This document shows, in pieces, positions 1 through 64,000 of a DNA stretch of 64,000 nucleotides. The DNA comes from Citreimonas salinaria (GTDB lineage: Bacteria; Pseudomonadota; Alphaproteobacteria; Rhodobacterales; Rhodobacteraceae): assembly GCF_900107235.1 (NCBI RefSeq), contig NZ_FNPF01000013.1, positions 1-64,000 on the forward strand, in the 5' to 3' direction. The notes beneath the pieces were generated by a model. It was not told the DNA's origin. It made no database searches and worked only from the letters and a program-made list of their open reading frames with translations. Within the stretch, counting starts at the first letter, position 1. Each line of letters opens with the position of its first letter. The position numbers and the translations under genes are program-made.

Positions 1-442
1 GGAAGACGAGCAGATCGGAACGGTCACCGCCGACGGCGCCTACGACACGCGCCGGTGCCACAAAGCCATCACCGACCGGCAGGGCACCGCGATCATCCCC
101 ATCCCCATCCGCAGGAACGGACGTCTTTGGAAAGAAGACTGCCCGGCTGCACGCGCCAGAAACGACACCCTGCGCGCCACCCGATATTACGGACGGGCAT
201 TCTGGAAAGGCTGGACGGGATACCACGCCCGCAGCCGGATCGAGGCGAAGATGCGATGCCTGAAATCCTTCGGCGATCGCATCATGGCCAGGGACCCCGA
301 CCGACAGACTGCCGAAACCCACATCCGCATCGCCCTTATGAACCGCTTCACCGCCCTCGGCACCGCCGATATCGTCCGCGCGGCATGACGTCAGTGGGGT
401 AAGGGGCAGCCACGCCTCAGGCGAAATTTGTGCAACAACGCC
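1..442 (+). mobile_element. IS5-family insertion sequence, right end
   Basis: After the transposase stop codon there is a short tail ending in TTTGTGCAACAACGCC (427-442). This matches the usual look of an IS5-group terminal inverted repeat (a TTGTTGCACAA core on the other strand). The left end is outside the window. A diverged copy of the same end lies at about 970-1064. Confidence 0.7.
2..388 (+). CDS. IS5-family transposase, C-terminal part (cut by window edge)
   Basis: The open frame enters from the left edge and ends with TGA at 386-388. It encodes about 128 residues resembling the C-terminal half of IS5-group DDE transposases: a TADGAYDTRRCHKAI stretch (probable second catalytic Asp region), then GYHARSRIEAKMRCLKSFG carrying the R and E of the YREK-like region, then a tail ending in MNRFTALGTADIVRAA. 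These enzymes cut and paste their own element. The reading frame is intact as far as it can be seen. Whether the element is whole cannot be told because its left part lies outside the window. Confidence 0.8.
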   Translation, partial: EDEQIGTVTADGAYDTRRCHKAITDRQGTAIIPIPIRRNGRLWKEDCPAARARNDTLRATRYYGRAFWKGWTGYHARSRIEAKMRCLKSFGDRIMARDPDRQTAETHIRIALMNRFTALGTADIVRAA

Positions 443-557
443 GATCATCATCGACAATATCAACAGCAGGTGTCGCTTCGGGCCCGCAGGTGGTCGGTGA
501 CATCTTCCAGCCTGAAAATGACGGCGGCCGCCGGCAGCTCCTTTGCCCGCTGAGTGG

Positions 558-845
558 CTACAGTCCTTCAACCAGAATGAGATCGGTATCGGAAATCTTC
601 TCTCTCACGGCCCGCGCCTCGGTGTAGGCATCGGACTCGTAAAAAGCCCGCGCGGAATCGTAGCTTGCGAATTCGATCACAATTGCCAGACCCTTGGCGC
701 CTCCCTCGCGGTGGTCAGGCGAGGGGTTCCTAACAAGTATCTTGCCTTTATGCTCTGCTATAGCGGCACCCGAGAGTTTCTTGAACTCCTCGAAGGCGTC
801 CTCGTCGTGCACGCGGATGTGCGCAATCAGGTAACCCTTGGGCAT
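558..845 (-). CDS. DUF1330 domain protein
   Basis: A 95-residue protein beginning MPKGYLIAHIRVHDEDAFEEF, with the typical DUF1330 pattern: a ferredoxin-like alpha/beta barrel fold, HKGKILVRNPSPDHREGG and a FASYDSARAFYESDAY stretch near the C-terminus. Members are small cytoplasmic proteins of unknown activity related to dimeric alpha-beta barrel enzymes. The chosen ATG follows GGAGGGG at about 9 nt; an in-frame ATG three codons upstream sits too close to that site. The gene stands alone between two related IS5 ends in direct orientation, so it may have arrived or been isolated by insertion events. Confidence 0.75.
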   Translation of the reverse strand: MPKGYLIAHIRVHDEDAFEEFKKLSGAAIAEHKGKILVRNPSPDHREGGAKGLAIVIEFASYDSARAFYESDAYTEARAVREKISDTDLILVEGL

Positions 846-969
846 CGTCGGCATCCCCTCCGTATATGCGTTCTTCATCGAGGTTCGTGTAAGGCAGGGA
901 TGATACCACGACTTCGGTCGCAAGTCTGCTGCCTGCGAGGGTCGGCGGCGCCGCCGCGGTCTACACTGC

Positions 970-1064
970 GCGGCCCCACGGCACCGCCGAGACCATCCGC
1001 GTGGCATCACGGGCAGTGGGGGAAGGGGCAGTCGCGCCGCAGGCGCGCGTTGCGCAACAATGCC
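970..1064 (+). mobile_element. Remnant of an IS5-family right end
   Basis: About 95 bp closely resemble the end of the element at 350-442: the same GGCACCGCCGA start, a GTGGGG-AAGGGGCAG block, and the terminal GTTGCGCAACAATGCC (1049-1064). Only the last few transposase codons survive and the stop codon is altered. The flanking 846-969 holds no gene that I can recognise. Confidence 0.65.
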
Positions 1065-1170
1065 AATTGCCGCCGATTGTTACGTGGATACGGCGTACAA
1101 TGCGACTCCAGCAGACAGGTTGCGGCGAAACCCGATTGCGGATTGGCCCAAAGTGGCCAAAGCTTCCCTG

Positions 1171-1638
1171 ATGAACGCAAGTCCGATGAAGATACGAGCT
1201 GCCCGGCGGGACGACCTGCGCGCGCTGCTCGCTCTGTATGCCGACGATGGCTTCGGAAGAACGCGAGAGGCGGCCACGTCGGGCGCAGACTACGAGCGTG
1301 CGTTCCACGCTATCGCGGCTGATGCGAACCACTTGCCGATCGTGGGCAAGGTGGATGTCGAAATCGTTGCGACTCTGCTGCTGTCCTTTCTCCCCGGTCC
1401 GTCGCGAAGCGGCGCCTGGCGCGCACAGATCGAGGGCAAGCGCGTAAGTGCGCCTCTGCGCGGCCGCGGTTGGGGCAAACAGCGGCGCGGTTGGGCCATC
1501 ACCAAGGCACGACGGCGTGGCTGCGAACTGGTCCAGCTGACTTCGGACCGGCGCCGTTCGGCGGCGCACCGGTTCTACGAGGACGTCGGGTTCGAGGCGA
1601 CCCATCACGGCTTCAAAACGACACTGGATATCCAATGA
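1171..1638 (+). CDS. GNAT-family N-acetyltransferase
   Basis: A 155-residue protein with an N-terminal MKIRAARRDDLRALLALYADD segment and a C-terminal acetyl-CoA-binding half: VSAPLRGRGWGKQ (motif A, R/Q-x-x-G-x-G/A-like), ARRRGCELVQLTSDRRR, then AHRFYEDVGFEATHHGFK (motif B). GNAT enzymes transfer acetyl from acetyl-CoA to an amine. The ATG at 1171 or the one at 1186 could be the start; the frame is open further upstream, but that part overlaps the IS remnant. The stop overlaps the dipeptidase start (ATGA), so the two are translationally coupled, which hints at an amino-acid or peptide-like substrate. Motif A is somewhat degenerate, so activity is not certain. Confidence 0.7.
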   Translation: MNASPMKIRAARRDDLRALLALYADDGFGRTREAATSGADYERAFHAIAADANHLPIVGKVDVEIVATLLLSFLPGPSRSGAWRAQIEGKRVSAPLRGRGWGKQRRGWAITKARRRGCELVQLTSDRRRSAAHRFYEDVGFEATHHGFKTTLDIQ

Positions 1639-2684
1639 CTGAATTCCCTGTCTTCGACGGTCACAATGACCTGGTGCTGCGCCTTCTGCGCGGCGACGTG
1701 ACCGCCGAGGGCGTGGCGTCGGGTCTCGTGGACGGCCATATCGACAAGCCCCGGGCGCACCGAGGCGGCTTGGGCGGCGGCATGTTCGCGATCTTCGTTC
1801 CCAGCCCCGGCGACAAGGACGTGCGCCATGAGGAAATGCGCCATCCGCCGTACGATATCCCGCTGCCCGCCCCGGTCTTCGAGGCCGAGGCCTGCGAATG
1901 GACAGAGCGCGGCTTCGCGGCTTTGGACGACCTGGAAAGGGCTGGGGCTATCCGCCGCTGCCTGACCGCGAGCGCAGTCGAGGCCGGCCTGAGGGCTGAG
2001 GAAATGGCTGCCGTGACTCATATCGAAGGCGCTGAGGCCATCGACCGCGATCTCGAGCGTTTGCACCTATGGCACGCGCGCGGCCTGCGCTCACTGGGGC
2101 CGGTCTGGAGCCGTGACACAGTCTGGGGCCACGGTGTGCCCTTCCGTTACCCCTCCGATCCCGACATCGGCCCGGGGCTGACCGAGGCGGGAAAGGCGCT
2201 GGTGCGAGAATGCAACCGCCTGAAAATCCTGGTGGACCTGTCGCACCTGAACGCCAAGGGCGTCGAGGACGTCGCCCGCATTACAGATGCGCCCCTTGTC
2301 GCCACGCATTCCAACGCCTGGGCGATTTGCCCGCACGCCCGCAATCTGACCGACCGGCAACTGGACATGATCCGCGATAGCGATGGAATGGTGGGTATCA
2401 ATTTTGCCAGCGCCTTTCTGCGACCGGACGGACGGATGGACGCGGAGTTTGCGCTTGACATACCGCTCCGACATTTTGACCATCTGGTTGAAAAACTGGG
2501 TGAAGATCGTGTTGGCTTGGGATCGGATTTCGACGGGGCGCTTATCCCGGAGGGAATCACCGACTGCGCCGGCCTGCCTAACCTGATCGAAGCACTGCAG
2601 TCTCATGGGGTAGACGATGGCCTGATGGCCAAGTTCACTCATGGAAACTGGTTGCGGGTCCTGCATCGCACGTGGGGCCAATAA
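1635..2684 (+). CDS. Membrane-type dipeptidase, peptidase family M19
   Basis: A 349-residue zinc hydrolase. The M19 signature is visible: HND at residues 10-12 (HxD metal ligands), THIEGAEA with the bridging Glu at about 131, DLSHLN, then THSNAWAICPHARNLTD and VGLGSDFDG near the C-terminus. Family members cleave dipeptides, including those with a D-residue at the C-terminal side. No signal peptide is present, so it is probably cytoplasmic. It overlaps the GNAT gene upstream by 4 nt and is followed after 24 nt by a peptide-type ABC importer, so the operon probably imports short peptides and hydrolyses them. Confidence 0.9.
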   Translation: MTEFPVFDGHNDLVLRLLRGDVTAEGVASGLVDGHIDKPRAHRGGLGGGMFAIFVPSPGDKDVRHEEMRHPPYDIPLPAPVFEAEACEWTERGFAALDDLERAGAIRRCLTASAVEAGLRAEEMAAVTHIEGAEAIDRDLERLHLWHARGLRSLGPVWSRDTVWGHGVPFRYPSDPDIGPGLTEAGKALVRECNRLKILVDLSHLNAKGVEDVARITDAPLVATHSNAWAICPHARNLTDRQLDMIRDSDGMVGINFASAFLRPDGRMDAEFALDIPLRHFDHLVEKLGEDRVGLGSDFDGALIPEGITDCAGLPNLIEALQSHGVDDGLMAKFTHGNWLRVLHRTWGQ

Positions 2685-2708
2685 GAAAACAAAACAGGGA
2701 GCAAGACC

Positions 2709-4304
2709 ATGAAACAGACCTTCGTTGCGGCTGCGGTCGCCGCCACGCTCGCCATGGGCGCCGCCGTGCCGGTCTTTGCCGAGACACCGCCCAACATGCT
2801 GGTGATCGCCAACAGGATCGATGACATCAAGACATTCGATCCCGCCGAAAGCTTTGAATTTGCCGGCGCCGATGTCAGCCGAAACGTCTATGAAAAGCTG
2901 GTCAACTTCGACCCGCTCGACCTCGAAGCCGGATATCAGCCGCAGCTGGCCGAAAGCTGGGAGATTTCCGAGGACGGCAAGACCATCACCTTCACCATGG
3001 CTGACGGACACATGTTCTCGACCGGTCGCGAGGTGACGGCCAAGGATGCCGAATTCTCGTTGCGCCGGGCGGTTCTTCTCGACAAGACACCGTCGTTCAT
3101 TCTCACGCAGTTCGGTTTCACACCCGAAAACGTGGAAGAGACCATCGTCGCACCGGACGAGGACACGCTGGTCCTGATGTTGGACAAGCCCTACGCGCTG
3201 TCCTTCGTCCTGAACAGCCTGACCGCCACCATCGGCGGCATCGTCGACAGCGAGGCTGCGATGGCCAATGCCGTCGACGGCGACATGGGCAACGAATGGC
3301 TGCGCACGAACACCGTCGGCTCAGGTCCGTACAAGGTGGTCGACTGGAAGCCCAACGAAAGCGTCCTTATGGACCTGAATCCGGAATACCACGGCGAGAC
3401 ACCGGCCATGGAGCGGGTGATCGTCCAGCATATCCAGGAAAGCGCCACTCAGCGTCTGCAGCTGGAGCGCGGCGACATCGACGTGGCGCGCAACCTCTCA
3501 CCCGAGGATGTGGCGGGTCTCGAAGGCGTCGAAGGCGTCAAGATCGTAGACGAGTTGCGCGGGCGGCTGATGTATTTCTCGGCCAACCAGAAGAAGGAGA
3601 TGCTGGCCGACCCCAAGGTGGTCGAGGCGCTCAAGCTGGCGACCGACTATAAGGGCATGTCGGATTCGTTCCTCAAGGGTCAATACACGGTCCATCAGGC
3701 ATTCCTGCCCAGGACCTTCATGGGCGCGCTGGAAGAAACACCTTACAGCTATGACATGGAGGCCGCCAAAGCCGCGCTGGCGGAGTCCGGTTTCCCTGAA
3801 TGCGGGCCGATCAAGATCTCGGTCCGGGATGCGCAGGAGCGGATGGACATCGCCCAGTCGCTGCAGAACACCTGGGGTCAGCTCGGCTGCGACGTCGAAC
3901 TGACGGTGGGCACCGGTGCGCAGACGCTGGACCGCTACCGCGCGCGCGAGCACGACATCTATCTTGGCGCCTGGGGGCCAGACTATCCGGACCCGAACAC
4001 CAATGCCGGCACCTTCGCCTACAACCCCGACAATTCGGACGAGGCGGGCGCCACGGGCCTGCTTGCGTGGCGCAACGCCTGGGCCATTCCTGAAATGAGC
4101 GAAAAGACCCAGGCCGCGGCCGTCGAGAACGACACCGACAAGCGCCGCGAGATGTATCGCGAACTGCAGCGCGAGCATCAGCAGGTCAGCCCCTTCGGAA
4201 TCATGTTCCAGCAGATCGAGCAGAACGGGATGGGCGAGAACGTAGAGAACTTCGTCGCCGGCGGCGCGACCACAGCGGTTTCCTACTGGATCATCACCAA
4301 GTAG
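2709..4304 (+). CDS. Peptide-type ABC transporter substrate-binding protein (SBP_bac_5)
   Basis: 531 residues with a Sec signal peptide (MKQTFVAAAVAATLAMG, cleavage near VFAET) and the family 5 solute-binding fold: an early DDIKTFDPAESFEF segment, RNVYEKLVNFDP, ESWEISEDGKTITF and a GSGPYKVVDWKPNE stretch. Homologues bind di- and oligopeptides, nickel or opines in the periplasm and deliver them to DppBC-type permeases. The start follows CAGGGAGC at a good distance. The permease begins at the very next base after the stop codon. A dipeptide or modified peptide ligand is inferred from the dipeptidase next door. Confidence 0.92.
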   Translation: MKQTFVAAAVAATLAMGAAVPVFAETPPNMLVIANRIDDIKTFDPAESFEFAGADVSRNVYEKLVNFDPLDLEAGYQPQLAESWEISEDGKTITFTMADGHMFSTGREVTAKDAEFSLRRAVLLDKTPSFILTQFGFTPENVEETIVAPDEDTLVLMLDKPYALSFVLNSLTATIGGIVDSEAAMANAVDGDMGNEWLRTNTVGSGPYKVVDWKPNESVLMDLNPEYHGETPAMERVIVQHIQESATQRLQLERGDIDVARNLSPEDVAGLEGVEGVKIVDELRGRLMYFSANQKKEMLADPKVVEALKLATDYKGMSDSFLKGQYTVHQAFLPRTFMGALEETPYSYDMEAAKAALAESGFPECGPIKISVRDAQERMDIAQSLQNTWGQLGCDVELTVGTGAQTLDRYRAREHDIYLGAWGPDYPDPNTNAGTFAYNPDNSDEAGATGLLAWRNAWAIPEMSEKTQAAAVENDTDKRREMYRELQREHQQVSPFGIMFQQIEQNGMGENVENFVAGGATTAVSYWIITK

Positions 4305-5366
4305 ATGGCGGATCAGAACGTCAATCAAACGGGCGGGCGGCTTGGGCCGCCCGTCCCCATCTGGGTCAGGAAATCCCTGGCAACGGTTGCGACCGTGGCC
4401 GCGACGATCCTCGGACTGCTTTTCGTGACCTTCATGATCGGCCGTGTCATGCCGATCGACCCGGTTCTGGCGGTGATCGGCGAACGGGCGACGCAGGCGC
4501 AATACGACCAGACCTTCCGCGAGCTCGGGCTCGACCAGCCGCTGCTTGTGCAGTTCGGGATCTACGTCAAAGACGTCCTGCAAGGCGATCTCGGCGAGTC
4601 GATCCGCACCGGCGAACAAGTCACGACAGACATTGCGCGCGTCTTTCCCGCGACGCTGGAACTGGCCACGCTGGGCACTTTGTTTGGCGTCTTCCTCGGC
4701 GTGCCGCTGGGGGTCTTGGCTGCAGTCCGGCGGGGCAGCTGGATTGATCAGCTGGCGCGTTTCGTGGGGCTGATCGGATATTCGATGCCCATCTTCTGGC
4801 TGGGCCTGGTTGGACTGCTGATCTTCTACGGCATTCTCGGGTGGGTCGCGGGTCCTGGTCGACTGGGCATCTTCTATCAGGGCATAGTCGAGCCGATCAC
4901 CGGTATGCTTCTGGTCGACAGCGCGTTGCGGGGCGAATGGACGGTTTTCCGCAACGCCTTTTCACACATCATCCTGCCCGCCTCGCTGCTGGGGTACTAC
5001 AGCCTCGCCTATATCAGCCGGATGACGCGATCCTTCATGCTGGAACAGCTGAATTCCGAATACGTCACCACCGCCAGGGTCAAGGGCCTGAGCGAGTGGC
5101 AGGTGGTTTGGGGTCATGCCTTCCGCAACATCCGCATCCAGCTGGTGACTGTGATCGCGCTGGCCTACGCCAACCTGCTCGAAGGTTCGGTGCTGACGGA
5201 AATCATCTTCGCCTGGCCAGGGCTCGGACAATACATCACCACCTCGCTTCTGGCCAACGACATGAACGCCGTCCTGGGCGGCACCATCGTCATCGGAACC
5301 ATCTTCGTGGCGATCAACATCTTTTCCGACCTGCTGTACCGCTTTTTCGATCCGAGGGCCAAATGA
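4305..5366 (+). CDS. Peptide-type ABC transporter permease (DppB-like)
   Basis: 353 residues, one half of the membrane channel of a DppBCDF-type importer. About six hydrophobic segments are visible (the first near residues 24-48). The BPD_transp_1 domain carries the coupling segment EYVTTARVKGLSEWQVVWGHAFRNI, an EAA-loop equivalent that contacts the ATPases. The gene starts directly after the TAG of the binding-protein gene and overlaps the next permease by 4 nt (ATGA). No independent ribosome site is obvious, so translation probably depends on coupling. Confidence 0.92.
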   Translation: MADQNVNQTGGRLGPPVPIWVRKSLATVATVAATILGLLFVTFMIGRVMPIDPVLAVIGERATQAQYDQTFRELGLDQPLLVQFGIYVKDVLQGDLGESIRTGEQVTTDIARVFPATLELATLGTLFGVFLGVPLGVLAAVRRGSWIDQLARFVGLIGYSMPIFWLGLVGLLIFYGILGWVAGPGRLGIFYQGIVEPITGMLLVDSALRGEWTVFRNAFSHIILPASLLGYYSLAYISRMTRSFMLEQLNSEYVTTARVKGLSEWQVVWGHAFRNIRIQLVTVIALAYANLLEGSVLTEIIFAWPGLGQYITTSLLANDMNAVLGGTIVIGTIFVAINIFSDLLYRFFDPRAK

Positions 5367-6277
5367 CCGCCGACACCGGAATGCGTGCGTGGCTCCTGAC
5401 TGAAGAGCCCACCTCCCGCCGTCATGCGCGACTCGCCGCGTGGTACAAGGGTTGGCTGACCCTCCGTTCAAACACCCTGGCGATGCTTGGGCTGATCGTG
5501 CTGGCATTCCTGATTCTTGTCGCGATCTTCGCGCCCCTTCTGGCCACCCACGACCCCTTCGCGCAGGATCTCGGCCAGCGCCTGCTGGCGCCGGGGGAAG
5601 GCGGGCATCTCTTCGGCACCGACAACCTTGGGCGGGACATCTACTCGCGCCTGCTCTACGGCGCGCGCATCTCGCTCTATATCGTTTTGCTGGTGGTAAT
5701 GGTGGCTCCGGTGGTCGGCTTGATCGTGGGCACGGTCGCCGGCTATGCCGGCGGCTGGATCGACATCGTGCTAATGCGGGTCACGGACATCTTCCTCGCC
5801 TTCCCGCGCCTTATCCTCGCGCTGGCCTTCGTGGCCGCGCTCGGGGCGGGAATCGAGAACGCGGTGCTGGCAATTTCGCTCACGGCATGGCCGCCCTATG
5901 CAAGGATCGCCCGAGCCGAGACGCTGACAATCCGGCATGCCGATTACATACACGCGATCCGCCTTCAGGGTGCAGGACCACTGCGCGTCGTCACGCGGCA
6001 CATATGGCCGCTGTGCATCTCGTCGCTGGTCATCCGGGTCACGCTGGATATGGCGGGCATCATCCTGACCGCGGCGGCCCTCGGCTTCCTCGGTCTCGGT
6101 GCGCAGCCGCCCAGCCCGGAATGGGGCGCGATGATCTCGGACGGACGGCAATACATCCTTGATTCCTGGTGGGTCGCAACGATCCCCGGCATTGCGATCT
6201 TCACCATCAGCCTCGCCTTCAACCTGCTGGGGGACGGACTGCGTGACGTTTTGGACCCCAAGGACGACAACTCTTGA
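5363..6277 (+). CDS. Peptide-type ABC transporter permease (DppC-like)
   Basis: 304 residues, the second channel subunit. It has the DppC N-terminal OppC-type segment (first membrane helix at about residues 35-57), then HLFGTDNLGRDIYSRLLYGARIS, a hallmark of this family, and the coupling region RADYIHAIRLQGAGPLRVVTRHIWP (seen here as HADYIHAIRLQGAG). The start is the ATG that overlaps the stop of the preceding permease; its own stop overlaps a TTG start of the first ATPase gene. Confidence 0.92.
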   Translation: MTADTGMRAWLLTEEPTSRRHARLAAWYKGWLTLRSNTLAMLGLIVLAFLILVAIFAPLLATHDPFAQDLGQRLLAPGEGGHLFGTDNLGRDIYSRLLYGARISLYIVLLVVMVAPVVGLIVGTVAGYAGGWIDIVLMRVTDIFLAFPRLILALAFVAALGAGIENAVLAISLTAWPPYARIARAETLTIRHADYIHAIRLQGAGPLRVVTRHIWPLCISSLVIRVTLDMAGIILTAAALGFLGLGAQPPSPEWGAMISDGRQYILDSWWVATIPGIAIFTISLAFNLLGDGLRDVLDPKDDNS

Positions 6278-7140
6278 CCAACGACGCCCCCCTCCTGAAT
6301 GTCGAAAATCTCTGGGTGCGGTTCAGCAGCCGCACCGGCGTGTCCGAGGCGGTGCGCGGGATCTCCTTTACGCTGGGGCGCGAGCGGCTGGGCATCGTCG
6401 GGGAAAGCGGCTCGGGCAAGTCGATGACGGGGCGGGCCGTGCTGCGACTGATCCGCCCGCCCGGCATGATCGAGGCGGACCGCCTGGAGATTCATGGCGA
6501 GGACGTGCTGGGCGCATCGGAAAAGCGCATGCGCCGCCTTCGCGGCGGGCGCGTGTCGATGATCATGCAAGACCCCAAGTTTTCTCTGAACCCGGTGATG
6601 ACCGTCGGTCAGCAGCTGGTCGAGGCTCTGCGTGCGCATGAACGGGTTTCGAAACGGGATGCACGAAAGCGGGCCCTGGCCACGCTGGACGAGGTCGCGA
6701 TCCGCGATCCCGAGCGCGTTTTGAACCTTTATCCGCACGAGGTGTCGGGCGGCATGGGACAGCGCATAATGATCGCCATGATGCTGCTTCCAAACCCGGA
6801 GATCCTGATCGCGGACGAACCGACCTCGGCGCTGGATGTGTCGGTCCAGCTTCAGGTGCTCGACATCATGGACAAGCTGGTGCGTGACCGCGGCATGGGC
6901 CTGATGTTCATCAGCCACGACCTGAACCTCGTGGCCAAGTTCTGCGACCGGATCGCCATCATGTATGCCGGTCGCATCGTCGAGACCTGCAAAGCCAGCG
7001 AGCTGCGCAATGCGCGTCACCCCTACACGCTGGGTCTGCTCAATTCCGTCCCTGATCTTGAACACCCCCGTGAAAGGCTGGAGGTCCTGAAACGCGATCC
7101 CGCCTGGCGCGAGGCTCCCTCCGTAAGTGCCCGTCAATGA
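6274..7140 (+). CDS. Peptide-type ABC transporter ATP-binding protein (DppD-like)
   Basis: 288 residues. Walker A GESGSGKS is at residues 43-50, the signature is VSGGMGQR and Walker B lies in [12 protein letters not shown]. It ends with the family C-terminal region [14 protein letters not shown]. It energises import together with the next gene. The start is inferred to be TTG at 6274, because this overlaps the previous stop (TTGA) and yields the family N-terminus; no ATG fits. The tail is shorter than in many DppD proteins and lacks the Cys-rich segment of DppD/OppD. Confidence 0.88.
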
Positions 7141-7889
7141 ACGCTATCGACATCAGCAATCTTGACGTCTGGTTCGGGTCCGGTGCCGACCGGGCTGACG
7201 CCGTGCGCGACGTGTCCTTCAAAGTGGCTGACGGCGAAAGTTTCGGCCTGGTCGGTGAAAGCGGCTCGGGCAAGTCCACTATCCTGCGCGCGATCGCGGG
7301 GCTGGTGCCGACCTGGTCGGGAGAGATGACCGTTGCCGGTGAAACCTTGGGCGTGCGGCGAAGCAAGGCGTTCTATCGCAAGGTCCAGATGGTGTTCCAG
7401 GATCCCTACGCCTCGCTGCATCCGAGGCAATCGGTTGATCGTGTGCTTTCCGAGACGATGGGACTGCACGGGGTCACGGACATCGACAAGCGCATCGGGC
7501 GTCTTCTGGACGACGTCGGTCTCGGCCCCGGCTTCCGATTTCGGTACCCGCATCAGCTGTCCGGGGGCCAGCGCCAGCGCGTCGCCATCGCGCGCGGCCT
7601 GGCCTGCGAGCCGAGTATCCTGTTGCTGGATGAACCGACTTCGGCATTGGACGTTTCGGTGCAGGGTGAGATCCTGAACCTGCTGACCGACCTGCGCCAG
7701 GAACATAAGCTGACCTACGTCATGGTTTCGCACGATCTTGGCGTCGTCGGGCATCTCTGCGAACGCATCGGTGTCATGAAGGAGGGCCGTTTTGTCGAGG
7801 TATTGGCGGTGGATGAGATGCGCCGCCTCGAAGCACGCGAGCCCTACACTCGGCATCTTCTGGAAAGCTCGATCAACTCGATCCGCTGA
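7137..7889 (+). CDS. Peptide-type ABC transporter ATP-binding protein (DppF-like)
   Basis: 250 residues. Walker [10 protein letters not shown] is at residues 40-48, the signature is LSGGQRQRVAIARGLA, Walker B lies in [11 protein letters not shown], and a switch His is in VSHDLGVV. It is the second ATPase of the importer. The ATGA overlap with the preceding gene shows one transcription unit from the GNAT gene (1171) to here. The protein stops soon after EPYTRHLLESS, so the C-terminal extension of classic DppF is nearly absent. No clear terminator is seen downstream. Confidence 0.9.
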   Translation: MNAIDISNLDVWFGSGADRADAVRDVSFKVADGESFGLVGESGSGKSTILRAIAGLVPTWSGEMTVAGETLGVRRSKAFYRKVQMVFQDPYASLHPRQSVDRVLSETMGLHGVTDIDKRIGRLLDDVGLGPGFRFRYPHQLSGGQRQRVAIARGLACEPSILLLDEPTSALDVSVQGEILNLLTDLRQEHKLTYVMVSHDLGVVGHLCERIGVMKEGRFVEVLAVDEMRRLEAREPYTRHLLESSINSIR

Positions 7890-8115
7890 GCAGCGTCACG
7901 ATCTTCGACGGAAAACCGCAGGTCGCAGTCGCTTCGTATCCGCCGCCTCCCGCGAAGTCATCTGAATGTCCGAAAAGAACTTAGGCTTGCATCGCACCAG
8001 CGAAGCGGTGCCGCTTTTCCTGCCTACGCCAGTACATTGCTCAGATCTGGCGCGGCACAAACTGATGGGCCGTCCGCTTGATCCGCACACCGGCCGCTGA
8101 TGCGTCACGGGACGA
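7890..8115. other. Intergenic, nothing recognised
   Basis: Between the peptide importer and the IS3 remnant. No convincing gene, hairpin or promoter was found. It may hold more degraded IS sequence leading into the remnant that follows. Confidence 0.4.
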
Positions 8116-8566
8116 ATGACCTCCCCGACACTTCCTCGCGAACTCGATGCGCTGGTGCGGATCTACGGAAAGCCCGCCCGCATTGTCAGCGAGTTGCCAT
8201 TGGAGCGCGATTGGTCCGAGCGACAATGGCGACGGCACGGAGTTCATCAGCCGGGCTTCCCTGAAGTGGGCCGACGAGAAAGTGGTCCCTTGGCACAACA
8301 TCGGCCCGGAAAAGCCGCAGCAGAATGCCTTCATCGAGCTATTCAACGGCAGCTTCCGGGGCCAGCTGTTGAAGGATGAAATATTCGACACCCGGGACGA
8401 TGCCCGGCGAAAGCTGGCTCTCTGGCGCCACGACTACAACGACGGCAGGCTGCATTCATCGCTCTGAAACCGGCCGCCGCTCGAAAAGCGCCGGGCGCTC
8501 GAGCGTTTTGAGGATTCCGCGCCCGGCGCGCTTCCCCGAAACGAACAGTCCAACTACCAATCTTGA
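8116..8566 (+). pseudogene. IS3-family transposase (OrfB, integrase core) remnant
   Basis: The C-terminal part of an IS3-group OrfB is recognisable in pieces. RELDALVRIYGKPARIVS is in one frame. SDNGDGTEFISRASLKWADE and QNAFIELFNGSFRGQLL lie in a second frame, with DYNDGRLHSSL before an in-frame TGA at 8465-8467. Past that stop the same frame continues as PPLEKRRALERFEDSAPGAL to a TGA at 8564-8566. An inserted or scrambled stretch of about 30 bp near 8190-8215 separates the first two pieces. The frame change plus the internal stop mean that no functional integrase is made. Confidence 0.85.
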
Positions 8567-8920
8567 AACCGAAACAACAGCGATCCCGAACACGTCTAGA
8601 CCGCGCCGGACCGCAAGCAAGCCGCCGCGGATGCCGAACCAGAAGGTGCCAGGTAGATCGAGCCAAAGGCCAAGGATAGAATTTCCGTATCAGACACCGT
8701 TGCCGTGGACCTGCCCGCACCATCGCGCGGCAACGTCCGCGGGTCCGTCGGGTGATGCCGGGTGCCGGCCGCTTAAATTGTATTCGCTCTGCCACATGCC
8801 GCGCCGGCGCACGAGATCCTGTATCCGGGGCGTCAAAGGAAGTATCCCGGCACGCAACGGGCGAAGGCAATGACGGCCCCTGTAGCACCGAAAACCGGCG
8901 ACCTCAGCGACGGAGATCCC
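8567..8920. other. Intergenic, nothing recognised
   Basis: About 350 bp between the IS3 remnant and the lactate dehydrogenase gene. Translated frames show no family that I recognise and no clear hairpin. The promoter of the lactate pair should lie here. An upstream in-frame ATG at 8870 would add 17 unconserved residues to the dehydrogenase. Confidence 0.4.
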
Positions 8921-9922
8921 ATGCGCGTAACGGTATTCAGCACCAAACCCTACGATGAACGCTATCTGAAGACGGCGAATGGCGGCGCCCACGACCTCAT
9001 ATTCCTCGACATGCGCTTGTCGCCCAAGACGGCGCCCCTCGCCAATGGCGGCGACGCGGTCTGTGCCTTCGTCAACGACGATCTCGGACCCGATGTCGTC
9101 GGGGAACTGGCACGTTCGGGCATCCGTTTCGTCGCGCTGCGCTCGGCGGGCTTCAACCACGTCGACCTCGCGGCCGCGGCCTCGGCCGGCATCGCGATCG
9201 GTCGGGTGCCGGCGTATTCCCCGCATGCCGTCGCCGAACACACGCTCGCCCTGATCCTGACGCTCGACCGCAAGCTGCACAGGGCCTACAACCGCGTCCG
9301 CGAGGGCAACTTCGCGCTCGACGGGCTGCTCGGGTTCGACCTGCACGGCAAGACCGTCGGGATCATCGGCACCGGACAGATCGGCGGGATCGTCGCGCGC
9401 ATCCTCAAGGGCTTCGGCTGCGAGTTGCTGGCCTACGACCCGAACGAGAACCCGGCGTGCCTTGACCTGGGCGTGCGCTACGTGACGCTGGACGAGCTGC
9501 TGGGCCAAAGCGACATCGTCACGCTGCAATGTCCGCTCACGCCGCAGACCCATCACCTGATCGACGCCGAGGCGATCGCGCGGATGAAGCCGGGCGTGAT
9601 GCTGATCAACACCAGCCGCGGCGCGGTCATCGACACCACGGCGCTGATCGCCGGCCTCAAGGACGGGACGATCGGCAGCGTCGGCCTGGACGTCTACGAG
9701 GAGGAGGCGGATCTGTTCTTCGAGGACCAGTCGCAGACCTTCATCCGCGACGACGTCTTCGCGCGGCTGCTGACCTTTCCCAACGTCCTGGTCACCGGCC
9801 ACCAGGGGTTCTTCACCCACGAGGCGCTGACGGCCATCGCCCGGACCACCGTGGACAACATCTCGGCCTTCGAGCGCGACGGCGCGCCTGTCCACCCGGT
9901 GCCGATGCCCGCGGGAGGGTAG
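8921..9922 (+). CDS. D-lactate dehydrogenase (2-hydroxyacid dehydrogenase family)
   Basis: 333 residues, close in length and pattern to fermentative D-lactate dehydrogenase LdhA. It starts [16 protein letters not shown], has the NAD-binding [13 protein letters not shown], the substrate/catalytic segment [11 protein letters not shown], and TGHQGFFT with the catalytic His at about residue 294. The enzyme interconverts pyruvate and D-lactate with NADH. The ATG at 8921 follows GGAG and gives the usual family length; 8870 is an alternative start. The gene ends 3 nt before a lactate permease, so the pair likely handles lactate exchange with the medium. Confidence 0.85.
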
Positions 9923-9925
9923 GCC

Positions 9926-11389
9926 ATGGGCGCGGCACTGGCGGCGACACCGCTTGCGGTCATCCTGATCGGCATGGCGATCCTGCGCCGCTCGGCCGTA
10001 CTGTCGGGAGCGGCGGGCCTGGCCCTGGCCGTGATCCTGGCGCTGACGGCGTTCCGGCCCTCGGACGGGATCGCGCCACTGATGACCGGCGTCGCGGCCG
10101 AGGCGCTGCACACGGTGGCGACGATCCTGTGGATAATCCTGCCCGCGCTGGCGCTGTTCGAGTTCCAGAAGGCGTCCGGCGCGATCCTCCGCATCCGCGA
10201 CATGCTGGCCTCGCTGACAGGGGAGCGTCGTTTGCAGGCGATCCTGATCGCGTGGTTTTTCGGGCTATTCATGGAGGGGGCGGCCGGGTTTGGCACGCCG
10301 GTCGCGCTAGCCGCGCCGCTTCTGGTGGGATTGGGCTATGCGCCCGTCCGGGCCGTCGTGCTGGCCCTGCTGGGCCATGCGGCGGGCGTTTCCTTCGGCG
10401 CGCTGGGAACGCCGGTTCTGGCGCAGGTCGCCGTGTCGGGACTTACCGCGCAGGACATCGCCCTGCAGACCGCGGCGCTGCACGCGATCGCCGCGCCGGT
10501 CCTGCTGGTCGCGATGGTCCGGCTGGCGGACGAGGCGCCGCTGACCGGAAGGCTTCTGGGCTGGACCGCGTTCGCCGCGGCCAGCTTTCTTTTGCCTTCG
10601 GTCATTCTGGCGGCGCTGGTCGGACCCGAGTTGCCGACGCTCGGCGGCGCCCTGATCGGCGCGGCTGTCTTCGTCGCGGTGCTGCGTCACAGCCAGCCGC
10701 GCAACGCGGCCAAGCCCCTTTTCCATTTCTCGGACCTTGCGCCCTATGGCCTGATCCTTCTGCTGGTCCTGGCGACGCGGTTGATCGCGCCGGTGCAGGA
10801 AACCTTCGCCGGTCTGACGCTGTCATGGAGCATGAACGGCGGATACAAGGGCTCTTTCCAGCCGCTCTATCATCCGGGCACGCTGCTGTTTCTCGGGTTG
10901 CTTCTGGGCGCGCTCGGCACCGGCCGGTCGGGATTGCTGCCCGGCGCCTTGTCGGTCGCGCTGCGGCGCCTCCTGCCGGTTGCCATCGCCCTGCTGGTCA
11001 TGCTGACGCTATCGCGGCTGATGGTTCACGCGGGCATGATCCGCAGCCTCGCGGCGGCCGCGGCCGGCGTCGGGCCCGTATGGCCATTTCTTGCACCGTT
11101 CGTTGGCGTGCTGGGCAGTTTCATCACCGGGTCGGCGACGTCGTCAAACATCCTGTTCACCGAGTTCCAGGTATCGACCGCCGACAGGCTGGGCCTGCCG
11201 CCGACGAACCTCGTGGCCGCGCACGGCTTCGGGTCGGCCATCGGGAATATCGTGGCGCCGCACAATATAATCGCCGGCAGTGCCACCGTCGGCCTGATGG
11301 GCCGCGAGGGTGTGGTTCTGGCCCGCACTGCGAGATTGTGCCTGATCTACGCTGCCATCGGAGGCCTTTCGGCCTTTGGGTGGCTCTAA
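9926..11389 (+). CDS. L-lactate permease family transporter
   Basis: 487 residues of almost continuous hydrophobic segments (about 12-13), matching the LctP/LldP/GlcA family: FMEGAAGFGTPVALAAPLLVG near residues 113-135 and a late GSFITGSATSSNILFTEFQ. Homologues are proton symporters for lactate and glycolate in the inner membrane. It lies 3 nt downstream of the D-lactate dehydrogenase gene in the same operon. It is somewhat shorter than E. coli LldP (about 550). The order of the pair suggests uptake or release of D-lactate, but glycolate cannot be excluded. Confidence 0.88.
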   Translation: MGAALAATPLAVILIGMAILRRSAVLSGAAGLALAVILALTAFRPSDGIAPLMTGVAAEALHTVATILWIILPALALFEFQKASGAILRIRDMLASLTGERRLQAILIAWFFGLFMEGAAGFGTPVALAAPLLVGLGYAPVRAVVLALLGHAAGVSFGALGTPVLAQVAVSGLTAQDIALQTAALHAIAAPVLLVAMVRLADEAPLTGRLLGWTAFAAASFLLPSVILAALVGPELPTLGGALIGAAVFVAVLRHSQPRNAAKPLFHFSDLAPYGLILLLVLATRLIAPVQETFAGLTLSWSMNGGYKGSFQPLYHPGTLLFLGLLLGALGTGRSGLLPGALSVALRRLLPVAIALLVMLTLSRLMVHAGMIRSLAAAAAGVGPVWPFLAPFVGVLGSFITGSATSSNILFTEFQVSTADRLGLPPTNLVAAHGFGSAIGNIVAPHNIIAGSATVGLMGREGVVLARTARLCLIYAAIGGLSAFGWL

Positions 11390-11848
11390 CTGCTTCCTTC
11401 ATTCAGTTGAACCGAGGAGCATGCGTGGGGAACCTTCCGGGATTCAGACGATTTCCCCGGACGTGGTGTAGCTTGCGGTGCCATCGGGTTTTCTCGGAAG
11501 GTCGGGTTCTGACCGCCAACCTGAACCGGGAACTACTCCCGCGACCTGCTCCGCGAGATGATCGGCTTCGCTGTCGAGCGGCTGATCCTTCGGGATCTCG
11601 TTAGGCTAGGTCTGTCGGGCGTGAAGCCGGTGATCCCGGATGCGCCCGAAGGCAAAAAGGCCGCCACGACTCGGGTGCTGTCGACGACCCGGCTGCGCTG
11701 TCGCGTCCGCTTCCGACACAATGCCTTGGCCATGCCGGACAGAACAGCCGGCGCGCCGTCCCGGCCTTCATCGCCACGGCGTTCGCCCACCCTGTCCGGA
11801 ACACGAGGCCGCGGACGGCGTTGATTGGGAAACAGGAATGGAGGCGAC
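11390..11848. other. Intergenic with an IS256 remnant
   Basis: No intact gene. About 11520-11800 is a decayed transposase (separate entry). The first 130 bp after the permease stop show no recognisable terminator or gene. Confidence 0.5.
11520..11800 (+). pseudogene. IS256/Mutator-family transposase remnant
   Basis: A fragment of the IS256 transposase core: LILRDLVRLGLSGVKPVIPD followed by APEGKKAATTRVL and RCRVRFRHNALA, the well-known DAHEG-type region (here DAPEG, with the conserved His lost) and the RC-x-H-F-x-R-N block. The sequence then continues as RRAVPAFIATAFAHP in another frame, so there is a frameshift near 11740. Both ends of the gene are missing. It is a dead internal fragment. 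Confidence 0.8.
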
Positions 11849-12007
11849 ATGGCCAAGAAAGAGAACCCGGACAGAGTACCGCCTGGTACGCCCGGATCCG
11901 GAGAAGACATCTGCCGCAAGTGCAACGGATCCGGCAAGATCGACGGGAACGACTGCCCGGCCTGCAACGGCACGGGAAAGATCATCGCTCCGATTGGAGG
12001 GGCGTGA
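11849..12007 (+). CDS. Small CxxCxGxG zinc-motif protein
   Basis: 52 residues with two CxxCxGxG motifs, CRKCNGSG and CPACNGTG, as in the zinc-binding domain of DnaJ but without any J-domain. It ends in IIAPIGGA. A clear GGAGG lies 4 nt before the ATG. Similar tiny proteins occur in rhizobia and other alphaproteobacteria; I know of no function. The two motifs would bind one zinc through four cysteines. It is monocistronic, between an IS remnant and another small gene. Confidence 0.75.
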   Translation: MAKKENPDRVPPGTPGSGEDICRKCNGSGKIDGNDCPACNGTGKIIAPIGGA

Positions 12008-12269
12008 TTCAGCCGTCAAGCCCTCGCCAGACAGCGGCGCGCCACAGCGTCGGGTCCTGACGAGGCCGATCATACGGATTGATTCCGCTTGGCAACGCTC
12101 CTTCACGATGCTGCACCCAAGTCGCACCGAATGCCTGACTGCGGTTCGGTGCGCCCGTGTGTCCGGCGCCGTGCAGCCATGAGGCGGCTGTATTTCTCCT
12201 GCAGGAAAGCATCGCCACAACGGAACCTTTTGATTGCGGGAACATTGAGCGAACGCAAAGGGAGAAAAC

Positions 12270-12491
12270 ATGACTGAGAAACTCACCGACACGCCCAAGA
12301 AAGAGACGCCCGGCAACACGGAAAAGCCGGTCGATAACTGGATCACCGGCGACGAGCCGATGACCGGAGCGCAGGCGAGCTATCTGAAGACGCTTTGCGA
12401 AGAGGCCGGTATCGAATTCCAACCGGACTTGTCGAAGGCCGAGGCTTCGAAGCGTATTGATGCACTTCAGGAAAAGACCGGCCGTGGGTGA
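12270..12491 (+). CDS. DUF3072 domain protein
   Basis: 73 residues with a charged Lys/Thr/Pro-rich N-terminus and the DUF3072 core WITGDEPMTGAQASYLKTL followed by EASKRIDALQEKTG. A GGGAG ribosome site lies 5-6 nt before the ATG. Members are small, soluble, probably helical proteins of unknown role. The 260 bp upstream contain no gene; the 220 bp downstream to the rhamnose locus also hold none that I recognise. Confidence 0.8.
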   Translation: MTEKLTDTPKKETPGNTEKPVDNWITGDEPMTGAQASYLKTLCEEAGIEFQPDLSKAEASKRIDALQEKTGRG

Positions 12492-12711
12492 CGGCTACCG
12501 TGGCCGATCAGAAATAACCACCAGCAGCTTTCGTGGCTCATCTGCAGCCACGTTTCCTCCCATAAAGGCTCGCTTCAAGGCGTGCCGTACGGCCTCCAGA
12601 TCATCCGTGGCATTGCAAGCTCTCGATCGAAGTCAAGAGCCCGGCTCGACGCCTACAAAGCGCCTGGACGCAGGACTGAAGCGCGTTGGTGTGGCGTGAG
12701 CTGAGAAGCGG

Positions 12712-13986
<1,275 letters not shown>

Positions 13987-14035
13987 GGTCCCTCCCAGCC
14001 GGCTGCCGCCCGGAGCCCGGGCGGCGATCCGGTCC

Positions 14036-16138
<2,103 letters not shown>

Positions 16139-16208
16139 GGCGTATCCTCCCATCGGGCCCGCCTTGGGCCGGTCGTAAATCGCAAGCAGCATCGGCAGCG
16201 GGCCGGCC

Positions 16209-16291
16209 ATTGTCAATCACAAACGATCATAAGCAATCATTATGCAGGCGCAGAAAGCGCGCTTTCGATCATTAATGATTGACAATGATTG
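16209..16291. promoter_or_regulatory. Phased operator of the divergent rhamnose promoters (RhaR site)
   Basis: Hexamers CAATCA (16214), CGATCA (16224) and CAATCA (16234) lie exactly 10 bp apart. CGATCA (16266), TGATTG (16276) and TGATTG (16286) repeat the pattern on the other side, mostly in opposite orientation. The outer arms form an exact 11-bp inverted repeat, ATTGTCAATCA at 16209-16219 and TGATTGACAAT at 16276-16286, and ATCATTAATGAT (16268-16279) is itself palindromic. One-turn phasing is typical of multimeric DeoR-family binding. Assignment to RhaR is inference from position. Confidence 0.75.
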
Positions 16292-16329
16292 GATCGCCGC
16301 GCCATGCTGCCGGCTCAAGGGAGGCATCC

Positions 16330-17133
16330 ATGCACGAGAACGAGCGCCATCGCGTCATCCTGTCCGCCGTCGAGGCCAAGCCGTTCGTGTCGGTGGCCCA
16401 GATGGTCGAGATGACCGAGTCGTCCGAGGCGACGATCCGGCGCGACATCGCCACCCTGCACATGCAAAAGAAGCTGCGCCGCGTGCGGGGCGGGGCGGAA
16501 TCGGTCGCGCCGACTGCGGTGACGGGGCTGCTGGGGCGGCCGTTCTCGGTGAACCAGTCCAAGTACGCGGCCCAGAAGCGCGCCATCGGGCGCGCGGCGG
16601 TCGACCTGCTCGAAGATGGCGAGTCGGTGATCATCAACGGCGGCACGACCACGTTCCAGATGGTGCACCCGCTGGCGACCCGGCGCTGCCAGGTCTTCAC
16701 CAACTCGTTCCCGATCGCCGAGCACCTGCTGAAGCAGACCAAGAACACAGTCGTGCTGCCGGGCGGTACGATCTACCGCGAACAGAACATCATCCTGTCG
16801 CCCTTCGACAACGACGTGACGCGAAATTTCTACGCGCGGCGGATGTTCATGGGCTGCCAGGGCATCGCGCCGCTGGGTATCATGGAGCCCGACCCGCTGG
16901 TGATCCAGTCGGAGCAGAAGCTGATCGGACAGGCCGAAGAGGTGGTGATCCTCGCGGACAGTTCGAAGTTCGAGATGCGGTCGAGCCTTATCCTGTGCCC
17001 GCTCGACCGCGTGCACACGGTCATCACCGACGATCGCGTGAAGGATGCCCACGCCGCCATGCTGGAAAGCGCGGGCGTGAAGCTGATCGTGGCGCCCGTA
17101 AGCGCCGCGGAGGAGAAGGCCGAGGCGGGATAA
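16330..17133 (+). CDS. rhaR: DeoR/GlpR-family regulator of rhamnose genes
   Basis: 267 residues. The N-terminal winged helix-turn-helix (about residues 1-60) shows the DeoR pattern VSVAQMVEMTESSEATIRRD followed by LRRVRGG. The C-terminal sensor domain resembles ribose-5-phosphate isomerase (VIINGGTTTFQM, LPGGTIYREQN, ADSSKFEMRS). Family members are repressors released by a sugar phosphate. Start: GGGAGGC precedes the ATG at 16330, and the 17 upstream in-frame residues would overlap the operator. It is the first gene of the plus-strand unit, 43 nt before rhaS, matching the rhaRSTPQUK order of R. leguminosarum. Confidence 0.9.
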   Translation: MHENERHRVILSAVEAKPFVSVAQMVEMTESSEATIRRDIATLHMQKKLRRVRGGAESVAPTAVTGLLGRPFSVNQSKYAAQKRAIGRAAVDLLEDGESVIINGGTTTFQMVHPLATRRCQVFTNSFPIAEHLLKQTKNTVVLPGGTIYREQNIILSPFDNDVTRNFYARRMFMGCQGIAPLGIMEPDPLVIQSEQKLIGQAEEVVILADSSKFEMRSSLILCPLDRVHTVITDDRVKDAHAAMLESAGVKLIVAPVSAAEEKAEAG

Positions 17134-17176
17134 ACGCCCGGCCGTGTTCGCCAGTCATTTCAAGGGAGGAAAGCAA

Positions 17177-18172
17177 ATGACACTGACCAGACGTTTCGCC
17201 ATCGGACTCGGGCTTGCCGCGTCGCTGATGGGCACCACCGCCATGGCGCAGGACTCGGTGCGCATCGCGCTCGTGGCCAAGTCGCTGGGCAACGGCTTCT
17301 TCGAGGCGGCCGCCCGCGGCGCCGAGGAAGCGGCCGAGGAACTCGGCAACACCGAGATCATCTATACCGGCCCCACCTCGACCACCGCCGAGGGGCAGAT
17401 CGAGGTGATCAACAGCCTGATCGCGCAGCGCGTCGACGCGATCGCGATCTCGGCCAACGATCCTGACGCGGTCGTGCCGGCACTGCAGAAGGCGATGCAG
17501 CGCGGCATCACCGTCATCTCTTGGGATTCCGGCGTCGCCCCCGAGGGCCGCGAGATGCACCTCGCGCCGTCCTCGGACGAGCTGATCGGCCGGACGATCA
17601 TCAAGCTTGCCGCCGACCACCTGCCGGAAGGCGGCGAGGTCGCGGTGCTGTCGGCGACCTCGACCTCGACGAACCAGAACACCTGGATCGCCGAGATGGA
17701 GAAGGTCATGGACCAGTATCCCGACATCGAGGTCGTGGCGACGGTCTACGGCGACGACCTGGCCGACAAGTCCTATCGCGAGGCGCAGGGCCTGATGCAG
17801 ACTTATCCGGACCTCGACGCCATCATCGCGCCGACGTCCGTGGGCATCGTCGCAGCCGCACAGGCGGTGCAGGACGCGAGCAAGGTGGGCCAGGTCAACG
17901 TGACCGGTCTCGGCCTGCCGTCCGAGATGGCGGGCGCGATCGAGAGCGGCGCGTCGAAGTCCTTCGCCATATGGAACCCGGTCGACCTGGGCTACACCAC
18001 GGCCATGATCGCGCACGCGCTGGCCACCGACGAGGCGACGGCAGAGCCGGGCGCCGAGATCGACACGGGCCGCATGGGCAGCGTGACGCTGGACGAGGAC
18101 AACCAAGCCGCGATGTCCGAGCCGTTCACCTACGACGAAAGCAATATCGACGAGTTCAAGAGCATCTTCTGA
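17177..18172 (+). CDS. rhaS: Rhamnose ABC transporter substrate-binding protein
   Basis: 331 residues with a Sec signal peptide ending near AMAQDS, followed by a type I periplasmic sugar-binding fold (VRIALVAKSLGNGFFEAAARG, AISANDPDAVVPALQKAM, SWDSGVAPEGREMH). It captures L-rhamnose in the periplasm for RhaTPQ. GGGAGG precedes the ATG. It is separated from rhaT by a strong hairpin (18182-18205), which should raise its mRNA level over the rest of the transporter. Confidence 0.9.
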   Translation: MTLTRRFAIGLGLAASLMGTTAMAQDSVRIALVAKSLGNGFFEAAARGAEEAAEELGNTEIIYTGPTSTTAEGQIEVINSLIAQRVDAIAISANDPDAVVPALQKAMQRGITVISWDSGVAPEGREMHLAPSSDELIGRTIIKLAADHLPEGGEVAVLSATSTSTNQNTWIAEMEKVMDQYPDIEVVATVYGDDLADKSYREAQGLMQTYPDLDAIIAPTSVGIVAAAQAVQDASKVGQVNVTGLGLPSEMAGAIESGASKSFAIWNPVDLGYTTAMIAHALATDEATAEPGAEIDTGRMGSVTLDEDNQAAMSEPFTYDESNIDEFKSIF

Positions 18173-18181
18173 ACCCGTCCC

Positions 18182-18205
18182 GCGCGGGGCTCATGGGCCC
18201 CGCGC
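18182..18205 (+). promoter_or_regulatory. Intercistronic hairpin between rhaS and rhaT
   Basis: A perfect 9-bp stem, GCGCGGGGC paired with GCCCCGCGC, with loop TCATGG, begins 9 nt after the rhaS stop. There is no T-run, so it is more likely an mRNA 3'-end stabiliser or partial attenuator than a full terminator. Confidence 0.75.
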
Positions 18206-18241
18206 CACCCGCTTCCTTCACCACCGGCCTCCGGAGGATCG

Positions 18242-19786
18242 ATGAACTATTCCAGCGAAACAGGCCGCGGCGTGCCGGTCCTGGCCGATCCGGTGCTCCG
18301 CCTCTCGGGCATCACCAAGACCTTTCCGGGCGTGCGCGCGCTAAGCGACGTCGAACTCGCGCTCTACCCCGGGCAGGTGACGGCGCTCGTCGGTGAAAAC
18401 GGCGCGGGCAAGTCGACGCTCGTGAAGATCCTGACCGGCATCTACCAGCCCGACGGTGGCGTGATCGAGGTGGACGGGCAGGCGAGCAAGTTTCCCACCG
18501 CGACCGCCGCGTCGGCGGCGGGCGTGACCGCGATCCACCAGGAGACCGTGCTGTTCGACGAACTGACGGTCGCCGAGAACATCTTTCTTGGGCACGCGCC
18601 GCGCGGGCGGTTCGGCCTGATCGACTGGACGGCCATGAACGCCCGCGCGCAGGAGATCCTGACCCGCATCGGCGCGCAGATCAGCCCGAAGACGCCCCTG
18701 CGCGAGCTTGGCATCGCGTCGAAGCATCTGGTCGCCATCGCCCGCGCGCTGTCGGTGGACGCGCGCGTCGTCATCATGGACGAGCCGACCGCCGCGCTGT
18801 CCTCGGCCGAGATCGAGGAGCTTTACGAGCTGGTCGAACGCCTGAAGGGCGAGGGCAAGGCGATCCTCTTCATCTCGCACAAGTTCGACGAGATCTTCCG
18901 CATCGCCGACCGCTACACCGTCTTCCGCGACGGCGAGATGGTCGACGCGGGGATGATCGCCGACGTGACCGAGAACCAGCTGGTCGAGAAGATGGTCGGC
19001 CGCGCAGTCGACACCATCTTCCCCCAGCGGAACAGCAACCCGGGCGAGGACGTGCTGACCGTGGCGGGTTATTCCCATCCGACCGAGTTCGCGGATATCG
19101 GATTCACCCTGCGCCGGGGCGAGATCCTCGGCTTCTACGGCCTCGTCGGCGGGGGGCGGTCCGAGTTCATGCAGGCGCTGTTCGGCGTGACGAAGCCGTC
19201 GAAGGGGGCCTGCCGGATCGACGGAAAGATCGCCGTCATCCGCTCGCCCGCCGAGGCCATCAGGAAGGGCATCGTCTATGTCCCCGAGGATCGCGGGGCG
19301 CAGGGCGCGGTGACCGCCATGCCGATCTTCCAGAACGTCACGCTGCCCTCGCTCAAGGCGACCTCGCACAAGGGCTTCGTGCGCATGGCCGAGGAATTCG
19401 CGCTTGCGCGCAAGTACACCGAGCGGCTGGATCTGCGCGCCGCTTCGCTCGACCAGAACGTGGGCGAGCTGTCGGGCGGCAACCAGCAGAAGGTCGTCAT
19501 CGCCAAGTGGCTGGCGACGCAGCCCAAGGTCATCATCCTAGACGAACCCACGAAGGGCATCGACGTGGGCTCGAAGGCGGCGGTGCATGATTTCATGGCC
19601 GAACTGGCCGCCGAGGGCCTTTCGGTCATCATGGTCAGTTCCGAGATCCCCGAGATACTGGGCATGTCGGACCGCGTGATCGTCATGCGCGAGGGACGGA
19701 TCGCTGCCGAGTTCGACCGCGAGGGCCTGACGCCGGAAACGCTGGTGCGCGCCGCGGCCGGCTATGGCGGGGAGGCGGCGGCATGA
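18242..19786 (+). CDS. rhaT: Rhamnose ABC transporter ATP-binding protein (tandem ATPase)
   Basis: 514 residues containing two ABC domains, as usual for sugar importers of the RbsA/MglA type. The first has Walker A GENGAGKST (about residues 57-65) and Walker B VVIMDEPTAALSS. The second (from about 270) has a degenerate Walker A (GLVGGGRSEF), the signature LSGGNQQKVVIAKWLA and Walker B VIILDEPTKGIDVGSK. It powers rhamnose import with RhaP and RhaQ. The start follows GGAGG in CTCCGGAGGATCG. About 76 nt with no gene separate it from rhaP. Confidence 0.92.
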   Translation: MNYSSETGRGVPVLADPVLRLSGITKTFPGVRALSDVELALYPGQVTALVGENGAGKSTLVKILTGIYQPDGGVIEVDGQASKFPTATAASAAGVTAIHQETVLFDELTVAENIFLGHAPRGRFGLIDWTAMNARAQEILTRIGAQISPKTPLRELGIASKHLVAIARALSVDARVVIMDEPTAALSSAEIEELYELVERLKGEGKAILFISHKFDEIFRIADRYTVFRDGEMVDAGMIADVTENQLVEKMVGRAVDTIFPQRNSNPGEDVLTVAGYSHPTEFADIGFTLRRGEILGFYGLVGGGRSEFMQALFGVTKPSKGACRIDGKIAVIRSPAEAIRKGIVYVPEDRGAQGAVTAMPIFQNVTLPSLKATSHKGFVRMAEEFALARKYTERLDLRAASLDQNVGELSGGNQQKVVIAKWLATQPKVIILDEPTKGIDVGSKAAVHDFMAELAAEGLSVIMVSSEIPEILGMSDRVIVMREGRIAAEFDREGLTPETLVRAAAGYGGEAAA

Positions 19787-19862
19787 CACCGCTATCTCCG
19801 CGCCCCGCCCCTGCGTCTCGTCGCAACGACCGCTCGATCACCCCTTTCACCCGGAGCGCCGC

Positions 19863-20846
19863 ATGATCCGCGACTTCATCAAATCGCGCGAGGCGATCCT
19901 CGTCGGAGCGCTCATCGCCCTGATCCTGCTGGTGGAGATCCGGTTCTCGGGCTTCGCGAGCCCCGGCAACCTCGCCAGCGTGTTTAACGACACCTCGATC
20001 CTGATCATCCTCGCGCTCGGGCAGATGCTGGTGATCCTGACCCGCTGCATCGACCTTTCGCTGGCCTCGAACCTCGCGTTGACCGGCATGGTCACGGCCA
20101 TGATCAACGCCGCGATACCGGGCTTGCCGGTGATCGCGCTGATCGCACTTGCCATCGGGCTGGGCACGCTGATGGGCATGTTCAACGGCATTCTGGTGTG
20201 GAAGCTCGACATTCCGCCGATCGTCGTCACGCTCGGCACGTTGACGATCTATCGCGGGCTGGTCTTCCTGATCTCGGGCGGCGAATGGGTGAACAGCCAC
20301 GAGATGGGCGAAGCCTACAAGGCGCTGCCCCGGCTCGATTTCCTGGGCCTGCCGGTCCTGTCGTGGATCGCCATCGCCGTCATCGCGGGCTTCGTGATCC
20401 TGGTGAACCGCTCGGGCCTCGGGCGGGCCTTCTACGCCGTGGGCGGCAATCCGCATGCCGCGGTCTATACCGGCATCGACGTCGGCCGCACGCGCTTTGC
20501 AGCCTTCACCATCGCCGGGGGACTGGCCGGCCTGTGCGGCTATCTCTGGGTGTCGCGCTACGCGGTCGCCTATGTCGACGTCGCCGGCGGGTTCGAGTTG
20601 GACGTGGTCGCGGCGTGCGTGATCGGCGGCATCTCGATCGCTGGCGGGCTGGGGACGGTCACCGGCGCGGTGCTGGGGGCGCTCTTCCTCGGCGCGATCA
20701 AGAACGCGCTGCCGGTCGCCGGGATCTCGCCCTTCTGGCAACTCGCCATCTCGGGCGCCGCGATCATCATCGCCGTGGCCTTCAACGCGCAGTCGAGCCG
20801 CAAGCAGGGCCGCATCATCCTGAAATCCGCGGAGCACCCGACATGA
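19863..20846 (+). CDS. rhaP: Rhamnose ABC transporter permease
   Basis: 327 residues of the RbsC-type permease family with about 8-10 hydrophobic segments. It has the [20 protein letters not shown] segment and [20 protein letters not shown] near the C-terminus. The start follows CGGAG at 6 nt. It overlaps the second permease rhaQ by 4 nt (ATGA). It forms the membrane channel with RhaQ. Confidence 0.9.
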
Positions 20847-21841
20847 GCCTTGCCGAAGGAACCCGCCCCCGCAATTTTCCGGATCGCCTGACCGGGCGCG
20901 GCCAGCGCATCTTGAGGAGCTGGGAGCTTCTGCTGTTCGTGATCGCGGTGCTGATCTTTATCGCCAACACGCAGGCGAGCCCGTATTTCCTCGACCCCTG
21001 GAACCTGTCGGACGCGACGTTCAACTTCACCGAGAAGTCGATGATCGCCTTCGCCATGGCGCTGCTCATCATCTCGGGCGAGATCGACCTCTCGGTCGCG
21101 GGGATCATCGCGCTGGCCTCGACGGCGATGGGCTGGGCGCTGCAATTCGGGGTCGGCACGCCGGGCCTCGTCGCCATCGGCCTCGCCGTGGGGCTGCTCT
21201 GCGGCGCTTTCAACGGGGTGCTCGTCACGCGGCTTGGGCTGCCGTCGATCGTGGTGACCATCGGCACGATGAGCCTGTTCCGCGGGATCAGCTACATCGT
21301 GCTCGGCGACCAGGCGTTCAACGGCTACCCCGACAGTTTCGCCTGGCTCGGGCGCGGCTATGTCTTCTGGGTCATCACGTTCGAGCTGACGCTGTTCGTG
21401 GTTTTCGCGCTGATCTACGGCGTGGTGCTGCACAAGACGAATTTCGGCCGGCACGTCTACACGATCGGCAACAACCCGGTGGCCGCACGCTTTTCCGGCA
21501 TCCGCGTCGAGCGCGTGAAGATGATCCTGTTCCTGCTCACCGGCCTCATGTCCGGCATCGCGGCGATCTGCCTGACCGGGCGGCTCGGCTCGACCCGGCC
21601 CTCGATCGCATATGCGTGGGAACTCGAGGTCGTCACGATGGTCGTACTCGGCGGCGTGTCGATCCTCGGCGGCGCGGGGTCGATCCTGGGTGTGGTCATT
21701 GCCGCGCTGGTGATCGGCATGGTGACTTTCGGCCTGGGGCTGCTGAACGTGCCGGGCATCGTCATGTCGATCTTCATCGGTGCGCTGCTGATCGGCGTCA
21801 TCGCCCTGCCGCGCCTGGTGACGAAGCTGCGGAGGCGGTGA
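20843..21841 (+). CDS. rhaQ: Rhamnose ABC transporter permease
   Basis: 332 residues, a second RbsC-type permease ([39 protein letters not shown]). It begins inside the stop codon of rhaP (ATGA) and its own stop shares one base with the rhaU start (TGATG). A cytoplasmic N-terminus of about 30 residues ([16 protein letters not shown]) precedes the first membrane helix. Two different permease genes are typical for the rhizobial-type rhamnose importer. Confidence 0.9.
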
Positions 21842-22155
21842 TGGAGAAGATCGCCTTCCGCATGACCCTTCTTCCCGGCATGGAAGCGGAATACCGGCGC
21901 CGGCACGATGCGATCTGGCCGGACCTGGCAGCGCTCCTGCGCGAGGCCGGGGTGCAGGATTATTCGATCCACCTCGACCCCGAGACGAACGCGCTGTTCG
22001 CGGTGCTGTGGCGGCGCGGCGATCATCGTATGGACGACCTGCCGAACCACCCGCTGATGCAGAAATGGTGGGCCCACATGGGCGACATCATGGAAACGAA
22101 CCCGGACAATTCACCCGCGGTGGTGGACCTGCGGACGATGTTCCACCTGCCATGA
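21841..22155 (+). CDS. rhaU: L-rhamnose mutarotase
   Basis: 104 residues matching the RhaM/RhaU mutarotase family in length and sequence: [55 protein letters not shown], and the WW pair in [12 protein letters not shown]. It interconverts alpha and beta anomers of L-rhamnose so that isomerase and kinase get the right form. It is tightly coupled: one-base overlap upstream with rhaQ, four-base overlap (ATGA) downstream with rhaK. Confidence 0.93.
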
Positions 22156-23540
22156 CGGAACCGCGCCACATCGCCGTCATCGACGTGGGCAAGACCAACG
22201 CGAAGCTGGCCCTCGTCGATGCTGGCACCCTGCGCGAGATCGCGGTCGAGACACGGCCCAACACCGTGCTGCCGGGGCCGCCCTGGCCGCACTTTGATCT
22301 TGAGGGGCACTGGAGCTTTTTCCTCGACGCGCTGGCCCGTTTTCACGCCGGGCACGGGGTGGACGCCATTTCCGTGACGACCCACGGCGCCTCCGCGGTG
22401 CTGCTCGACGCGAACGGCGATCTCGCCGCTCCGATGCTCGACTACGAACATGACGGGCCGGACTCGGTGCGCGCCGCTTACGATTCGCTGCGGCCCGACT
22501 TCGCCGTGACCGGATCGCCGCGGCTGCCGATGGGGCTCAACCTCGGGGCGCAGCTGCACTGGATGCTCGGCGCCGATCCCGGTCTCGATGCGCGGCTCGC
22601 CCATGTCGTCACTTATCCGCAATACTGGGGCTTTCGCCTGACCGGCGCGCTCGCAACCGACACGACCTCACTCGGCTGTCATACCGATCTGTGGGAGCCG
22701 TGGACCGGCCGGCCTTCGGCCCTGGTCGAGCGGCTCGGGCTTGCTCGCCGCCTTGCGCCGGCCAGGCACGCCGCCGATATCCTCGGCACCATCACGGCCG
22801 AGGTGGCGCGGAAGACGGGGCTGTCGCCGCGGACGCCGGTGGCCACGGGCATCCACGACAGCAATGCATCGCTCTACCCGCACATCCTGTCGCGCACGCC
22901 GCCGTTCTCCGTCGTCTCGACCGGGACATGGGTGGTCGCGATGGCGGTCGGAGAAACGCCGGTTTCGCTCGATCCCGCCCGCGACACGCTGGTCAACGTC
23001 GACGCGCAGGGAAAACCCGTACCCTCCGCGCGTTTCATGGGTGGACGAGAATACGAGATGATCCGCAGCGGACGGACAGCGGCGTCAGATGCCGACGATC
23101 GCCGGGCCGTGCTGTCGGGCAGGCTGCACCTTTTGCCGTCGGTCGAGCCCGGCTCGGGCCCGTTTCAGGGCCGTTCGGGCGGTTGGTCGCGCAGGCCAGA
23201 TACGGATGGCCAAGCGATGCTGGCCTTGTCATTCTACCTGGCGCTGATGACCCAAGAATGCCTTGCCCTTTCAGGGGCCGCGGGCCCGGTCGTGATCGAG
23301 GGGCCGTTCGCGAGGAACGCCGATTATCTCGACATGCTGGCGGCCGTGCGCCCGGACGGTGTGATCGCGACGGCCTCGCAGACCGGCACCAGCGCTGGGG
23401 CGGCGCTTCTGTTCTCAAGCAAGGGCGTCGCGCTTGGCGGGCGGCTGGTTACGCCGTCCGATACAGCGGCGCTGCGCGGCTATACTGCAGAGTGGCAACA
23501 GGCGGCTCGAGTCGAACGGGCGCCGGTTTTCCGGCCCTGA
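22152..23540 (+). CDS. rhaK: FGGY-family sugar kinase of rhamnose catabolism
   Basis: 462 residues with the actin-like kinase fold: N-terminal phosphate-1 motif [18 protein letters not shown], a central [12 protein letters not shown] segment, the [14 protein letters not shown] phosphate-2 region, and C-terminal [14 protein letters not shown]. In R. leguminosarum the orthologous-position kinase RhaK phosphorylates the sugar and is also needed for rhamnose uptake through the ABC transporter; the same may hold here. The start overlaps the rhaU stop. It is the last gene of the rha unit. An imperfect palindrome around TGACCGGGGCCCGGGTCA spans its stop codon. Confidence 0.88.
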
Positions 23541-23685
23541 CCGGGGCCCGGGTCACGTCACCGGCTTGTGCAAGCGCTTCCGACGAGCCCCCCTTCGGTG
23601 CAGACTCGCGAGCCGGTGCGCGCGACTGGCGACGCGGGCGGCCGCGTGATAGTGGCGTCGCAACCCATCGAGCCGGCAGTCGCGC

Positions 23686-25389
23686 ATGATCCGAAAGTTC
23701 GCCGAATACTATCGCCCTTGGAAAGGCCTGTTCTGGCTCGACTTCGGAAGCGCCGTGATGTCGGGCCTCATGGAACTCGCCTTTCCCCTGGCGATCAAGC
23801 TCTTCATCGACGTCCTGCTGCCGAGCGGTAACCTGACGCTGACAGTGATGGCGGCGATCGGGCTGGTGTTGATCTACGCGGTCAACGCCGGGCTCATGGC
23901 GGTCGTGACCTACTGGGGTCACATGCTGGGCATCAACATCGAGACCGAGATGCGCCGCCGCGCCTTCGACCAGCTGCAGCGGCTGTCGTTCTCGTATTTC
24001 GACAAGGTGCGCACCGGCAAGCTGGTGGCCCGCGTGACCCGCGACCTCGAAGAGATCGGTGAGGTCGCCCACCACGGCCCCGAGGACCTGTTCGTCGCGG
24101 TGATGACCTTCGTCGGCGCCTTCGTGATGATGCTGACGATCAACGTCGAGTTGGCGCTGATCACCGCCGCGATCGTGCCGGTCTGCGTGATCATCGTGAT
24201 GGTCTTCGGCGGCCGGATGACGCGCACCTGGCGGTCGATCTACGCCCGCGTCGCGGATTTCAACGTCCGGCTCGAGGAGAACGTCGGCGGCATCCGCGTG
24301 GTGCAGGCCTTCGCCAACGAGGATCACGAGAAAACGCTGTTCGCCCGCGACAACGCGCGTTACCGCGACACCAAGCTGTCGGCCTACAAGGTCATGGCCG
24401 CGTCGACGACGCTCAACTACATGGGCATGCGCTTCGTGCAGGTCGCGGTGATGGTGGTGGGCGCGATCTTCGTTCTGAACGGCGCGCTGACGACCGGGGG
24501 CTACGTGGCCTTCCTGCTGCTGGTCACCCTGTTCTTCCGCCCGCTCGAGAAGATCGCCGCCGTGATCGAGCTTTACCCGCGCGGCATCGCCGGGTTCCGC
24601 CGCTATCTCGAGCTGATGGCGCTGCGCCCCGACGTCGAGGATCGCCCGGACGCGATCGAGGCGCCCGCATTTGATGGCCGCGTAACCTTCGACGACGTCG
24701 GCTTCGGCTACGACGCCGGGCGGTCGGTTCTGGGCGAGGTGACGCTGGACATCGCTCCCGGCGAGACGGTGGCCTTCGTCGGACCTTCGGGGGCGGGCAA
24801 GACGTCGCTTCTGTCTCTGGTTCCGCGCTTCTACGAGCCGCAATCGGGGCGCATCCTGATCGACGGGCAGGACATCGCCGGGATGACGCTGCGGTCGCTG
24901 CGCCGGCAGGTGGGCATCGTCAGCCAGGACGTGTTCCTGTTCGGCGGCACCCTGCGCGAGAACATCGCCTATGGCCGGCTGGACGCAACCAAGGCGGAGA
25001 TCCTCGACGCCGCGGCCAAGGCCCGGCTGTCCGAGATGATCGCGGACCTGCCGGCCGGCCTGGACACGGTGGTGGGCGAGCGCGGCGTGACACTGTCGGG
25101 CGGGCAGAAGCAGCGCGTGGCGATCGCGCGCATCTTCCTGCGCAACCCACCGATCCTGATCCTGGACGAGGCCACCTCGGCCCTGGACACCGAGACCGAG
25201 CGAAAGATCCAGGTCTCGCTGGCCGAACTGTCGCGCGGGCGCACGACGCTTGTGATCGCGCACCGCCTGGCCACCGTGCGCGACGCTACCCGGATCGCGG
25301 TGATGGAGGCCGGGCGGATCACCGAGATCGGCAGCCACGCCGAACTTGTCGCCCGGGACGGGCGATACGCGCGCCTCGCCGCGGCGTGA
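23686..25389 (+). CDS. ABC exporter, fused permease and ATPase (MsbA-like)
   Basis: 567 residues. Residues from about 1 to 310 hold six membrane helices of the type I exporter fold (FDQLQRLSFSYFDKVRTGKL and NVRLEENVGGIRVVQAFANE are conserved coupling and linker regions). Residues from about 330 hold the ATPase: Walker A GPSGAGKTS, signature LSGGQKQRVAIARI, Walker B ILILDEATSALD, H-loop VIAHRLATV. It works as a homodimer or heterodimer exporting lipid, drug or siderophore. It stands alone on the plus strand with a weak ribosome site, just before the iron importer. Siderophore export is possible but not shown. Confidence 0.9.
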   Translation: MIRKFAEYYRPWKGLFWLDFGSAVMSGLMELAFPLAIKLFIDVLLPSGNLTLTVMAAIGLVLIYAVNAGLMAVVTYWGHMLGINIETEMRRRAFDQLQRLSFSYFDKVRTGKLVARVTRDLEEIGEVAHHGPEDLFVAVMTFVGAFVMMLTINVELALITAAIVPVCVIIVMVFGGRMTRTWRSIYARVADFNVRLEENVGGIRVVQAFANEDHEKTLFARDNARYRDTKLSAYKVMAASTTLNYMGMRFVQVAVMVVGAIFVLNGALTTGGYVAFLLLVTLFFRPLEKIAAVIELYPRGIAGFRRYLELMALRPDVEDRPDAIEAPAFDGRVTFDDVGFGYDAGRSVLGEVTLDIAPGETVAFVGPSGAGKTSLLSLVPRFYEPQSGRILIDGQDIAGMTLRSLRRQVGIVSQDVFLFGGTLRENIAYGRLDATKAEILDAAAKARLSEMIADLPAGLDTVVGERGVTLSGGQKQRVAIARIFLRNPPILILDEATSALDTETERKIQVSLAELSRGRTTLVIAHRLATVRDATRIAVMEAGRITEIGSHAELVARDGRYARLAAA

Positions 25390-25431
25390 TGGCAGCGCGC
25401 CCTTGCGGGCGACGCGAATGTCTGTGAAACC

Positions 25432-25456
25432 AATCCCGATAGAACTTATCGGGATT
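25432..25456. promoter_or_regulatory. Palindrome just before the iron importer start
   Basis: A perfect inverted repeat, AATCCCGATA - GAACT - TATCGGGATT, ends 8 nt before the ATG of the importer ATPase gene. It has no trailing T-run, so it is not a typical terminator. Its place suggests an operator or an RNA hairpin masking the start. It does not clearly match the Fur, RirA or Irr box consensus that I know. Confidence 0.55.
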
Positions 25457-25464
25457 AACCCCGC

Positions 25465-26268
25465 ATGGCGCAGACCGCCCCGAAGACCAATGGCCGGGTC
25501 GTCGTCCGCGGCCTGAGCGTGCAACGCGGGGCGGTGCATGCCCTGCGGGGCGTCGACCTGGACGTGGCTCCGGGGGGCATGACCGCGCTTCTGGGGCGCA
25601 ACGGCTGCGGCAAGTCTACCCTTCTCAAGACCATCGCGCGCATCCTGAGGCCGGCCGCGGGGACCATCGCGATCGACGGCACGCCGGTTGATCGGCTCTC
25701 GCCCCGCGCGGCGGCACAGCGGATGGCGCTGTTGCCTCAGGCGCCGATCCTGCCCGAGGGGATGCGCGTCCGCGACCTGGTCGCGCAGGGCCGGCATCCG
25801 CATCGCGGGCTGGTGCGGCACTGGTCGCCCGCCGACGACGCGGCCATTGCCGCCGCGATGCAGGCGACGGACGTGGCGCAATTCGCCGACCGCCCGCTCG
25901 AGGCGCTGTCGGGAGGGCAGCGGCAGCGCTGCTGGATCGCGATGACGCTGGCGCAGGACACGCCGATCCTGCTGCTGGACGAGCCGACGACCTATCTCGA
26001 CCTGTCTGTGCAGCTGGAGATCATGGGCCTGCTCGCGCGGCTGGCGCGCGAGGGCCGCACGATCCTGGTGGTCCTGCACGAGCTGAACCTGGCCGCCGCC
26101 TTCGCCGACCGGATCGTGATGATGCGCGACGGCCGGATCGACGCCGAGGGGACGCCAGACGCGGTGATGACCGCGCCGGTGCTGTCGCGCGTCTTCGGGC
26201 TGGACGCGCGCGTGATCGCGGACCCCGAGACCGGACGGCCGGTCTGCCTGCCCCGGACGGCGGCATGA
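25465..26268 (+). CDS. Iron-siderophore ABC transporter ATP-binding protein (FepC/FecE-like)
   Basis: 267 residues. Walker A GRNGCGKST is followed by LLKTIARIL, the signature is LSGGQRQRCWIAMTLAQ, and Walker B PILLLDEPTTYLDL is the typical siderophore-importer variant. The MALLPQAPILPEGMRVRDLV and QGRHPHRG segments are also characteristic. It starts a chain of overlapping genes (this ATPase, two permeases, binding protein, FhuF-like protein) and couples ATP hydrolysis to uptake of Fe(III)-siderophore. No strong ribosome site precedes the ATG; only GGGA in the right arm of the palindrome lies nearby. Confidence 0.9.
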   Translation: MAQTAPKTNGRVVVRGLSVQRGAVHALRGVDLDVAPGGMTALLGRNGCGKSTLLKTIARILRPAAGTIAIDGTPVDRLSPRAAAQRMALLPQAPILPEGMRVRDLVAQGRHPHRGLVRHWSPADDAAIAAAMQATDVAQFADRPLEALSGGQRQRCWIAMTLAQDTPILLLDEPTTYLDLSVQLEIMGLLARLAREGRTILVVLHELNLAAAFADRIVMMRDGRIDAEGTPDAVMTAPVLSRVFGLDARVIADPETGRPVCLPRTAA

Positions 26269-27248
26269 GCGCACGCACGCTGATCTGGCAGGCGGGTCTG
26301 GGCCTGCTGCTGCTCGGCGCGCTGGCCTGGCATCTCGGCGCCGGCGCGCATTCGGTGCCGATGCGGTCCGTGCTCCAGACGCTTCTCGCGGGCGGGGAAA
26401 GCTACGAAGCCGCCGTGATCGCGGAAATCCGGCTGCCGCGCGCGCTGGGCGCGATGCTGGCCGGGGCAGCACTGTCGGCGGCCGGTGCCCTGATGCAGGG
26501 CGCCACGCGCAACCCGCTGGCCGAGCCGGGGCTGTTCGGCCTGCTGGCAGGGGCGGCGCTGGCCGTGGTGGCGGGTCAGAGCCTGCTTGGGCTGGATGCG
26601 CCAGTGCTGCTGCCGGTGCTCGCCGCGCTCGGTGCGCTTGGCGGCGCGCTGATGGTCTGGGGGCTGACCGCGGCTGCTGGCGGCGGGGCAGGGATGCTGA
26701 CGCCTGTGCTGGCGGGGGCGGCGGTGACTGCCTTCCTCGCGGCGCTGACGATGCTGCTGAACCTGCTCGATGAACGCGGATTCGAGGATCTGCGGATCTG
26801 GCTTTCTGGCTCGCTGGCGGGGCTGCGGATGCCCGTCGTGGCCATCGTGGCGCCCTGGACGCTTGCCGGGCTGGCGGCGGCGCTGGTCGTGGCGCCGAAA
26901 CTGACCGTGCTTTCGCTGGGGGACGAGGCGGCGCACGCGCTGGGCGTGCCGGTCGCGCGCATCCGCGCGCTGGCGCTGGCCGCGGTGGTGTTGCTGACCG
27001 CTAGTGCCATGGCGTTGGCGGGTCCGCTTGCTTTCGTCGGCCTGACCGTGCCGCACGCGGCGCGGCTGATCTTCGGCACGGGCTACGCGCGGCTTCTGCC
27101 GGCGAGCGTGCTGCTGGGCGCGATCTTTCTGCTGGCGGCGGACGCGCTGGGCCGGACGGTGATCGCGCCCGCCGAGGTCTCGAGCGGGATCCTGACGGCG
27201 CTGGTCGGCGCGCCGGTCTTCGTCCTGCTGCTGAGGGCGCGGGCATGA
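26265..27248 (+). CDS. Iron-siderophore ABC transporter permease (FecCD family)
   Basis: 327 residues with about nine hydrophobic helices and FecCD landmarks: RLPRALGAMLAGAALSAAGA, MQGATRNPLAEPGLFG, and near the end FVGLTVPHAARLIFG. It forms half of the inner-membrane channel. The ATGA overlap upstream and downstream indicates strict co-translation. Confidence 0.9.
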   Translation: MSARTLIWQAGLGLLLLGALAWHLGAGAHSVPMRSVLQTLLAGGESYEAAVIAEIRLPRALGAMLAGAALSAAGALMQGATRNPLAEPGLFGLLAGAALAVVAGQSLLGLDAPVLLPVLAALGALGGALMVWGLTAAAGGGAGMLTPVLAGAAVTAFLAALTMLLNLLDERGFEDLRIWLSGSLAGLRMPVVAIVAPWTLAGLAAALVVAPKLTVLSLGDEAAHALGVPVARIRALALAAVVLLTASAMALAGPLAFVGLTVPHAARLIFGTGYARLLPASVLLGAIFLLAADALGRTVIAPAEVSSGILTALVGAPVFVLLLRARA

Positions 27249-28291
27249 GCGTGCTGCGCGCCTCGGGCCTGGGCCACCGCGTGGCGTTCGAGGTGCCCGC
27301 GCGCGGTGCGGCCATGCTGGCGGGGCTGGCCTCGCTGATCGGCGCGCTGCTGCTGGCCAGCCTCGCGTCGGGCAGCGCAGATGTGGGCTTGGGCGACGCG
27401 CTGGCGGCGCTTGTCGGCGCAGCCTCGGATCGGGCGGACCTGGTCGCGACCGAATTCCGCCTGCCGCGCGCGCTGACGGCGCTGATGGCGGGCGGGTTGC
27501 TTGCGCTCTCGGGCGCGCTGCTGCAGGGCACCACGCTGAACCCGCTGGCCGACCCCGCGTTGGTCGGCGTCAGCCAGGGCGCCGGTCTTGCGGTGATCGT
27601 GCTGGCGGTCCTGATGCCCGCGGCGCCGGATGCTTGGCGCGCGCTCGCGGCGTTCTTCGGCGGCCTGTCGGCGGCGGTGGTGATCCTGAGCCTCACCGGG
27701 ATGCGGTCCGGCGGCGTGCAGACGCGCTTCCTGCTGACCGGCATCGGCCTCGCGGCGTTCTTGAGCGCGATGACCACCGCTCTGCTGACATATGGCCGTA
27801 TCTCGGAGGCGCACGAGGCACTTGGCTGGCTGGCCGGCTCGGTGCGGTCCGCGTCGTGGGATGAGGTGTGGCGCAGCGCGCTGGCCACCGCCGCGGCGTT
27901 CCCCATCTGCATGCTCGCAGCGCGCCCGCTTGCCGCGCTGCGGCTGGGCGACGACCTGGCGGCCAGCCTCGGCCACCGCGTGATCCGCGCACGGATCGCG
28001 CTGCTGCTCGCCTCGGTCGCGTTTGCGGCCGCGTCGGTTTCGGTTGTGGGCCCCGTCGCCTTCGTCGGCCTGCTTGCGCCGCACGCCGCGCGCCGGCTGG
28101 CCCACGCCGGTCCGGGGCTGCATTTGGCGCTGACGTGGGCGATTGGGGCCTGCCTTGCCGCCGCGGCCGACCTCGTCGGGCGCACGGCCTTCGGGCCGGT
28201 CCAGATTCCCGCGGGCCTCGTGACTGCGCTGGTCGGGGCGCCGTGCTTTGCCCTGCTCATGCTTCGGACCCACCGAAAGGAGACGCCATGA
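27245..28291 (+). CDS. Iron-siderophore ABC transporter permease (FecCD family)
   Basis: 348 residues, second FecCD-type permease (RLPRALTALMAGGLLALSGA, LLQGTTLNPLADPALVGVSQ, FVGLLAPHAARRLAHAGPG). A pair of unlike permeases is the FepDG/FecCD arrangement. It overlaps both neighbours by 4 nt. Confidence 0.9.
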   Translation: MSVLRASGLGHRVAFEVPARGAAMLAGLASLIGALLLASLASGSADVGLGDALAALVGAASDRADLVATEFRLPRALTALMAGGLLALSGALLQGTTLNPLADPALVGVSQGAGLAVIVLAVLMPAAPDAWRALAAFFGGLSAAVVILSLTGMRSGGVQTRFLLTGIGLAAFLSAMTTALLTYGRISEAHEALGWLAGSVRSASWDEVWRSALATAAAFPICMLAARPLAALRLGDDLAASLGHRVIRARIALLLASVAFAAASVSVVGPVAFVGLLAPHAARRLAHAGPGLHLALTWAIGACLAAAADLVGRTAFGPVQIPAGLVTALVGAPCFALLMLRTHRKETP

Positions 28292-29241
28292 TCCGCCAAT
28301 CCCTTGCCGCCGCCCTGCTGCTGGCGGCCTTACCCGCCTTCGCGCAGGACTTTCCGGTGATCATCCCGCACAAGTTCGGAGAGGCGATTATCGAAGAAGC
28401 ACCCGAACGGGTGGCGAGTCTGGACTTTTCGGGCGCGGACGACCTGCTGGCGCTGGGCATCCAGCCGGTGGCGCTGCGCCATTGGTACGGCGATTTCGAA
28501 GTGCCGCTGTGGCCGTGGGCCGCGCCGGAGCTGACGTCGGACCCGGTCGTGCTGCGCGGCGAGATCGACTACGAGAAGGTCGCCGCGTCTAAACCGGACG
28601 TGATCCTGGCGCTGTGGTCCGGCATAACCCAGGCCGACTACGAGCAGTTGAGCCGCATCGCGCCGGTCGTGGCGGTGCCCGAGGGCGTGGGCGACTACGA
28701 ACTTCCGTGGGACGAACGCGCGCGCATCGCCGGCCGCGCCGTCGGGCGCGAGGACGCGGCCGAAGAGCGGATCGCCGAGATCGACGCGCGCCTGACCGCG
28801 ATCACCGAAGCGCATCCTGCCTGGGACGGCAAGACCGCCAGCATCGCCTACGCCATGAGCGGCACGCCGGGCGTCTACACGTCGCGCGATATCCGGTCGC
28901 AATTGCTTGCCCGGCTCGGATTCGAGACGCCCCCGGCGATCGACGCCGCCGCGGGTTCCGGCAACCCCTTCGCGGTGGCCCTGAGCGAGGAGGCGCTGTC
29001 GATCATCGACGCGGACCTGATCTTCTGGATCGCGACCGAGGGAGACTTCGCGCCGGTCGAGGCGCTGGTCACGCGACGGTTCCTGCCGGCGACGAGGGAC
29101 GGCCACGAGGTGTTTGCCGGAGAGCTGCTGACCGGCGCGCTGTCCCACGCATCGCTTCTGAGCCTGCCCTATGCCCTGGACATGCTGGTCCCGGCACTGG
29201 AAGAGGCCATGGCCGGAAACGGGCCGGTGGTGACCGAGTGA
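28288..29241 (+). CDS. Iron-siderophore ABC transporter substrate-binding protein
   Basis: 317 residues with a short signal peptide (MIRQSLAAALLLAALPAFA, cleavage before QDF) and a periplasmic-binding type III fold: PERVASLDFSGADDLLALGI, AASKPDVILALW, YEQLSRIAPVV, and a long connecting helix region around residues 150-180. It carries Fe(III)-siderophore across the periplasm. Unlike other binding-protein genes in the window it is not followed by a hairpin but overlaps the next gene directly (GTGA). Confidence 0.9.
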   Translation: MIRQSLAAALLLAALPAFAQDFPVIIPHKFGEAIIEEAPERVASLDFSGADDLLALGIQPVALRHWYGDFEVPLWPWAAPELTSDPVVLRGEIDYEKVAASKPDVILALWSGITQADYEQLSRIAPVVAVPEGVGDYELPWDERARIAGRAVGREDAAEERIAEIDARLTAITEAHPAWDGKTASIAYAMSGTPGVYTSRDIRSQLLARLGFETPPAIDAAAGSGNPFAVALSEEALSIIDADLIFWIATEGDFAPVEALVTRRFLPATRDGHEVFAGELLTGALSHASLLSLPYALDMLVPALEEAMAGNGPVVTE

Positions 29242-29821
29242 GCCTGTCGTTCTCGCTCGCGTCCACCGGCACGGTCGTGGACGATCTGCTGGCGCTGAAC
29301 GCGCAAGTGCTGCCTGAAATGACGCGCCGGGACCACGCGGCCTGGGTGATGAACGTGCTTGCGCACGTCGTCGGCACGGCCTTCGCCCGCTGGGACAGCG
29401 AGGGTCGCTCGCTGGTCACAGTCGGCGCCGAAGGCTGCGGCCTGATCGGAAGGATCTCCCCCGAGAATCGTCTGGTCTTCGAACTCGTCGCCGAGGCCCC
29501 GCCGGTGACGGCGCTGCGCCTGCGGCGACCATCGCGGTGGCGCGGCTGTTCGCGCCGTCGGTCAACGCGCTGGCCTATGCCGGGCCGCTGGCGCCGCGCG
29601 CGTTGTGGCGGATCGCGGGCGACGGGTTGGCCTGGGGCTGGATGCGGGCCGGTCAGCCGGACCGCGCGGGCGAGGTCCTGTGCCGCTACGGCGCACCCTT
29701 CGCCAACCGTCAACTGCTCGTGTTGGCGGACCACATCGCCCGGCGCGGCGGGTGCTGCCGCTACTTGTCCGTCTCGGGCGAGGTCTGCGCCAACTGTCCG
29801 CTGCGGAAGGACGCTGCCTAG
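29238..29821 (+). pseudogene. FhuF-like siderophore-iron reductase, frameshifted
   Basis: The first part, from a GTG overlapping the binding-protein stop, reads SLASTGTVVDDLLALNAQ to FELVAEAPPVTALRL in one frame. The rest, AATIAVARLFAPSV onward, lies in another frame and ends with CC-x9-C-x2-C (GGCCRYLSVSGEVCANC), the 2Fe-2S ligand set of FhuF-type ferric reductases that release iron from siderophores in the cytoplasm. The crossing is near 29505-29525, consistent with one missing base. If joined, the product would be about 194 residues. It may be a true mutation or a sequencing error in GC-rich DNA. Confidence 0.75.
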
Positions 29822-29839
29822 GCGCCATCGCGACGGAAA

Positions 29840-29863
29840 AGGGCGCCCCCGAAGGAGCGCCCT
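29840..29863. terminator. Bidirectional terminator between fhuF-like gene and receptor
   Basis: AGGGCGC (29840-29846) pairs with GCGCCCT (29857-29863) around a 10-nt loop. On the minus strand it is followed by TTTTCC, on the plus strand by GTCTGTCTTTC. It sits between two convergent genes. Confidence 0.7.
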
Positions 29864-29887
29864 GTCTGTCTTTCGGCCAAACTGGCG

Positions 29888-32041
29888 TCAGAACGACTTG
29901 GTGACGCCCAGGCTGACCACGCGCCCTTCGCCCTGCCAGCACGAAGATATCGGCGCCGGGGCCGACGAGGACTGGCAGCTTGCGGTATAGCGTTCGTCGG
30001 TCAGGTTCGTGACGTTCAGGTCGGCGGTCCAGTCCTCGGCAAAGTCCCACGTCGCGCCGGCGTCAAGCAGCCAAGCGCCGTCGACATCCAGCGTGTTGGC
30101 GTTGTCGGCGTAGCTGTCGCCGCGATACCGCGCGCTGGCGCGCAACTCGAGCTCCGGCAGCGCCAGCGGCGCGTAGGTCGCGCTCAGCGTGCCGAATTCC
30201 TCGATCACCGATTGCGGCGTCTTGCCCTCGATGGACGGGTCGTCGTCGAAATCCACGATCTCGACGTCGAGGTTGGTGTAGGCGAGGCCCAAGCGCACGC
30301 TGTCGCTGACCTGCCAGTCGGCCTCGATCTCGAACCCGCGCGAATGCAGCTCGCCCAGGGTGCGGCTGTCGAAGGTGCCCGCGTTGACCAGCGACTGCGA
30401 CACGTTTTCGCGCCGGATGTCGAAGGCCGAGACTGTGACAAGCGACGCCTCGTTCGGCTGCCACTTCACGCCGACCTCGACCTGTCGGCCGGTTTCCGGG
30501 TCGCCATCTTCGGACGCGGCATCCAGCGCCTGAGGATTGAAGTAGGTGCCGACGGTCGCGTAAGGCGTCACGCTGCCGATCTCGCGCGCCAGCGCGAGGC
30601 GCCAGGTGAAGGCGTCGTCCTGCCGGTCGAGATCGGGACCGCCGCGCTGGTCGTCGAAGGACGACCAGACCGTGTCGTAGCGCGCGTTCACGGTTCCGAT
30701 CCACCCGTCGCCCCAGCGGACCTGGTCCTGGGCGTAGAGGCCGATCTGGTCCTGCACGCGCACCCCGTCGATGTAGGTGAAGCTTGGCGCCGGCTGGTCG
30801 TCGTAATCCGGGTCCTCGGGGTCGAGCGGCGTGCCGACGGCAAAGGACTGCTCCTCGTCCAGCCGGTAGCGGCGCATGTCGAGCCCGACGAGCAGGTCGT
30901 GCGTGACACCACTCGTCGCGACCTCGCGCGTGAAGCGCAGGTCGTTCTGGGCGACGGTGGCATAGCTGTCATGGGCGAAGACGAACCGGTTCACGTCCGC
31001 CGTCGCGTCCGGCACCTGCACGGTGGTAGAGCCGTTCGTGAAGCCATAGGGATAGACGTAGAGTTCCTCGATGTCGGCATAGCCCAGCCGGATCGTGTCG
31101 GTCATCTCCCAGCCGCCAACGTCGCGGCGGTAGATGCCCGTGGCGATCAGCTGCTCGCGGTCGTATTCGTCGGAATCCGGGTCGCCGCCGTTGTAGTAAT
31201 GGTCGAAGTAGCCGAAGGGCGCTTCCCGCTCGGTCCCGAAATAGGGCAGGAACTGGCCGCCCACGTGATCCTCGTCCATGTCGGTGTAGCTGAGATGCAG
31301 CGTCAGCTTGCCGCCGTCGTCGAACGCCTTGGTGGCGCCGCCGTAGACCACGCCCTCGACGCCCGGATCGAACATGCCGTGGCCGTCCTGGCGCTGCAGC
31401 TTGCCGCCGACGCGCCAGGACAGGTCCTCGCCCATGAGGCCGGCCGCCTCGCCCTGCACCCAGGCGCGGCCCTCGCTGTCCGCGCCGAAGGTCAGCGTAC
31501 GCCCCTCGGACCCGCCGGGCAGCTTCGAGACGTAGTTGACCACGCCGCCGGGGCTGGACGCGCCGTAGAGCATTGACGCCGGGCCCTTCAGCACCTCGAC
31601 GCGTTCCAGCAGGAACGGATCGACGTAGAACGTGCCGAACCCGTACGAGAACAGCGACAGCCCGTCCATGAAGGCGCCCGTGTCGAACGAGTTGAAGCCG
31701 CGGATGTAGAACCAGTTGGTGTCGCTGTCGTAGCCGTAGAGCTGCGCCTGCACGCCCGGCACGTCGCGAAGCACCTCGTCGACCTTGCTCGGGTTCTCGC
31801 GCTCGAAGGTCTCGCGGCCGACGACGCTGACAGATTGCGGCACCTCGGTGATCTCGGTCGCTGTCTTCATGCCCGACAGCGTGTTCGGGTTGACGTCGTC
31901 CCCGACGGGTTCGGCACCCTGCACCTCGAACGTCACCTGGCCCAGATTGATCGCCGCCTCCTGCGCGAACGCCACGGGGGCGCCGGCCAAAATGGTCGTG
32001 GTGGCAAGAATTGTTCTCACGGCTGTGCTTCGTCGTATCAT
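29888..32041 (-). CDS. TonB-dependent siderophore receptor
   Basis: 717 residues with a signal peptide ending near AFAQEA. A plug domain follows (TATEITEVPQSVSVVGRETF, DVPGVQAQLYGYDSDTNWFY, IRGFNSFDTGAFMDGL, ERVEVLKGPASMLYGASSPG), then a 22-strand barrel with a terminal aromatic (VVSLGVTKSF). It imports ferric siderophore across the outer membrane using TonB energy. The ATG at 32041 follows AGGGGA and is preferred over the in-frame ATG at 32059. It lies 66 nt downstream of the AraC regulator on the same strand and faces the importer operon tail to tail. Confidence 0.93.
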   Translation of the reverse strand: MIRRSTAVRTILATTTILAGAPVAFAQEAAINLGQVTFEVQGAEPVGDDVNPNTLSGMKTATEITEVPQSVSVVGRETFERENPSKVDEVLRDVPGVQAQLYGYDSDTNWFYIRGFNSFDTGAFMDGLSLFSYGFGTFYVDPFLLERVEVLKGPASMLYGASSPGGVVNYVSKLPGGSEGRTLTFGADSEGRAWVQGEAAGLMGEDLSWRVGGKLQRQDGHGMFDPGVEGVVYGGATKAFDDGGKLTLHLSYTDMDEDHVGGQFLPYFGTEREAPFGYFDHYYNGGDPDSDEYDREQLIATGIYRRDVGGWEMTDTIRLGYADIEELYVYPYGFTNGSTTVQVPDATADVNRFVFAHDSYATVAQNDLRFTREVATSGVTHDLLVGLDMRRYRLDEEQSFAVGTPLDPEDPDYDDQPAPSFTYIDGVRVQDQIGLYAQDQVRWGDGWIGTVNARYDTVWSSFDDQRGGPDLDRQDDAFTWRLALAREIGSVTPYATVGTYFNPQALDAASEDGDPETGRQVEVGVKWQPNEASLVTVSAFDIRRENVSQSLVNAGTFDSRTLGELHSRGFEIEADWQVSDSVRLGLAYTNLDVEIVDFDDDPSIEGKTPQSVIEEFGTLSATYAPLALPELELRASARYRGDSYADNANTLDVDGAWLLDAGATWDFAEDWTADLNVTNLTDERYTASCQSSSAPAPISSCWQGEGRVVSLGVTKSF

Positions 32042-32107
32042 CGCTGTCCCCTTCGACATGGTCGTGGGCCACGCGGGCCCGGGGGCGCGGCGGCTTTGTC
32101 CCGTCAG

Positions 32108-33036
32108 CTACGGAAGAAGAACAGGGTTGTCTTGACTGAAACTGTCAGGAATTGTCGAATCCTGCTCCGCAATGCGCGCGCGGCGCCAGGCGCCGGGGGT
32201 CTGGCCGACCATGGTGCCGAACGCACCGGTCAGGTGTGCCTGGTCGGCAAAGCCTACCTCGGCCGCGACTTCCGCGATGCTGTGCTCGGGGTCTTGAAGC
32301 AGGCGCTGGGCCGCCTTCACGCGCATCGCCTGCAACGCGCGGTGAGGGCTCTGCCCGCGGCTTTCGCGGAACGCATGGGCGAAGCGGCTTTCCGACAGGC
32401 CGACGCTTTCGGCCATCTCGGATACTGCCAGGCGGCGGCGCATCTCGGCCCGCATGAGCGCGTCGATCGTGGCCAGCTGACGGCTGGTCAGCCCACCGCG
32501 AACCGGCGCCGTCGCGGCGGGCCCGGCGCTGGCGAAAACCTTCGCCGCCAAAGCCGTCGCCAGCGCGTCGCGCGCCAGCGCCGAGGCCTCGGGGTCGAGT
32601 TCGCGAGCCAGCAGGCGCGCGACCGCGGCCACGTCGGGCGCCTCGGGCAGGGCCACGGCGCGCGCCATCAAGTCTGCTGCGTCCAGCGCCCCCGCCTCAA
32701 GCCGGTGGCGCAGGCACGTGGCGTCGAAATGCAGGTCGAGATGGGTCAGCCTGCCGCCGCGCGAGAACTGCGACCGGACCGCGACGCCCGCAGGCACATA
32801 GGCCACGCGCACCGGTGCCGAGGAATCGAAGCCCGCGCCGCTGAGCCTCAGCGTGTTTTCCCCTCGTCCAGTACGACGACGAAGCGCGGGTCGCGGGCCG
32901 TGTAGGCGCCGTGTCCGTCTCGCCCGGCCTCGACCCGCCACAGGTCGGCCACCACACCGTGCCAGCACGCATAGACCAGCGGCGCCGCCGGCCGGATCTC
33001 GGACAAGAAGGAGGTCACGGCGGGGCGGAAGCTCAT
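32108..33036 (-). pseudogene. AraC-family regulator of siderophore uptake, frameshifted
   Basis: The C-terminal half is a clear AraC double helix-turn-helix (LAVSEMAESVGLSESRFAHA, IAEVAAEVGFADQAHLTGAF). The N-terminus MSFRPAVTSFLSEIRPAAP to DPRFVVVLDEG lies in a different frame, which runs to a stop just after. The two join perfectly as VLDEGENTLRLSG if the CCCC run at 32860-32863 (GGGG on the coding strand) had one more base. The intact protein would be about 309 residues, of the type that binds siderophore and activates its receptor gene. As written the gene is broken; an indel error in the assembly is equally possible. Confidence 0.75.
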
Positions 33037-33055
33037 CGAGTCGTGAATTCCTGAA

Positions 33056-33085
33056 TGTTTGAGTCAAGTTTGGATATCTCAGACA
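33056..33085. promoter_or_regulatory. Imperfect inverted repeat in the araC/tonB divergent region
   Basis: TGTTTGAG (33056-33063) and CTCAGACA (33078-33085) are complementary at 7 of 8 positions, with centres 22 bp apart. They lie in the AT-richer intergenic stretch that should hold promoters for the regulator (left) and the tonB unit (right). A regulator site is plausible; its owner is unknown. Confidence 0.4.
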
Positions 33086-33261
33086 TCCGAAGCCGACTCA
33101 ATGCCGAACGTTCGATCAGGCGCCAGTATCCCGACGAATCTTATCGGCTATTGCCCTTCGTCGAAAAACCTGTTGCGAGTCGGGACCGAGTAACATGCGC
33201 CAGCCAATTACCGTCAGCCACGCATCCTCGACTTCGTGACCGCATCGAACGGGAAGCTGAC

Positions 33262-33432
33262 ATGACCAAATTGAGTGCTCTCGCGCGTGCGGCGGCGGTT
33301 TGCGGCGCACGCGCACAGGAGGAACCGGGCGCGCGCCTTTTGATGGCGCTGAACGCGGCGGACACCGAGGGCGCGGCGACCAAGATGTCCTTGGTCGTCA
33401 TCAACGGCCACGATGGCGACGCAAGCTCATGA
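33262..33432 (+). CDS. Short secreted-type protein upstream of tonB, probably truncated
   Basis: 56 codons: MTKLSALARAAAVCGARAQE resembles a signal peptide, then RLLMALNAADTEGAATKMSL and VVINGHDGDASS. It looks like the first third of small periplasmic proteins that in Rhodobacterales sit before exbB-exbD-tonB. Here it stops early, and its TGA overlaps the tonB ATG. I infer a deletion that joined its front to tonB and removed its rest, and possibly exbB and exbD. It may still serve for translational coupling. Confidence 0.5.
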   Translation: MTKLSALARAAAVCGARAQEEPGARLLMALNAADTEGAATKMSLVVINGHDGDASS

Positions 33433-34637
33433 AGGCGCATCCGAAAGCTCGAACGAGGCGACGCGGGGTGGCATCCTCCAAAGCGGCGAAGCTTGCCGCG
33501 CTGGTGGTCGCGGGCGCGGTGCATGCCGGCATTGCCTGGGCGCTTTATGGCGCGGAGGAGCCCGAGATCTACGGCGCGCAGGGCGGACAGGCCGCGCGGA
33601 CGGGCAGCTTCGCCGATCTGGTTCAGGGCACGATAGCGGCCGAGAGCGCGGCAGAAGTCGCCGATCCCGTGGCTCCGCAAGCGGTCGAGGCGGAACACTC
33701 TCCCGACGACACGCCGCAACGCCGTCCCGACGCGGTCGAGCGCCCGGAGGCCGAGCCGGTACCGCAAACGGTCCCCGCGCCGACGGAGCCCAGCATGTCG
33801 GCCCGGCCGGCCGCCGTCGTGCAACCCGAAAGGACCGCGGCGCCAGCTCGTTCGGCGCCAGCCCCCGAACCGACGCCGGAGACGACGCCGAGACGCGACG
33901 CGCTGGCCGCCTTGCTGCCGCAGCGGGCCGATGGCCTTGTCGCCGTGGTTGCGGAACCCGCCGCGCCGGAAGAGCCAGAGGCCGTCCAGGCACCGGCGCC
34001 CGAGACCGACAGGCCCGAGATGGTGCAGCCGGTGGCGCCCGAACTCCTTGCCCCCGTCGTGCCTGAGGACGCGGAACCGGCAGAGGTCGCCGAAGCGGCG
34101 CCCGAAACCATCGAAGCCGCCGATCCGGACAGTGCCGCTCCGCCACGCTCGCTGCGCCCGGCCCGCCGCAGCGCCGAATTCGAGGAACGGCAGCAAGCGG
34201 CGCCGCAGTCCCGGCGCCAGCAGACTGCGCAGCCGCAGCGCCAGCCCGCGCCAGAACGCGAGGCGCAACGTGGCAACGCGGACCAGAACGTCCGGTCCGG
34301 CGCGGCCACCGGCCGAAGCGAGGCACAGGCGCGCCAGCAGGGCACCCGCAAGGGCACGGCGCAACAAGCCGGCAACGCGGCAGCAAGCAACTATCCCGGA
34401 CAGGTGATGGCGCAAATCAACCGCGTCGGGCGGCCGCGCATGAACCACCGCGGGCGAAGTCGTGTGAGCTTCACCATCTCGAGCGCGGGCGGGCTGGCCG
34501 GCTTGAGCATCGCGCGGAGTTCAGGCACCAGCGCGCTGGACCGGGCTGCGCTTAAGATCATCCAACGCGCGGCGCCGTTCCCGCCACCGCCGCCCGGAGC
34601 AACGCGTTCCTATGCGATCTGGATCGAGTTCCGCTGA
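33429..34637 (+). CDS. tonB: TonB family energy-transducing protein
   Basis: 402 residues. One N-terminal membrane anchor (about residues 17-40, KLAALVVAGAVHAGIAWALY) is followed by a very long disordered linker rich in Pro, Ala, Glu and Arg (about residues 60-320). The C-terminal TonB domain follows (YPGQVMAQINRVGRPRMN, VSFTISSAGGLAGLSIARSS, LDRAALKIIQRAAPFPPPPP). It spans the periplasm to pass proton-motive energy from ExbBD to outer-membrane receptors. No exbB or exbD is present beside it. It overlaps the preceding short ORF (ATGA). Confidence 0.88.
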   Translation: MKAHPKARTRRRGVASSKAAKLAALVVAGAVHAGIAWALYGAEEPEIYGAQGGQAARTGSFADLVQGTIAAESAAEVADPVAPQAVEAEHSPDDTPQRRPDAVERPEAEPVPQTVPAPTEPSMSARPAAVVQPERTAAPARSAPAPEPTPETTPRRDALAALLPQRADGLVAVVAEPAAPEEPEAVQAPAPETDRPEMVQPVAPELLAPVVPEDAEPAEVAEAAPETIEAADPDSAAPPRSLRPARRSAEFEERQQAAPQSRRQQTAQPQRQPAPEREAQRGNADQNVRSGAATGRSEAQARQQGTRKGTAQQAGNAAASNYPGQVMAQINRVGRPRMNHRGRSRVSFTISSAGGLAGLSIARSSGTSALDRAALKIIQRAAPFPPPPPGATRSYAIWIEFR

Positions 34638-34983
34638 TCGAGCCAGAGAGCGGAAAGGCCGAGCTTGGGGGGCGGAACGGCGGGCGTGCCGCGTTGTTGG
34701 CGGACGCGCACTATGATCCGCCCACAGGCGCAGCGCGCGCCCGAAACCGAGTTGGGATTTCGGCTGCGGGACGCGGCCAATGAGCGTCGGCGGCTGGGTT
34801 CCCGTCAACTGCTGGTTCTGCTAGCTGCGTTCCAATACCCCTGACCTGCACAAGGAAGGAGCATACCGCCAGACACGGTTCGAATCCGCGAAGTTGTGCA
34901 GTCCGGGGCATTGCTCGTCCTGAACGGGTCGCAGAAAAGCAATGGCATGAGACGGAACAAGTGGCAGAGGTCACGACAAGATC
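34638..34983. other. Intergenic, nothing recognised
   Basis: 346 bp between tonB and the P-type ATPase. No coding family, palindrome or terminator was recognised. A GGTTCGAATCC stretch near 34878 looks like a tRNA T-loop but no tRNA can be built around it. Confidence 0.4.
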
Positions 34984-37659
34984 ATGGAGGCTGAAATCGA
35001 TCAGCACTCGACGGCTTGGTACGCGATGTCCCGGGCCGAAGCTCTGCAATCCACCGGTGCCACCGAGGTCGGGCTGAGCGCAAGCGAAGTCCGGGACAGG
35101 TTGACGCGGTTCGGGCCAAACCGCCTACCGGAGCCGCCTAGGCCCGGCATCCTTGCGCGGCTGCGTGGTCAGTTCGACAACCTGCTGATCCATGTGTTGA
35201 TCGCCGCCGGTCTCGTGACCGCGCTGCTGGGCCACTGGACGGATGCGGCGGTGATCCTCGCGGTCGTGGCGATCAACGCCGCGATCGGCTTCTGGCAGGA
35301 GGGTAAGGCGGAGAACGCGTTGGCGGCGGTGCGCGGTATGCTCTCGGCCGAGGCATCGGTGCGCCGGAGCGGTGCGCGGGCGCGGGTTCCGGCGTTCGAC
35401 CTGGTGCCGGGCGACATCGTGCTGCTGGAGGCGGGCGACCGGGTTCCGGCGGATCTCCGGCTGACCGAGGCGCGCGGCCTGCGTGTGCAGGAAGCGGCGC
35501 TGACCGGTGAATCGGTCGCCGCAGACAAGACGCTGGCGCCGGTCGCGGTGGATGCCGCGTTGGGCGACCGCAGTTCGATGGCGTTTTCCGGAACGCTCGT
35601 CACCGCCGGCCGCGGTGCCGGAGTGGTCGTGGCCACGGGGCCCGCGGCCGAGATCGGGCGGATCGGCGCCATGCTGGGCGAGATCGGGGACACCACGACG
35701 CCGCTTCTGCGCCAGATCGACCGCTTCGCGCGTCGCCTGACCCTGGTGATCCTCGCGACCTGCGCGGGTGTCTTCGCCTATGCGGTCGGGGTGGTCGATT
35801 ACCCGACGGGCGAGGCGTTCCTGGCGATGGTGGGGATGGCGGTGGCCGCGATCCCCGAGGGGCTGCCGGCGGTCATCACCATCACCCTCGCGCTTGGGGT
35901 GCAGCGCATGGCCGGGCGGCGGGCCATCATCCGCCGGCTGCCGGCGGTCGAGACGCTGGGCGCGGTTTCGGTGATCTGCACCGACAAGACAGGCACGCTC
36001 ACGCTCAACGAGATGGTCGTGCGGCAGGTGGTAACACGTGCCACAGCCGAACCCGTGACGGTCGGTGGCTCCGGCTATGCCCCGCAGGGGGCGCTCGATG
36101 GCGACGCCGGGACGGTTGTGCCGCTGGCGCGGGCGGGAATCCTGTGCAACGACGCGCACCTGGTGGACGATGCGGCAGGCTGGCAGGTGGCCGGTGACCC
36201 GATGGAAGGCGCGTTGCTCGCCTTGGCGCACAAGGTCGGCCTTGATCCGGAGGCCGAGCGCGCCGACCATGCGCGGGTGGACGAAATCCCGTTCGATGCC
36301 GTGCACAAGTACATGGCGACGCTCGACGACGGCCCCTCCGGCCGCGCGATCCACGTCAAGGGCGCGCCGGACCGGCTGCTGCGCCTCTGCACGATGCAAG
36401 CCGGGCCGGACGGGGCCGAACCGATCGACGCGCCGACATGGGCCGCCCGGCTCGAGGCACTGGCGCGCGGCGGCCACAGGGTATTGGCCTTCGCCGCGAA
36501 ACCCGCCGAGCGCCGGCCGGATCTGGCGCATTCCGACATCACGGACCTGACCCTGCTGGGGTTCGCCGGCTTCATCGACCCGGCCCGGCCCGAGGCGGTC
36601 GCGGCCATCGCCGATTGCCGGCACGCCGGGATCGACGTCAAGATGATCACCGGCGATCATGCGCTGACCGCCTTGGCCGTCGCCGCGGAACTTGGACTGG
36701 ACGCGGAAGGTGGTGCCCTGTCGGGTCAGGAGATCGACGCGATGGACGCGGCCGAACTGCGCCGCCGCGCGCCCGGTGTCACGGTGTTCGCCCGCACCTC
36801 GCCGGAGCACAAGCTGCGGCTGGTCGAGGCGTTGCAGCATGGCGGCAACGTGGTGGCGATGACGGGTGACGGGGTCAACGACGCGCCGGCGCTGAAGCGC
36901 GCGGATGTGGGCGTCGCCATGGGCATCAAGGGGACCGAGGCCGCCAAGGAGGCGGCGCGCGTCGTGCTGGCCGACGACAACTTCGCCTCGATCGTCGCGG
37001 CGGTGCGCGAGGGGCGGACCATATACGACAATATCCGCAAGGTCATCGCCTGGACCCTCCCCACCAATGGCGGCGAGACTCTGGTCATCGTCACCGCGAT
37101 CCTGCTGGGCCTCGCCCTGCCGATCACGCCGGTGCAGATCCTCTGGATCAACATGGTCACCGCCGTGGCGCTTGGCCTGACGCTGGCCTTCGAGCCGCCC
37201 GAGCCCGGCGTGATGAGCCGGGCGCCGCGCTTGGCAGGCGCCGCGCTCCTCGACCGCGAGATGGTCTGGCGCGCGGTTCTCGTCTCGATTTTGTTCGCGC
37301 TGGCGGTCTTCGGCGTGACCGCCTGGGCCGGCGCGCGGGGCGCCGAGCCGGCCTATGCACGGACGCTGTCGGTGAACCTGCTGGTTGTGATGGAGATCTT
37401 CTACCTTTTCTCCGTGCGCTACCTGCACATGACCTCGGTGACGCTGACGGGGCTACTGGGAACGCGCGCGGTGTGGCTGGGCATCGCCCTCGCTGCCGCG
37501 GCCCAAGGGCTTTTCACCTACGCGCCGCCGCTTCAGTCGGTGTTCGACACGCGCCCGATCACGCCGTTCGACGCGGGCGTGATCGTCGCGCTCGGCCTCG
37601 CTCTGCTGCTGGTGCTTGAGGCCGAGAAACGCCTGCGCCGCATGCTGGCCCGGAACTGA
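34984..37659 (+). CDS. P-type cation-transporting ATPase (P2 type)
   Basis: 891 residues with the full P2-ATPase plan. The N-terminal cation ATPase domain ([20 protein letters not shown]) is followed by the actuator motif LTGESV, the fourth helix [20 protein letters not shown], and the phosphorylation site [10 protein letters not shown] with Asp at about residue 334. The hinge [20 protein letters not shown] comes next, then six C-terminal helices. Lack of CPC or His-rich metal domains argues against heavy metals; calcium, magnesium or monovalent cations are likely. It is monocistronic, and a hairpin follows it. Confidence 0.9.
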
Positions 37660-37672
37660 TCGTCAAGGACGG

Positions 37673-37696
37673 GTCCCGCGCCGTGGTGCGCGGGAC
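37673..37696 (+). terminator. Hairpin after the P-type ATPase gene
   Basis: GTCCCGCGC pairs perfectly with GCGCGGGAC around the loop CGTGGT, 13 nt after the stop codon. There is no T-run, so termination strength is uncertain. The gene on the other side is convergent. Confidence 0.5.
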
Positions 37697-37775
37697 GATC
37701 CTGGTTCGGTTCCCGGATGCAGCCAGCGATGAACGATGCGCGTCAGCACGGCGCGGACAGTCCCGCTCTCGATGG

Positions 37776-38531
37776 TCACTGCGCGGTGAAGGCGCCGTCC
37801 ACTAGGTGGTAGCTGCCGGTCACGAAGCTTGCCCGCTCCGAAAGCAGGAAACAGGTCAGCGCCGACACCTCCTCGGGCCGGCCGATCCGGCCGACCGGAT
37901 GCAGTCCGGCAAGCGCCGCCAGCGTATCGGCGTCCAGGTTCTTCGACAGAAGCGGCGTGTCGATGAAGGCGGGACCGACGGCGTTGACCCGGATCCCCTC
38001 GCGCGCGTATTCCAGCGCCGCCGTACGGGTCAGGCCCTGAAGCGCGTGTTTGGCCGCCACGTAGGCGCCCGCGCTGGCGAAGCCCACGCTGCCCAGGATC
38101 GAGGACATGTTGACGATGGCCCCGCCACCGGATGCCTGCATCGCAGGGATCTGGTACCGAAGGCAGTGGAAGACGCCCGTCAGGTTGACGTCGATCACCT
38201 TCTGCCAGCCATCCAGCGGATACTCTCCGATCCGCGCAGACGGGCCGCCGATCCCGGCGTTGTTGACCGCCAGGTGCAGCCCGCCGAAGGCGTCGACCGC
38301 ACGGGCGACCATCGCCTCGACCTGGTCCGCCTGCGCCACGTCCACGGCGCAAGGCTCGGCCGTGCCGCCCGACGCGCGGATCTCGTCGACCAGCGCACTT
38401 GCCGGCGCGTCTTCGAGATCGGCCACCAGCACGGCGGCACCCCGTTCCGCAAGTTCGCGCGCGATGGCCGCCCCGATGCCGGATGCAGCGCCGGTTACGA
38501 TGGCCGCCTTGCCTTCGAAGTCCATTTCCAT
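37776..38531 (-). CDS. Short-chain dehydrogenase/reductase
   Basis: 251 residues, classical SDR: cofactor motif TGAASGIG at residues 13-20, DLEDAPAS after beta-2 (an Asp that favours NAD), NNAGIGGPSARIGEY, catalytic S in NMSSILGS and Y-x-x-x-K in GAYVAAKHALQ. The C-terminus ends FVTGSYHLVDGAFTAQ. It oxidises or reduces an unknown alcohol/ketone. Start: GGAGGG precedes the ATG at 38531. It is divergent from an MFS gene, with an Fnr-type box about 60 bp upstream of its start, so expression probably rises when oxygen is low. Confidence 0.9.
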   Translation of the reverse strand: MEMDFEGKAAIVTGAASGIGAAIARELAERGAAVLVADLEDAPASALVDEIRASGGTAEPCAVDVAQADQVEAMVARAVDAFGGLHLAVNNAGIGGPSARIGEYPLDGWQKVIDVNLTGVFHCLRYQIPAMQASGGGAIVNMSSILGSVGFASAGAYVAAKHALQGLTRTAALEYAREGIRVNAVGPAFIDTPLLSKNLDADTLAALAGLHPVGRIGRPEEVSALTCFLLSERASFVTGSYHLVDGAFTAQ

Positions 38532-38585
38532 CGGATCCCTCCGTGATTTCTACCACCCCGATAGTCTCGAAGTGCGCCCGGATCG

Positions 38586-38599
38586 TTGATCCGGATCAA
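38586..38599. promoter_or_regulatory. Fnr/FnrL-type binding site
   Basis: TTGATCCGGATCAA is a perfect 14-bp palindrome fitting the Fnr consensus TTGAT-N4-ATCAA. It lies between the divergent SDR and MFS genes, centred about 61 bp from the SDR start and 145 bp from the MFS start. The distance to the SDR allows a classic class II activated promoter with the start of transcription about 20 bp before the ATG. Confidence 0.75.
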
Positions 38600-38737
38600 G
38601 GCTGTCAGGAATACCTTCGGGACAGACGCTTGCCGCGCTCAACGCCCTCGCGCGCGCCCCTGCCGGCGCCTTGCGAGCCCCCGGGCAGGAACCCCGATGT
38701 CGAGCACTGCATTTCCCGCAAGACGGAGGGCCTCGCC

Positions 38738-39934
38738 ATGACCTACTTCCAGAGCCTGTCCGCGGCGGGATTCGCGGCCACCGCCATCAGCTTCGGCCCG
38801 GCGCGCATGAGCTTCGGACTTTTCGTGCCCGAGTTCAGGTCGGCGTTCTCGATGTCGACCTCGCAGGTCGGTCTGGTCGCCAGCCTCGGGTTTGCGGGAT
38901 TCTTCGTCGCCCTGCTGATCGCCCAGTTTCTGCTGAACCGGAAGGGGCCGGAGGCGCCCGTCCTGTCCGGGCTTCTGGCGGCCACGATAGGCCTCGGGAT
39001 CGTTGCGCTGGCGCCGAACGTCGGGGTGCTGGCGACCGGCGTGTTCCTCGCGGCCTCGAGTGCCGGCTTCGCCTGGACGCCGTTCAACGATGCGGTGCAC
39101 CGCAAGGTCCGCGACGCCGATCGACCGGCCGCCCTGTCCGAGGTCAGCACCGGCACGAGCCTCGGCATCGCGCTCGCGGGTATGGTCGCGCTGGCGATGG
39201 TCTTGGCGGGTATCGATTGGCGCGTCTGCTGGGCTGTCTTCGCCGTGGCAAGCGCCGTCGCTCTCGTGGCGAACTGGGCCGCCCTGCGCCATGTCGAGAA
39301 ATCTCCGGAAAGCGTGCCGCGCGAAGGCTGGCGCGATCTGCTTGGAATCGCGTCGCTGCCGCTCTTCGCGATAGCCTTCGTCTTCGGCGTGACGTCCGCC
39401 GTGTTCATCTCCTTCGCGCCCGAGCGCTTCGCGGATGCGGGAGGCGTCCCCGGCATGTCCGAGGATGCGGCTCCGGCGCTTGTCTTTATCTTCTACGGCG
39501 TGTTCGGGCTAGCGGGACTAGTCACGGGACGTGCACGGGACGTGATCGGCCTGTCGTGGCTGCTTCGGGTGCTGATGGCGACAGGCGCGGCATCTCTCGC
39601 TTTGGCAGCGCTTCTGCCCAGCAGCTGGATTGGCCTGATCTCGTCGGCGGGACTGCAGGGGATCAACGTCATGATGACGAGCGCCGTTCTGGCCTTCTGG
39701 TCCGAGAGGTTGTTCCCGCGTTTCCCCTCGCTTGGGTTCACGGCGGCCTTGCTGGCCACCGCGGCCGGCAATGTCGTCGGACCGGCCTTGGCCGGGGTCG
39801 CGTCGTCGACCTCAGGTGCCTCCGCAACATTCCTTGGCACGGCGGCGATGCCCTTGCTCGTCGCAATGTTCATTCGCGATCGCTGGGTGACGGAGCAACC
39901 GGACGCTGCCGATTGCGCCGGAAAATCGGCGTGA
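38738..39934 (+). CDS. Major facilitator superfamily transporter
   Basis: 398 residues with about 12 hydrophobic helices and an MFS pattern (FGPARMSFGLFVPEFRSAFS, an AGFAWTPFNDAVHRKVRD loop, and a second half starting near residue 205 with LFAIAFVFGVTSAVF). The substrate is unknown. A GGAGGG site lies 8 nt before the ATG. It is divergent from the SDR across a shared 206-bp promoter region carrying an Fnr box. It ends 34 nt from the convergent TRAP operon. Confidence 0.88.
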   Translation: MTYFQSLSAAGFAATAISFGPARMSFGLFVPEFRSAFSMSTSQVGLVASLGFAGFFVALLIAQFLLNRKGPEAPVLSGLLAATIGLGIVALAPNVGVLATGVFLAASSAGFAWTPFNDAVHRKVRDADRPAALSEVSTGTSLGIALAGMVALAMVLAGIDWRVCWAVFAVASAVALVANWAALRHVEKSPESVPREGWRDLLGIASLPLFAIAFVFGVTSAVFISFAPERFADAGGVPGMSEDAAPALVFIFYGVFGLAGLVTGRARDVIGLSWLLRVLMATGAASLALAALLPSSWIGLISSAGLQGINVMMTSAVLAFWSERLFPRFPSLGFTAALLATAAGNVVGPALAGVASSTSGASATFLGTAAMPLLVAMFIRDRWVTEQPDAADCAGKSA

Positions 39935-39968
39935 CAGCGCGCTTCGACACCCGTGGATCATATTCGCC

Positions 39969-41252
39969 TCAGAAGCCGCTGGTGGCCGGCAGCCACGTCG
40001 AAAGCAGCGGCACGAAGGTGATCAGCAGCAGTGCCACGGCCAGCGCCAGGAAGAACGGCGGCATCTCGCGGATCAGGGTCGTCGGTTTCAGCCCCACGGT
40101 CGACGAGACGACGAAGATCAGGCTTCCGACCGGGGGCGTGGTCAGGCCCAGCGTCAGGTTGACGATCACGATGATGGCAAAGTGATTGGGGTCGATCCCC
40201 AGCGCGAAGCTGATGGGCGCGAGGATCGGCACCAGGATCATCACCCCCGGAAGCGGGTCCATGAACAGGCCGAAGGCGATCAGCAGCAGGTTGACCGCCA
40301 GAAGGAAGACGATCGGCGACAGGTCCCACGCGATGATGGTCTCGGCCAGGAACTGGGGAACGCTCTCGATGATCAGGACCCAGGCGAAGGCTCGTGCCGC
40401 GCCCAGGATCAGCAGCACCGCCCCCGAGGTCAGCGCGGCGCGCAGCACGATGCCCGGCAGGTCGCGCAGGCGGAGCGAGCGATAGACGAACATGCCCACC
40501 AGAAGCGCGTAGAAAACGGCAATGACCGATGCCTCGGTCGGGGTGAAGATGCCGAAGCGGATGCCGCCCACGATCAGGACGATCAGGATCAGCGCCGGCA
40601 GCGCGTAGAAGGCGATCCGGCCGATCTCGGCCAGCGGCGGCATCGGCGCGCCCGAGGCATAGTTTCGTCGCTTGCTGACCTGCGCATTCGCCAGCAGCAC
40701 CATCAGCGTGATCAGCAGCCCCGGCAGTATTCCCGCCATGAACAGCGACCCGACCGAGACGTTCTGGTCCTGCATCGCGTAGATGATCATGGTGATCGAC
40801 GGCGGGATGATCGGCCCGACGACCGCGCTGGCGATGGTCAGCGCGCCCGCGTAGGGACGGTCGTAGCCGCCCTTTTCCATCATCCGGATCATCATGCTGC
40901 CGGGCCCGGCCGCGTCGGCCAATGCGCTGCCGGAAATGCCCGCGAACATCGCCGAGCTGACGACGTTCGCGTGGCCCAGCCCGCCGCGCATGTGCCCGAC
41001 CAGCGACTGCGCCAGCCGCAGGATGGCCAGCGTCACGGCGCCGCCGGTCATTATTTCCGATGCGAGGATGAAGAACGGCACGGCCAGCAGCGGAAAACTG
41101 TCGAGGCCCGAGAACATCTCCTTCACCACGACAAGATGCGGGTAGTTCGAGGCGAGGCTGATCGCGGCGAAGACCGCGATCGCCATCGCGAAGGCGACCG
41201 GCAATCCCAGGGCGAGAAGGATGAACAGCGCGGGAAAGAGAATCTCAGCCAT
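39969..41252 (-). CDS. TRAP transporter large permease (DctM type)
   Basis: 427 residues, about 12 hydrophobic segments, DctM family: ALFILLALGLPVAFAMAIAV at the start, LDSFPLLAVPFFILASEIMT, SAMFAGISGSALADAAGPGS and TPPVGSLIFVVSSTVGLKPT. It uses a sodium gradient to import an organic acid supplied by its binding protein. It overlaps the small permease gene by 8 nt. Its ATG lies inside dctQ, so translation is coupled. It is last in a five-gene minus-strand operon with two dehydrogenases. Confidence 0.93.
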   Translation of the reverse strand: MAEILFPALFILLALGLPVAFAMAIAVFAAISLASNYPHLVVVKEMFSGLDSFPLLAVPFFILASEIMTGGAVTLAILRLAQSLVGHMRGGLGHANVVSSAMFAGISGSALADAAGPGSMMIRMMEKGGYDRPYAGALTIASAVVGPIIPPSITMIIYAMQDQNVSVGSLFMAGILPGLLITLMVLLANAQVSKRRNYASGAPMPPLAEIGRIAFYALPALILIVLIVGGIRFGIFTPTEASVIAVFYALLVGMFVYRSLRLRDLPGIVLRAALTSGAVLLILGAARAFAWVLIIESVPQFLAETIIAWDLSPIVFLLAVNLLLIAFGLFMDPLPGVMILVPILAPISFALGIDPNHFAIIVIVNLTLGLTTPPVGSLIFVVSSTVGLKPTTLIREMPPFFLALAVALLLITFVPLLSTWLPATSGF

Positions 41253-41772
41253 TGGCGCCGCCGGGAAGCGCGTGGTGATCGGCGTCCGAGGCGTCGAGCG
41301 CCTTGTAGTCGCCAGCAAGGATGAAGGGGCGCGCGATCAGCAGCAGGTGCACGATGAGCAGCGAAAAGCCCACGGGCATCGCGGCATAGACGTAGAGGAA
41401 GGGCAGCCGCAGCGCGGGGGTGACCTGGAACTGCATCCGCTGGGCGTATTGCCAGCCGACTTGCACCATGAAGCCGAAGAAGGCTAGCAGGATCAGGACG
41501 ATGGCCGCCCTGAGCATCTTCTGTCCGACACTCGGCAGGGCATCCTGAAGGTTGGTGATCGCGACATGGCCGCCAACGCGCAGGATCAGACCCGCGCCGG
41601 TGAAGGTCAGCCAGATCATCAGGTAGCGCGCCACCTCGTCCGCCCAGGGCAGCGAATGCGACGTCAGGTAGCGCAGCGCGATGTTGGCGCCGACGACAAG
41701 CGCCATACCGGACAGCATCAGGACCAGTGCCCAGCCGTTCAGCGTGACGAAGATCTGTTCGAGCCGTTTCAA
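41245..41772 (-). CDS. TRAP transporter small permease (DctQ type)
   Basis: 175 residues with four membrane helices (LNGWALVLMLSGMALVVGAN, YLMIWLTFTGAGLILRVGGH, AAIVLILLAFFGFMVQVGWQ, MPVGFSLLIVHLLLIARPFI) and the DctQ-conserved HSLPWADEVARYLMIWLTF region. It partners the large permease downstream. It is preceded by a strong hairpin that separates it from the binding-protein gene. Confidence 0.9.
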   Translation of the reverse strand: MKRLEQIFVTLNGWALVLMLSGMALVVGANIALRYLTSHSLPWADEVARYLMIWLTFTGAGLILRVGGHVAITNLQDALPSVGQKMLRAAIVLILLAFFGFMVQVGWQYAQRMQFQVTPALRLPFLYVYAAMPVGFSLLIVHLLLIARPFILAGDYKALDASDADHHALPGGANG

Positions 41773-41790
41773 GAGGCGCCTCCGGCAAAT

Positions 41791-41817
41791 GCGCCGGCGC
41801 CACGCGGGCGCCGGCGC
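41791..41817 (-). promoter_or_regulatory. Intercistronic hairpin between dctP and dctQ
   Basis: An 11-bp perfect stem, GCGCCGGCGCC paired with GGCGCCGGCGC, around a 5-nt loop, directly after the binding-protein stop (7 nt away) on the coding strand. There is no T-run. It fits an mRNA stabiliser or attenuator like those after rhaS and the other two TRAP binding-protein genes. Confidence 0.75.
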
Positions 41818-41824
41818 GACATCG

Positions 41825-42805
41825 TCACTCGAAGTTCACGATCGAGTCGACCAGGTCCTTGCCATAGGTCTCGTAGTAGCCCTCGTAGGCCGACGCGATC
41901 GACTCCTGGAACGCGGCCTTCTGCTCGGCCGACAGCTCGTTGACCTGCATGCCGCGCTCTTTAAGCGTCTCGACGCCGGTGGTCTCGACGTTGTCGACAT
42001 AGGCGCGCATTGCGGTGACGGCCTCTTCGGCGGCCTTCTCGAAGGCAGCCTTCTGCTCGTCGTCCAGCCCTTCCCAGAACGGCTTGGACACCAGCAGCAT
42101 CGCCGGCGAATAGACGTGGCCCGACAGGGTCAGGTATTTCTGCACCTCGTCGAGCTTCACCGACACGATCACCGAAAGCGGGTTTTCCTGCCCGTCGATC
42201 ACGCCCTGCTGCAGCGACGAGATCACTTCCGGCCAAGCCATCGGCGTCGGTGCCGCGCCCATGGCGTTGAACGCCGCCAGGTGCACCGGATTCTCCATCG
42301 TGCGGATCTTCAGGCTTTCCACGTCCTCGGGGGTGTTGATCGGGTTGCGGTTGTTGGTGATGTGGCGAAAGCCCTGCTCGCCCCAGGCCAGCCCCTTCAG
42401 GCCGACAGCGTCGAACTTCGCCAGGATGTCCTGGCCGATCGGGCCGTCGAGCACGGCGCGCGCGTGGTCGAGGTCGCGGAACAGGAAGGGGATGTCGAAC
42501 ACGCCGGTATCGGGGACGAAGTTCGCAAGCGTGCCCGACGATACGATGGTCGCCTCGATGGTGCCGAGCTGCAGCCCCTCGATCACCTCGCGCTCGCCGC
42601 CCAGACCCGAAGAGGGGAAGTGCTTGAACTCGAAGTCGTCGCCGGTTTCGGCCTTCACGACCTCCTCGAACTTCGCGGCCGCGACGCCGTAATGGCTGTC
42701 GGGGGCGAGGGCGTAGCCGATCTTGACCTCGGTCTGCGCGAAGGCCGGAAGGCCCATCGCAACGAAGATTCCGGCTGAGACCAGCCCGCGGGTAACAAAC
42801 GTCAT
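41825..42805 (-). CDS. TRAP transporter substrate-binding protein (DctP type)
   Basis: 326 residues with a Sec signal peptide (cleavage near AFAQTE) and the DctP fold: VKIGYALAPDSHYGVAAAKF, LQLGTIEATIVSSG, FDIPFLFRDLDHARAVLDG, IRTMENPVHLAAFNAMGAAP (with the Arg that grips the carboxylate) and MAWPEVISSLQQGVIDGQEN. It binds a carboxylic acid in the periplasm. GGGAGAG precedes the ATG. The two enzyme genes upstream hint at a hydroxy- or aldehyde acid as substrate. Confidence 0.92.
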   Translation of the reverse strand: MTFVTRGLVSAGIFVAMGLPAFAQTEVKIGYALAPDSHYGVAAAKFEEVVKAETGDDFEFKHFPSSGLGGEREVIEGLQLGTIEATIVSSGTLANFVPDTGVFDIPFLFRDLDHARAVLDGPIGQDILAKFDAVGLKGLAWGEQGFRHITNNRNPINTPEDVESLKIRTMENPVHLAAFNAMGAAPTPMAWPEVISSLQQGVIDGQENPLSVIVSVKLDEVQKYLTLSGHVYSPAMLLVSKPFWEGLDDEQKAAFEKAAEEAVTAMRAYVDNVETTGVETLKERGMQVNELSAEQKAAFQESIASAYEGYYETYGKDLVDSIVNFE

Positions 42806-42894
42806 GGATTCTCTCCCGTTGAACACCGGAAGTTGCTACACAGTGCTCTTTTCGCTGGCAACCCCGTCCCCGTCCGGCCGCAGTGGCGGGCGGT

Positions 42895-43776
42895 TCAGAC
42901 GCCCGGGTTCTTCCTGAAGAGGCTGACGAGTTCGGGCACGTAGGCGTCTCCGTGACCGGCCTCGACGGGTGCTGCCAGCGCCGCCGACACGCCGTCGGCG
43001 ACCGTCTTGCGCGCGCCGGCGGCGGCGGACATCGCGCGGTAGTAGTCGATGTCCTTCTGCGCATTGGCGACGAAGAAGGGCAGGGCGTTTCGATCCTGCG
43101 CAACGATATAGGGTGCCAGCCGGTCCAGCGCCGCGCTGGCACCGCCGCCTGCCGCAAGAACGTCGACGAACGCGTGGCTGTCGACGCCCGCATCGGCGGC
43201 CTGGGCCGCGGCCTCGGCCAGAAGGGTCATGAAGCCGACCGACACGTAGTTGTGCAGCAGCTTCATCCGGTGGCCGTGGCCCAGCGGCCCGACGTGATCG
43301 ATCTTTTCCGAGAACGATCCCAGCACCGGGCGCACCTTCTCCAGCACTTTGGGCGCGCCGCCGGCCAGCAGGTTCAGCGTGCCCTCGTGTGCGTGTTTCG
43401 CGGTGCGCGTCATCGGCGCGTCGACATAGTCGCCGCCCGCCTGGCGGACGACCTCGCCCATTCGCAGGGTCGAGTCCGGCAGCGCGGTCGAGCAATCGAC
43501 CACCACGGTTCCGGGTCGCAGCGCGGCGGCCAGCCCGCTTTCGCCGGTGACGATCGACTCGACCTGCGGCGAGCCGGTGACGCACAGGATCACCACGTCC
43601 GCTTGCGCGGCAACCTCGGCCAGCGTGGCGCAAGCCCGGCCACCGAGCGCGATGATCTCGTCCGTGGGCTGGTTGCCCGGGTGGTCGAGGAAGCTCAGGC
43701 CGAAGCCGCCGCGCTTCAGGACGTTGCGGGTGATGCCGTGGCCCATGAGCCCGACGCCGATGATGCCGACATGCAT
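42895..43776 (-). CDS. Beta-hydroxyacid dehydrogenase (HIBADH/GarR family)
   Basis: 293 residues. N-terminal NAD(P) motif GVGLMG at residues 7-12, DCSTALPDSTLRMGEVVRQAGGDYVDAPMTRT (substrate-binding and GG-D-APM region, residues about 105-135), and GHRMKLLHNYVSVGFM with the catalytic Lys. The family includes 3-hydroxyisobutyrate dehydrogenase and tartronate semialdehyde reductase. The ATG at 43776 follows GGGAG; an ATG at 43800 in frame would place this site inside the gene. It lies between the aldehyde dehydrogenase and the TRAP genes in one operon, so the two enzymes probably act in sequence on the imported acid. Confidence 0.88.
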   Translation of the reverse strand: MHVGIIGVGLMGHGITRNVLKRGGFGLSFLDHPGNQPTDEIIALGGRACATLAEVAAQADVVILCVTGSPQVESIVTGESGLAAALRPGTVVVDCSTALPDSTLRMGEVVRQAGGDYVDAPMTRTAKHAHEGTLNLLAGGAPKVLEKVRPVLGSFSEKIDHVGPLGHGHRMKLLHNYVSVGFMTLLAEAAAQAADAGVDSHAFVDVLAAGGGASAALDRLAPYIVAQDRNALPFFVANAQKDIDYYRAMSAAAGARKTVADGVSAALAAPVEAGHGDAYVPELVSLFRKNPGV

Positions 43777-43820
43777 TTCGATGATCTCCCTGTTGGTCAT
43801 GGCCCGGTGCCGGGCAGGTG

Positions 43821-45308
43821 TCAGTCCGCGTTGATCCAGATCGCCTTGGTGTCGAGGTATTCTTCCATGTGCTCGGTCCCGCCCTCGCGGCCGTAGCCCG
43901 ACATCTTGACGCCGCCGAAGGGCACCGCCGGGTCGATGGCGTGGTACATGTTGACCCAGACCGACCCGGCCTTGAGCCGGTGCGCCAGCTTGTGTGCGGT
44001 GCCCAGATGAGTCGAGAACACCCCGGCGGCGAGGCCGTAGGGCGTTTCGTTCGCCCGCGCGACCACCTCGTCGAGGTCGTCGAAGGGCAGGGCCGAGATC
44101 ACCGGTCCGAAAATCTCCTCGCGCGCGACGGTCATCTGGTCGGTCACGCCGCCCAGCACCGTTGGCTGGAAGAAGTGGCCGCCATCCAGACCCGGCCCCG
44201 TTGCCCTCGCGCCGCCGGTCACCACCTGCGCACCCTCCTGCGGGCCCGCCTCGAGGTAGCCCGCGATGCGCTCGGCCTGCCGGGCCGAGATGATCGGCCC
44301 GATGTCGGAATCCCCGCTGATCCCGTGCCCGATGCGCAGCCCGGCGGCGTATTCGGCGACCCGGCGGACGAACTCGTCATGGATCTCGCGCGCCACGAAC
44401 AGCCGCGAGCCGGCGATGCAGATCTGGCCGGAATTGGCGAAGACCGCCATCGCCGCGACAGGAACGGCCTTCTCGATATCGGCGTCGCGGCAGACGATCA
44501 CGGGGGACTTGCCCCCGAGTTCCAGCGAGACGCGCTTGAGGTTTCCGGTGGCCGCGCGGGCTATGGCCTGCCCGGTCGCGGTCGAGCCGGTGAAGACGAT
44601 CTTGTCCACGCCGGGGTGCTCGGCCAGCGCCGCGCCGGCCTCGGCCCCGAGGCCTGTGACGATGTTCAGCACGCCGTCGGGCAGACCGGCCTCCTGCATG
44701 ATCCGGGCGATCATCAGGACGGTCAGCGAGGCTTCCTCGGACGGTTTCAGAACCACCGTGCAGCCGGTCGCGATGGCCGGCGCGATCTTCCAGATCGAGC
44801 CTGCGATGGGCGCGTTCCAGGGGATGATGGCGCCGACGACGCCGACGGGTTCGCGCACCGTCTGGGAATAGATCTCGCCGGGGAACGAGTTCGGGATCGT
44901 GGCGCCGTGGATCGCGACGGCCTGCCCGGCATAGAAGCGCAGCATCCCCAGCACCCGGCGGCTGTTGGCCAGCGTCCGCTGGATCGGCATCCCCATGTCG
45001 AGCGTGTCCGACAGGCAAAGGCTTTCCCATTCGGCCTCGAAGCGATCCGCGATGCGCAGCAGAAGCGCCTGGCGCTCGAACGGCGTCCACTTCGCCCACG
45101 GACCCTCGAAGGCCTTGCGGGCGGCGGCCACGGCGGCGTCGATGTCGGCGGCGCCGCCCTTGGGGACCGTGGCCAGAAGGGTGCCGTCGGCGGGGTTGCG
45201 GGCCTCGATGACCTCGCCCGAGCGCGCCTCGACCCACTGGCCGTCGATGAACATCCGGCGGAATCCGCCATCGTAGAGGGCCGTCGCGGCCGCGTTCCAA
45301 TCCTTCAT
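43821..45308 (-). CDS. NAD(P)-dependent aldehyde dehydrogenase
   Basis: 495 residues with all catalytic residues of the ALDH superfamily: Asn in IIPWNAPIAG (about 165), Glu263 in LELGGKSP and the nucleophile Cys297 in NSGQICIAG, plus FTGSTATGQ of the Rossmann part. It oxidises an aldehyde to an acid. The start at 45308 follows GAGGTGAAGG; upstream in-frame sequence lacks homology. It is first gene of the TRAP operon; a 25-bp palindrome lies about 210 bp upstream. The exact substrate is unknown. Confidence 0.92.
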   Translation of the reverse strand: MKDWNAAATALYDGGFRRMFIDGQWVEARSGEVIEARNPADGTLLATVPKGGAADIDAAVAAARKAFEGPWAKWTPFERQALLLRIADRFEAEWESLCLSDTLDMGMPIQRTLANSRRVLGMLRFYAGQAVAIHGATIPNSFPGEIYSQTVREPVGVVGAIIPWNAPIAGSIWKIAPAIATGCTVVLKPSEEASLTVLMIARIMQEAGLPDGVLNIVTGLGAEAGAALAEHPGVDKIVFTGSTATGQAIARAATGNLKRVSLELGGKSPVIVCRDADIEKAVPVAAMAVFANSGQICIAGSRLFVAREIHDEFVRRVAEYAAGLRIGHGISGDSDIGPIISARQAERIAGYLEAGPQEGAQVVTGGARATGPGLDGGHFFQPTVLGGVTDQMTVAREEIFGPVISALPFDDLDEVVARANETPYGLAAGVFSTHLGTAHKLAHRLKAGSVWVNMYHAIDPAVPFGGVKMSGYGREGGTEHMEEYLDTKAIWINAD

Positions 45309-45679
45309 GGCGCCTTCACCTCGCATGATCCTGTCTGCGCGTCGGCGGCCCGGCGGATCGCGCATGCTTCGGCGGGGCGGACGCAGCGGGTGTCTACACC
45401 GGCCGGTTCGGGAAGGACAGACGGCTGCCTGCGGAAGATCGGCCCACCGAGTCCGTGCGGTGGCGGGCGCTCTCCGGGGCTGACGCGGGCCGGCGAGGTC
45501 GGGGGCGCGGCGGCCGTCGCGATGTCCCACGGTGGGACATCGCTGCGCCCAAGCAATTTCAATGGGTTGCAGAGGCGTATTCAGGAATCGTTAGGATTCC
45601 GGCCCGGAATGCTCCGGCATCCGCCTGCGCGGGAGCCTTCCCGAACGCGGCGGTCAGGCGCGGCGGAGGCGGGTCTGCG
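45309..45679. other. Intergenic with a long palindrome
   Basis: About 370 bp between the minus-strand DUF1428 gene and the aldehyde dehydrogenase operon. It should contain the operon promoter. The only clear element is the palindrome at 45519-45543. No sigma-54 type -24/-12 sequence was found downstream of it. Confidence 0.5.
45519..45543. promoter_or_regulatory. Perfect 12-bp inverted repeat upstream of the ALDH/TRAP operon
   Basis: GCGATGTCCCAC and GTGGGACATCGC are exact complements separated by a single G. The TGTCCCAC/GTGGGACA core resembles a dimeric regulator site. No regulator gene lies next to it, so its protein partner may be encoded elsewhere. Confidence 0.6.
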
Positions 45680-46405
45680 TCATGCCTCGGGTCCGGAATC
45701 GAAGATCGGCGCGAAGCCGGCCCACATCATCCGCATGCCGTCGAAGGGCATCTCGGGCATCCCGGCGCCGTCCATCTCGGCCTCCATCGCGCGGGCGGCG
45801 GCGTCGCAGGTGGCACGGTCGGGCCAGGCGACCCAGCTGAACACCGGAACCTCGCCGTCCTCTGCCTTCGTGGCGCGGTAGAAATCGGTCCGTTTGCCGC
45901 GCGTCACGTCCTCGCCCCAGCCCTCGACCATACCCAGCGCGCCGTGGGGCCGGAACAGGTCCCAGCCCCAGCCCGCCATCTCGGCGTAGCGGGCCTTGTT
46001 GTCTTTGGGCACCGCCAGCAGGAACCCCTGGTAGTGGCCCGCGCCGGCGTGTTTGCCCTGATCGAAGACCGGCGCGAACCCGCCGAAGATCATGCGCCCG
46101 CCGTCGAAGGGCATGTCGGGCATGGTCTGCATCGCGGGGTCGTCTTCCATCTTCTCCCAGGCGGTATCCGCCGTCGCCCGGTCGGGCCAGGTGATCCACG
46201 AGAAGACGATCGCCTCGTCCTCTTGCGCATCGACGGCGCCGTAGAAATCGGTGACCTTGCCGCGCGGCACGTCGACGCCCCAGCTCTCGGTCATGGCGGT
46301 CGCGCCGTGCGCCCGGAACAGCGGCCATGCGGCGGTCGCGTGCTCGATATAGGCCTGCCTGTTCGCGGTCGGGACCGCCGCGACCATTCCGGTGTAATAC
46401 GCCAT
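45680..46405 (-). CDS. Tandem DUF1428 protein
   Basis: 241 residues made of two similar halves of about 120. The first runs MAYYTGMVAAVPTANRQAYI to DMPFDGGRMIFGGFAPVFD. The second runs GHYQGFLLAVPKDNKARYAE to EMPFDGMRMMWAGFAPIFD. Shared marks include ESWGVDVPRGK / EGWGEDVTRGK and WPDRAT. DUF1428 proteins are usually single-domain, about 115-120 residues, with a dimeric alpha-beta barrel fold, so this gene encodes a built-in dimer. The function is unknown. AGGAAG precedes the ATG. It is divergent from the coxC-like gene. Confidence 0.85.
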   Translation of the reverse strand: MAYYTGMVAAVPTANRQAYIEHATAAWPLFRAHGATAMTESWGVDVPRGKVTDFYGAVDAQEDEAIVFSWITWPDRATADTAWEKMEDDPAMQTMPDMPFDGGRMIFGGFAPVFDQGKHAGAGHYQGFLLAVPKDNKARYAEMAGWGWDLFRPHGALGMVEGWGEDVTRGKRTDFYRATKAEDGEVPVFSWVAWPDRATCDAAARAMEAEMDGAGMPEMPFDGMRMMWAGFAPIFDSGPEA

Positions 46406-46484
46406 CTTCCGCTTCCTTCCGTGTTCGCGATTCCGGCCGTTGCCAGGATCGTGCGCCCAGTTCCGACGAAAGACAATTCTTCTT

Positions 46485-46509
46485 GCGGCGCGGCGCGGCG
46501 CGGCGCGGC
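46485..46509. repeat. Pentanucleotide tandem repeat (GCGGC)x5
   Basis: Five exact GCGGC units lie in the 260-bp region between the divergent DUF1428 and coxC-like genes. Such a tract could vary in copy number by slippage and change promoter geometry. No coding sequence covers it convincingly. Confidence 0.7.
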
Positions 46510-46667
46510 GATGCGGGCGGCGGGCGCGCCCGCGCTGCGACGCGCCTTCGTCACCACCTCGTGAAAGAGGGGAGAGGCCCCGCGCCCCTCGGGGGACCAC
46601 GCGGCGGATGGAAAAGCGGCCGGTTTGGTGTATGAAGCGGAAGGTCCTTGGGGAAGGGGGCCGAGGG

Positions 46668-47831
46668 ATGCATGAACACGCGCACGATCCGATCCTGGTG
46701 ATCGCCTCGCTGGCCGTTGCGCTGATGGCGGGCTTCACCGGCCTGACGCTGACGCGGGGGGCGGCGGGCTTGCCCGTGCCGCACCGCAAGGCGATCGTGG
46801 CGATGTCGGCGATCGTGCTGGGCGGAGGCATCTGGTCGATGCATTTCGTCGCCATGCTGGGACTGCGCCTGCCGGTGCCGTTCTACTACGACGCGCTGAC
46901 AACGATGATCTCGGCGCTGACCGCGATCCTGATCGTCGGGCTGGCGCTGCTGCTGATGCATTTCGGCACGCGCAGCACGGGGCGCATCGTGGTGGCGGGC
47001 GTGCTGGTGGGCGTGGGCATTCCGGTCATGCACTACATCGGCATGTGGGGCATGCGGATGGCCACGCCGGTCTATTCGCCGGCGGGGGTGGCGATCGCGG
47101 TGGCGATCTCGATCGCGCTGGGCGTGGCCGCGTTCTGGCTGGCCTATGCGGGGCGCGATATGCGCAACATCCTGGCCGGCACGCTGGGCTTCGGGATCGC
47201 GGTCTTCGCGGTGCATTTCGTGGCGATGGCGGGCACGTCCTTCGTGCCCGACGCAGGCGCGCGGGGCGCGGGCCCGGCGCTGGACAACGCCACGCTGGCC
47301 TTCGGGGTGACGTTGGCGGCGTTCCTGATCTCGGGCGCGTTCATCATGACCGGCGTGACCTTCAACGAGGTGGCGTTGTCGGCGGTCCCGGCACCCGCGC
47401 CCGCGCCCGCGCCTGCGCCCGCGGTAGAAACGGCGCCGCCCGCCGCGGTGCCGGGGCCGGCGGTCGAGGCCGGACCGGCGGACCCGCCTTCGGACACCGC
47501 GCAGCGCATCCCCTACGAGCGCGAGGGCCGCATCCGCTTCGTCGGCATCGACGAGGTCGCCGCGATCCGCGCCGAGGGGCATTACACGGTGCTGTATTTC
47601 GGCGACAGCAAGGTGCTGTGCCCGTGGTCGATCTCGGAAAGCGCGCGGCGCCTGCCCGAGGGCGACATGATCCGCACGCATCGCAGCTACATCGTCAACC
47701 GCCGCCACGTCAGCGGGTTCGAGCGCAAGAAGGACACCGGCGTGGTGTTCTTCGAGGGCGTCGGCGCGATCGGCAAGGCGCCGGTCAGCAGGGCGCGCCT
47801 GAACGCGGTGCGCGACCACCTGGGGCTTTGA
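46668..47831 (+). CDS. coxC: MHYT-LytTR membrane regulator of CO oxidation (CoxC-like)
   Basis: 387 residues. Seven or so membrane helices (about residues 8-235) carry the MHYT motifs SMHFVAM (His59), MHYIGM (His122) and VHFVAM (His183), proposed in this family to hold a metal that senses O2, CO or NO. A Pro-Ala linker (APAPAPAPAP and on, about 245-275) leads to a LytTR DNA-binding domain (about 278-387, RIRFVGIDEVAAIRAEGHYT, MIRTHRSYIVNRRHVSGFER). CoxC and CoxH of Oligotropha carboxidovorans have the same plan. Start: GGAAGGGGG precedes the ATG. The repeat array immediately downstream is its probable target. Confidence 0.85.
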   Translation: MHEHAHDPILVIASLAVALMAGFTGLTLTRGAAGLPVPHRKAIVAMSAIVLGGGIWSMHFVAMLGLRLPVPFYYDALTTMISALTAILIVGLALLLMHFGTRSTGRIVVAGVLVGVGIPVMHYIGMWGMRMATPVYSPAGVAIAVAISIALGVAAFWLAYAGRDMRNILAGTLGFGIAVFAVHFVAMAGTSFVPDAGARGAGPALDNATLAFGVTLAAFLISGAFIMTGVTFNEVALSAVPAPAPAPAPAPAVETAPPAAVPGPAVEAGPADPPSDTAQRIPYEREGRIRFVGIDEVAAIRAEGHYTVLYFGDSKVLCPWSISESARRLPEGDMIRTHRSYIVNRRHVSGFERKKDTGVVFFEGVGAIGKAPVSRARLNAVRDHLGL

Positions 47832-47880
47832 CCGCGCGGGCCCGGAGGACCCGAGTCGCACCGCCCGCGAGGCCGTGATG

Positions 47881-47957
47881 CGCCGTTGCTGCACCTGCAT
47901 ACGCCGTTCGTGAAGACCCGTTCGCCGTTCGTGCAGCGGCCCGCGCCGGTAGTGCAC
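47881..47957. promoter_or_regulatory. Four 21-bp-spaced direct repeats upstream of coxM (predicted LytTR operator)
   Basis: CGCCGTTGCTGCA (47881), CGCCGTTCGTGAA (47902) and CGCCGTTCGTGCA (47923) start exactly 21 bp apart. A weaker fourth copy, CGCCGGTAGTGCA, starts at 47944 with the same step. The CCGTTCGT core agrees with most of the LytTR half-site consensus, and LytTR proteins bind direct repeats about two helical turns apart. The array ends about 70 bp before the coxM ATG, a position fit for an activator. Assignment to the CoxC-like protein is inference. Confidence 0.75.
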
Positions 47958-48027
47958 GGCATATCGCGGCATGCCGGACGCCGCTGAACACTCCCGGTGC
48001 CGGACCAACGGCACGAGGGGAGGACAC

Positions 48028-48882
48028 ATGATACCGTCAGCGTTCGAATACCACCGGCCCGCGGATGTCGCGTCGGCGGTCAAACTGCTTGCCGAGCTCG
48101 GGGACGACGCGCGCGTGCTGGCCGGGGGGCACAGCCTGATCCCGATGATGAAGCTGCGCATGGCAGAGCTGGAGCACCTGGTGGACCTGCAGGCCGTGGC
48201 CGAGCTGAAGGCGATCTCGGTCGAGGACGGCACCGTCAGCCTTGGCGCGATGGTCACCCAGCACGACCTGATCGACAGCGAGGAGCTGTTCCGCGCAGCC
48301 CCCATCCTGCGCGAGACCGCGCTGCAGATCGCCGACCCGCAGGTGCGCTACATGGGCACGATCGGCGGCAACGTCGCCAACGGCGATCCGGGCAACGACA
48401 TGCCCGGCCTGATGCAGTGCCTAGGCGCGACCTACGTGCTGGAGGGGCCCGAGGGCCGGCGCGAGGTCGCGGCGCGCGACTTCTACGAGGCGGCCTACAT
48501 GACCGACCGCGCGGATGACGAGATCCTGGTGCAGGTGCGGTTCGCGGCGACGACGGGCGGCTACGCCTACGAAAAGCAGAAGCGCAAGATCGGCGACTAT
48601 GCCACCGCCGCCGCCGCCGTGCTGATCGAGGCCGAGGGCGGGACGGTGACGCGCGCCTCGATCGCGATGACCAACGTCAGCGACACGCCGGTGTGGTCCG
48701 AGGCCGCCGCGGACGCGCTCACCGGCACGACCTGCGACGATGCCGCGCTGCAGGCCGCGGTCGACGCCATGCTGGCCGACATCGACCCGCAGGAGGACAA
48801 CCGCGGACCGATCGAATTCAAGCGCCACCTGGCTGGCGTGATCCTGCAACGCGCCATCGCCCGCGCGTTCCAGCGCGCCTGA
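48028..48882 (+). CDS. coxM: Carbon monoxide dehydrogenase, FAD-binding medium subunit
   Basis: 284 residues of the molybdenum-hydroxylase flavoprotein family. FAD-binding marks are AGGHSLIP from residue 32 and TIGGNVANGDPGND at 111-124. It passes electrons from the 2Fe-2S subunit CoxS toward the quinone pool. GGGGAGGA precedes the ATG. It is the first structural gene of the coxMSLDEFG unit, right after the predicted LytTR repeats. The length is close to characterised CoxM proteins. Confidence 0.93.
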   Translation: MIPSAFEYHRPADVASAVKLLAELGDDARVLAGGHSLIPMMKLRMAELEHLVDLQAVAELKAISVEDGTVSLGAMVTQHDLIDSEELFRAAPILRETALQIADPQVRYMGTIGGNVANGDPGNDMPGLMQCLGATYVLEGPEGRREVAARDFYEAAYMTDRADDEILVQVRFAATTGGYAYEKQKRKIGDYATAAAAVLIEAEGGTVTRASIAMTNVSDTPVWSEAAADALTGTTCDDAALQAAVDAMLADIDPQEDNRGPIEFKRHLAGVILQRAIARAFQRA

Positions 48883-48894
48883 GGGAGGGAACCC

Positions 48895-49386
48895 ATGAGC
48901 AAGATGCACATCAAGATGACGGTCAACGGCCAGAAGAAGGAGCTTCTGTCCGAGCCGCGCCAGCTGCTGATCCACGTGCTGCGCGAGGAGCTGGGCCTCA
49001 CCGGTCCGCATATCGGCTGCGAGACGTCCCATTGCGGCGCCTGCACGGTCGAGATGAACGGCAAGTCGGTGAAGTCCTGCACCGTCTTCGCGGCACAGGC
49101 CGACGGCGCCGAGGTCACGACCATCGAGGGGCTGGGCAACCCGGACGGGCTGCACGTGCTGCAGGAGATGTTCAAGGAGCATCACGGGCTGCAATGCGGC
49201 TTCTGCACGCCGGGGATGATCACCCGCGCGCACCGGCTGCTGCAGGAGAACCCGAACCCGACCGAGGAAGAGGTGCGCTTCGGCATGGCGGGCAACCTGT
49301 GCCGCTGCACCGGCTACCAGAACATCGTGAAGGCCATCCTCGCCGCCGCGGCGGAAATGAACTCGGCCAAGGAGGCAGCGCAATGA
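48895..49386 (+). CDS. coxS: Carbon monoxide dehydrogenase, 2Fe-2S small subunit
   Basis: 163 residues with both clusters of the family: a plant-type site CETSHCGAC (Cys42, 47, 50) plus Cys62, and the second site CGFC (Cys101, 104) with CRC (Cys136, 138). It wires electrons from the Mo-Cu centre of CoxL to FAD in CoxM. It starts after GGGAGGG, 12 nt after coxM, and overlaps coxL by 4 nt. Confidence 0.95.
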
Positions 49387-51797
49387 AGGATTTCGATGAT
49401 CGCGAAGAGCGCGTCGGCAAGCTGAAGGGCCTCGGCTGCGCGCGCAAGCGGGTGGAGGACGCGCGGTTCACGCAAGGCAAGGGCAACTACGTCGACGACG
49501 TGAAACTGCCGGGCATGCTGTTCGGCGACTTCGTCCGCTCGCCCTACGCCCATGCGCGCATCAAGTCGATCGACGCGACCGCCGCACTTGAACTGCCGGG
49601 CGTGATCGCGGTGCTGACGGCCGAGGATCTCAAGCCGCTGAACCTGCACTGGATGCCCACGCTGGCCGGCGACAAGCAGATGGTTCTGGCCGACGGCAAG
49701 GTGCTGTTCCAGGGCCAGGAGGTCGCCTTCGTCGTGGCCGAGGACCGCTACATCGCCGCCGACGCGATCGAGCTGGTCGAGGTCGATTACGAGGACCTGC
49801 CGGTGATCGTCGACCCGTTCGAGGCGCTGACCACCGACGTGGTCCTGCGCGAGGATCTCGACACCTCGGAGCCCGGCGCGCACGGCCCCCGCAAGCATCA
49901 CAATCACATCTTCCTGTGGGAGGAAGGCGACAAGACCGCCACCGAGCAGGCCATCGAGTCATCCGAGGTCGTGGCCGAGGAGATGGTGTACTACCACCGC
50001 ACCCATCCCTGTCCGCTGGAGACCTGCGGCTGCGTCGCGTCGATGGACAAGGTCAACGGAAAGCTGACCCTGTGGGGCACGTTCCAGGCGCCGCACGTGG
50101 TGCGCACGGTCGCCTCGCTTCTGTCCGGCATCGCGGAACACGACATCCGGGTGATCAGCCCGGACATCGGCGGCGGCTTCGGCAACAAGGTCGGGGTCTA
50201 CCCGGGCTATGTCTGCGCCATCGTCGCGTCGATCGTCACCGGTAAGCCGGTCAAGTGGATCGAGGACCGGATGGACAACCTGATGGCCACCGCCTTCGCC
50301 CGCGACTACTGGATGAAGGGCCGGATCAGCGCCACGAAAGAGGGCAAGATTACCGGGCTGCACTGCCACGTGACCGCCGACCACGGCGCATTCGACGCCT
50401 GCGCCGACCCGACCAAGTTCCCGGCTGGTTTCTTCCACATCTGCACGGGGTCGTATGACATCCCGGTTGCCTATGTGGGCGTCGACGGGGTCTATACCAA
50501 CAAGGCGCCGGGCGGCGTGGCCTATCGCTGTTCGTTCCGCGTGACCGAGGCCGCCTATTTCATCGAGCGGATGATCGAGGTCCTGGCGATCGAGCTGAAC
50601 ATGGACGCGGCCGAGCTGCGGCGCATCAACTTCATCCGCGCGGACCAGTTTCCCTACCACTCGGCGCTGGGCTGGGAATACGACAGCGGCGACTACCACA
50701 CCGCCTGGGACAAGGCGCTGGCCGCCGTCGATTACGAGGGCCTGCGCAAGGAACAGGCCGAGCGGGTCGAAGCCTTCAAGCGCGGCGAGACGCGCACGCT
50801 GCTGGGCATTGGCCTCACGCACTTCACCGAGATCGTCGGCGCCGGGCCGGTGAAGAACTGCGACATCCTTGGCATGGGCATGTTCGACAGCTGCGAGATC
50901 CGCATCCACCCGACGGGCTCGGCCACCGCGCGGCTGGGCACGATCAGCCAGGGACAGGGCCACGCCACGACCTTCGGGCAGATCCTTGCCTCGGAAATCG
51001 GCATCTCGTCGGACAACATCACGATCGAGGAAGGCGACACCGACACCGCTCCTTATGGCCTTGGCACCTACGGCTCACGCTCGACCCCGGTGGCGGGGGC
51101 GGCGGCGGCCATGGCGGGGCGCAAGATCCGCGCCAAGGCGCAGATGATCGCGGCCTACCTGCTCGAGGTCCACGACGGCGATCTGGAATGGGACATCGAC
51201 CGGTTCGTCGTCAAGGGCGCGCCCGACCGGTTCAAGACCATGACCGAGATCGCCTACGCCGCCTACAACCAGGCCATCCCGGGCCTGGAGCCGGGGCTCG
51301 AGGCGGTCAGCTACTACGACCCGCCGAACATGACCTACCCGTTCGGCGCCTATATCTGCGTGATGGAGATCGACGTGGACACCGGCGAACACAAGATCCG
51401 CCAGTTCTACGCGCTTGACGATTGCGGCACGCGGATCAACCCGATGGTGATCGAGGGGCAGGTGCATGGCGGCCTGACCGAGGCGCTGGCCATCGCGATG
51501 GGACAGGAGATCGCCTACGACGATCTGGGCAACTGCAAGACCGGCACGCTGATGGACTTCTTCCTGCCCACGGCCGTCGAGACGCCGCACTACACCACCG
51601 ACCACACCGAAACGCCCAGCCCGCATCACCCGATCGGCGCCAAGGGCGTGGGCGAAAGCCCCAACGTGGGCGGGGTGCCGGCCTTCTCGAACGCGGTGCA
51701 CGACGCCTTCCGCGCCTTCGGTCTGCGGCAGTCGCACATGCCGCACGATCACTGGCGCGTCTGGAAGATCGCGCACGATCTGGGTCTGCACGGGTAA
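49383..51797 (+). CDS. coxL: Carbon monoxide dehydrogenase, large Mo-Cu subunit, form I
   Basis: 804 residues. The form I active-site loop AYRCSFR is at about residues 380-386; Cys383 would bind the copper of the Mo-S-Cu centre (Cys388 in O. carboxidovorans). GVGES near residue 758 carries the catalytic base Glu (Glu763 there). Other cofactor segments are [12 protein letters not shown] and [14 protein letters not shown]. With CoxM and CoxS it oxidises CO and water to CO2, protons and electrons on the cytoplasmic side. The motif separates it from form II proteins (AYRGAGR), whose CO activity is doubtful. Confidence 0.96.
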
Positions 51798-51844
51798 GGA
51801 GTCGGCGTCCGGCGCAAGCGGGGCGCGGCACAGGGAGGGGCGAC

Positions 51845-52723
51845 ATGGACGAGTGGAAGACACTTCAGGACGAGTTGGCCCGCGAGGGCTACGTCGCCTC
51901 TCCCGACCTCGCGATGGCGCTGCATCTGGCCATTGCACTGGGCCGCCCGCTGCTGCTGGAAGGCGCGGCGGGCGTCGGCAAGACGGAAATCGCCCGTGCG
52001 CTGGCCCAAGCACGCGACACGCGGCTGATCCGGCTGCAATGCTACGAAGGGCTGGACGCCGCGCAGGCGATCTATGAATGGAACTACCAGAAGCAGCTTC
52101 TGTCGATCCGCGCCGCGGCCGAGGACGGCGAGGGCGCGCGCGCGGCCGAGGCGCGCATCTTCTCGGAGGAGTTCCTGCTGGAGCGGCCGCTGCTGGCGGC
52201 GATCCGGCAGAAGGTGGCGCCGGTGCTGCTGATCGACGAGATCGACCGCGCCGACGAGGAATTCGAGGCCTACCTGCTGGAAGTGCTGTCGGATTTCGCC
52301 ATCACCGTTCCCGAGCTGGGGACGATCGAGGCGGTGACCCGTCCGCACGTGATCCTGACGTCGAACGGCACGCGCGACCTGTCGGATGCGCTGCGGCGGC
52401 GGTGCCTTTACGCGCACGTGGATTATCCCGACCGCGAGACCGAGCTGGCGATCCTGCGCGCCCGGGCGCCGCAGGTCGAGGCGCGGCTGGGCGAACAGAT
52501 CGTCGGCTTCGTGCAGGCGGTGCGGAAGGAAGACCTCGAGAAGGTCCCGGGCGTGGCCGAGATGCTGGATTTCGCCGCCGCCATCGCGGGGCTGGGCGTC
52601 GCGGACCTGGCCGACGATCCGGCGGTGCTGCACGTGGCGTTGGCGACGCTGCTGAAGACGCAAGGCGACCGCGCGGCGCTGCCGCCCGAGGTCGCCGCGC
52701 GGCTGGCGGGGAAGGCGGCATGA
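51845..52723 (+). CDS. coxD: MoxR-type AAA+ ATPase, CO dehydrogenase maturation
   Basis: 292 residues. Walker A GAAGVGKT at residues 40-47, Walker B LLIDEID, sensor 1 LTSNGTRDLSDALRRR. In O. carboxidovorans CoxD acts as a chaperone in assembling the sulfur/copper part of the active site, together with CoxE and CoxF. The ATG follows GGGAGGGG. It overlaps coxE by 4 nt. Confidence 0.92.
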   Translation: MDEWKTLQDELAREGYVASPDLAMALHLAIALGRPLLLEGAAGVGKTEIARALAQARDTRLIRLQCYEGLDAAQAIYEWNYQKQLLSIRAAAEDGEGARAAEARIFSEEFLLERPLLAAIRQKVAPVLLIDEIDRADEEFEAYLLEVLSDFAITVPELGTIEAVTRPHVILTSNGTRDLSDALRRRCLYAHVDYPDRETELAILRARAPQVEARLGEQIVGFVQAVRKEDLEKVPGVAEMLDFAAAIAGLGVADLADDPAVLHVALATLLKTQGDRAALPPEVAARLAGKAA

Positions 52724-53901
52724 GCCGCGTGACCCGCTTTGCCGCGCGCGATCCCGGCATCGCGGCGCGTCTGACCGGGTTCCTGGCGCATCTTCGCGGG
52801 CACGGGTTTGCCTTGGGGATCGGCGAGGCCGAGACGGCGCTGCGCGCGCTCGAACACGTCCGCGTCGCCGACCCCGACATGACGCGCCGGGCGCTGCGGG
52901 CGGTCTGCGCCGGCCGGGCCGAGGATGTCGGCCGCTTCGACGCGCTGTTCGACGCCTTCTGGCTGAACGCGGGCCGTGTGCGCGAACGCGTGACGCCATC
53001 GGCGCGCGCCGACAAGACCACGCGCAGCACTCGCGAGGACGCGACGGCGCGCAGTTCCGCCACCGGACGCGCCGACAGCCCCGAGGGCGAAGACGGCGCC
53101 GGCGACACCGCGGCCGAGGGCACGGGCAAGCTGATTGCGTCCGGGTTGCGCAACCTGATGAAGAAGGACCTGCGCGACGTGGTGTCCCCCGCCGACGTGG
53201 CGCAGGCGGAAATCGTCGCGCGCCAGCTTGGGCAGGCGCTGCGCGACCGCCGCTCGCGCCGGCGCAGGGCCGCGCGCAAGGGCGCGGGCATCGACTTTCG
53301 CCGCACGATCCGCCGCAGCCTTGCCTCCGGCGGCGAGCCCTTGGCGCTGGCGCGGCGCACGCGCCCGGACCGGCCGGTGAAGATCACCGCGCTGGCGGAC
53401 GTGTCGGGGTCGATGACGCTCTATGCGCGGCCCTTCCTCGCGTTCCTGTCCGGCCTCATGCGCGCGGACGGCGACACCGACGCCTACCTGTTCCACACGC
53501 GGCTGGTGCGCATCACCGATGCGCTGCGCGACCCCGACCCGCTGCGCGCGCTCAACCGCCTGACGCTGCTGTCGGACGGGTTCGGCGGCGGCTCGAAGAT
53601 CGGCGAGGCGCTTGATCTTTTCGCCCGCACCCACGCGCGCCGCTCGGTCGACGGGCGCACCGTCGTGCTGATCCTGTCCGACGGCTACGACAGCGCCGAC
53701 CCGGAGTTGATCGGCGCGGCGCTGGCCCGGCTGCGCAAGCGCGGCTGCCGGATCGTCTGGCTGAACCCGCTGAAGGGCTGGGACGGCTACGCGCCGGTGG
53801 CGCGCGGCATGGCCGCTGCCCTGCCGCATCTCGACCTTTTCGCGCCGGCCGGCACGCTGGCCGACCTCGCCGCCCTCGAACCTGAGCTTGCAAGGATATG
53901 A
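52720..53901 (+). CDS. coxE: VWA-domain protein, CO dehydrogenase maturation
   Basis: 393 residues. Residues from about 10 to 100 are helical, then an Arg/Ser/Thr/Asp-rich low-complexity stretch (about 95-140), then a von Willebrand A domain with the metal site DVSGS at 227-231 and VLILSDGYDSAD later. CoxE-like VWA proteins pair with MoxR ATPases such as CoxD and function in copper insertion. ATGA overlaps join it to coxD and coxF. Confidence 0.9.
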   Translation: MSRVTRFAARDPGIAARLTGFLAHLRGHGFALGIGEAETALRALEHVRVADPDMTRRALRAVCAGRAEDVGRFDALFDAFWLNAGRVRERVTPSARADKTTRSTREDATARSSATGRADSPEGEDGAGDTAAEGTGKLIASGLRNLMKKDLRDVVSPADVAQAEIVARQLGQALRDRRSRRRRAARKGAGIDFRRTIRRSLASGGEPLALARRTRPDRPVKITALADVSGSMTLYARPFLAFLSGLMRADGDTDAYLFHTRLVRITDALRDPDPLRALNRLTLLSDGFGGGSKIGEALDLFARTHARRSVDGRTVVLILSDGYDSADPELIGAALARLRKRGCRIVWLNPLKGWDGYAPVARGMAAALPHLDLFAPAGTLADLAALEPELARI

Positions 53902-54737
53902 CCGTGATGTCCGCGATGCCCTTTCCCGTCGACCGCAAGGTGCAATCGGCCATCGACCGGCTGATGCGCGCCGAGAGGCCATTCGCCGTGGCCACCGTGA
54001 TCCGCACGCTGGACGCCACCGCCGCCAAGCCCGGCGCGCGGGCGCTGCTGGACGCATCCGGTGCGATCCTCGCCGGATGGATCGGTGGCGGCTGCGCGCG
54101 TTCGGCCGTGGCCCGCGCGGTGCGCGAGGCGATCGAAAGCGGCCAGCCGCGCCTGATCTCGCTTCAACCCGAAGAATTGCTGGCCGCCAGTGGCGTCGCG
54201 GCGGGCGAGGAACGGCAGGGCGTGCGCTTCGCGCGCAACGGCTGCCCGAGCAAGGGCTCGATGGACATCTTCGTCGAGCCGGTCCTGCCGCGCGCGCGGC
54301 TGGCGATCTGCGGCGCAAGCCCGGTGGCGCAGGCGCTGGCGGAATTGTCCGGCCGGTTCGATTTCCACCGGACGCTGTGCACGCCCGACACCACGCCCGA
54401 GGTCATGCCCGAGGTCGACCTGCACCGCGACGCCTTCGATGCGCCCGAGGCCGGGTTCCTGGTGATCGCGACGCAGGGCAAGGGCGACATGGACGCGCTG
54501 CGCGCCGCCGCGCGGTCGCAGGCCGCTTACGTCGCCTTCGTCGGGTCGCGCCGCAAGTTCGCCACGCTGGCCGCAAAGCTGGCCGAGGAAGGCGTGCGGC
54601 GCGACTGGCTGGACCGGGTCCACGCGCCCGCCGGTCTCGATATCAAGGCGATCACGCCCGAGGAGATCGCCCTGTCGATCCTGGCGCAGGTGATAGCCGC
54701 GCGCCGCGACGCCGACCGCGCCGGGGCCACCGCATGA
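53898..54737 (+). CDS. coxF: XdhC/CoxF-family cofactor maturation protein
   Basis: 279 residues: an N-terminal XdhC/CoxI domain (RPFAVATVIRTLDATAAKPG, GWIGGGCARSAVARAVREA) and a C-terminal Rossmann-like domain (RLAICGASPVAQALAELSG, AYVAFVGSRRKFATLAAKL). The family binds the molybdenum cytosine dinucleotide cofactor and helps its sulfuration before insertion into enzymes such as CoxL. It overlaps coxE upstream and a 30-codon ORF downstream, each by 4 nt. Confidence 0.9.
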   Translation: MTVMSAMPFPVDRKVQSAIDRLMRAERPFAVATVIRTLDATAAKPGARALLDASGAILAGWIGGGCARSAVARAVREAIESGQPRLISLQPEELLAASGVAAGEERQGVRFARNGCPSKGSMDIFVEPVLPRARLAICGASPVAQALAELSGRFDFHRTLCTPDTTPEVMPEVDLHRDAFDAPEAGFLVIATQGKGDMDALRAAARSQAAYVAFVGSRRKFATLAAKLAEEGVRRDWLDRVHAPAGLDIKAITPEEIALSILAQVIAARRDADRAGATA

Positions 54738-54826
54738 TCGCCCGCCTGCGCCGCGCGCTGGAGCGGCTGACCCCCTCGGACGAGGCCACGCGCATCTTGT
54801 CCGATGTCAAGTTTCCCTGTTGCTGA
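54734..54826 (+). CDS. Short ORF between coxF and coxG, ending in Cys-Cys
   Basis: 30 codons starting at the ATG that overlaps the coxF stop. The predicted peptide has a basic helical start (MIARLRRALERL) and ends SDVKFPCC with two C-terminal cysteines. It ends 13 nt before coxG, leaving room only for the coxG ribosome site. The overlap suggests it is translated. I know no family for it; a metal-binding or regulatory peptide is possible, or it may simply keep ribosomes running. Confidence 0.45.
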   Translation: MIARLRRALERLTPSDEATRILSDVKFPCC

Positions 54827-54839
54827 AAGAGGAGGAAGC

Positions 54840-55301
54840 ATGGAACTCAAGGAAGAAATCTTTATCCCCGCGTCGCGTGAAACGGTCTACGCCGCGCTCA
54901 ACGACACCGAGATGCTGAAGGCCTGCATCCCCGGCTGCGAGGAGCTGATCCGCCATTCCGACACGGAACTGGAGGCAAAGGTCGTGCTGAAGGTGGGACC
55001 CGTGAAGGCGCGCTTCGCCGGCAAGGTGACGCTGAACCCGTACGATCCGCCGCGCGCCTTCTCGCTGACGGGCGAGGGCAACGGCGGGGCTGCGGGCTTC
55101 GCCAAGGGCGGGGCGGACGTGGTGCTGGAAGAGGTCGAGGGCGGTACGCGGCTGACCTACGAGGCGAAGGCCGATATCGGCGGCAAGCTCGCGCAGCTGG
55201 GTTCGCGCCTCGTGCAGGGCACGGCCAAGAAGCTGTCGGCCAAGTTTTTCGCCTGTCTGGCCGAGAAGGTATCCGAAGGAGAGGCAGCGCCCGCTGCCTG
55301 A
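54840..55301 (+). CDS. coxG: CoxG-like SRPBCC protein
   Basis: 153 residues of the CoxG/SRPBCC fold (ELKEEIFIPASRETVYAALN, DTEMLKACIPGCEELI, LTYEAKADIGGKLAQLGSRL). CoxG tethers CO dehydrogenase to the membrane in O. carboxidovorans and carries quinone in mycobacteria. Here the protein ends soon after the domain with EGEAAPAA; no C-terminal membrane segment is visible, unlike longer CoxG proteins. GAGGAGGA lies before the ATG. It is the last gene of the cox unit and is followed by a hairpin. Confidence 0.88.
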   Translation: MELKEEIFIPASRETVYAALNDTEMLKACIPGCEELIRHSDTELEAKVVLKVGPVKARFAGKVTLNPYDPPRAFSLTGEGNGGAAGFAKGGADVVLEEVEGGTRLTYEAKADIGGKLAQLGSRLVQGTAKKLSAKFFACLAEKVSEGEAAPAA

Positions 55302-55308
55302 CTGGGGC

Positions 55309-55333
55309 GGGGGCGGGACCGTCCCGCCCCCTT
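55309..55333 (+). terminator. Terminator-like hairpin at the end of the cox operon
   Basis: GGGGGCGGG pairs with CCCGCCCCC around the loop ACCGT, 7 nt after the coxG stop, followed by TT. It is very stable but has only a short T-run. Confidence 0.65.
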
Positions 55334-55448
55334 CACGGCGAGGCAATCATTGGACGATGTTCTTCACGCCTACGCCTCATGGATGGGTTGCAACGTCCGC
55401 TCCGCGCAATAGTGTTGCCTGACGCTGGGTTACGGGGGGCGATCGCAG

Positions 55449-56639
55449 ATGGGACCGCTGGACGGCATCAAGGTCATCGAGCTGGGGCAGCTGATCGCGG
55501 GGCCCTATTGCGGCCAGGTCATGGCCGATTTCGGCGCCGAGGTGATCAAGATCGAGCCGCCGGGGGCGGGCGATCCGATGCGCCAGTGGGGCCGGACCGA
55601 CAGGGACGGCGACCCGGTCTGGTTCTCGGTCATCGCGCGCGGCAAGCGGTCGGTGACGCTGAACCTGCGCGATCCCGACGGCCAGCAGGTGCTGCGCGAC
55701 CTGGTGCGCGACGCCGACGTGCTGATCGAGAATTTCCGCCCAGGCACGATGGAGCGCTGGGGACTGGGCTATGACGCGCTCTCGGCGATCAACCCGCGCC
55801 TGATCATGGCGCGGGTGTCGGGCTATGGCCAAGACGGCCCGTATTCGAAGCGGGCGGGCTTCGCCTCGGTCTGCGAGGCGGCGGGGGGCCTGCGCTACAT
55901 CTCGGGCTATCCCGACCGGCCGCCGGTGCGCGTTGGGCTGAGCCTGGGCGACACGATGGCGGGCTTCAACGCCGCGATGGGCATCCTTCTGGCGCTGCAG
56001 CACCGGCACGCGACCGGGCGGGGCCAGGTGGTGGACAGCGCCATCTTCGAGGCGGTGCTGGGCTACACGGAGTCGATGGTCGCGGAATACGACGCGGGCG
56101 GACATATCCGCGAGCGCTTCGGCTCGGCCCTGCCGGGGATCGCGCCGTCCAACGCCTATGCCGCCGCCGACGGGCGCGAGGTGATCATCGGCGCCAACGG
56201 GGACGGTGTCTTCGCCCGCCTGTGCGAGGTGATGGGGCGGCCCGAGCTGGCGCGGGACGACCGCTTTGCCGACCACCAGGCGCGCGGCCGCAACCAGCAG
56301 GTGCTGGACGTGCTGGTGGGCGAATGGACGCGCACGGTGCCCGCTCAGGAGATCGTCGACCGGCTGGCCGAGGCGGGCGTGCCCGTGGGGCTGGCCTACA
56401 CGGCGGCGGACATGCTGGAGGACGCGCATTTCGAGGCGCGGCAAAGCGTGGTGCGGGTGCCTGACCCCAAGCGCGGCACGCTGGCGATGCAGAACGTGTT
56501 TCCGCGCCTGTCGGACAGTCCCGGGGCCGTGCGAGCGCTTGGGCCGGAACTGGGCGCCGACACCGACGACGTGCTGTCGCGGCGGCTGGGTTACGACACG
56601 GACCGGATCGCCGGCCTGCGCGAGCGCGGCGTGATCTGA
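55449..56639 (+). CDS. CaiB/BaiF family (class III) CoA transferase
   Basis: 396 residues. Class III CoA-transferase marks: GIKVIELGQLIAGPYCGQVM, ADFGAEVIKIEPP, ENFRPGTMERWGL and SLGDTMAG with the catalytic Asp at about 168. It moves CoA between carboxylic acids, for example from succinyl-CoA. The next genes encode a TRAP importer and an HMG-CoA-lyase family enzyme, so it probably activates the imported acid before cleavage. The gene follows the cox cluster after 147 nt. A 7-bp hairpin (CCCGGCC/GGCCGGG, 56679-56697) separates it from the TRAP genes. Confidence 0.9.
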   Translation: MGPLDGIKVIELGQLIAGPYCGQVMADFGAEVIKIEPPGAGDPMRQWGRTDRDGDPVWFSVIARGKRSVTLNLRDPDGQQVLRDLVRDADVLIENFRPGTMERWGLGYDALSAINPRLIMARVSGYGQDGPYSKRAGFASVCEAAGGLRYISGYPDRPPVRVGLSLGDTMAGFNAAMGILLALQHRHATGRGQVVDSAIFEAVLGYTESMVAEYDAGGHIRERFGSALPGIAPSNAYAAADGREVIIGANGDGVFARLCEVMGRPELARDDRFADHQARGRNQQVLDVLVGEWTRTVPAQEIVDRLAEAGVPVGLAYTAADMLEDAHFEARQSVVRVPDPKRGTLAMQNVFPRLSDSPGAVRALGPELGADTDDVLSRRLGYDTDRIAGLRERGVI

Positions 56640-56716
56640 ATTCAGGCAATCCGGCCAAGGCGCCGGACACGGGGACAGCCCGGCCGGAAAGGCCGGGGCA
56701 GGGGGGAGAAGACGAC

Positions 56717-56749
56717 ATGAGTATTCCAGCGAAGGGCCGCACGCGATGA
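56717..56749 (+). CDS. Possible 10-codon leader ORF before dctM
   Basis: ATG at 56717 follows GGGGGGAGAAGACGAC, the best ribosome site in this gap. It encodes MSIPAKGRTR and stops with a TGA that overlaps the ATG of the large permease (ATGA). It may deliver ribosomes to dctM by coupling. It is too short to judge by composition. Confidence 0.4.
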   Translation: MSIPAKGRTR

Positions 56750-58041
56750 TCGAGCCCATACTCGTCGTGGTCGTGCTGCTGGGACTGATCGGCGCGGGGG
56801 CGCCGATCTTCCTGGCGCTGGGCGCGTCCGGCCTGCTGGGCCTCTACATGGCGCGGGGATCGCTGGCGTTCTTCTTCGCGCCGACATCGTTCTTCGGGCA
56901 GCTCAACAGCTTCGAGCTGATCGCGCTGCCGCTGTTCATCCTGATGGGCAACGTGCTGGGCGCGACGCCGGTGGGGCGCAACCTGTTCCACGCGGCGTCG
57001 CTGTGGCTGCAATGGCTGCGCGGCGGGCTGGCGATCTCGACCGTGGGCGCCTCGGCGGTGTTCGGCGCGGTGTCGGGCGTGTCGGTCGCGGGCGTGGCGG
57101 CGGTGGGCTCGATCGCCGTGCCGCAGATGCTGGAACGGGGCTATTCGCGCCACCTTGCGGCCGGGTCGGTGGCGTCGTCGGGCGCGCTGGCGATGCTGAT
57201 CCCGCCCTCGGTGCCGTTCATCATCTACGGCGCCGTGTCGGGCGTGTCGGTGGGCGCGCTGTTCATCGGCGGCATCGTCCCCGGCATCGCGCTGGCGCTG
57301 GCGCTGTCGCTCTACATCTACGTCCGCGTGTGGCTGAACCCGCACGAGGCGCCGCCCGCCACCGAGCCGAAGCCCACGACGGGCGAAAAGGTCCGCGCGC
57401 TGGGGGGCATCTGGCACGCGCTGCTGCTGGTCTTCATCGTGCTGGGCGCGATCTACAGCGGCATCGCCACCCCGTCCGAGGCGGCGGCCTTCGGCGCGGC
57501 GGGCGCGCTTTTCATCGCGGGCTTCGTGTTCCGCTGCCTCGACTGGACGCGCACGCGGGAGATATTCATCAGCTCGATCAAGGTGTCCGGCGCGATCATG
57601 CTGATCATCGGCTGCGCCAAGATCTTCGGCGACTACCTCAACCTCGTCCGCGTGCCGGAAAACGTCTCGGCCGCGCTGACGGCGACGGACTTGCCGGGCT
57701 GGGCGATCCTGACGCTGATCATGATCGCGCTGGTGCTGCTGGGGATGCTGGTCGACGCGGTGTCGCTGATCGTGGTGACGACGCCGATCCTGCTGCCGCT
57801 GGTGACCGCGCTGGGCTACGATCCGCTGTGGTTCGGGATCGTGCTGGTGATGAACCTGGAAATCGCGGTGGTCACGCCTCCCGTGGGGCTGAACCTCTAC
57901 GCGCTGAAGGGCGTGTGCCCGCAATTGAAGGTCGAGGAGATCATCCGCTCGGTCGTGCCGTTCGTGGGCGTGCAGTTCGTGCTGCTGATGATCTTCGTCC
58001 TGTTCCCGGAGCTCAGCCTGTGGCTGCCGGGGCTGCTTTGA
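56746..58041 (+). CDS. TRAP transporter large permease (DctM type)
   Basis: 431 residues, DctM family with about 12 helices: VVVLLGLIGAGAPIFLALGA at the start, FELIALPLFILMGNVLGATP, ASAVFGAVSGVSVAGVAAVG, and VTPPVGLNLYALKGVCPQL near the end. It is the sodium-driven channel for an organic acid. Gene order here is large permease, binding protein, small permease. This is unlike the P-Q-M order expected if the cluster resembled the other TRAP systems in the window. Translation may be coupled to the 10-codon ORF upstream. Confidence 0.92.
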   Translation: MIEPILVVVVLLGLIGAGAPIFLALGASGLLGLYMARGSLAFFFAPTSFFGQLNSFELIALPLFILMGNVLGATPVGRNLFHAASLWLQWLRGGLAISTVGASAVFGAVSGVSVAGVAAVGSIAVPQMLERGYSRHLAAGSVASSGALAMLIPPSVPFIIYGAVSGVSVGALFIGGIVPGIALALALSLYIYVRVWLNPHEAPPATEPKPTTGEKVRALGGIWHALLLVFIVLGAIYSGIATPSEAAAFGAAGALFIAGFVFRCLDWTRTREIFISSIKVSGAIMLIIGCAKIFGDYLNLVRVPENVSAALTATDLPGWAILTLIMIALVLLGMLVDAVSLIVVTTPILLPLVTALGYDPLWFGIVLVMNLEIAVVTPPVGLNLYALKGVCPQLKVEEIIRSVVPFVGVQFVLLMIFVLFPELSLWLPGLL

Positions 58042-58075
58042 CACTTGCCCGATTCATCAAGAGGAGGAGAAAGAC

Positions 58076-59116
58076 ATGACCCAATCACGACGCAACTTCC
58101 TGGCAAGCTCTGCCGCGATCATGGGCGGCGGCGCGCTTGGCCTGGGCGGCTTCGCGCGGCCGGCGGCGGCGGCCACCACGCTGACCGGCGTCAGCTACCT
58201 GCCGCCCAGCTACAAGGCGCTGTCCTACGGCTCGGCCGGGTTCGTCGAGCGGCTGGATGCCTCTGACGCGGTGACGGTCGACTACTACGACAGCGGCAAG
58301 CTGCTGAAGGCGGACGAGCAGCTGCCCGCGCTGCGTGCTGGCACGATCGACTTCATGTTCCACACCACCAGCTACGTCACCCGGTCGCTGCCGATCCTGG
58401 GGATCACCGGCCTGCCGGGCATCGTCGAGGAGCTGTACGCCAATCCAGGCCGCATCGCGAAGGGCAGCCCCCTGTTCGAGCTGGTGAACGAGCAACTGGC
58501 CGAGGACGACCTCTACATGGTCTCGATGATGGGCAACATCCTCGAGCCGGAATACATCTGGTCGACCAGCGCGGGGCCGATCCACTCGATCGACGAGGTC
58601 AGCGGCAAGAAGGTGCGCGTGGTCAGCTTCGAGGCGACCCAGCTGATGGAGGATTTCGGGGCCGGCGCCGTGCGCATCCCGTCGTCCGAACTGTACCTCG
58701 CGCTGCAGCGGGGCACGGTCGACGCGGCGGTGGCCAACATCTCGACCATCATCGGGCGGTCGCTGCAGGAGCAGCTGGACGTGGTCTACAAGCTGCCGAT
58801 GACGGCCTACGGCATCGGCCTGTTCGTCACCACCCAAGGGTGGGAGAGCATGCCGGAAGACGCCAAGGAAGCGTTCCTCGAGGCTGCGGCATGGTTCGAG
58901 GAGAACGGCGCCGCCTATTCCAACGACGTCATCTACGAGGAAGAATACTGGCCGCTGATCGAGGAGGCCGGCCTGGAAATCGTCGAGCCTTCGGACGAGG
59001 ATCTCGCGCGGCTCGAGGAGGCCTCGCAGTCGGTCCACGAGGCGTGGAAAGAGGAAGTGGGCCGCGACGTGGGCGAACGCGCCATCGCGCTGGCGCTGGG
59101 GCAGGAAGGCTCGTGA
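58076..59116 (+). CDS. TRAP transporter substrate-binding protein with a Tat-type signal
   Basis: 346 residues. The N-terminus SRRNFLASSAAIMGGGALGL is a twin-arginine signal peptide (RR-x-F-L), so it is exported folded, unlike the other two TRAP binding proteins here. The DctP fold follows (LRAGTIDFMFHTTSYVTR, KVRVVSFEATQLMEDFGAGA, SSELYLALQRGTVDAAVANI). It binds the acid taken up by this system. GGAGGAGAAAG precedes the ATG. A 12-bp hairpin follows the stop. Confidence 0.88.
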   Translation: MTQSRRNFLASSAAIMGGGALGLGGFARPAAAATTLTGVSYLPPSYKALSYGSAGFVERLDASDAVTVDYYDSGKLLKADEQLPALRAGTIDFMFHTTSYVTRSLPILGITGLPGIVEELYANPGRIAKGSPLFELVNEQLAEDDLYMVSMMGNILEPEYIWSTSAGPIHSIDEVSGKKVRVVSFEATQLMEDFGAGAVRIPSSELYLALQRGTVDAAVANISTIIGRSLQEQLDVVYKLPMTAYGIGLFVTTQGWESMPEDAKEAFLEAAAWFEENGAAYSNDVIYEEEYWPLIEEAGLEIVEPSDEDLARLEEASQSVHEAWKEEVGRDVGERAIALALGQEGS

Positions 59117-59121
59117 CGCGG

Positions 59122-59151
59122 GCGGCGCGCGGGAAGGTCCCCGCGCGCCGC
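59122..59151 (+). promoter_or_regulatory. Intercistronic hairpin between dctP and dctQ
   Basis: A perfect 12-bp stem, GCGGCGCGCGGG with CCCGCGCGCCGC, around a 6-nt loop starts 5 nt after the binding-protein stop. There is no T-run of note. It is the third of four such hairpins after binding-protein genes in this window. Confidence 0.75.
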
Positions 59152-59182
59152 GCTCCGTTTGGCAGGAAGGAAAGGTGAAGCC

Positions 59183-59689
59183 ATGTGGAAGGCCTTCGAA
59201 TGGCTCGAACGGATCACCCGGGCCGGTGGCGAGCTTGTCCTCGTCTTCATGGTGGTCACGATCTGCTACGACGCGATCATGCGCTACCTGTTCACGGCGC
59301 CCACCTCTTGGTCGCTGGAGATCAACACGTTCCTGATCATCTACGTGGCGGTGATGACCGCCTCGGACGTGCAGCGCACCGACAGCCACATCCGCATCTC
59401 GTTCTTCGCCGACAAGGTCGGGCGCACCGGGCAGCGGATCAACCGCGTGGTGATCGGCCTCTTCGGGCTGGGGTTTTCGGGGATCATGGCGTGGCGCGGC
59501 GCGTTGATGGCCTACCAGGCCTGGGAATACGGCGAGCGGGTGTCGTCCAGCTTCGGCACGCCGATCGTCTATCCCTACGCGATGATCCCGATCGGCTTCG
59601 GCCTGCTGGCGGTGCGCTTCGCGCTGAACATCCTGGACGCGATCACCGGCCGCGACCAGAACGACCGCGAGGACCTGCAGAATGTCTGA
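59183..59689 (+). CDS. TRAP transporter small permease (DctQ type)
   Basis: 168 residues, four hydrophobic helices (ELVLVFMVVTICYDAIMRYL, INTFLIIYVAVMTASDVQ, VVIGLFGLGFSGIMAW, MIPIGFGLLAVRFALNIL), with the conserved TSWSLEINTFLII region of DctQ proteins. GGAAGGAAAGG lies upstream of the ATG. It overlaps the lyase gene by 8 nt, which ties transport and metabolism in one unit. Confidence 0.88.
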   Translation: MWKAFEWLERITRAGGELVLVFMVVTICYDAIMRYLFTAPTSWSLEINTFLIIYVAVMTASDVQRTDSHIRISFFADKVGRTGQRINRVVIGLFGLGFSGIMAWRGALMAYQAWEYGERVSSSFGTPIVYPYAMIPIGFGLLAVRFALNILDAITGRDQNDREDLQNV

Positions 59690-60590
59690 GGCCCGCATGC
59701 CCCGCATCTGCGAGGTGGCGCCGCGCGACGGCTTCCAGTCGATCGCGCAGCCGCTTCCCACGGACGAGAAGATCGCCATCATCCGCGACCTCGTCGCCGC
59801 GGGTTGTCCTCGGGTCGAGATCGGGTCCTTCGTGTCACCCAAGGCGGTGCCGCAGATGGCCGACATGGCCGAGATCGCGGCGGCGGTTAAGGATCTGCCC
59901 GCGCGGCTGTGCGCGCTGGTGCCCAACGTGCGCGGCGCCGAGAACGCGGTGGAGGCCGGGATCGGGGAGGTCTGCTACGTCTTCTCGGTGTCCGAGGCGC
60001 ACAACCAGGCCAACGTCCGCCAGAGCGTGGCGCAGTCGCTGGACGGGCTGGAGACCGTGGCGAGCGCCCTGCCCGAAAGCGTGCGCCTGCGCGTGGACGT
60101 GGCCACGGCGTTCGACTGCCCGTTCGAGGGGACCGTGCCGCTGGACCAGGTGCTGGCGGCGGTCTCGCGGGTGGCGGGGATCGCCCCCGAGGCCGAGATC
60201 GCGCTGTGCGACACGACCGGCCGTGCCAACCCGTTCATGGTGCGCGACCGGTTCCGCGCGGTGATGGCTCTGCCCGAGACCGTGCGCAACACCTGGGCGT
60301 TCCACGGCCACGACACGTTCGGGCAGGGCGTCGCCAACGCGCTGGCCGCGTGGGAGGCTGGGGTGAGCGACTTCGACACCGCCGCGGCGGGCCTTGGCGG
60401 GTGCCCCTTCGCGCCGGGCGCCACCGGCAACACCGCGACCGAGGACCTGGTGTTCGCCTTCAACGAGGGCGGGCTGGACACCGGGATCGACATGGGCAGG
60501 CTGCTGGCCGTCGCCGACCGGATCGCCGCGCTGCCGGGCGGCGTCACCGGCAGCCACCTGCGTCTCGTCCCGCGCGAGCGGGCGGTCTGA
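59682..60590 (+). CDS. HMG-CoA-lyase family enzyme
   Basis: 302 residues, TIM-barrel lyase of the HMGL-like family. It has EVAPRDGFQSI (catalytic Arg and metal Asp), FVSPKAVPQMAD, CDTTGRANPF, FHGHDTFGQG (metal His pair) and the active-site loop GLGGCPFAPGATGNTATED with the signature Cys. Members cleave 3-hydroxy-3-methylglutaryl-CoA or a related acyl-CoA to acetyl-CoA and a keto acid. With the CaiB-type transferase and TRAP importer upstream it suggests catabolism of a 3-hydroxy-3-methyl dicarboxylate or similar acid. It overlaps dctQ by 8 nt. Confidence 0.9.
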   Translation: MSEARMPRICEVAPRDGFQSIAQPLPTDEKIAIIRDLVAAGCPRVEIGSFVSPKAVPQMADMAEIAAAVKDLPARLCALVPNVRGAENAVEAGIGEVCYVFSVSEAHNQANVRQSVAQSLDGLETVASALPESVRLRVDVATAFDCPFEGTVPLDQVLAAVSRVAGIAPEAEIALCDTTGRANPFMVRDRFRAVMALPETVRNTWAFHGHDTFGQGVANALAAWEAGVSDFDTAAAGLGGCPFAPGATGNTATEDLVFAFNEGGLDTGIDMGRLLAVADRIAALPGGVTGSHLRLVPRERAV

Positions 60591-60602
60591 AGCGGGCGCC
60601 CT

Positions 60603-61406
60603 TCACCCGTCGTCGCGGAACGCCGGGTACAGCATCATGCCGCCGTCGATGAACAGCGTCGTGCCCACGACGTAGTCGGAGGCATCCGAGGCCAGCCACG
60701 CCACCGCGCGGCCCACGTCCTCGGGTACGCCGACGCGGCCGTAGGGGATGAGCTTCAAAAGCTCCTTCTCGGCCTCCTCATCCGCCCAGGCCTCCTTGTT
60801 GATGTCAGTCTTGATCGCACCGGGGGCCACGGCGTTGACCCGGATCTTCTCGCAGGACAACTCTTGCGCCATGCTCTGCATCAGCAGCTTCACCCCGCCC
60901 TTGGCGGCGGCGTAGTTCACGTGGCCGGCCCAGGGGATGCCCTGATGGACCGAGCTGGTGAAGATGATCTTGCCCGCCGCGGCCGAGGTCTCGACCGTGC
61001 CCTGCGCGAGGAACCGGCGCACGGCCTCCTGCGCGCAGAGGAACTGGCCGGTCAGGTTCACGTCGAGCACGGTCTGCCAGTCCTTCAGCGACAGCTCGGC
61101 GAAGGCCGCGTCCTTCTGCACGCCGGCATTGGCGACGAGGATGTCCACGCCGCCCAACAGCCTGTCGGTCTCGTCGAACAGGCGCGTGCAATCCTCGGGC
61201 TTCGAGATGTCCGCCTGCACCACGTGCATGGTCGCGCCCTCGCGCCGGGCCTCGTCGGCCACGGCCTCGGCGTCTTCTTCCTTGGAGCGGTAGGTCAGCA
61301 CCACCGCCGCCCCGGCCGAGGCCAGCGCGCGCGCCGTCGCGGCACCGATGCCCGAGCTTGCGCCCGTCACCACGGCGCGTTGCCCCGTTAGCAGGATATC
61401 CGTCAT
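60603..61406 (-). CDS. Short-chain dehydrogenase (glucose 1-dehydrogenase-like)
   Basis: 267 residues, classical SDR: TGASSGIG at 14-21, TYRSKEEDAEAVADEAR after beta-2 (Arg/Ser pattern favouring NADP), ANAGVQKDAAF, SSVHQGIPWAGHVNYAAAKG with catalytic Ser, Tyr and Lys, and FIDGGMMLYPAF at the end. Similar proteins are annotated as glucose 1-dehydrogenase, but the substrate cannot be told. It is convergent with the lyase gene (12 nt apart) and divergent from the following TRAP operon. Confidence 0.88.
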   Translation of the reverse strand: MTDILLTGQRAVVTGASSGIGAATARALASAGAAVVLTYRSKEEDAEAVADEARREGATMHVVQADISKPEDCTRLFDETDRLLGGVDILVANAGVQKDAAFAELSLKDWQTVLDVNLTGQFLCAQEAVRRFLAQGTVETSAAAGKIIFTSSVHQGIPWAGHVNYAAAKGGVKLLMQSMAQELSCEKIRVNAVAPGAIKTDINKEAWADEEAEKELLKLIPYGRVGVPEDVGRAVAWLASDASDYVVGTTLFIDGGMMLYPAFRDDG

Positions 61407-61602
61407 GGGAAGGCTCCGTCTTGTCGCCCCGCGGAATGGCCGCGGCTTGTCATTGGAAAAACCGTGCCGCGCCGCCCACGGTTCCCCGCCCGGGCGCGCG
61501 GCCGGGGCGACGCGGCGGCGCTGATGCACCCGATGCCGGCGCTTTCGCTGCATAGCTTCCCCTAAGGCAGGTTAATCATTGACATGTGCGGCCCCGGTCT
61601 AA

Positions 61603-61615
61603 ACCCTTGAAGGGT
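61603..61615. promoter_or_regulatory. Palindrome in the SDR/TRAP divergent region
   Basis: ACCCTTGAAGGGT is a perfect inverted repeat with a 1-nt centre. It lies 19 bp downstream of a TTGACA hexamer (61579-61584), which could be a plus-strand -35 box with a poor -10. It may be an operator of the TRAP promoter. The rest of the 300-bp gap shows no gene. Confidence 0.4.
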
Positions 61616-61705
61616 CTTTCTGTGGCAAACGGCTTCCGGCCCCGGGAATCCGCGCCCTGCCGACGGCCGTGGCAGGAAGGCGTTTGAAATTCTGGAGGAA
61701 AGACC

Positions 61706-62719
61706 ATGAGCTACAAAAGCCTTCTCGCGGCAAGCGCGCTTGCCTTGGCCACCAGCGCAGGCATGGCCGGCGCCGACACCTGGCGCTACGCGTTCGAAGA
61801 AGCGATGGACGAGGTGCAGGGGGTTTTCGCGCAGAAGTTCAAGGAAGAGATCGAGGCCAACTCGGACCACGAGATCCAGCTTTTCCCGTTCGGCACGCTG
61901 GGTGAATCCGCCGACGTGATGGAACAGGCCCAATCCGGCATCCTGCAATTCGTCGACCAGTCGCCCGGCTTCACCGGCGCGCTGATCCCCGAGGCGCAGG
62001 TGTTCTTCGTGCCCTACCTGCTGCCGCAGGACGAGGACCAGCTGGCATCGTTCTTCGAGAACTCCGTCGCCATCAACGAGCTGTTCCCGCCGCTTTACGA
62101 AGAGCAGGGCCTGAAGCTGCTGACCATGTTCCCCGAGGGCGAGGTGATGATGACCACGCAGGAGCCGGTCACGTCCCCCGAGGACCTGAACGAGGTCAAG
62201 TTCCGCGTGATGACCAACCCGCTGCTGGTGGGCAGCTACCAGGCGTTCGGCGCCACGCCGACGCCGCTGCCTTGGGGCGAGGTCTACGGCGCGCTGCAGA
62301 CCGGCATCATTCAAGGCCAGGAAAACCCCGCCTTCTTCATCGAGTCGACGAAGATGTACGAGGTAACCGACCACATCACGCGCACCGGGCACAACAACTT
62401 CACCACCGCCGTGATGGCCAATCTCGACTTCTACGAGGGGCTATCCGAGGAGGACAAGACGCTGGTCCAGGACGCGATCGACGTCGCCTTCGACCATATC
62501 ATCGAGTACCAGAAGGGTCTGACCGAGGAGTCGCTGGCGAAGATCAAGGAGGCGAAGCCCTCGATCACGATCACCACGCTGACCGAGGAACAGCGCCAGC
62601 CCTTCATGGACACCGCCGACGAGGTCGAGGCCGAGTTCCTCGAAATTGGCGGCGATCAGGCCGAGGAGATCCTCAACCAGCTGAAGGAAGATCTCGAAGC
62701 CGCGTCCGGCGAAAGCTGA
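61706..62719 (+). CDS. TRAP transporter substrate-binding protein (DctP type)
   Basis: 337 residues with a Sec signal (cleavage near MAGADT) and the DctP fold: WRYAFEEAMDEVQGVFAQKF, FGTLGESADVMEQAQSGILQ, VKFRVMTNPLLVGSYQAFGA with the conserved Arg, and PLPWGEVYGALQTGIIQGQE. The ligand is unknown; the protein is acidic. CTGGAGGAAAG precedes the ATG. A strong hairpin separates it from the small permease. It is the first gene of a TRAP operon that runs past the window. Confidence 0.9.
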   Translation: MSYKSLLAASALALATSAGMAGADTWRYAFEEAMDEVQGVFAQKFKEEIEANSDHEIQLFPFGTLGESADVMEQAQSGILQFVDQSPGFTGALIPEAQVFFVPYLLPQDEDQLASFFENSVAINELFPPLYEEQGLKLLTMFPEGEVMMTTQEPVTSPEDLNEVKFRVMTNPLLVGSYQAFGATPTPLPWGEVYGALQTGIIQGQENPAFFIESTKMYEVTDHITRTGHNNFTTAVMANLDFYEGLSEEDKTLVQDAIDVAFDHIIEYQKGLTEESLAKIKEAKPSITITTLTEEQRQPFMDTADEVEAEFLEIGGDQAEEILNQLKEDLEAASGES

Positions 62720-62748
62720 GATCGCACCGCGGCGCATCCGTTCCTGCA

Positions 62749-62774
62749 ACCGGGCCGCAACCGCGCGGCCCGGT
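62749..62774 (+). promoter_or_regulatory. Intercistronic hairpin between dctP and dctQ
   Basis: A perfect 10-bp stem, ACCGGGCCGC with GCGGCCCGGT, loop AACCGC, lies 29 nt after the binding-protein stop. There is no T-run. It is the fourth such element in the window. Confidence 0.75.
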
Positions 62775-62824
62775 AGCGCGGGGGGCGGGGCAGGCCGTCC
62801 CGGTATCCAGGAGAGAGAGCGACA

Positions 62825-63475
62825 ATGGCGTCACGACAGGACCCGCACGGGCCGCACGATCCCGATCTTCAGGCCGAGGTTATGGTCCCCTCGGCCGTCG
62901 ACGACATAGACGATTCCAGCTATGTCTCGGGGCTTCCGGGCTTTCTTGGCGTCATCGACGTGGGCATCGCGCGGATCGAGGCGTTCCTGCTGGCTGTGGG
63001 GGTGCTGCTCATGGCGGCCAACACGATGGCCAACGTCATCGGGCGCTACGTGTTCGGTCAGTCGCTGTTCTTTTCGGAAGAGGTGAACCAAGCGCTGATC
63101 ATCCTGATCACGTTCGCGGGCATCTCGTATGCCGCGCGGCACGGCCGGCACATCCGCATGTCGGCGATCTTCGACGCCGTGCCGCCGGCGGTGCGCAAGC
63201 CGCTGATGATCCTGATCGCGTTGGTGACGGCCGCGGCGATGTTCCTGCTGACGTGGTACTCGCTCGACTACGTGATGACGCAGGCCTCGCGCGGGCGGCT
63301 TCTGCCGGCGCTGCAGATCCCGGTCTGGTGGATCATCGTCTGGGCGCCGCTGGGCTTCTTCCTGACTGGGCTGCAATACACCCTGACCGCGATCAAGAAC
63401 CTGATCCACAAGAACATCTGGCTGTCGACCAGCACGCTGGAAGGCTATGACAACGAGCGCGAAGAAGAGGTCTGA
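62825..63475 (+). CDS. TRAP transporter small permease (DctQ type)
   Basis: 216 residues. About 40 hydrophilic N-terminal residues (unusually long) precede four helices, with the DctQ signature [20 protein letters not shown] and [16 protein letters not shown]. It works with the large permease that starts 3 nt downstream. GGAGAGAGAG lies before the ATG. Confidence 0.9.
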
Positions 63476-63478
63476 GCG

Positions 63479-64000
63479 ATGAGCACGATGATCTTCGGGA
63501 CGATGATCGTCCTGCTTCTGCTGGGCTTTCCGATGATGATCCCGCTGCTGGCGGGGTCGCTGATCGGGTTCGTCATGATCTTCGGCGGGATCGACCAACT
63601 GGGCACGATGGTGCAGCAGATCCTGGGCGGCATCCGGCCCGCCAGCCTGATCGCGGTGCCGATGTTCATCTTCGCGGCCGACATCATGACCCGCGGCCAG
63701 TCCGCCAGCCGGCTGATCGACCTGGTGATGGCCTTCGTGGGCCACCTGAAGGGCGGGCTTGCCGTGTCTACCGCCGCGGCCTGCACGCTGTTCGGCGCGG
63801 TCTCGGGCTCGACCCAGGCGACGGTGGTGGCGGTCGGCGGACCGCTGCGGCCGCGGATGCTGAACGCGGGCTACAAAGACAACTTCGTGCTGGCGCTGAT
63901 CGTGAACGCGTCGGACATCGCCTTCCTGATCCCGCCCTCGATCGGCATGATCATCTACGGCGTCGTTTCAGGCACGTCGATCGCCGAGCTGTTCATCGCC
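63479..64000 (+). CDS. TRAP transporter large permease (DctM type), partial
   Basis: The first 174 codons are in the window; the frame is open to the right edge. It begins STMIFGTMIVLLLLGFPMMI, then ASLIAVPMFIFAADIMTRGQ and CTLFGAVSGSTQATVVAVGG, typical DctM. It starts 3 nt after the dctQ stop. The rest of the protein and any linked catabolic genes lie beyond the window. Confidence 0.92.
   Translation, partial: MSTMIFGTMIVLLLLGFPMMIPLLAGSLIGFVMIFGGIDQLGTMVQQILGGIRPASLIAVPMFIFAADIMTRGQSASRLIDLVMAFVGHLKGGLAVSTAAACTLFGAVSGSTQATVVAVGGPLRPRMLNAGYKDNFVLALIVNASDIAFLIPPSIGMIIYGVVSGTSIAELFIA

Follow-up and report, generated by a model that had tools for sequence, protein, structure and literature searches.

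Four direct repeats, set in uniform 21-bp steps, lie between coxC and the CO dehydrogenase genes coxMSL of Citreimonas salinaria. Arrays of this kind have their usual place before coxM in nearly all genomes of the family that carry CoxC, their presence goes with that of CoxC, and CoxC is the single LytTR protein that we found in the C. salinaria genome. We consider it very likely that the array serves as operator for the neighbouring CoxC, which would bind it without CO and repress coxMSL until CO relieves the repression; by analogy with Afipia carboxidovorans, the function of a CO-relieved repressor operator for coxMSL appears the most likely one. The original prediction had assigned the array to CoxC, and this assignment, still a prediction from sequence, is now supported by the LytTR-operator form of the repeats, the adjacent MHYT-LytTR gene, the conservation before coxM and the Afipia precedent.

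A four-site array between coxC and coxM

In the window (the whole 64-kb stretch of DNA that was analysed) CGCCGTT begins at 47881, 47902 and 47923 and CGCCGGT at 47944, exactly as first predicted. These repeats are far above chance: the window holds three adjacent CGCCGKT pairs at 21 bp against an expected 0.04 per window, and none of 100 dinucleotide-preserving shuffles contained three. The repeated unit extends over 13 bp, with CGCCGTT followed by GCTGCA, CGTGAA and CGTGCA at sites 1 to 3, and with CGCCGGTAGTGCA as the fourth unit. LytTR direct repeats are defined by a TT core and a spacing of 20-22 bp, and the window array, with its TT core and 21-bp spacing, has this form. The predicted sites are:

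47881 to 47893, + strand: operator site 1 (predicted, upstream, weaker), CGCCGTTGCTGCA; softened-matrix score 8.7 against a null 95th percentile of 2.8
47902 to 47914, + strand: operator site 2 (predicted, strong), CGCCGTTCGTGAA; 14.9 bits
47923 to 47935, + strand: operator site 3 (predicted, strong), CGCCGTTCGTGCA; 16.4 bits, 105 bp before the coxM ATG
47944 to 47956, + strand: operator site 4 (predicted, coxM-proximal, weaker), CGCCGGTAGTGCA; softened-matrix score 8.0 against a null 95th percentile of 2.7

A matrix derived from relatives, without the window, gives the three adjacent pairs 19.3, 31.3 and 17.3 bits, and the best other pair on either strand of the window reaches 3.5 bits. The core is imperfect at sites 1 and 4. 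Site 3 stands where relatives have a retained site, some 111 bp ahead of the coxM start, and the array as a whole ends 71 bp before that start. The output of Tandem Repeats Finder at a score of at least 30 did not contain the array, probably because the similarity between periods covers no more than a part of the 21 bp.

Site 1 overlaps a TTGCTGCACCTGCATA-like module that is present in 9 of 139 loci, the window included. A CTGC-CTGCATA-like element occupies window positions 47888-47901, directly before the first strong site, and is conserved in 9/139 loci; it also precedes the first strong site in L074, L082, L083, L087, L090, L106, L123 and L140. It is perhaps an extra site, or the site of another protein.

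CoxC and the genes around the array

The array is flanked by the following genes:

46668 to 47831, + strand: coxC, MHYT sensor fused to a LytTR DNA-binding domain (Pfam MHYT 1.6e-31, LytTR 6e-16)
48028 to 48882, + strand: coxM, FAD subunit of CO dehydrogenase (Pfam FAD_binding_5, CO_deh_flav_C)
48895 to 49386, + strand: coxS, iron-sulfur subunit (Pfam Fer2_2, Fer2)
49383 to 51797, + strand: coxL, molybdenum subunit (Pfam MoCoBD_1, MoCoBD_2; AYRCSFR motif in the translation)

We take the AYRCSFR motif of coxL to denote a form I CO dehydrogenase. The coxC start at 46668 was picked by alignment with relatives and is the probable one, an upstream ATG at 46608 being possible. Searches of the 4.26-Mb genome found CoxC as its only LytTR and only MHYT protein. 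An MHYT-LytTR regulator encoded near aerobic cox genes is what one expects beside a CoxC operator, and no RcoM of PAS-LytTR type was found in this genome, the only LytTR protein found being CoxC.

Residues H325, HRS 358-360, N364 and R395 of CoxC (numbered from 46608), which we take to be the DNA-facing residues of LytTR proteins, are common to the window and Afipia proteins and are kept in nearly all relatives, H325 in 105 of 110. No LytTR residue change that might explain the CGCCG variant of the window as opposed to CGCAT stood out in the comparison with relatives. A sequence search of the LytTR domain against solved structures returned one weak relative (3d6w, E 0.0038). The third MHYT motif, at residues 201-207 in the same numbering, reads AVHFVAM, with Val for the first Met. 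Val is found at this position in 88 of 112 aligned CoxC proteins, the Afipia motif being GMHYTAM, and may bear on copper binding.

Conservation of the array before coxM

CoxC is present in 67 of 295 family genomes, that of the window included, and all 67 fall within the 72 genomes that have a close coxL. The gene coxM directly follows coxC in 65 of them and is unlinked in the other two (G007 and G278). The expectation that relatives would carry similar repeats upstream of coxM is borne out: 65 of the 67 genomes have, upstream of coxM, a pair of at least 15 bits with a spacing of 20 or 21 bp. These comprise 63 of the 65 linked and both of the unlinked cases, the misses being L060 (14.9 bits) and L070 (9.8 bits). 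A genus-level search returned only the window genome.

We extended the comparison to 139 distinct coxM upstream regions, comprising the family loci and added loci that include Hyphomicrobiales (Jiella, Aurantimonas), Ruegeria, Leisingera and Roseobacter. L001-L003, L005, L012, L073 and L081 (duplicates, or coxM-less fragments represented elsewhere), L063, L077, L079, L080 and L088 (no coxM hit) and repeats of an identical array were dropped from this set. At least 15 bits are reached by 134 of the 139 regions, which span several families, and the median of all is 39.6, against none of 2227 control chunks (same size, elsewhere in the loci, coxM-sense strand; maximum 7.3); many of the scored loci, though not the window, had also served to train the matrix, and their scores are inflated while the null is not. 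The five regions below 15 bits are L078 (contig ends just before coxM), L136 (coxM start misplaced, array seen separately), L076 (without CoxC), L070 and L060. Both sites of the pair score at least 9 bits in 75 of 80 named loci, with L082, L095, L137, L155 and L088 (which has no coxM) as the misses.

The consensus of the array unit in relatives is CGCA-N-TTCGTGCA, and the spacing among 134 arrays is 20 bp in 90 and 21 bp in 44. In agreement with these values, motif-free self-matching rises clearly above shuffles only at offsets of 20 and 21, one of which is the best offset in 113 of 135 loci. The strong site lies 99-123 bp before the coxM ATG (5-95%) although the coxC-coxM gap spans 108 to 360 bp, as expected if operator and promoter are linked.

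The number of sites is not fixed. Counting a site if it scored above the 95th percentile of out-of-register positions, we found two sites in 62 of 134 arrays, three in 64 and four in 8, the window being among the last; this count takes in L060 and leaves out L075, which lacks CoxC and is among the 134 regions of at least 15 bits. Four sites are thus rare, two or three being usual, and the proposal that the four sites hold two dimers side by side finds no special support. The published CoxC and RcoM operators have three repeats, according to the available text of PMC11347149.

The published Afipia operator and a predicted second target

The original prediction knew of no described operator for CoxC proteins, but one has been published. 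As reported in the available text (PMC11347149, NAR 2024), the MHYT-LytTR protein CoxC of Afipia carboxidovorans OM5 binds three direct repeats at PcoxB and represses; its LytTR domain binds there with a KD of about 25 nM, and repression needs all three repeats. CO, with copper present, releases CoxC from the DNA and relieves repression, and O2 restores binding after CO and does not act as an inducer. The same text presents CoxC as the first gas sensor of the MHYT type for which direct DNA binding was shown. This kind of operator was therefore already known. The CO/O2 switch proposed originally would at best be a CO-relieved repression: the CO response has its precedent in Afipia, and O2 is no inducer there.

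The published motif TTNNNGCN, given as three direct repeats about two turns apart (PMC11347149, available text), fits window sites 1 and 3, while site 2 (TTCGTGAA) and site 4 (GTAGTGCA) are each one base off. Read in the register of the family motif, the inner window sites are strong and the outer ones exceed the null 95th percentile. In the same register PcoxB contains CGCAGTTCATGCG and CGCCGTTGGTGGA at L168:3172 and 3193, 21 bp apart, and a degenerate third site at 3213. The published PcoxB repeats are out of register with these sites, which start 21 and 20 bp apart, and we infer that the published motif probably uses a frame offset from that of the family motif. We mapped the nine published PcoxB base changes: G3194 coincides with the conserved G in the second of the family-register sites, and T3218, T3219 and G3223 are the TT and G of the degenerate third site. 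As these changes strike conserved positions, the loss of binding that was published is consistent with the family register as well. Placed by the mutated bases, the published repeats (within L168:3172-3251) are separated by 21 and 18 bp, counted from edge to edge.

PcoxB is the only CoxC target named in the available text of PMC11347149, where coxM and intergenic regions appear only in descriptions of the gene cluster and of the dnaA-coxB gap. Our search of the open-access literature, which did not extend to the 1995 and 1999 Oligotropha transcription papers, found no CoxC operator on the coxM side in print. On the A. carboxidovorans plasmid pHCG3 the coxC-coxM gap seems to hold a second CoxC operator (L168:6212-6244), absent from the available text of PMC11347149: CGTATTTCGTGCA at L168:6212 scores 19.0 bits and has a weaker partner 20 bp on, at 6232. 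By tblastn, coxB was found in 1 of 12 out-of-family stretches, Afipia itself, and in none of 8 further, shorter stretches. With coxB confined to Afipia among those stretches, PcoxB looks like a local addition.

Proposed mechanism

We envisage several CoxC molecules, anchored in the membrane, whose cytoplasmic LytTR domains would line up along one face of the DNA, one domain per 13-bp repeat and two helical turns apart, with the array upstream of or over the coxM promoter. Without CO, bound CoxC would hold coxMSL off, as its Afipia counterpart does at PcoxB. Binding of CO at the MHYT copper site would then release CoxC from the DNA and allow the CO dehydrogenase genes to be transcribed.

The same CoxC might instead act with the opposite sign, activating coxM from the array in the presence of CO, in the way that RcoM, a soluble heme protein, works from its triplet sites. 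Direct repeats 20-21 bp apart that end some 70-80 bp before the start codon would suit an upstream activator site as well, and RcoM, like most LytTR regulators, is an activator that binds upstream of -35 (PMC11347149, available text). In addition, no promoter could be placed near the array: no sigma-70 consensus was found in window 47600-48200, and sigma-70-like sites in relatives score no better than shuffles. Simple repression would need the operator to overlap the promoter; the repressive mode is carried over from Afipia, and activation stays a real rival. We nevertheless think it unlikely, because the only CoxC to have been tested, that of Afipia, represses and leaves the DNA with CO (PMC11347149, available text).

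The array goes with CoxC

In addition to matrix scoring, a strict paired pattern was used to compare whole genomes. It matches once in each of 46 of the 67 CoxC genomes, by coordinates always at cox, and misses the other 21; the single match in the window genome is the window array. Among genomes without CoxC, 6 of 228 have a match, and a reversed control pattern matches in 3 of 295 genomes.

Outside the family, the best coding-sense pair falls in the coxC-coxM gap in all 15 examined loci that have coxM after coxC, Afipia included. These are 11 + 4 loci, of which L169 and L239, from Bradyrhizobium, are near-identical; plasmid loci were represented by 10 of 78 matching records, and the partial class match G405 was left out. 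The softened matrix also lists weaker pairs elsewhere in the out-of-family loci; in Afipia, apart from the two operators, these reach at most 17.1 summed bits. L234 encodes a CoxC-like MHYT-LytTR protein; its 8-kb stretch yielded no coxM, and no pair near coxC.

Sinorhizobium meliloti (L242 and L246, which are alike) and Rhizobium leguminosarum (L244) encode a full-length CoxC-like protein and have no cox genes in the stretch. Here a pair lies right after the CoxC-like gene, at L242:4286-4319 (and in L246) and at L244:4268-4301, with 29.7 and 19.8 bits, respectively. In both species the pair is followed by a short EAL-like frame; the assignment uses the annotation and, for L242, a Pfam EAL match at 4.2e-07, just under the curated cut-off, and for L244 the resemblance of the frame at 4432. 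A pair beside CoxC where cox genes are lacking ties the array to CoxC and not to the cox genes, and hints at a second use. Possibly, a gas sensor has been rewired to cyclic-di-GMP through the EAL-like gene in these rhizobia.

These observations bear on whether the array might belong to a different DNA-binding protein, of LytTR or other type, its proximity to coxC reflecting shared ancestry of the locus. Such an owner would account for the array staying at coxM in G007 and G278, where coxC lies 3.8 kb and 30 kb away and no pair was found near coxC in the stretches scanned. It would also account for the degraded pair (15.7 bits) of G108, which lacks CoxC; this genome has another LytTR protein, and its evidence on the tie between CoxC and the array is ambiguous. 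Against a different owner, no second LytTR protein was found in the window genome, and G082, which has cox genes and neither CoxC nor any LytTR protein, has no array at coxM, its one strict-pattern match lying on another contig away from the cox genes. The three rhizobial loci, which keep the pair beside CoxC, and the published Afipia mutations, which strike conserved family-register bases (PMC11347149, available text), argue in the same direction, and we judge ownership by another protein quite improbable.

Among the genomes with cox genes and no CoxC, G008 and G108 encode a different LytTR protein (L166:997-1764 and L167:916-1770), in open frames of 256 and 285 aa that have hydrophobic N-terminal segments by eye. 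The G101 contig ends 69 bases before coxM, and no coxM was found in the stretches examined for G008 and G109.

Finally, that the array is a chance or coding repeat, or an RNA element such as a leader or attenuator, is barely credible: the region is GC-rich, and 19 of 65 family loci have their first strong site starting inside the coxC frame, but the low expected number of pairs and the conservation across families in mostly non-coding DNA argue against chance or coding, and the RNA reading was rejected, as there was no Rfam match at gathering score and no terminator-like site in window 47600-48200.

Significance and comparison with known systems

Many alphaproteobacteria remove CO with this CO dehydrogenase, and the conserved operator before coxMSL points to the probable site of CoxC action in most of the organisms that were compared. 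The position before coxM appears to be a common and widely conserved CoxC operator site. More broadly, we give an even chance to a picture in which, throughout the Alphaproteobacteria and in Afipia too (L168 6212/6232), the array after coxC represents the ancestral and principal operator of CoxC, and PcoxB is an extra copy, the only one studied, with its repeats read in a shifted frame. CoxC would then act directly on the CO dehydrogenase structural genes, with two to four membrane-held molecules on the DNA, and some rhizobia would have rewired it to an EAL-type (cyclic-di-GMP) gene. What is new is the coxM-side location, the predicted second target in Afipia and the possible rhizobial rewiring, the kind of operator itself having been known since 2024. 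The 13-bp consensus can be used in binding assays, with a second CoxC target predicted in the model organism Afipia, and the array can serve as a DNA marker of CoxC-controlled loci, the rhizobial ones without nearby cox genes among them.

Canonical LytTR sites, of the AgrA and AlgR type, are direct repeats about two turns apart with a GTT core, features that the window array shares; they differ from it in usually being pairs and in being bound by soluble response regulators. The RcoM-1 operators of Paraburkholderia xenovorans are similar in combining LytTR, CO, aerobic CO dehydrogenase genes and direct repeats two turns apart. However, RcoM-1 senses CO with heme and activates, whereas the only LytTR protein of the window genome is CoxC. 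The Afipia CoxC operator resembles the window array in having an MHYT-LytTR coxC gene beside the cox genes and an array of short direct repeats. The two differ in location, with PcoxB ahead of coxB and the window array in the coxC-coxM gap, and the window array follows another consensus and has four sites.
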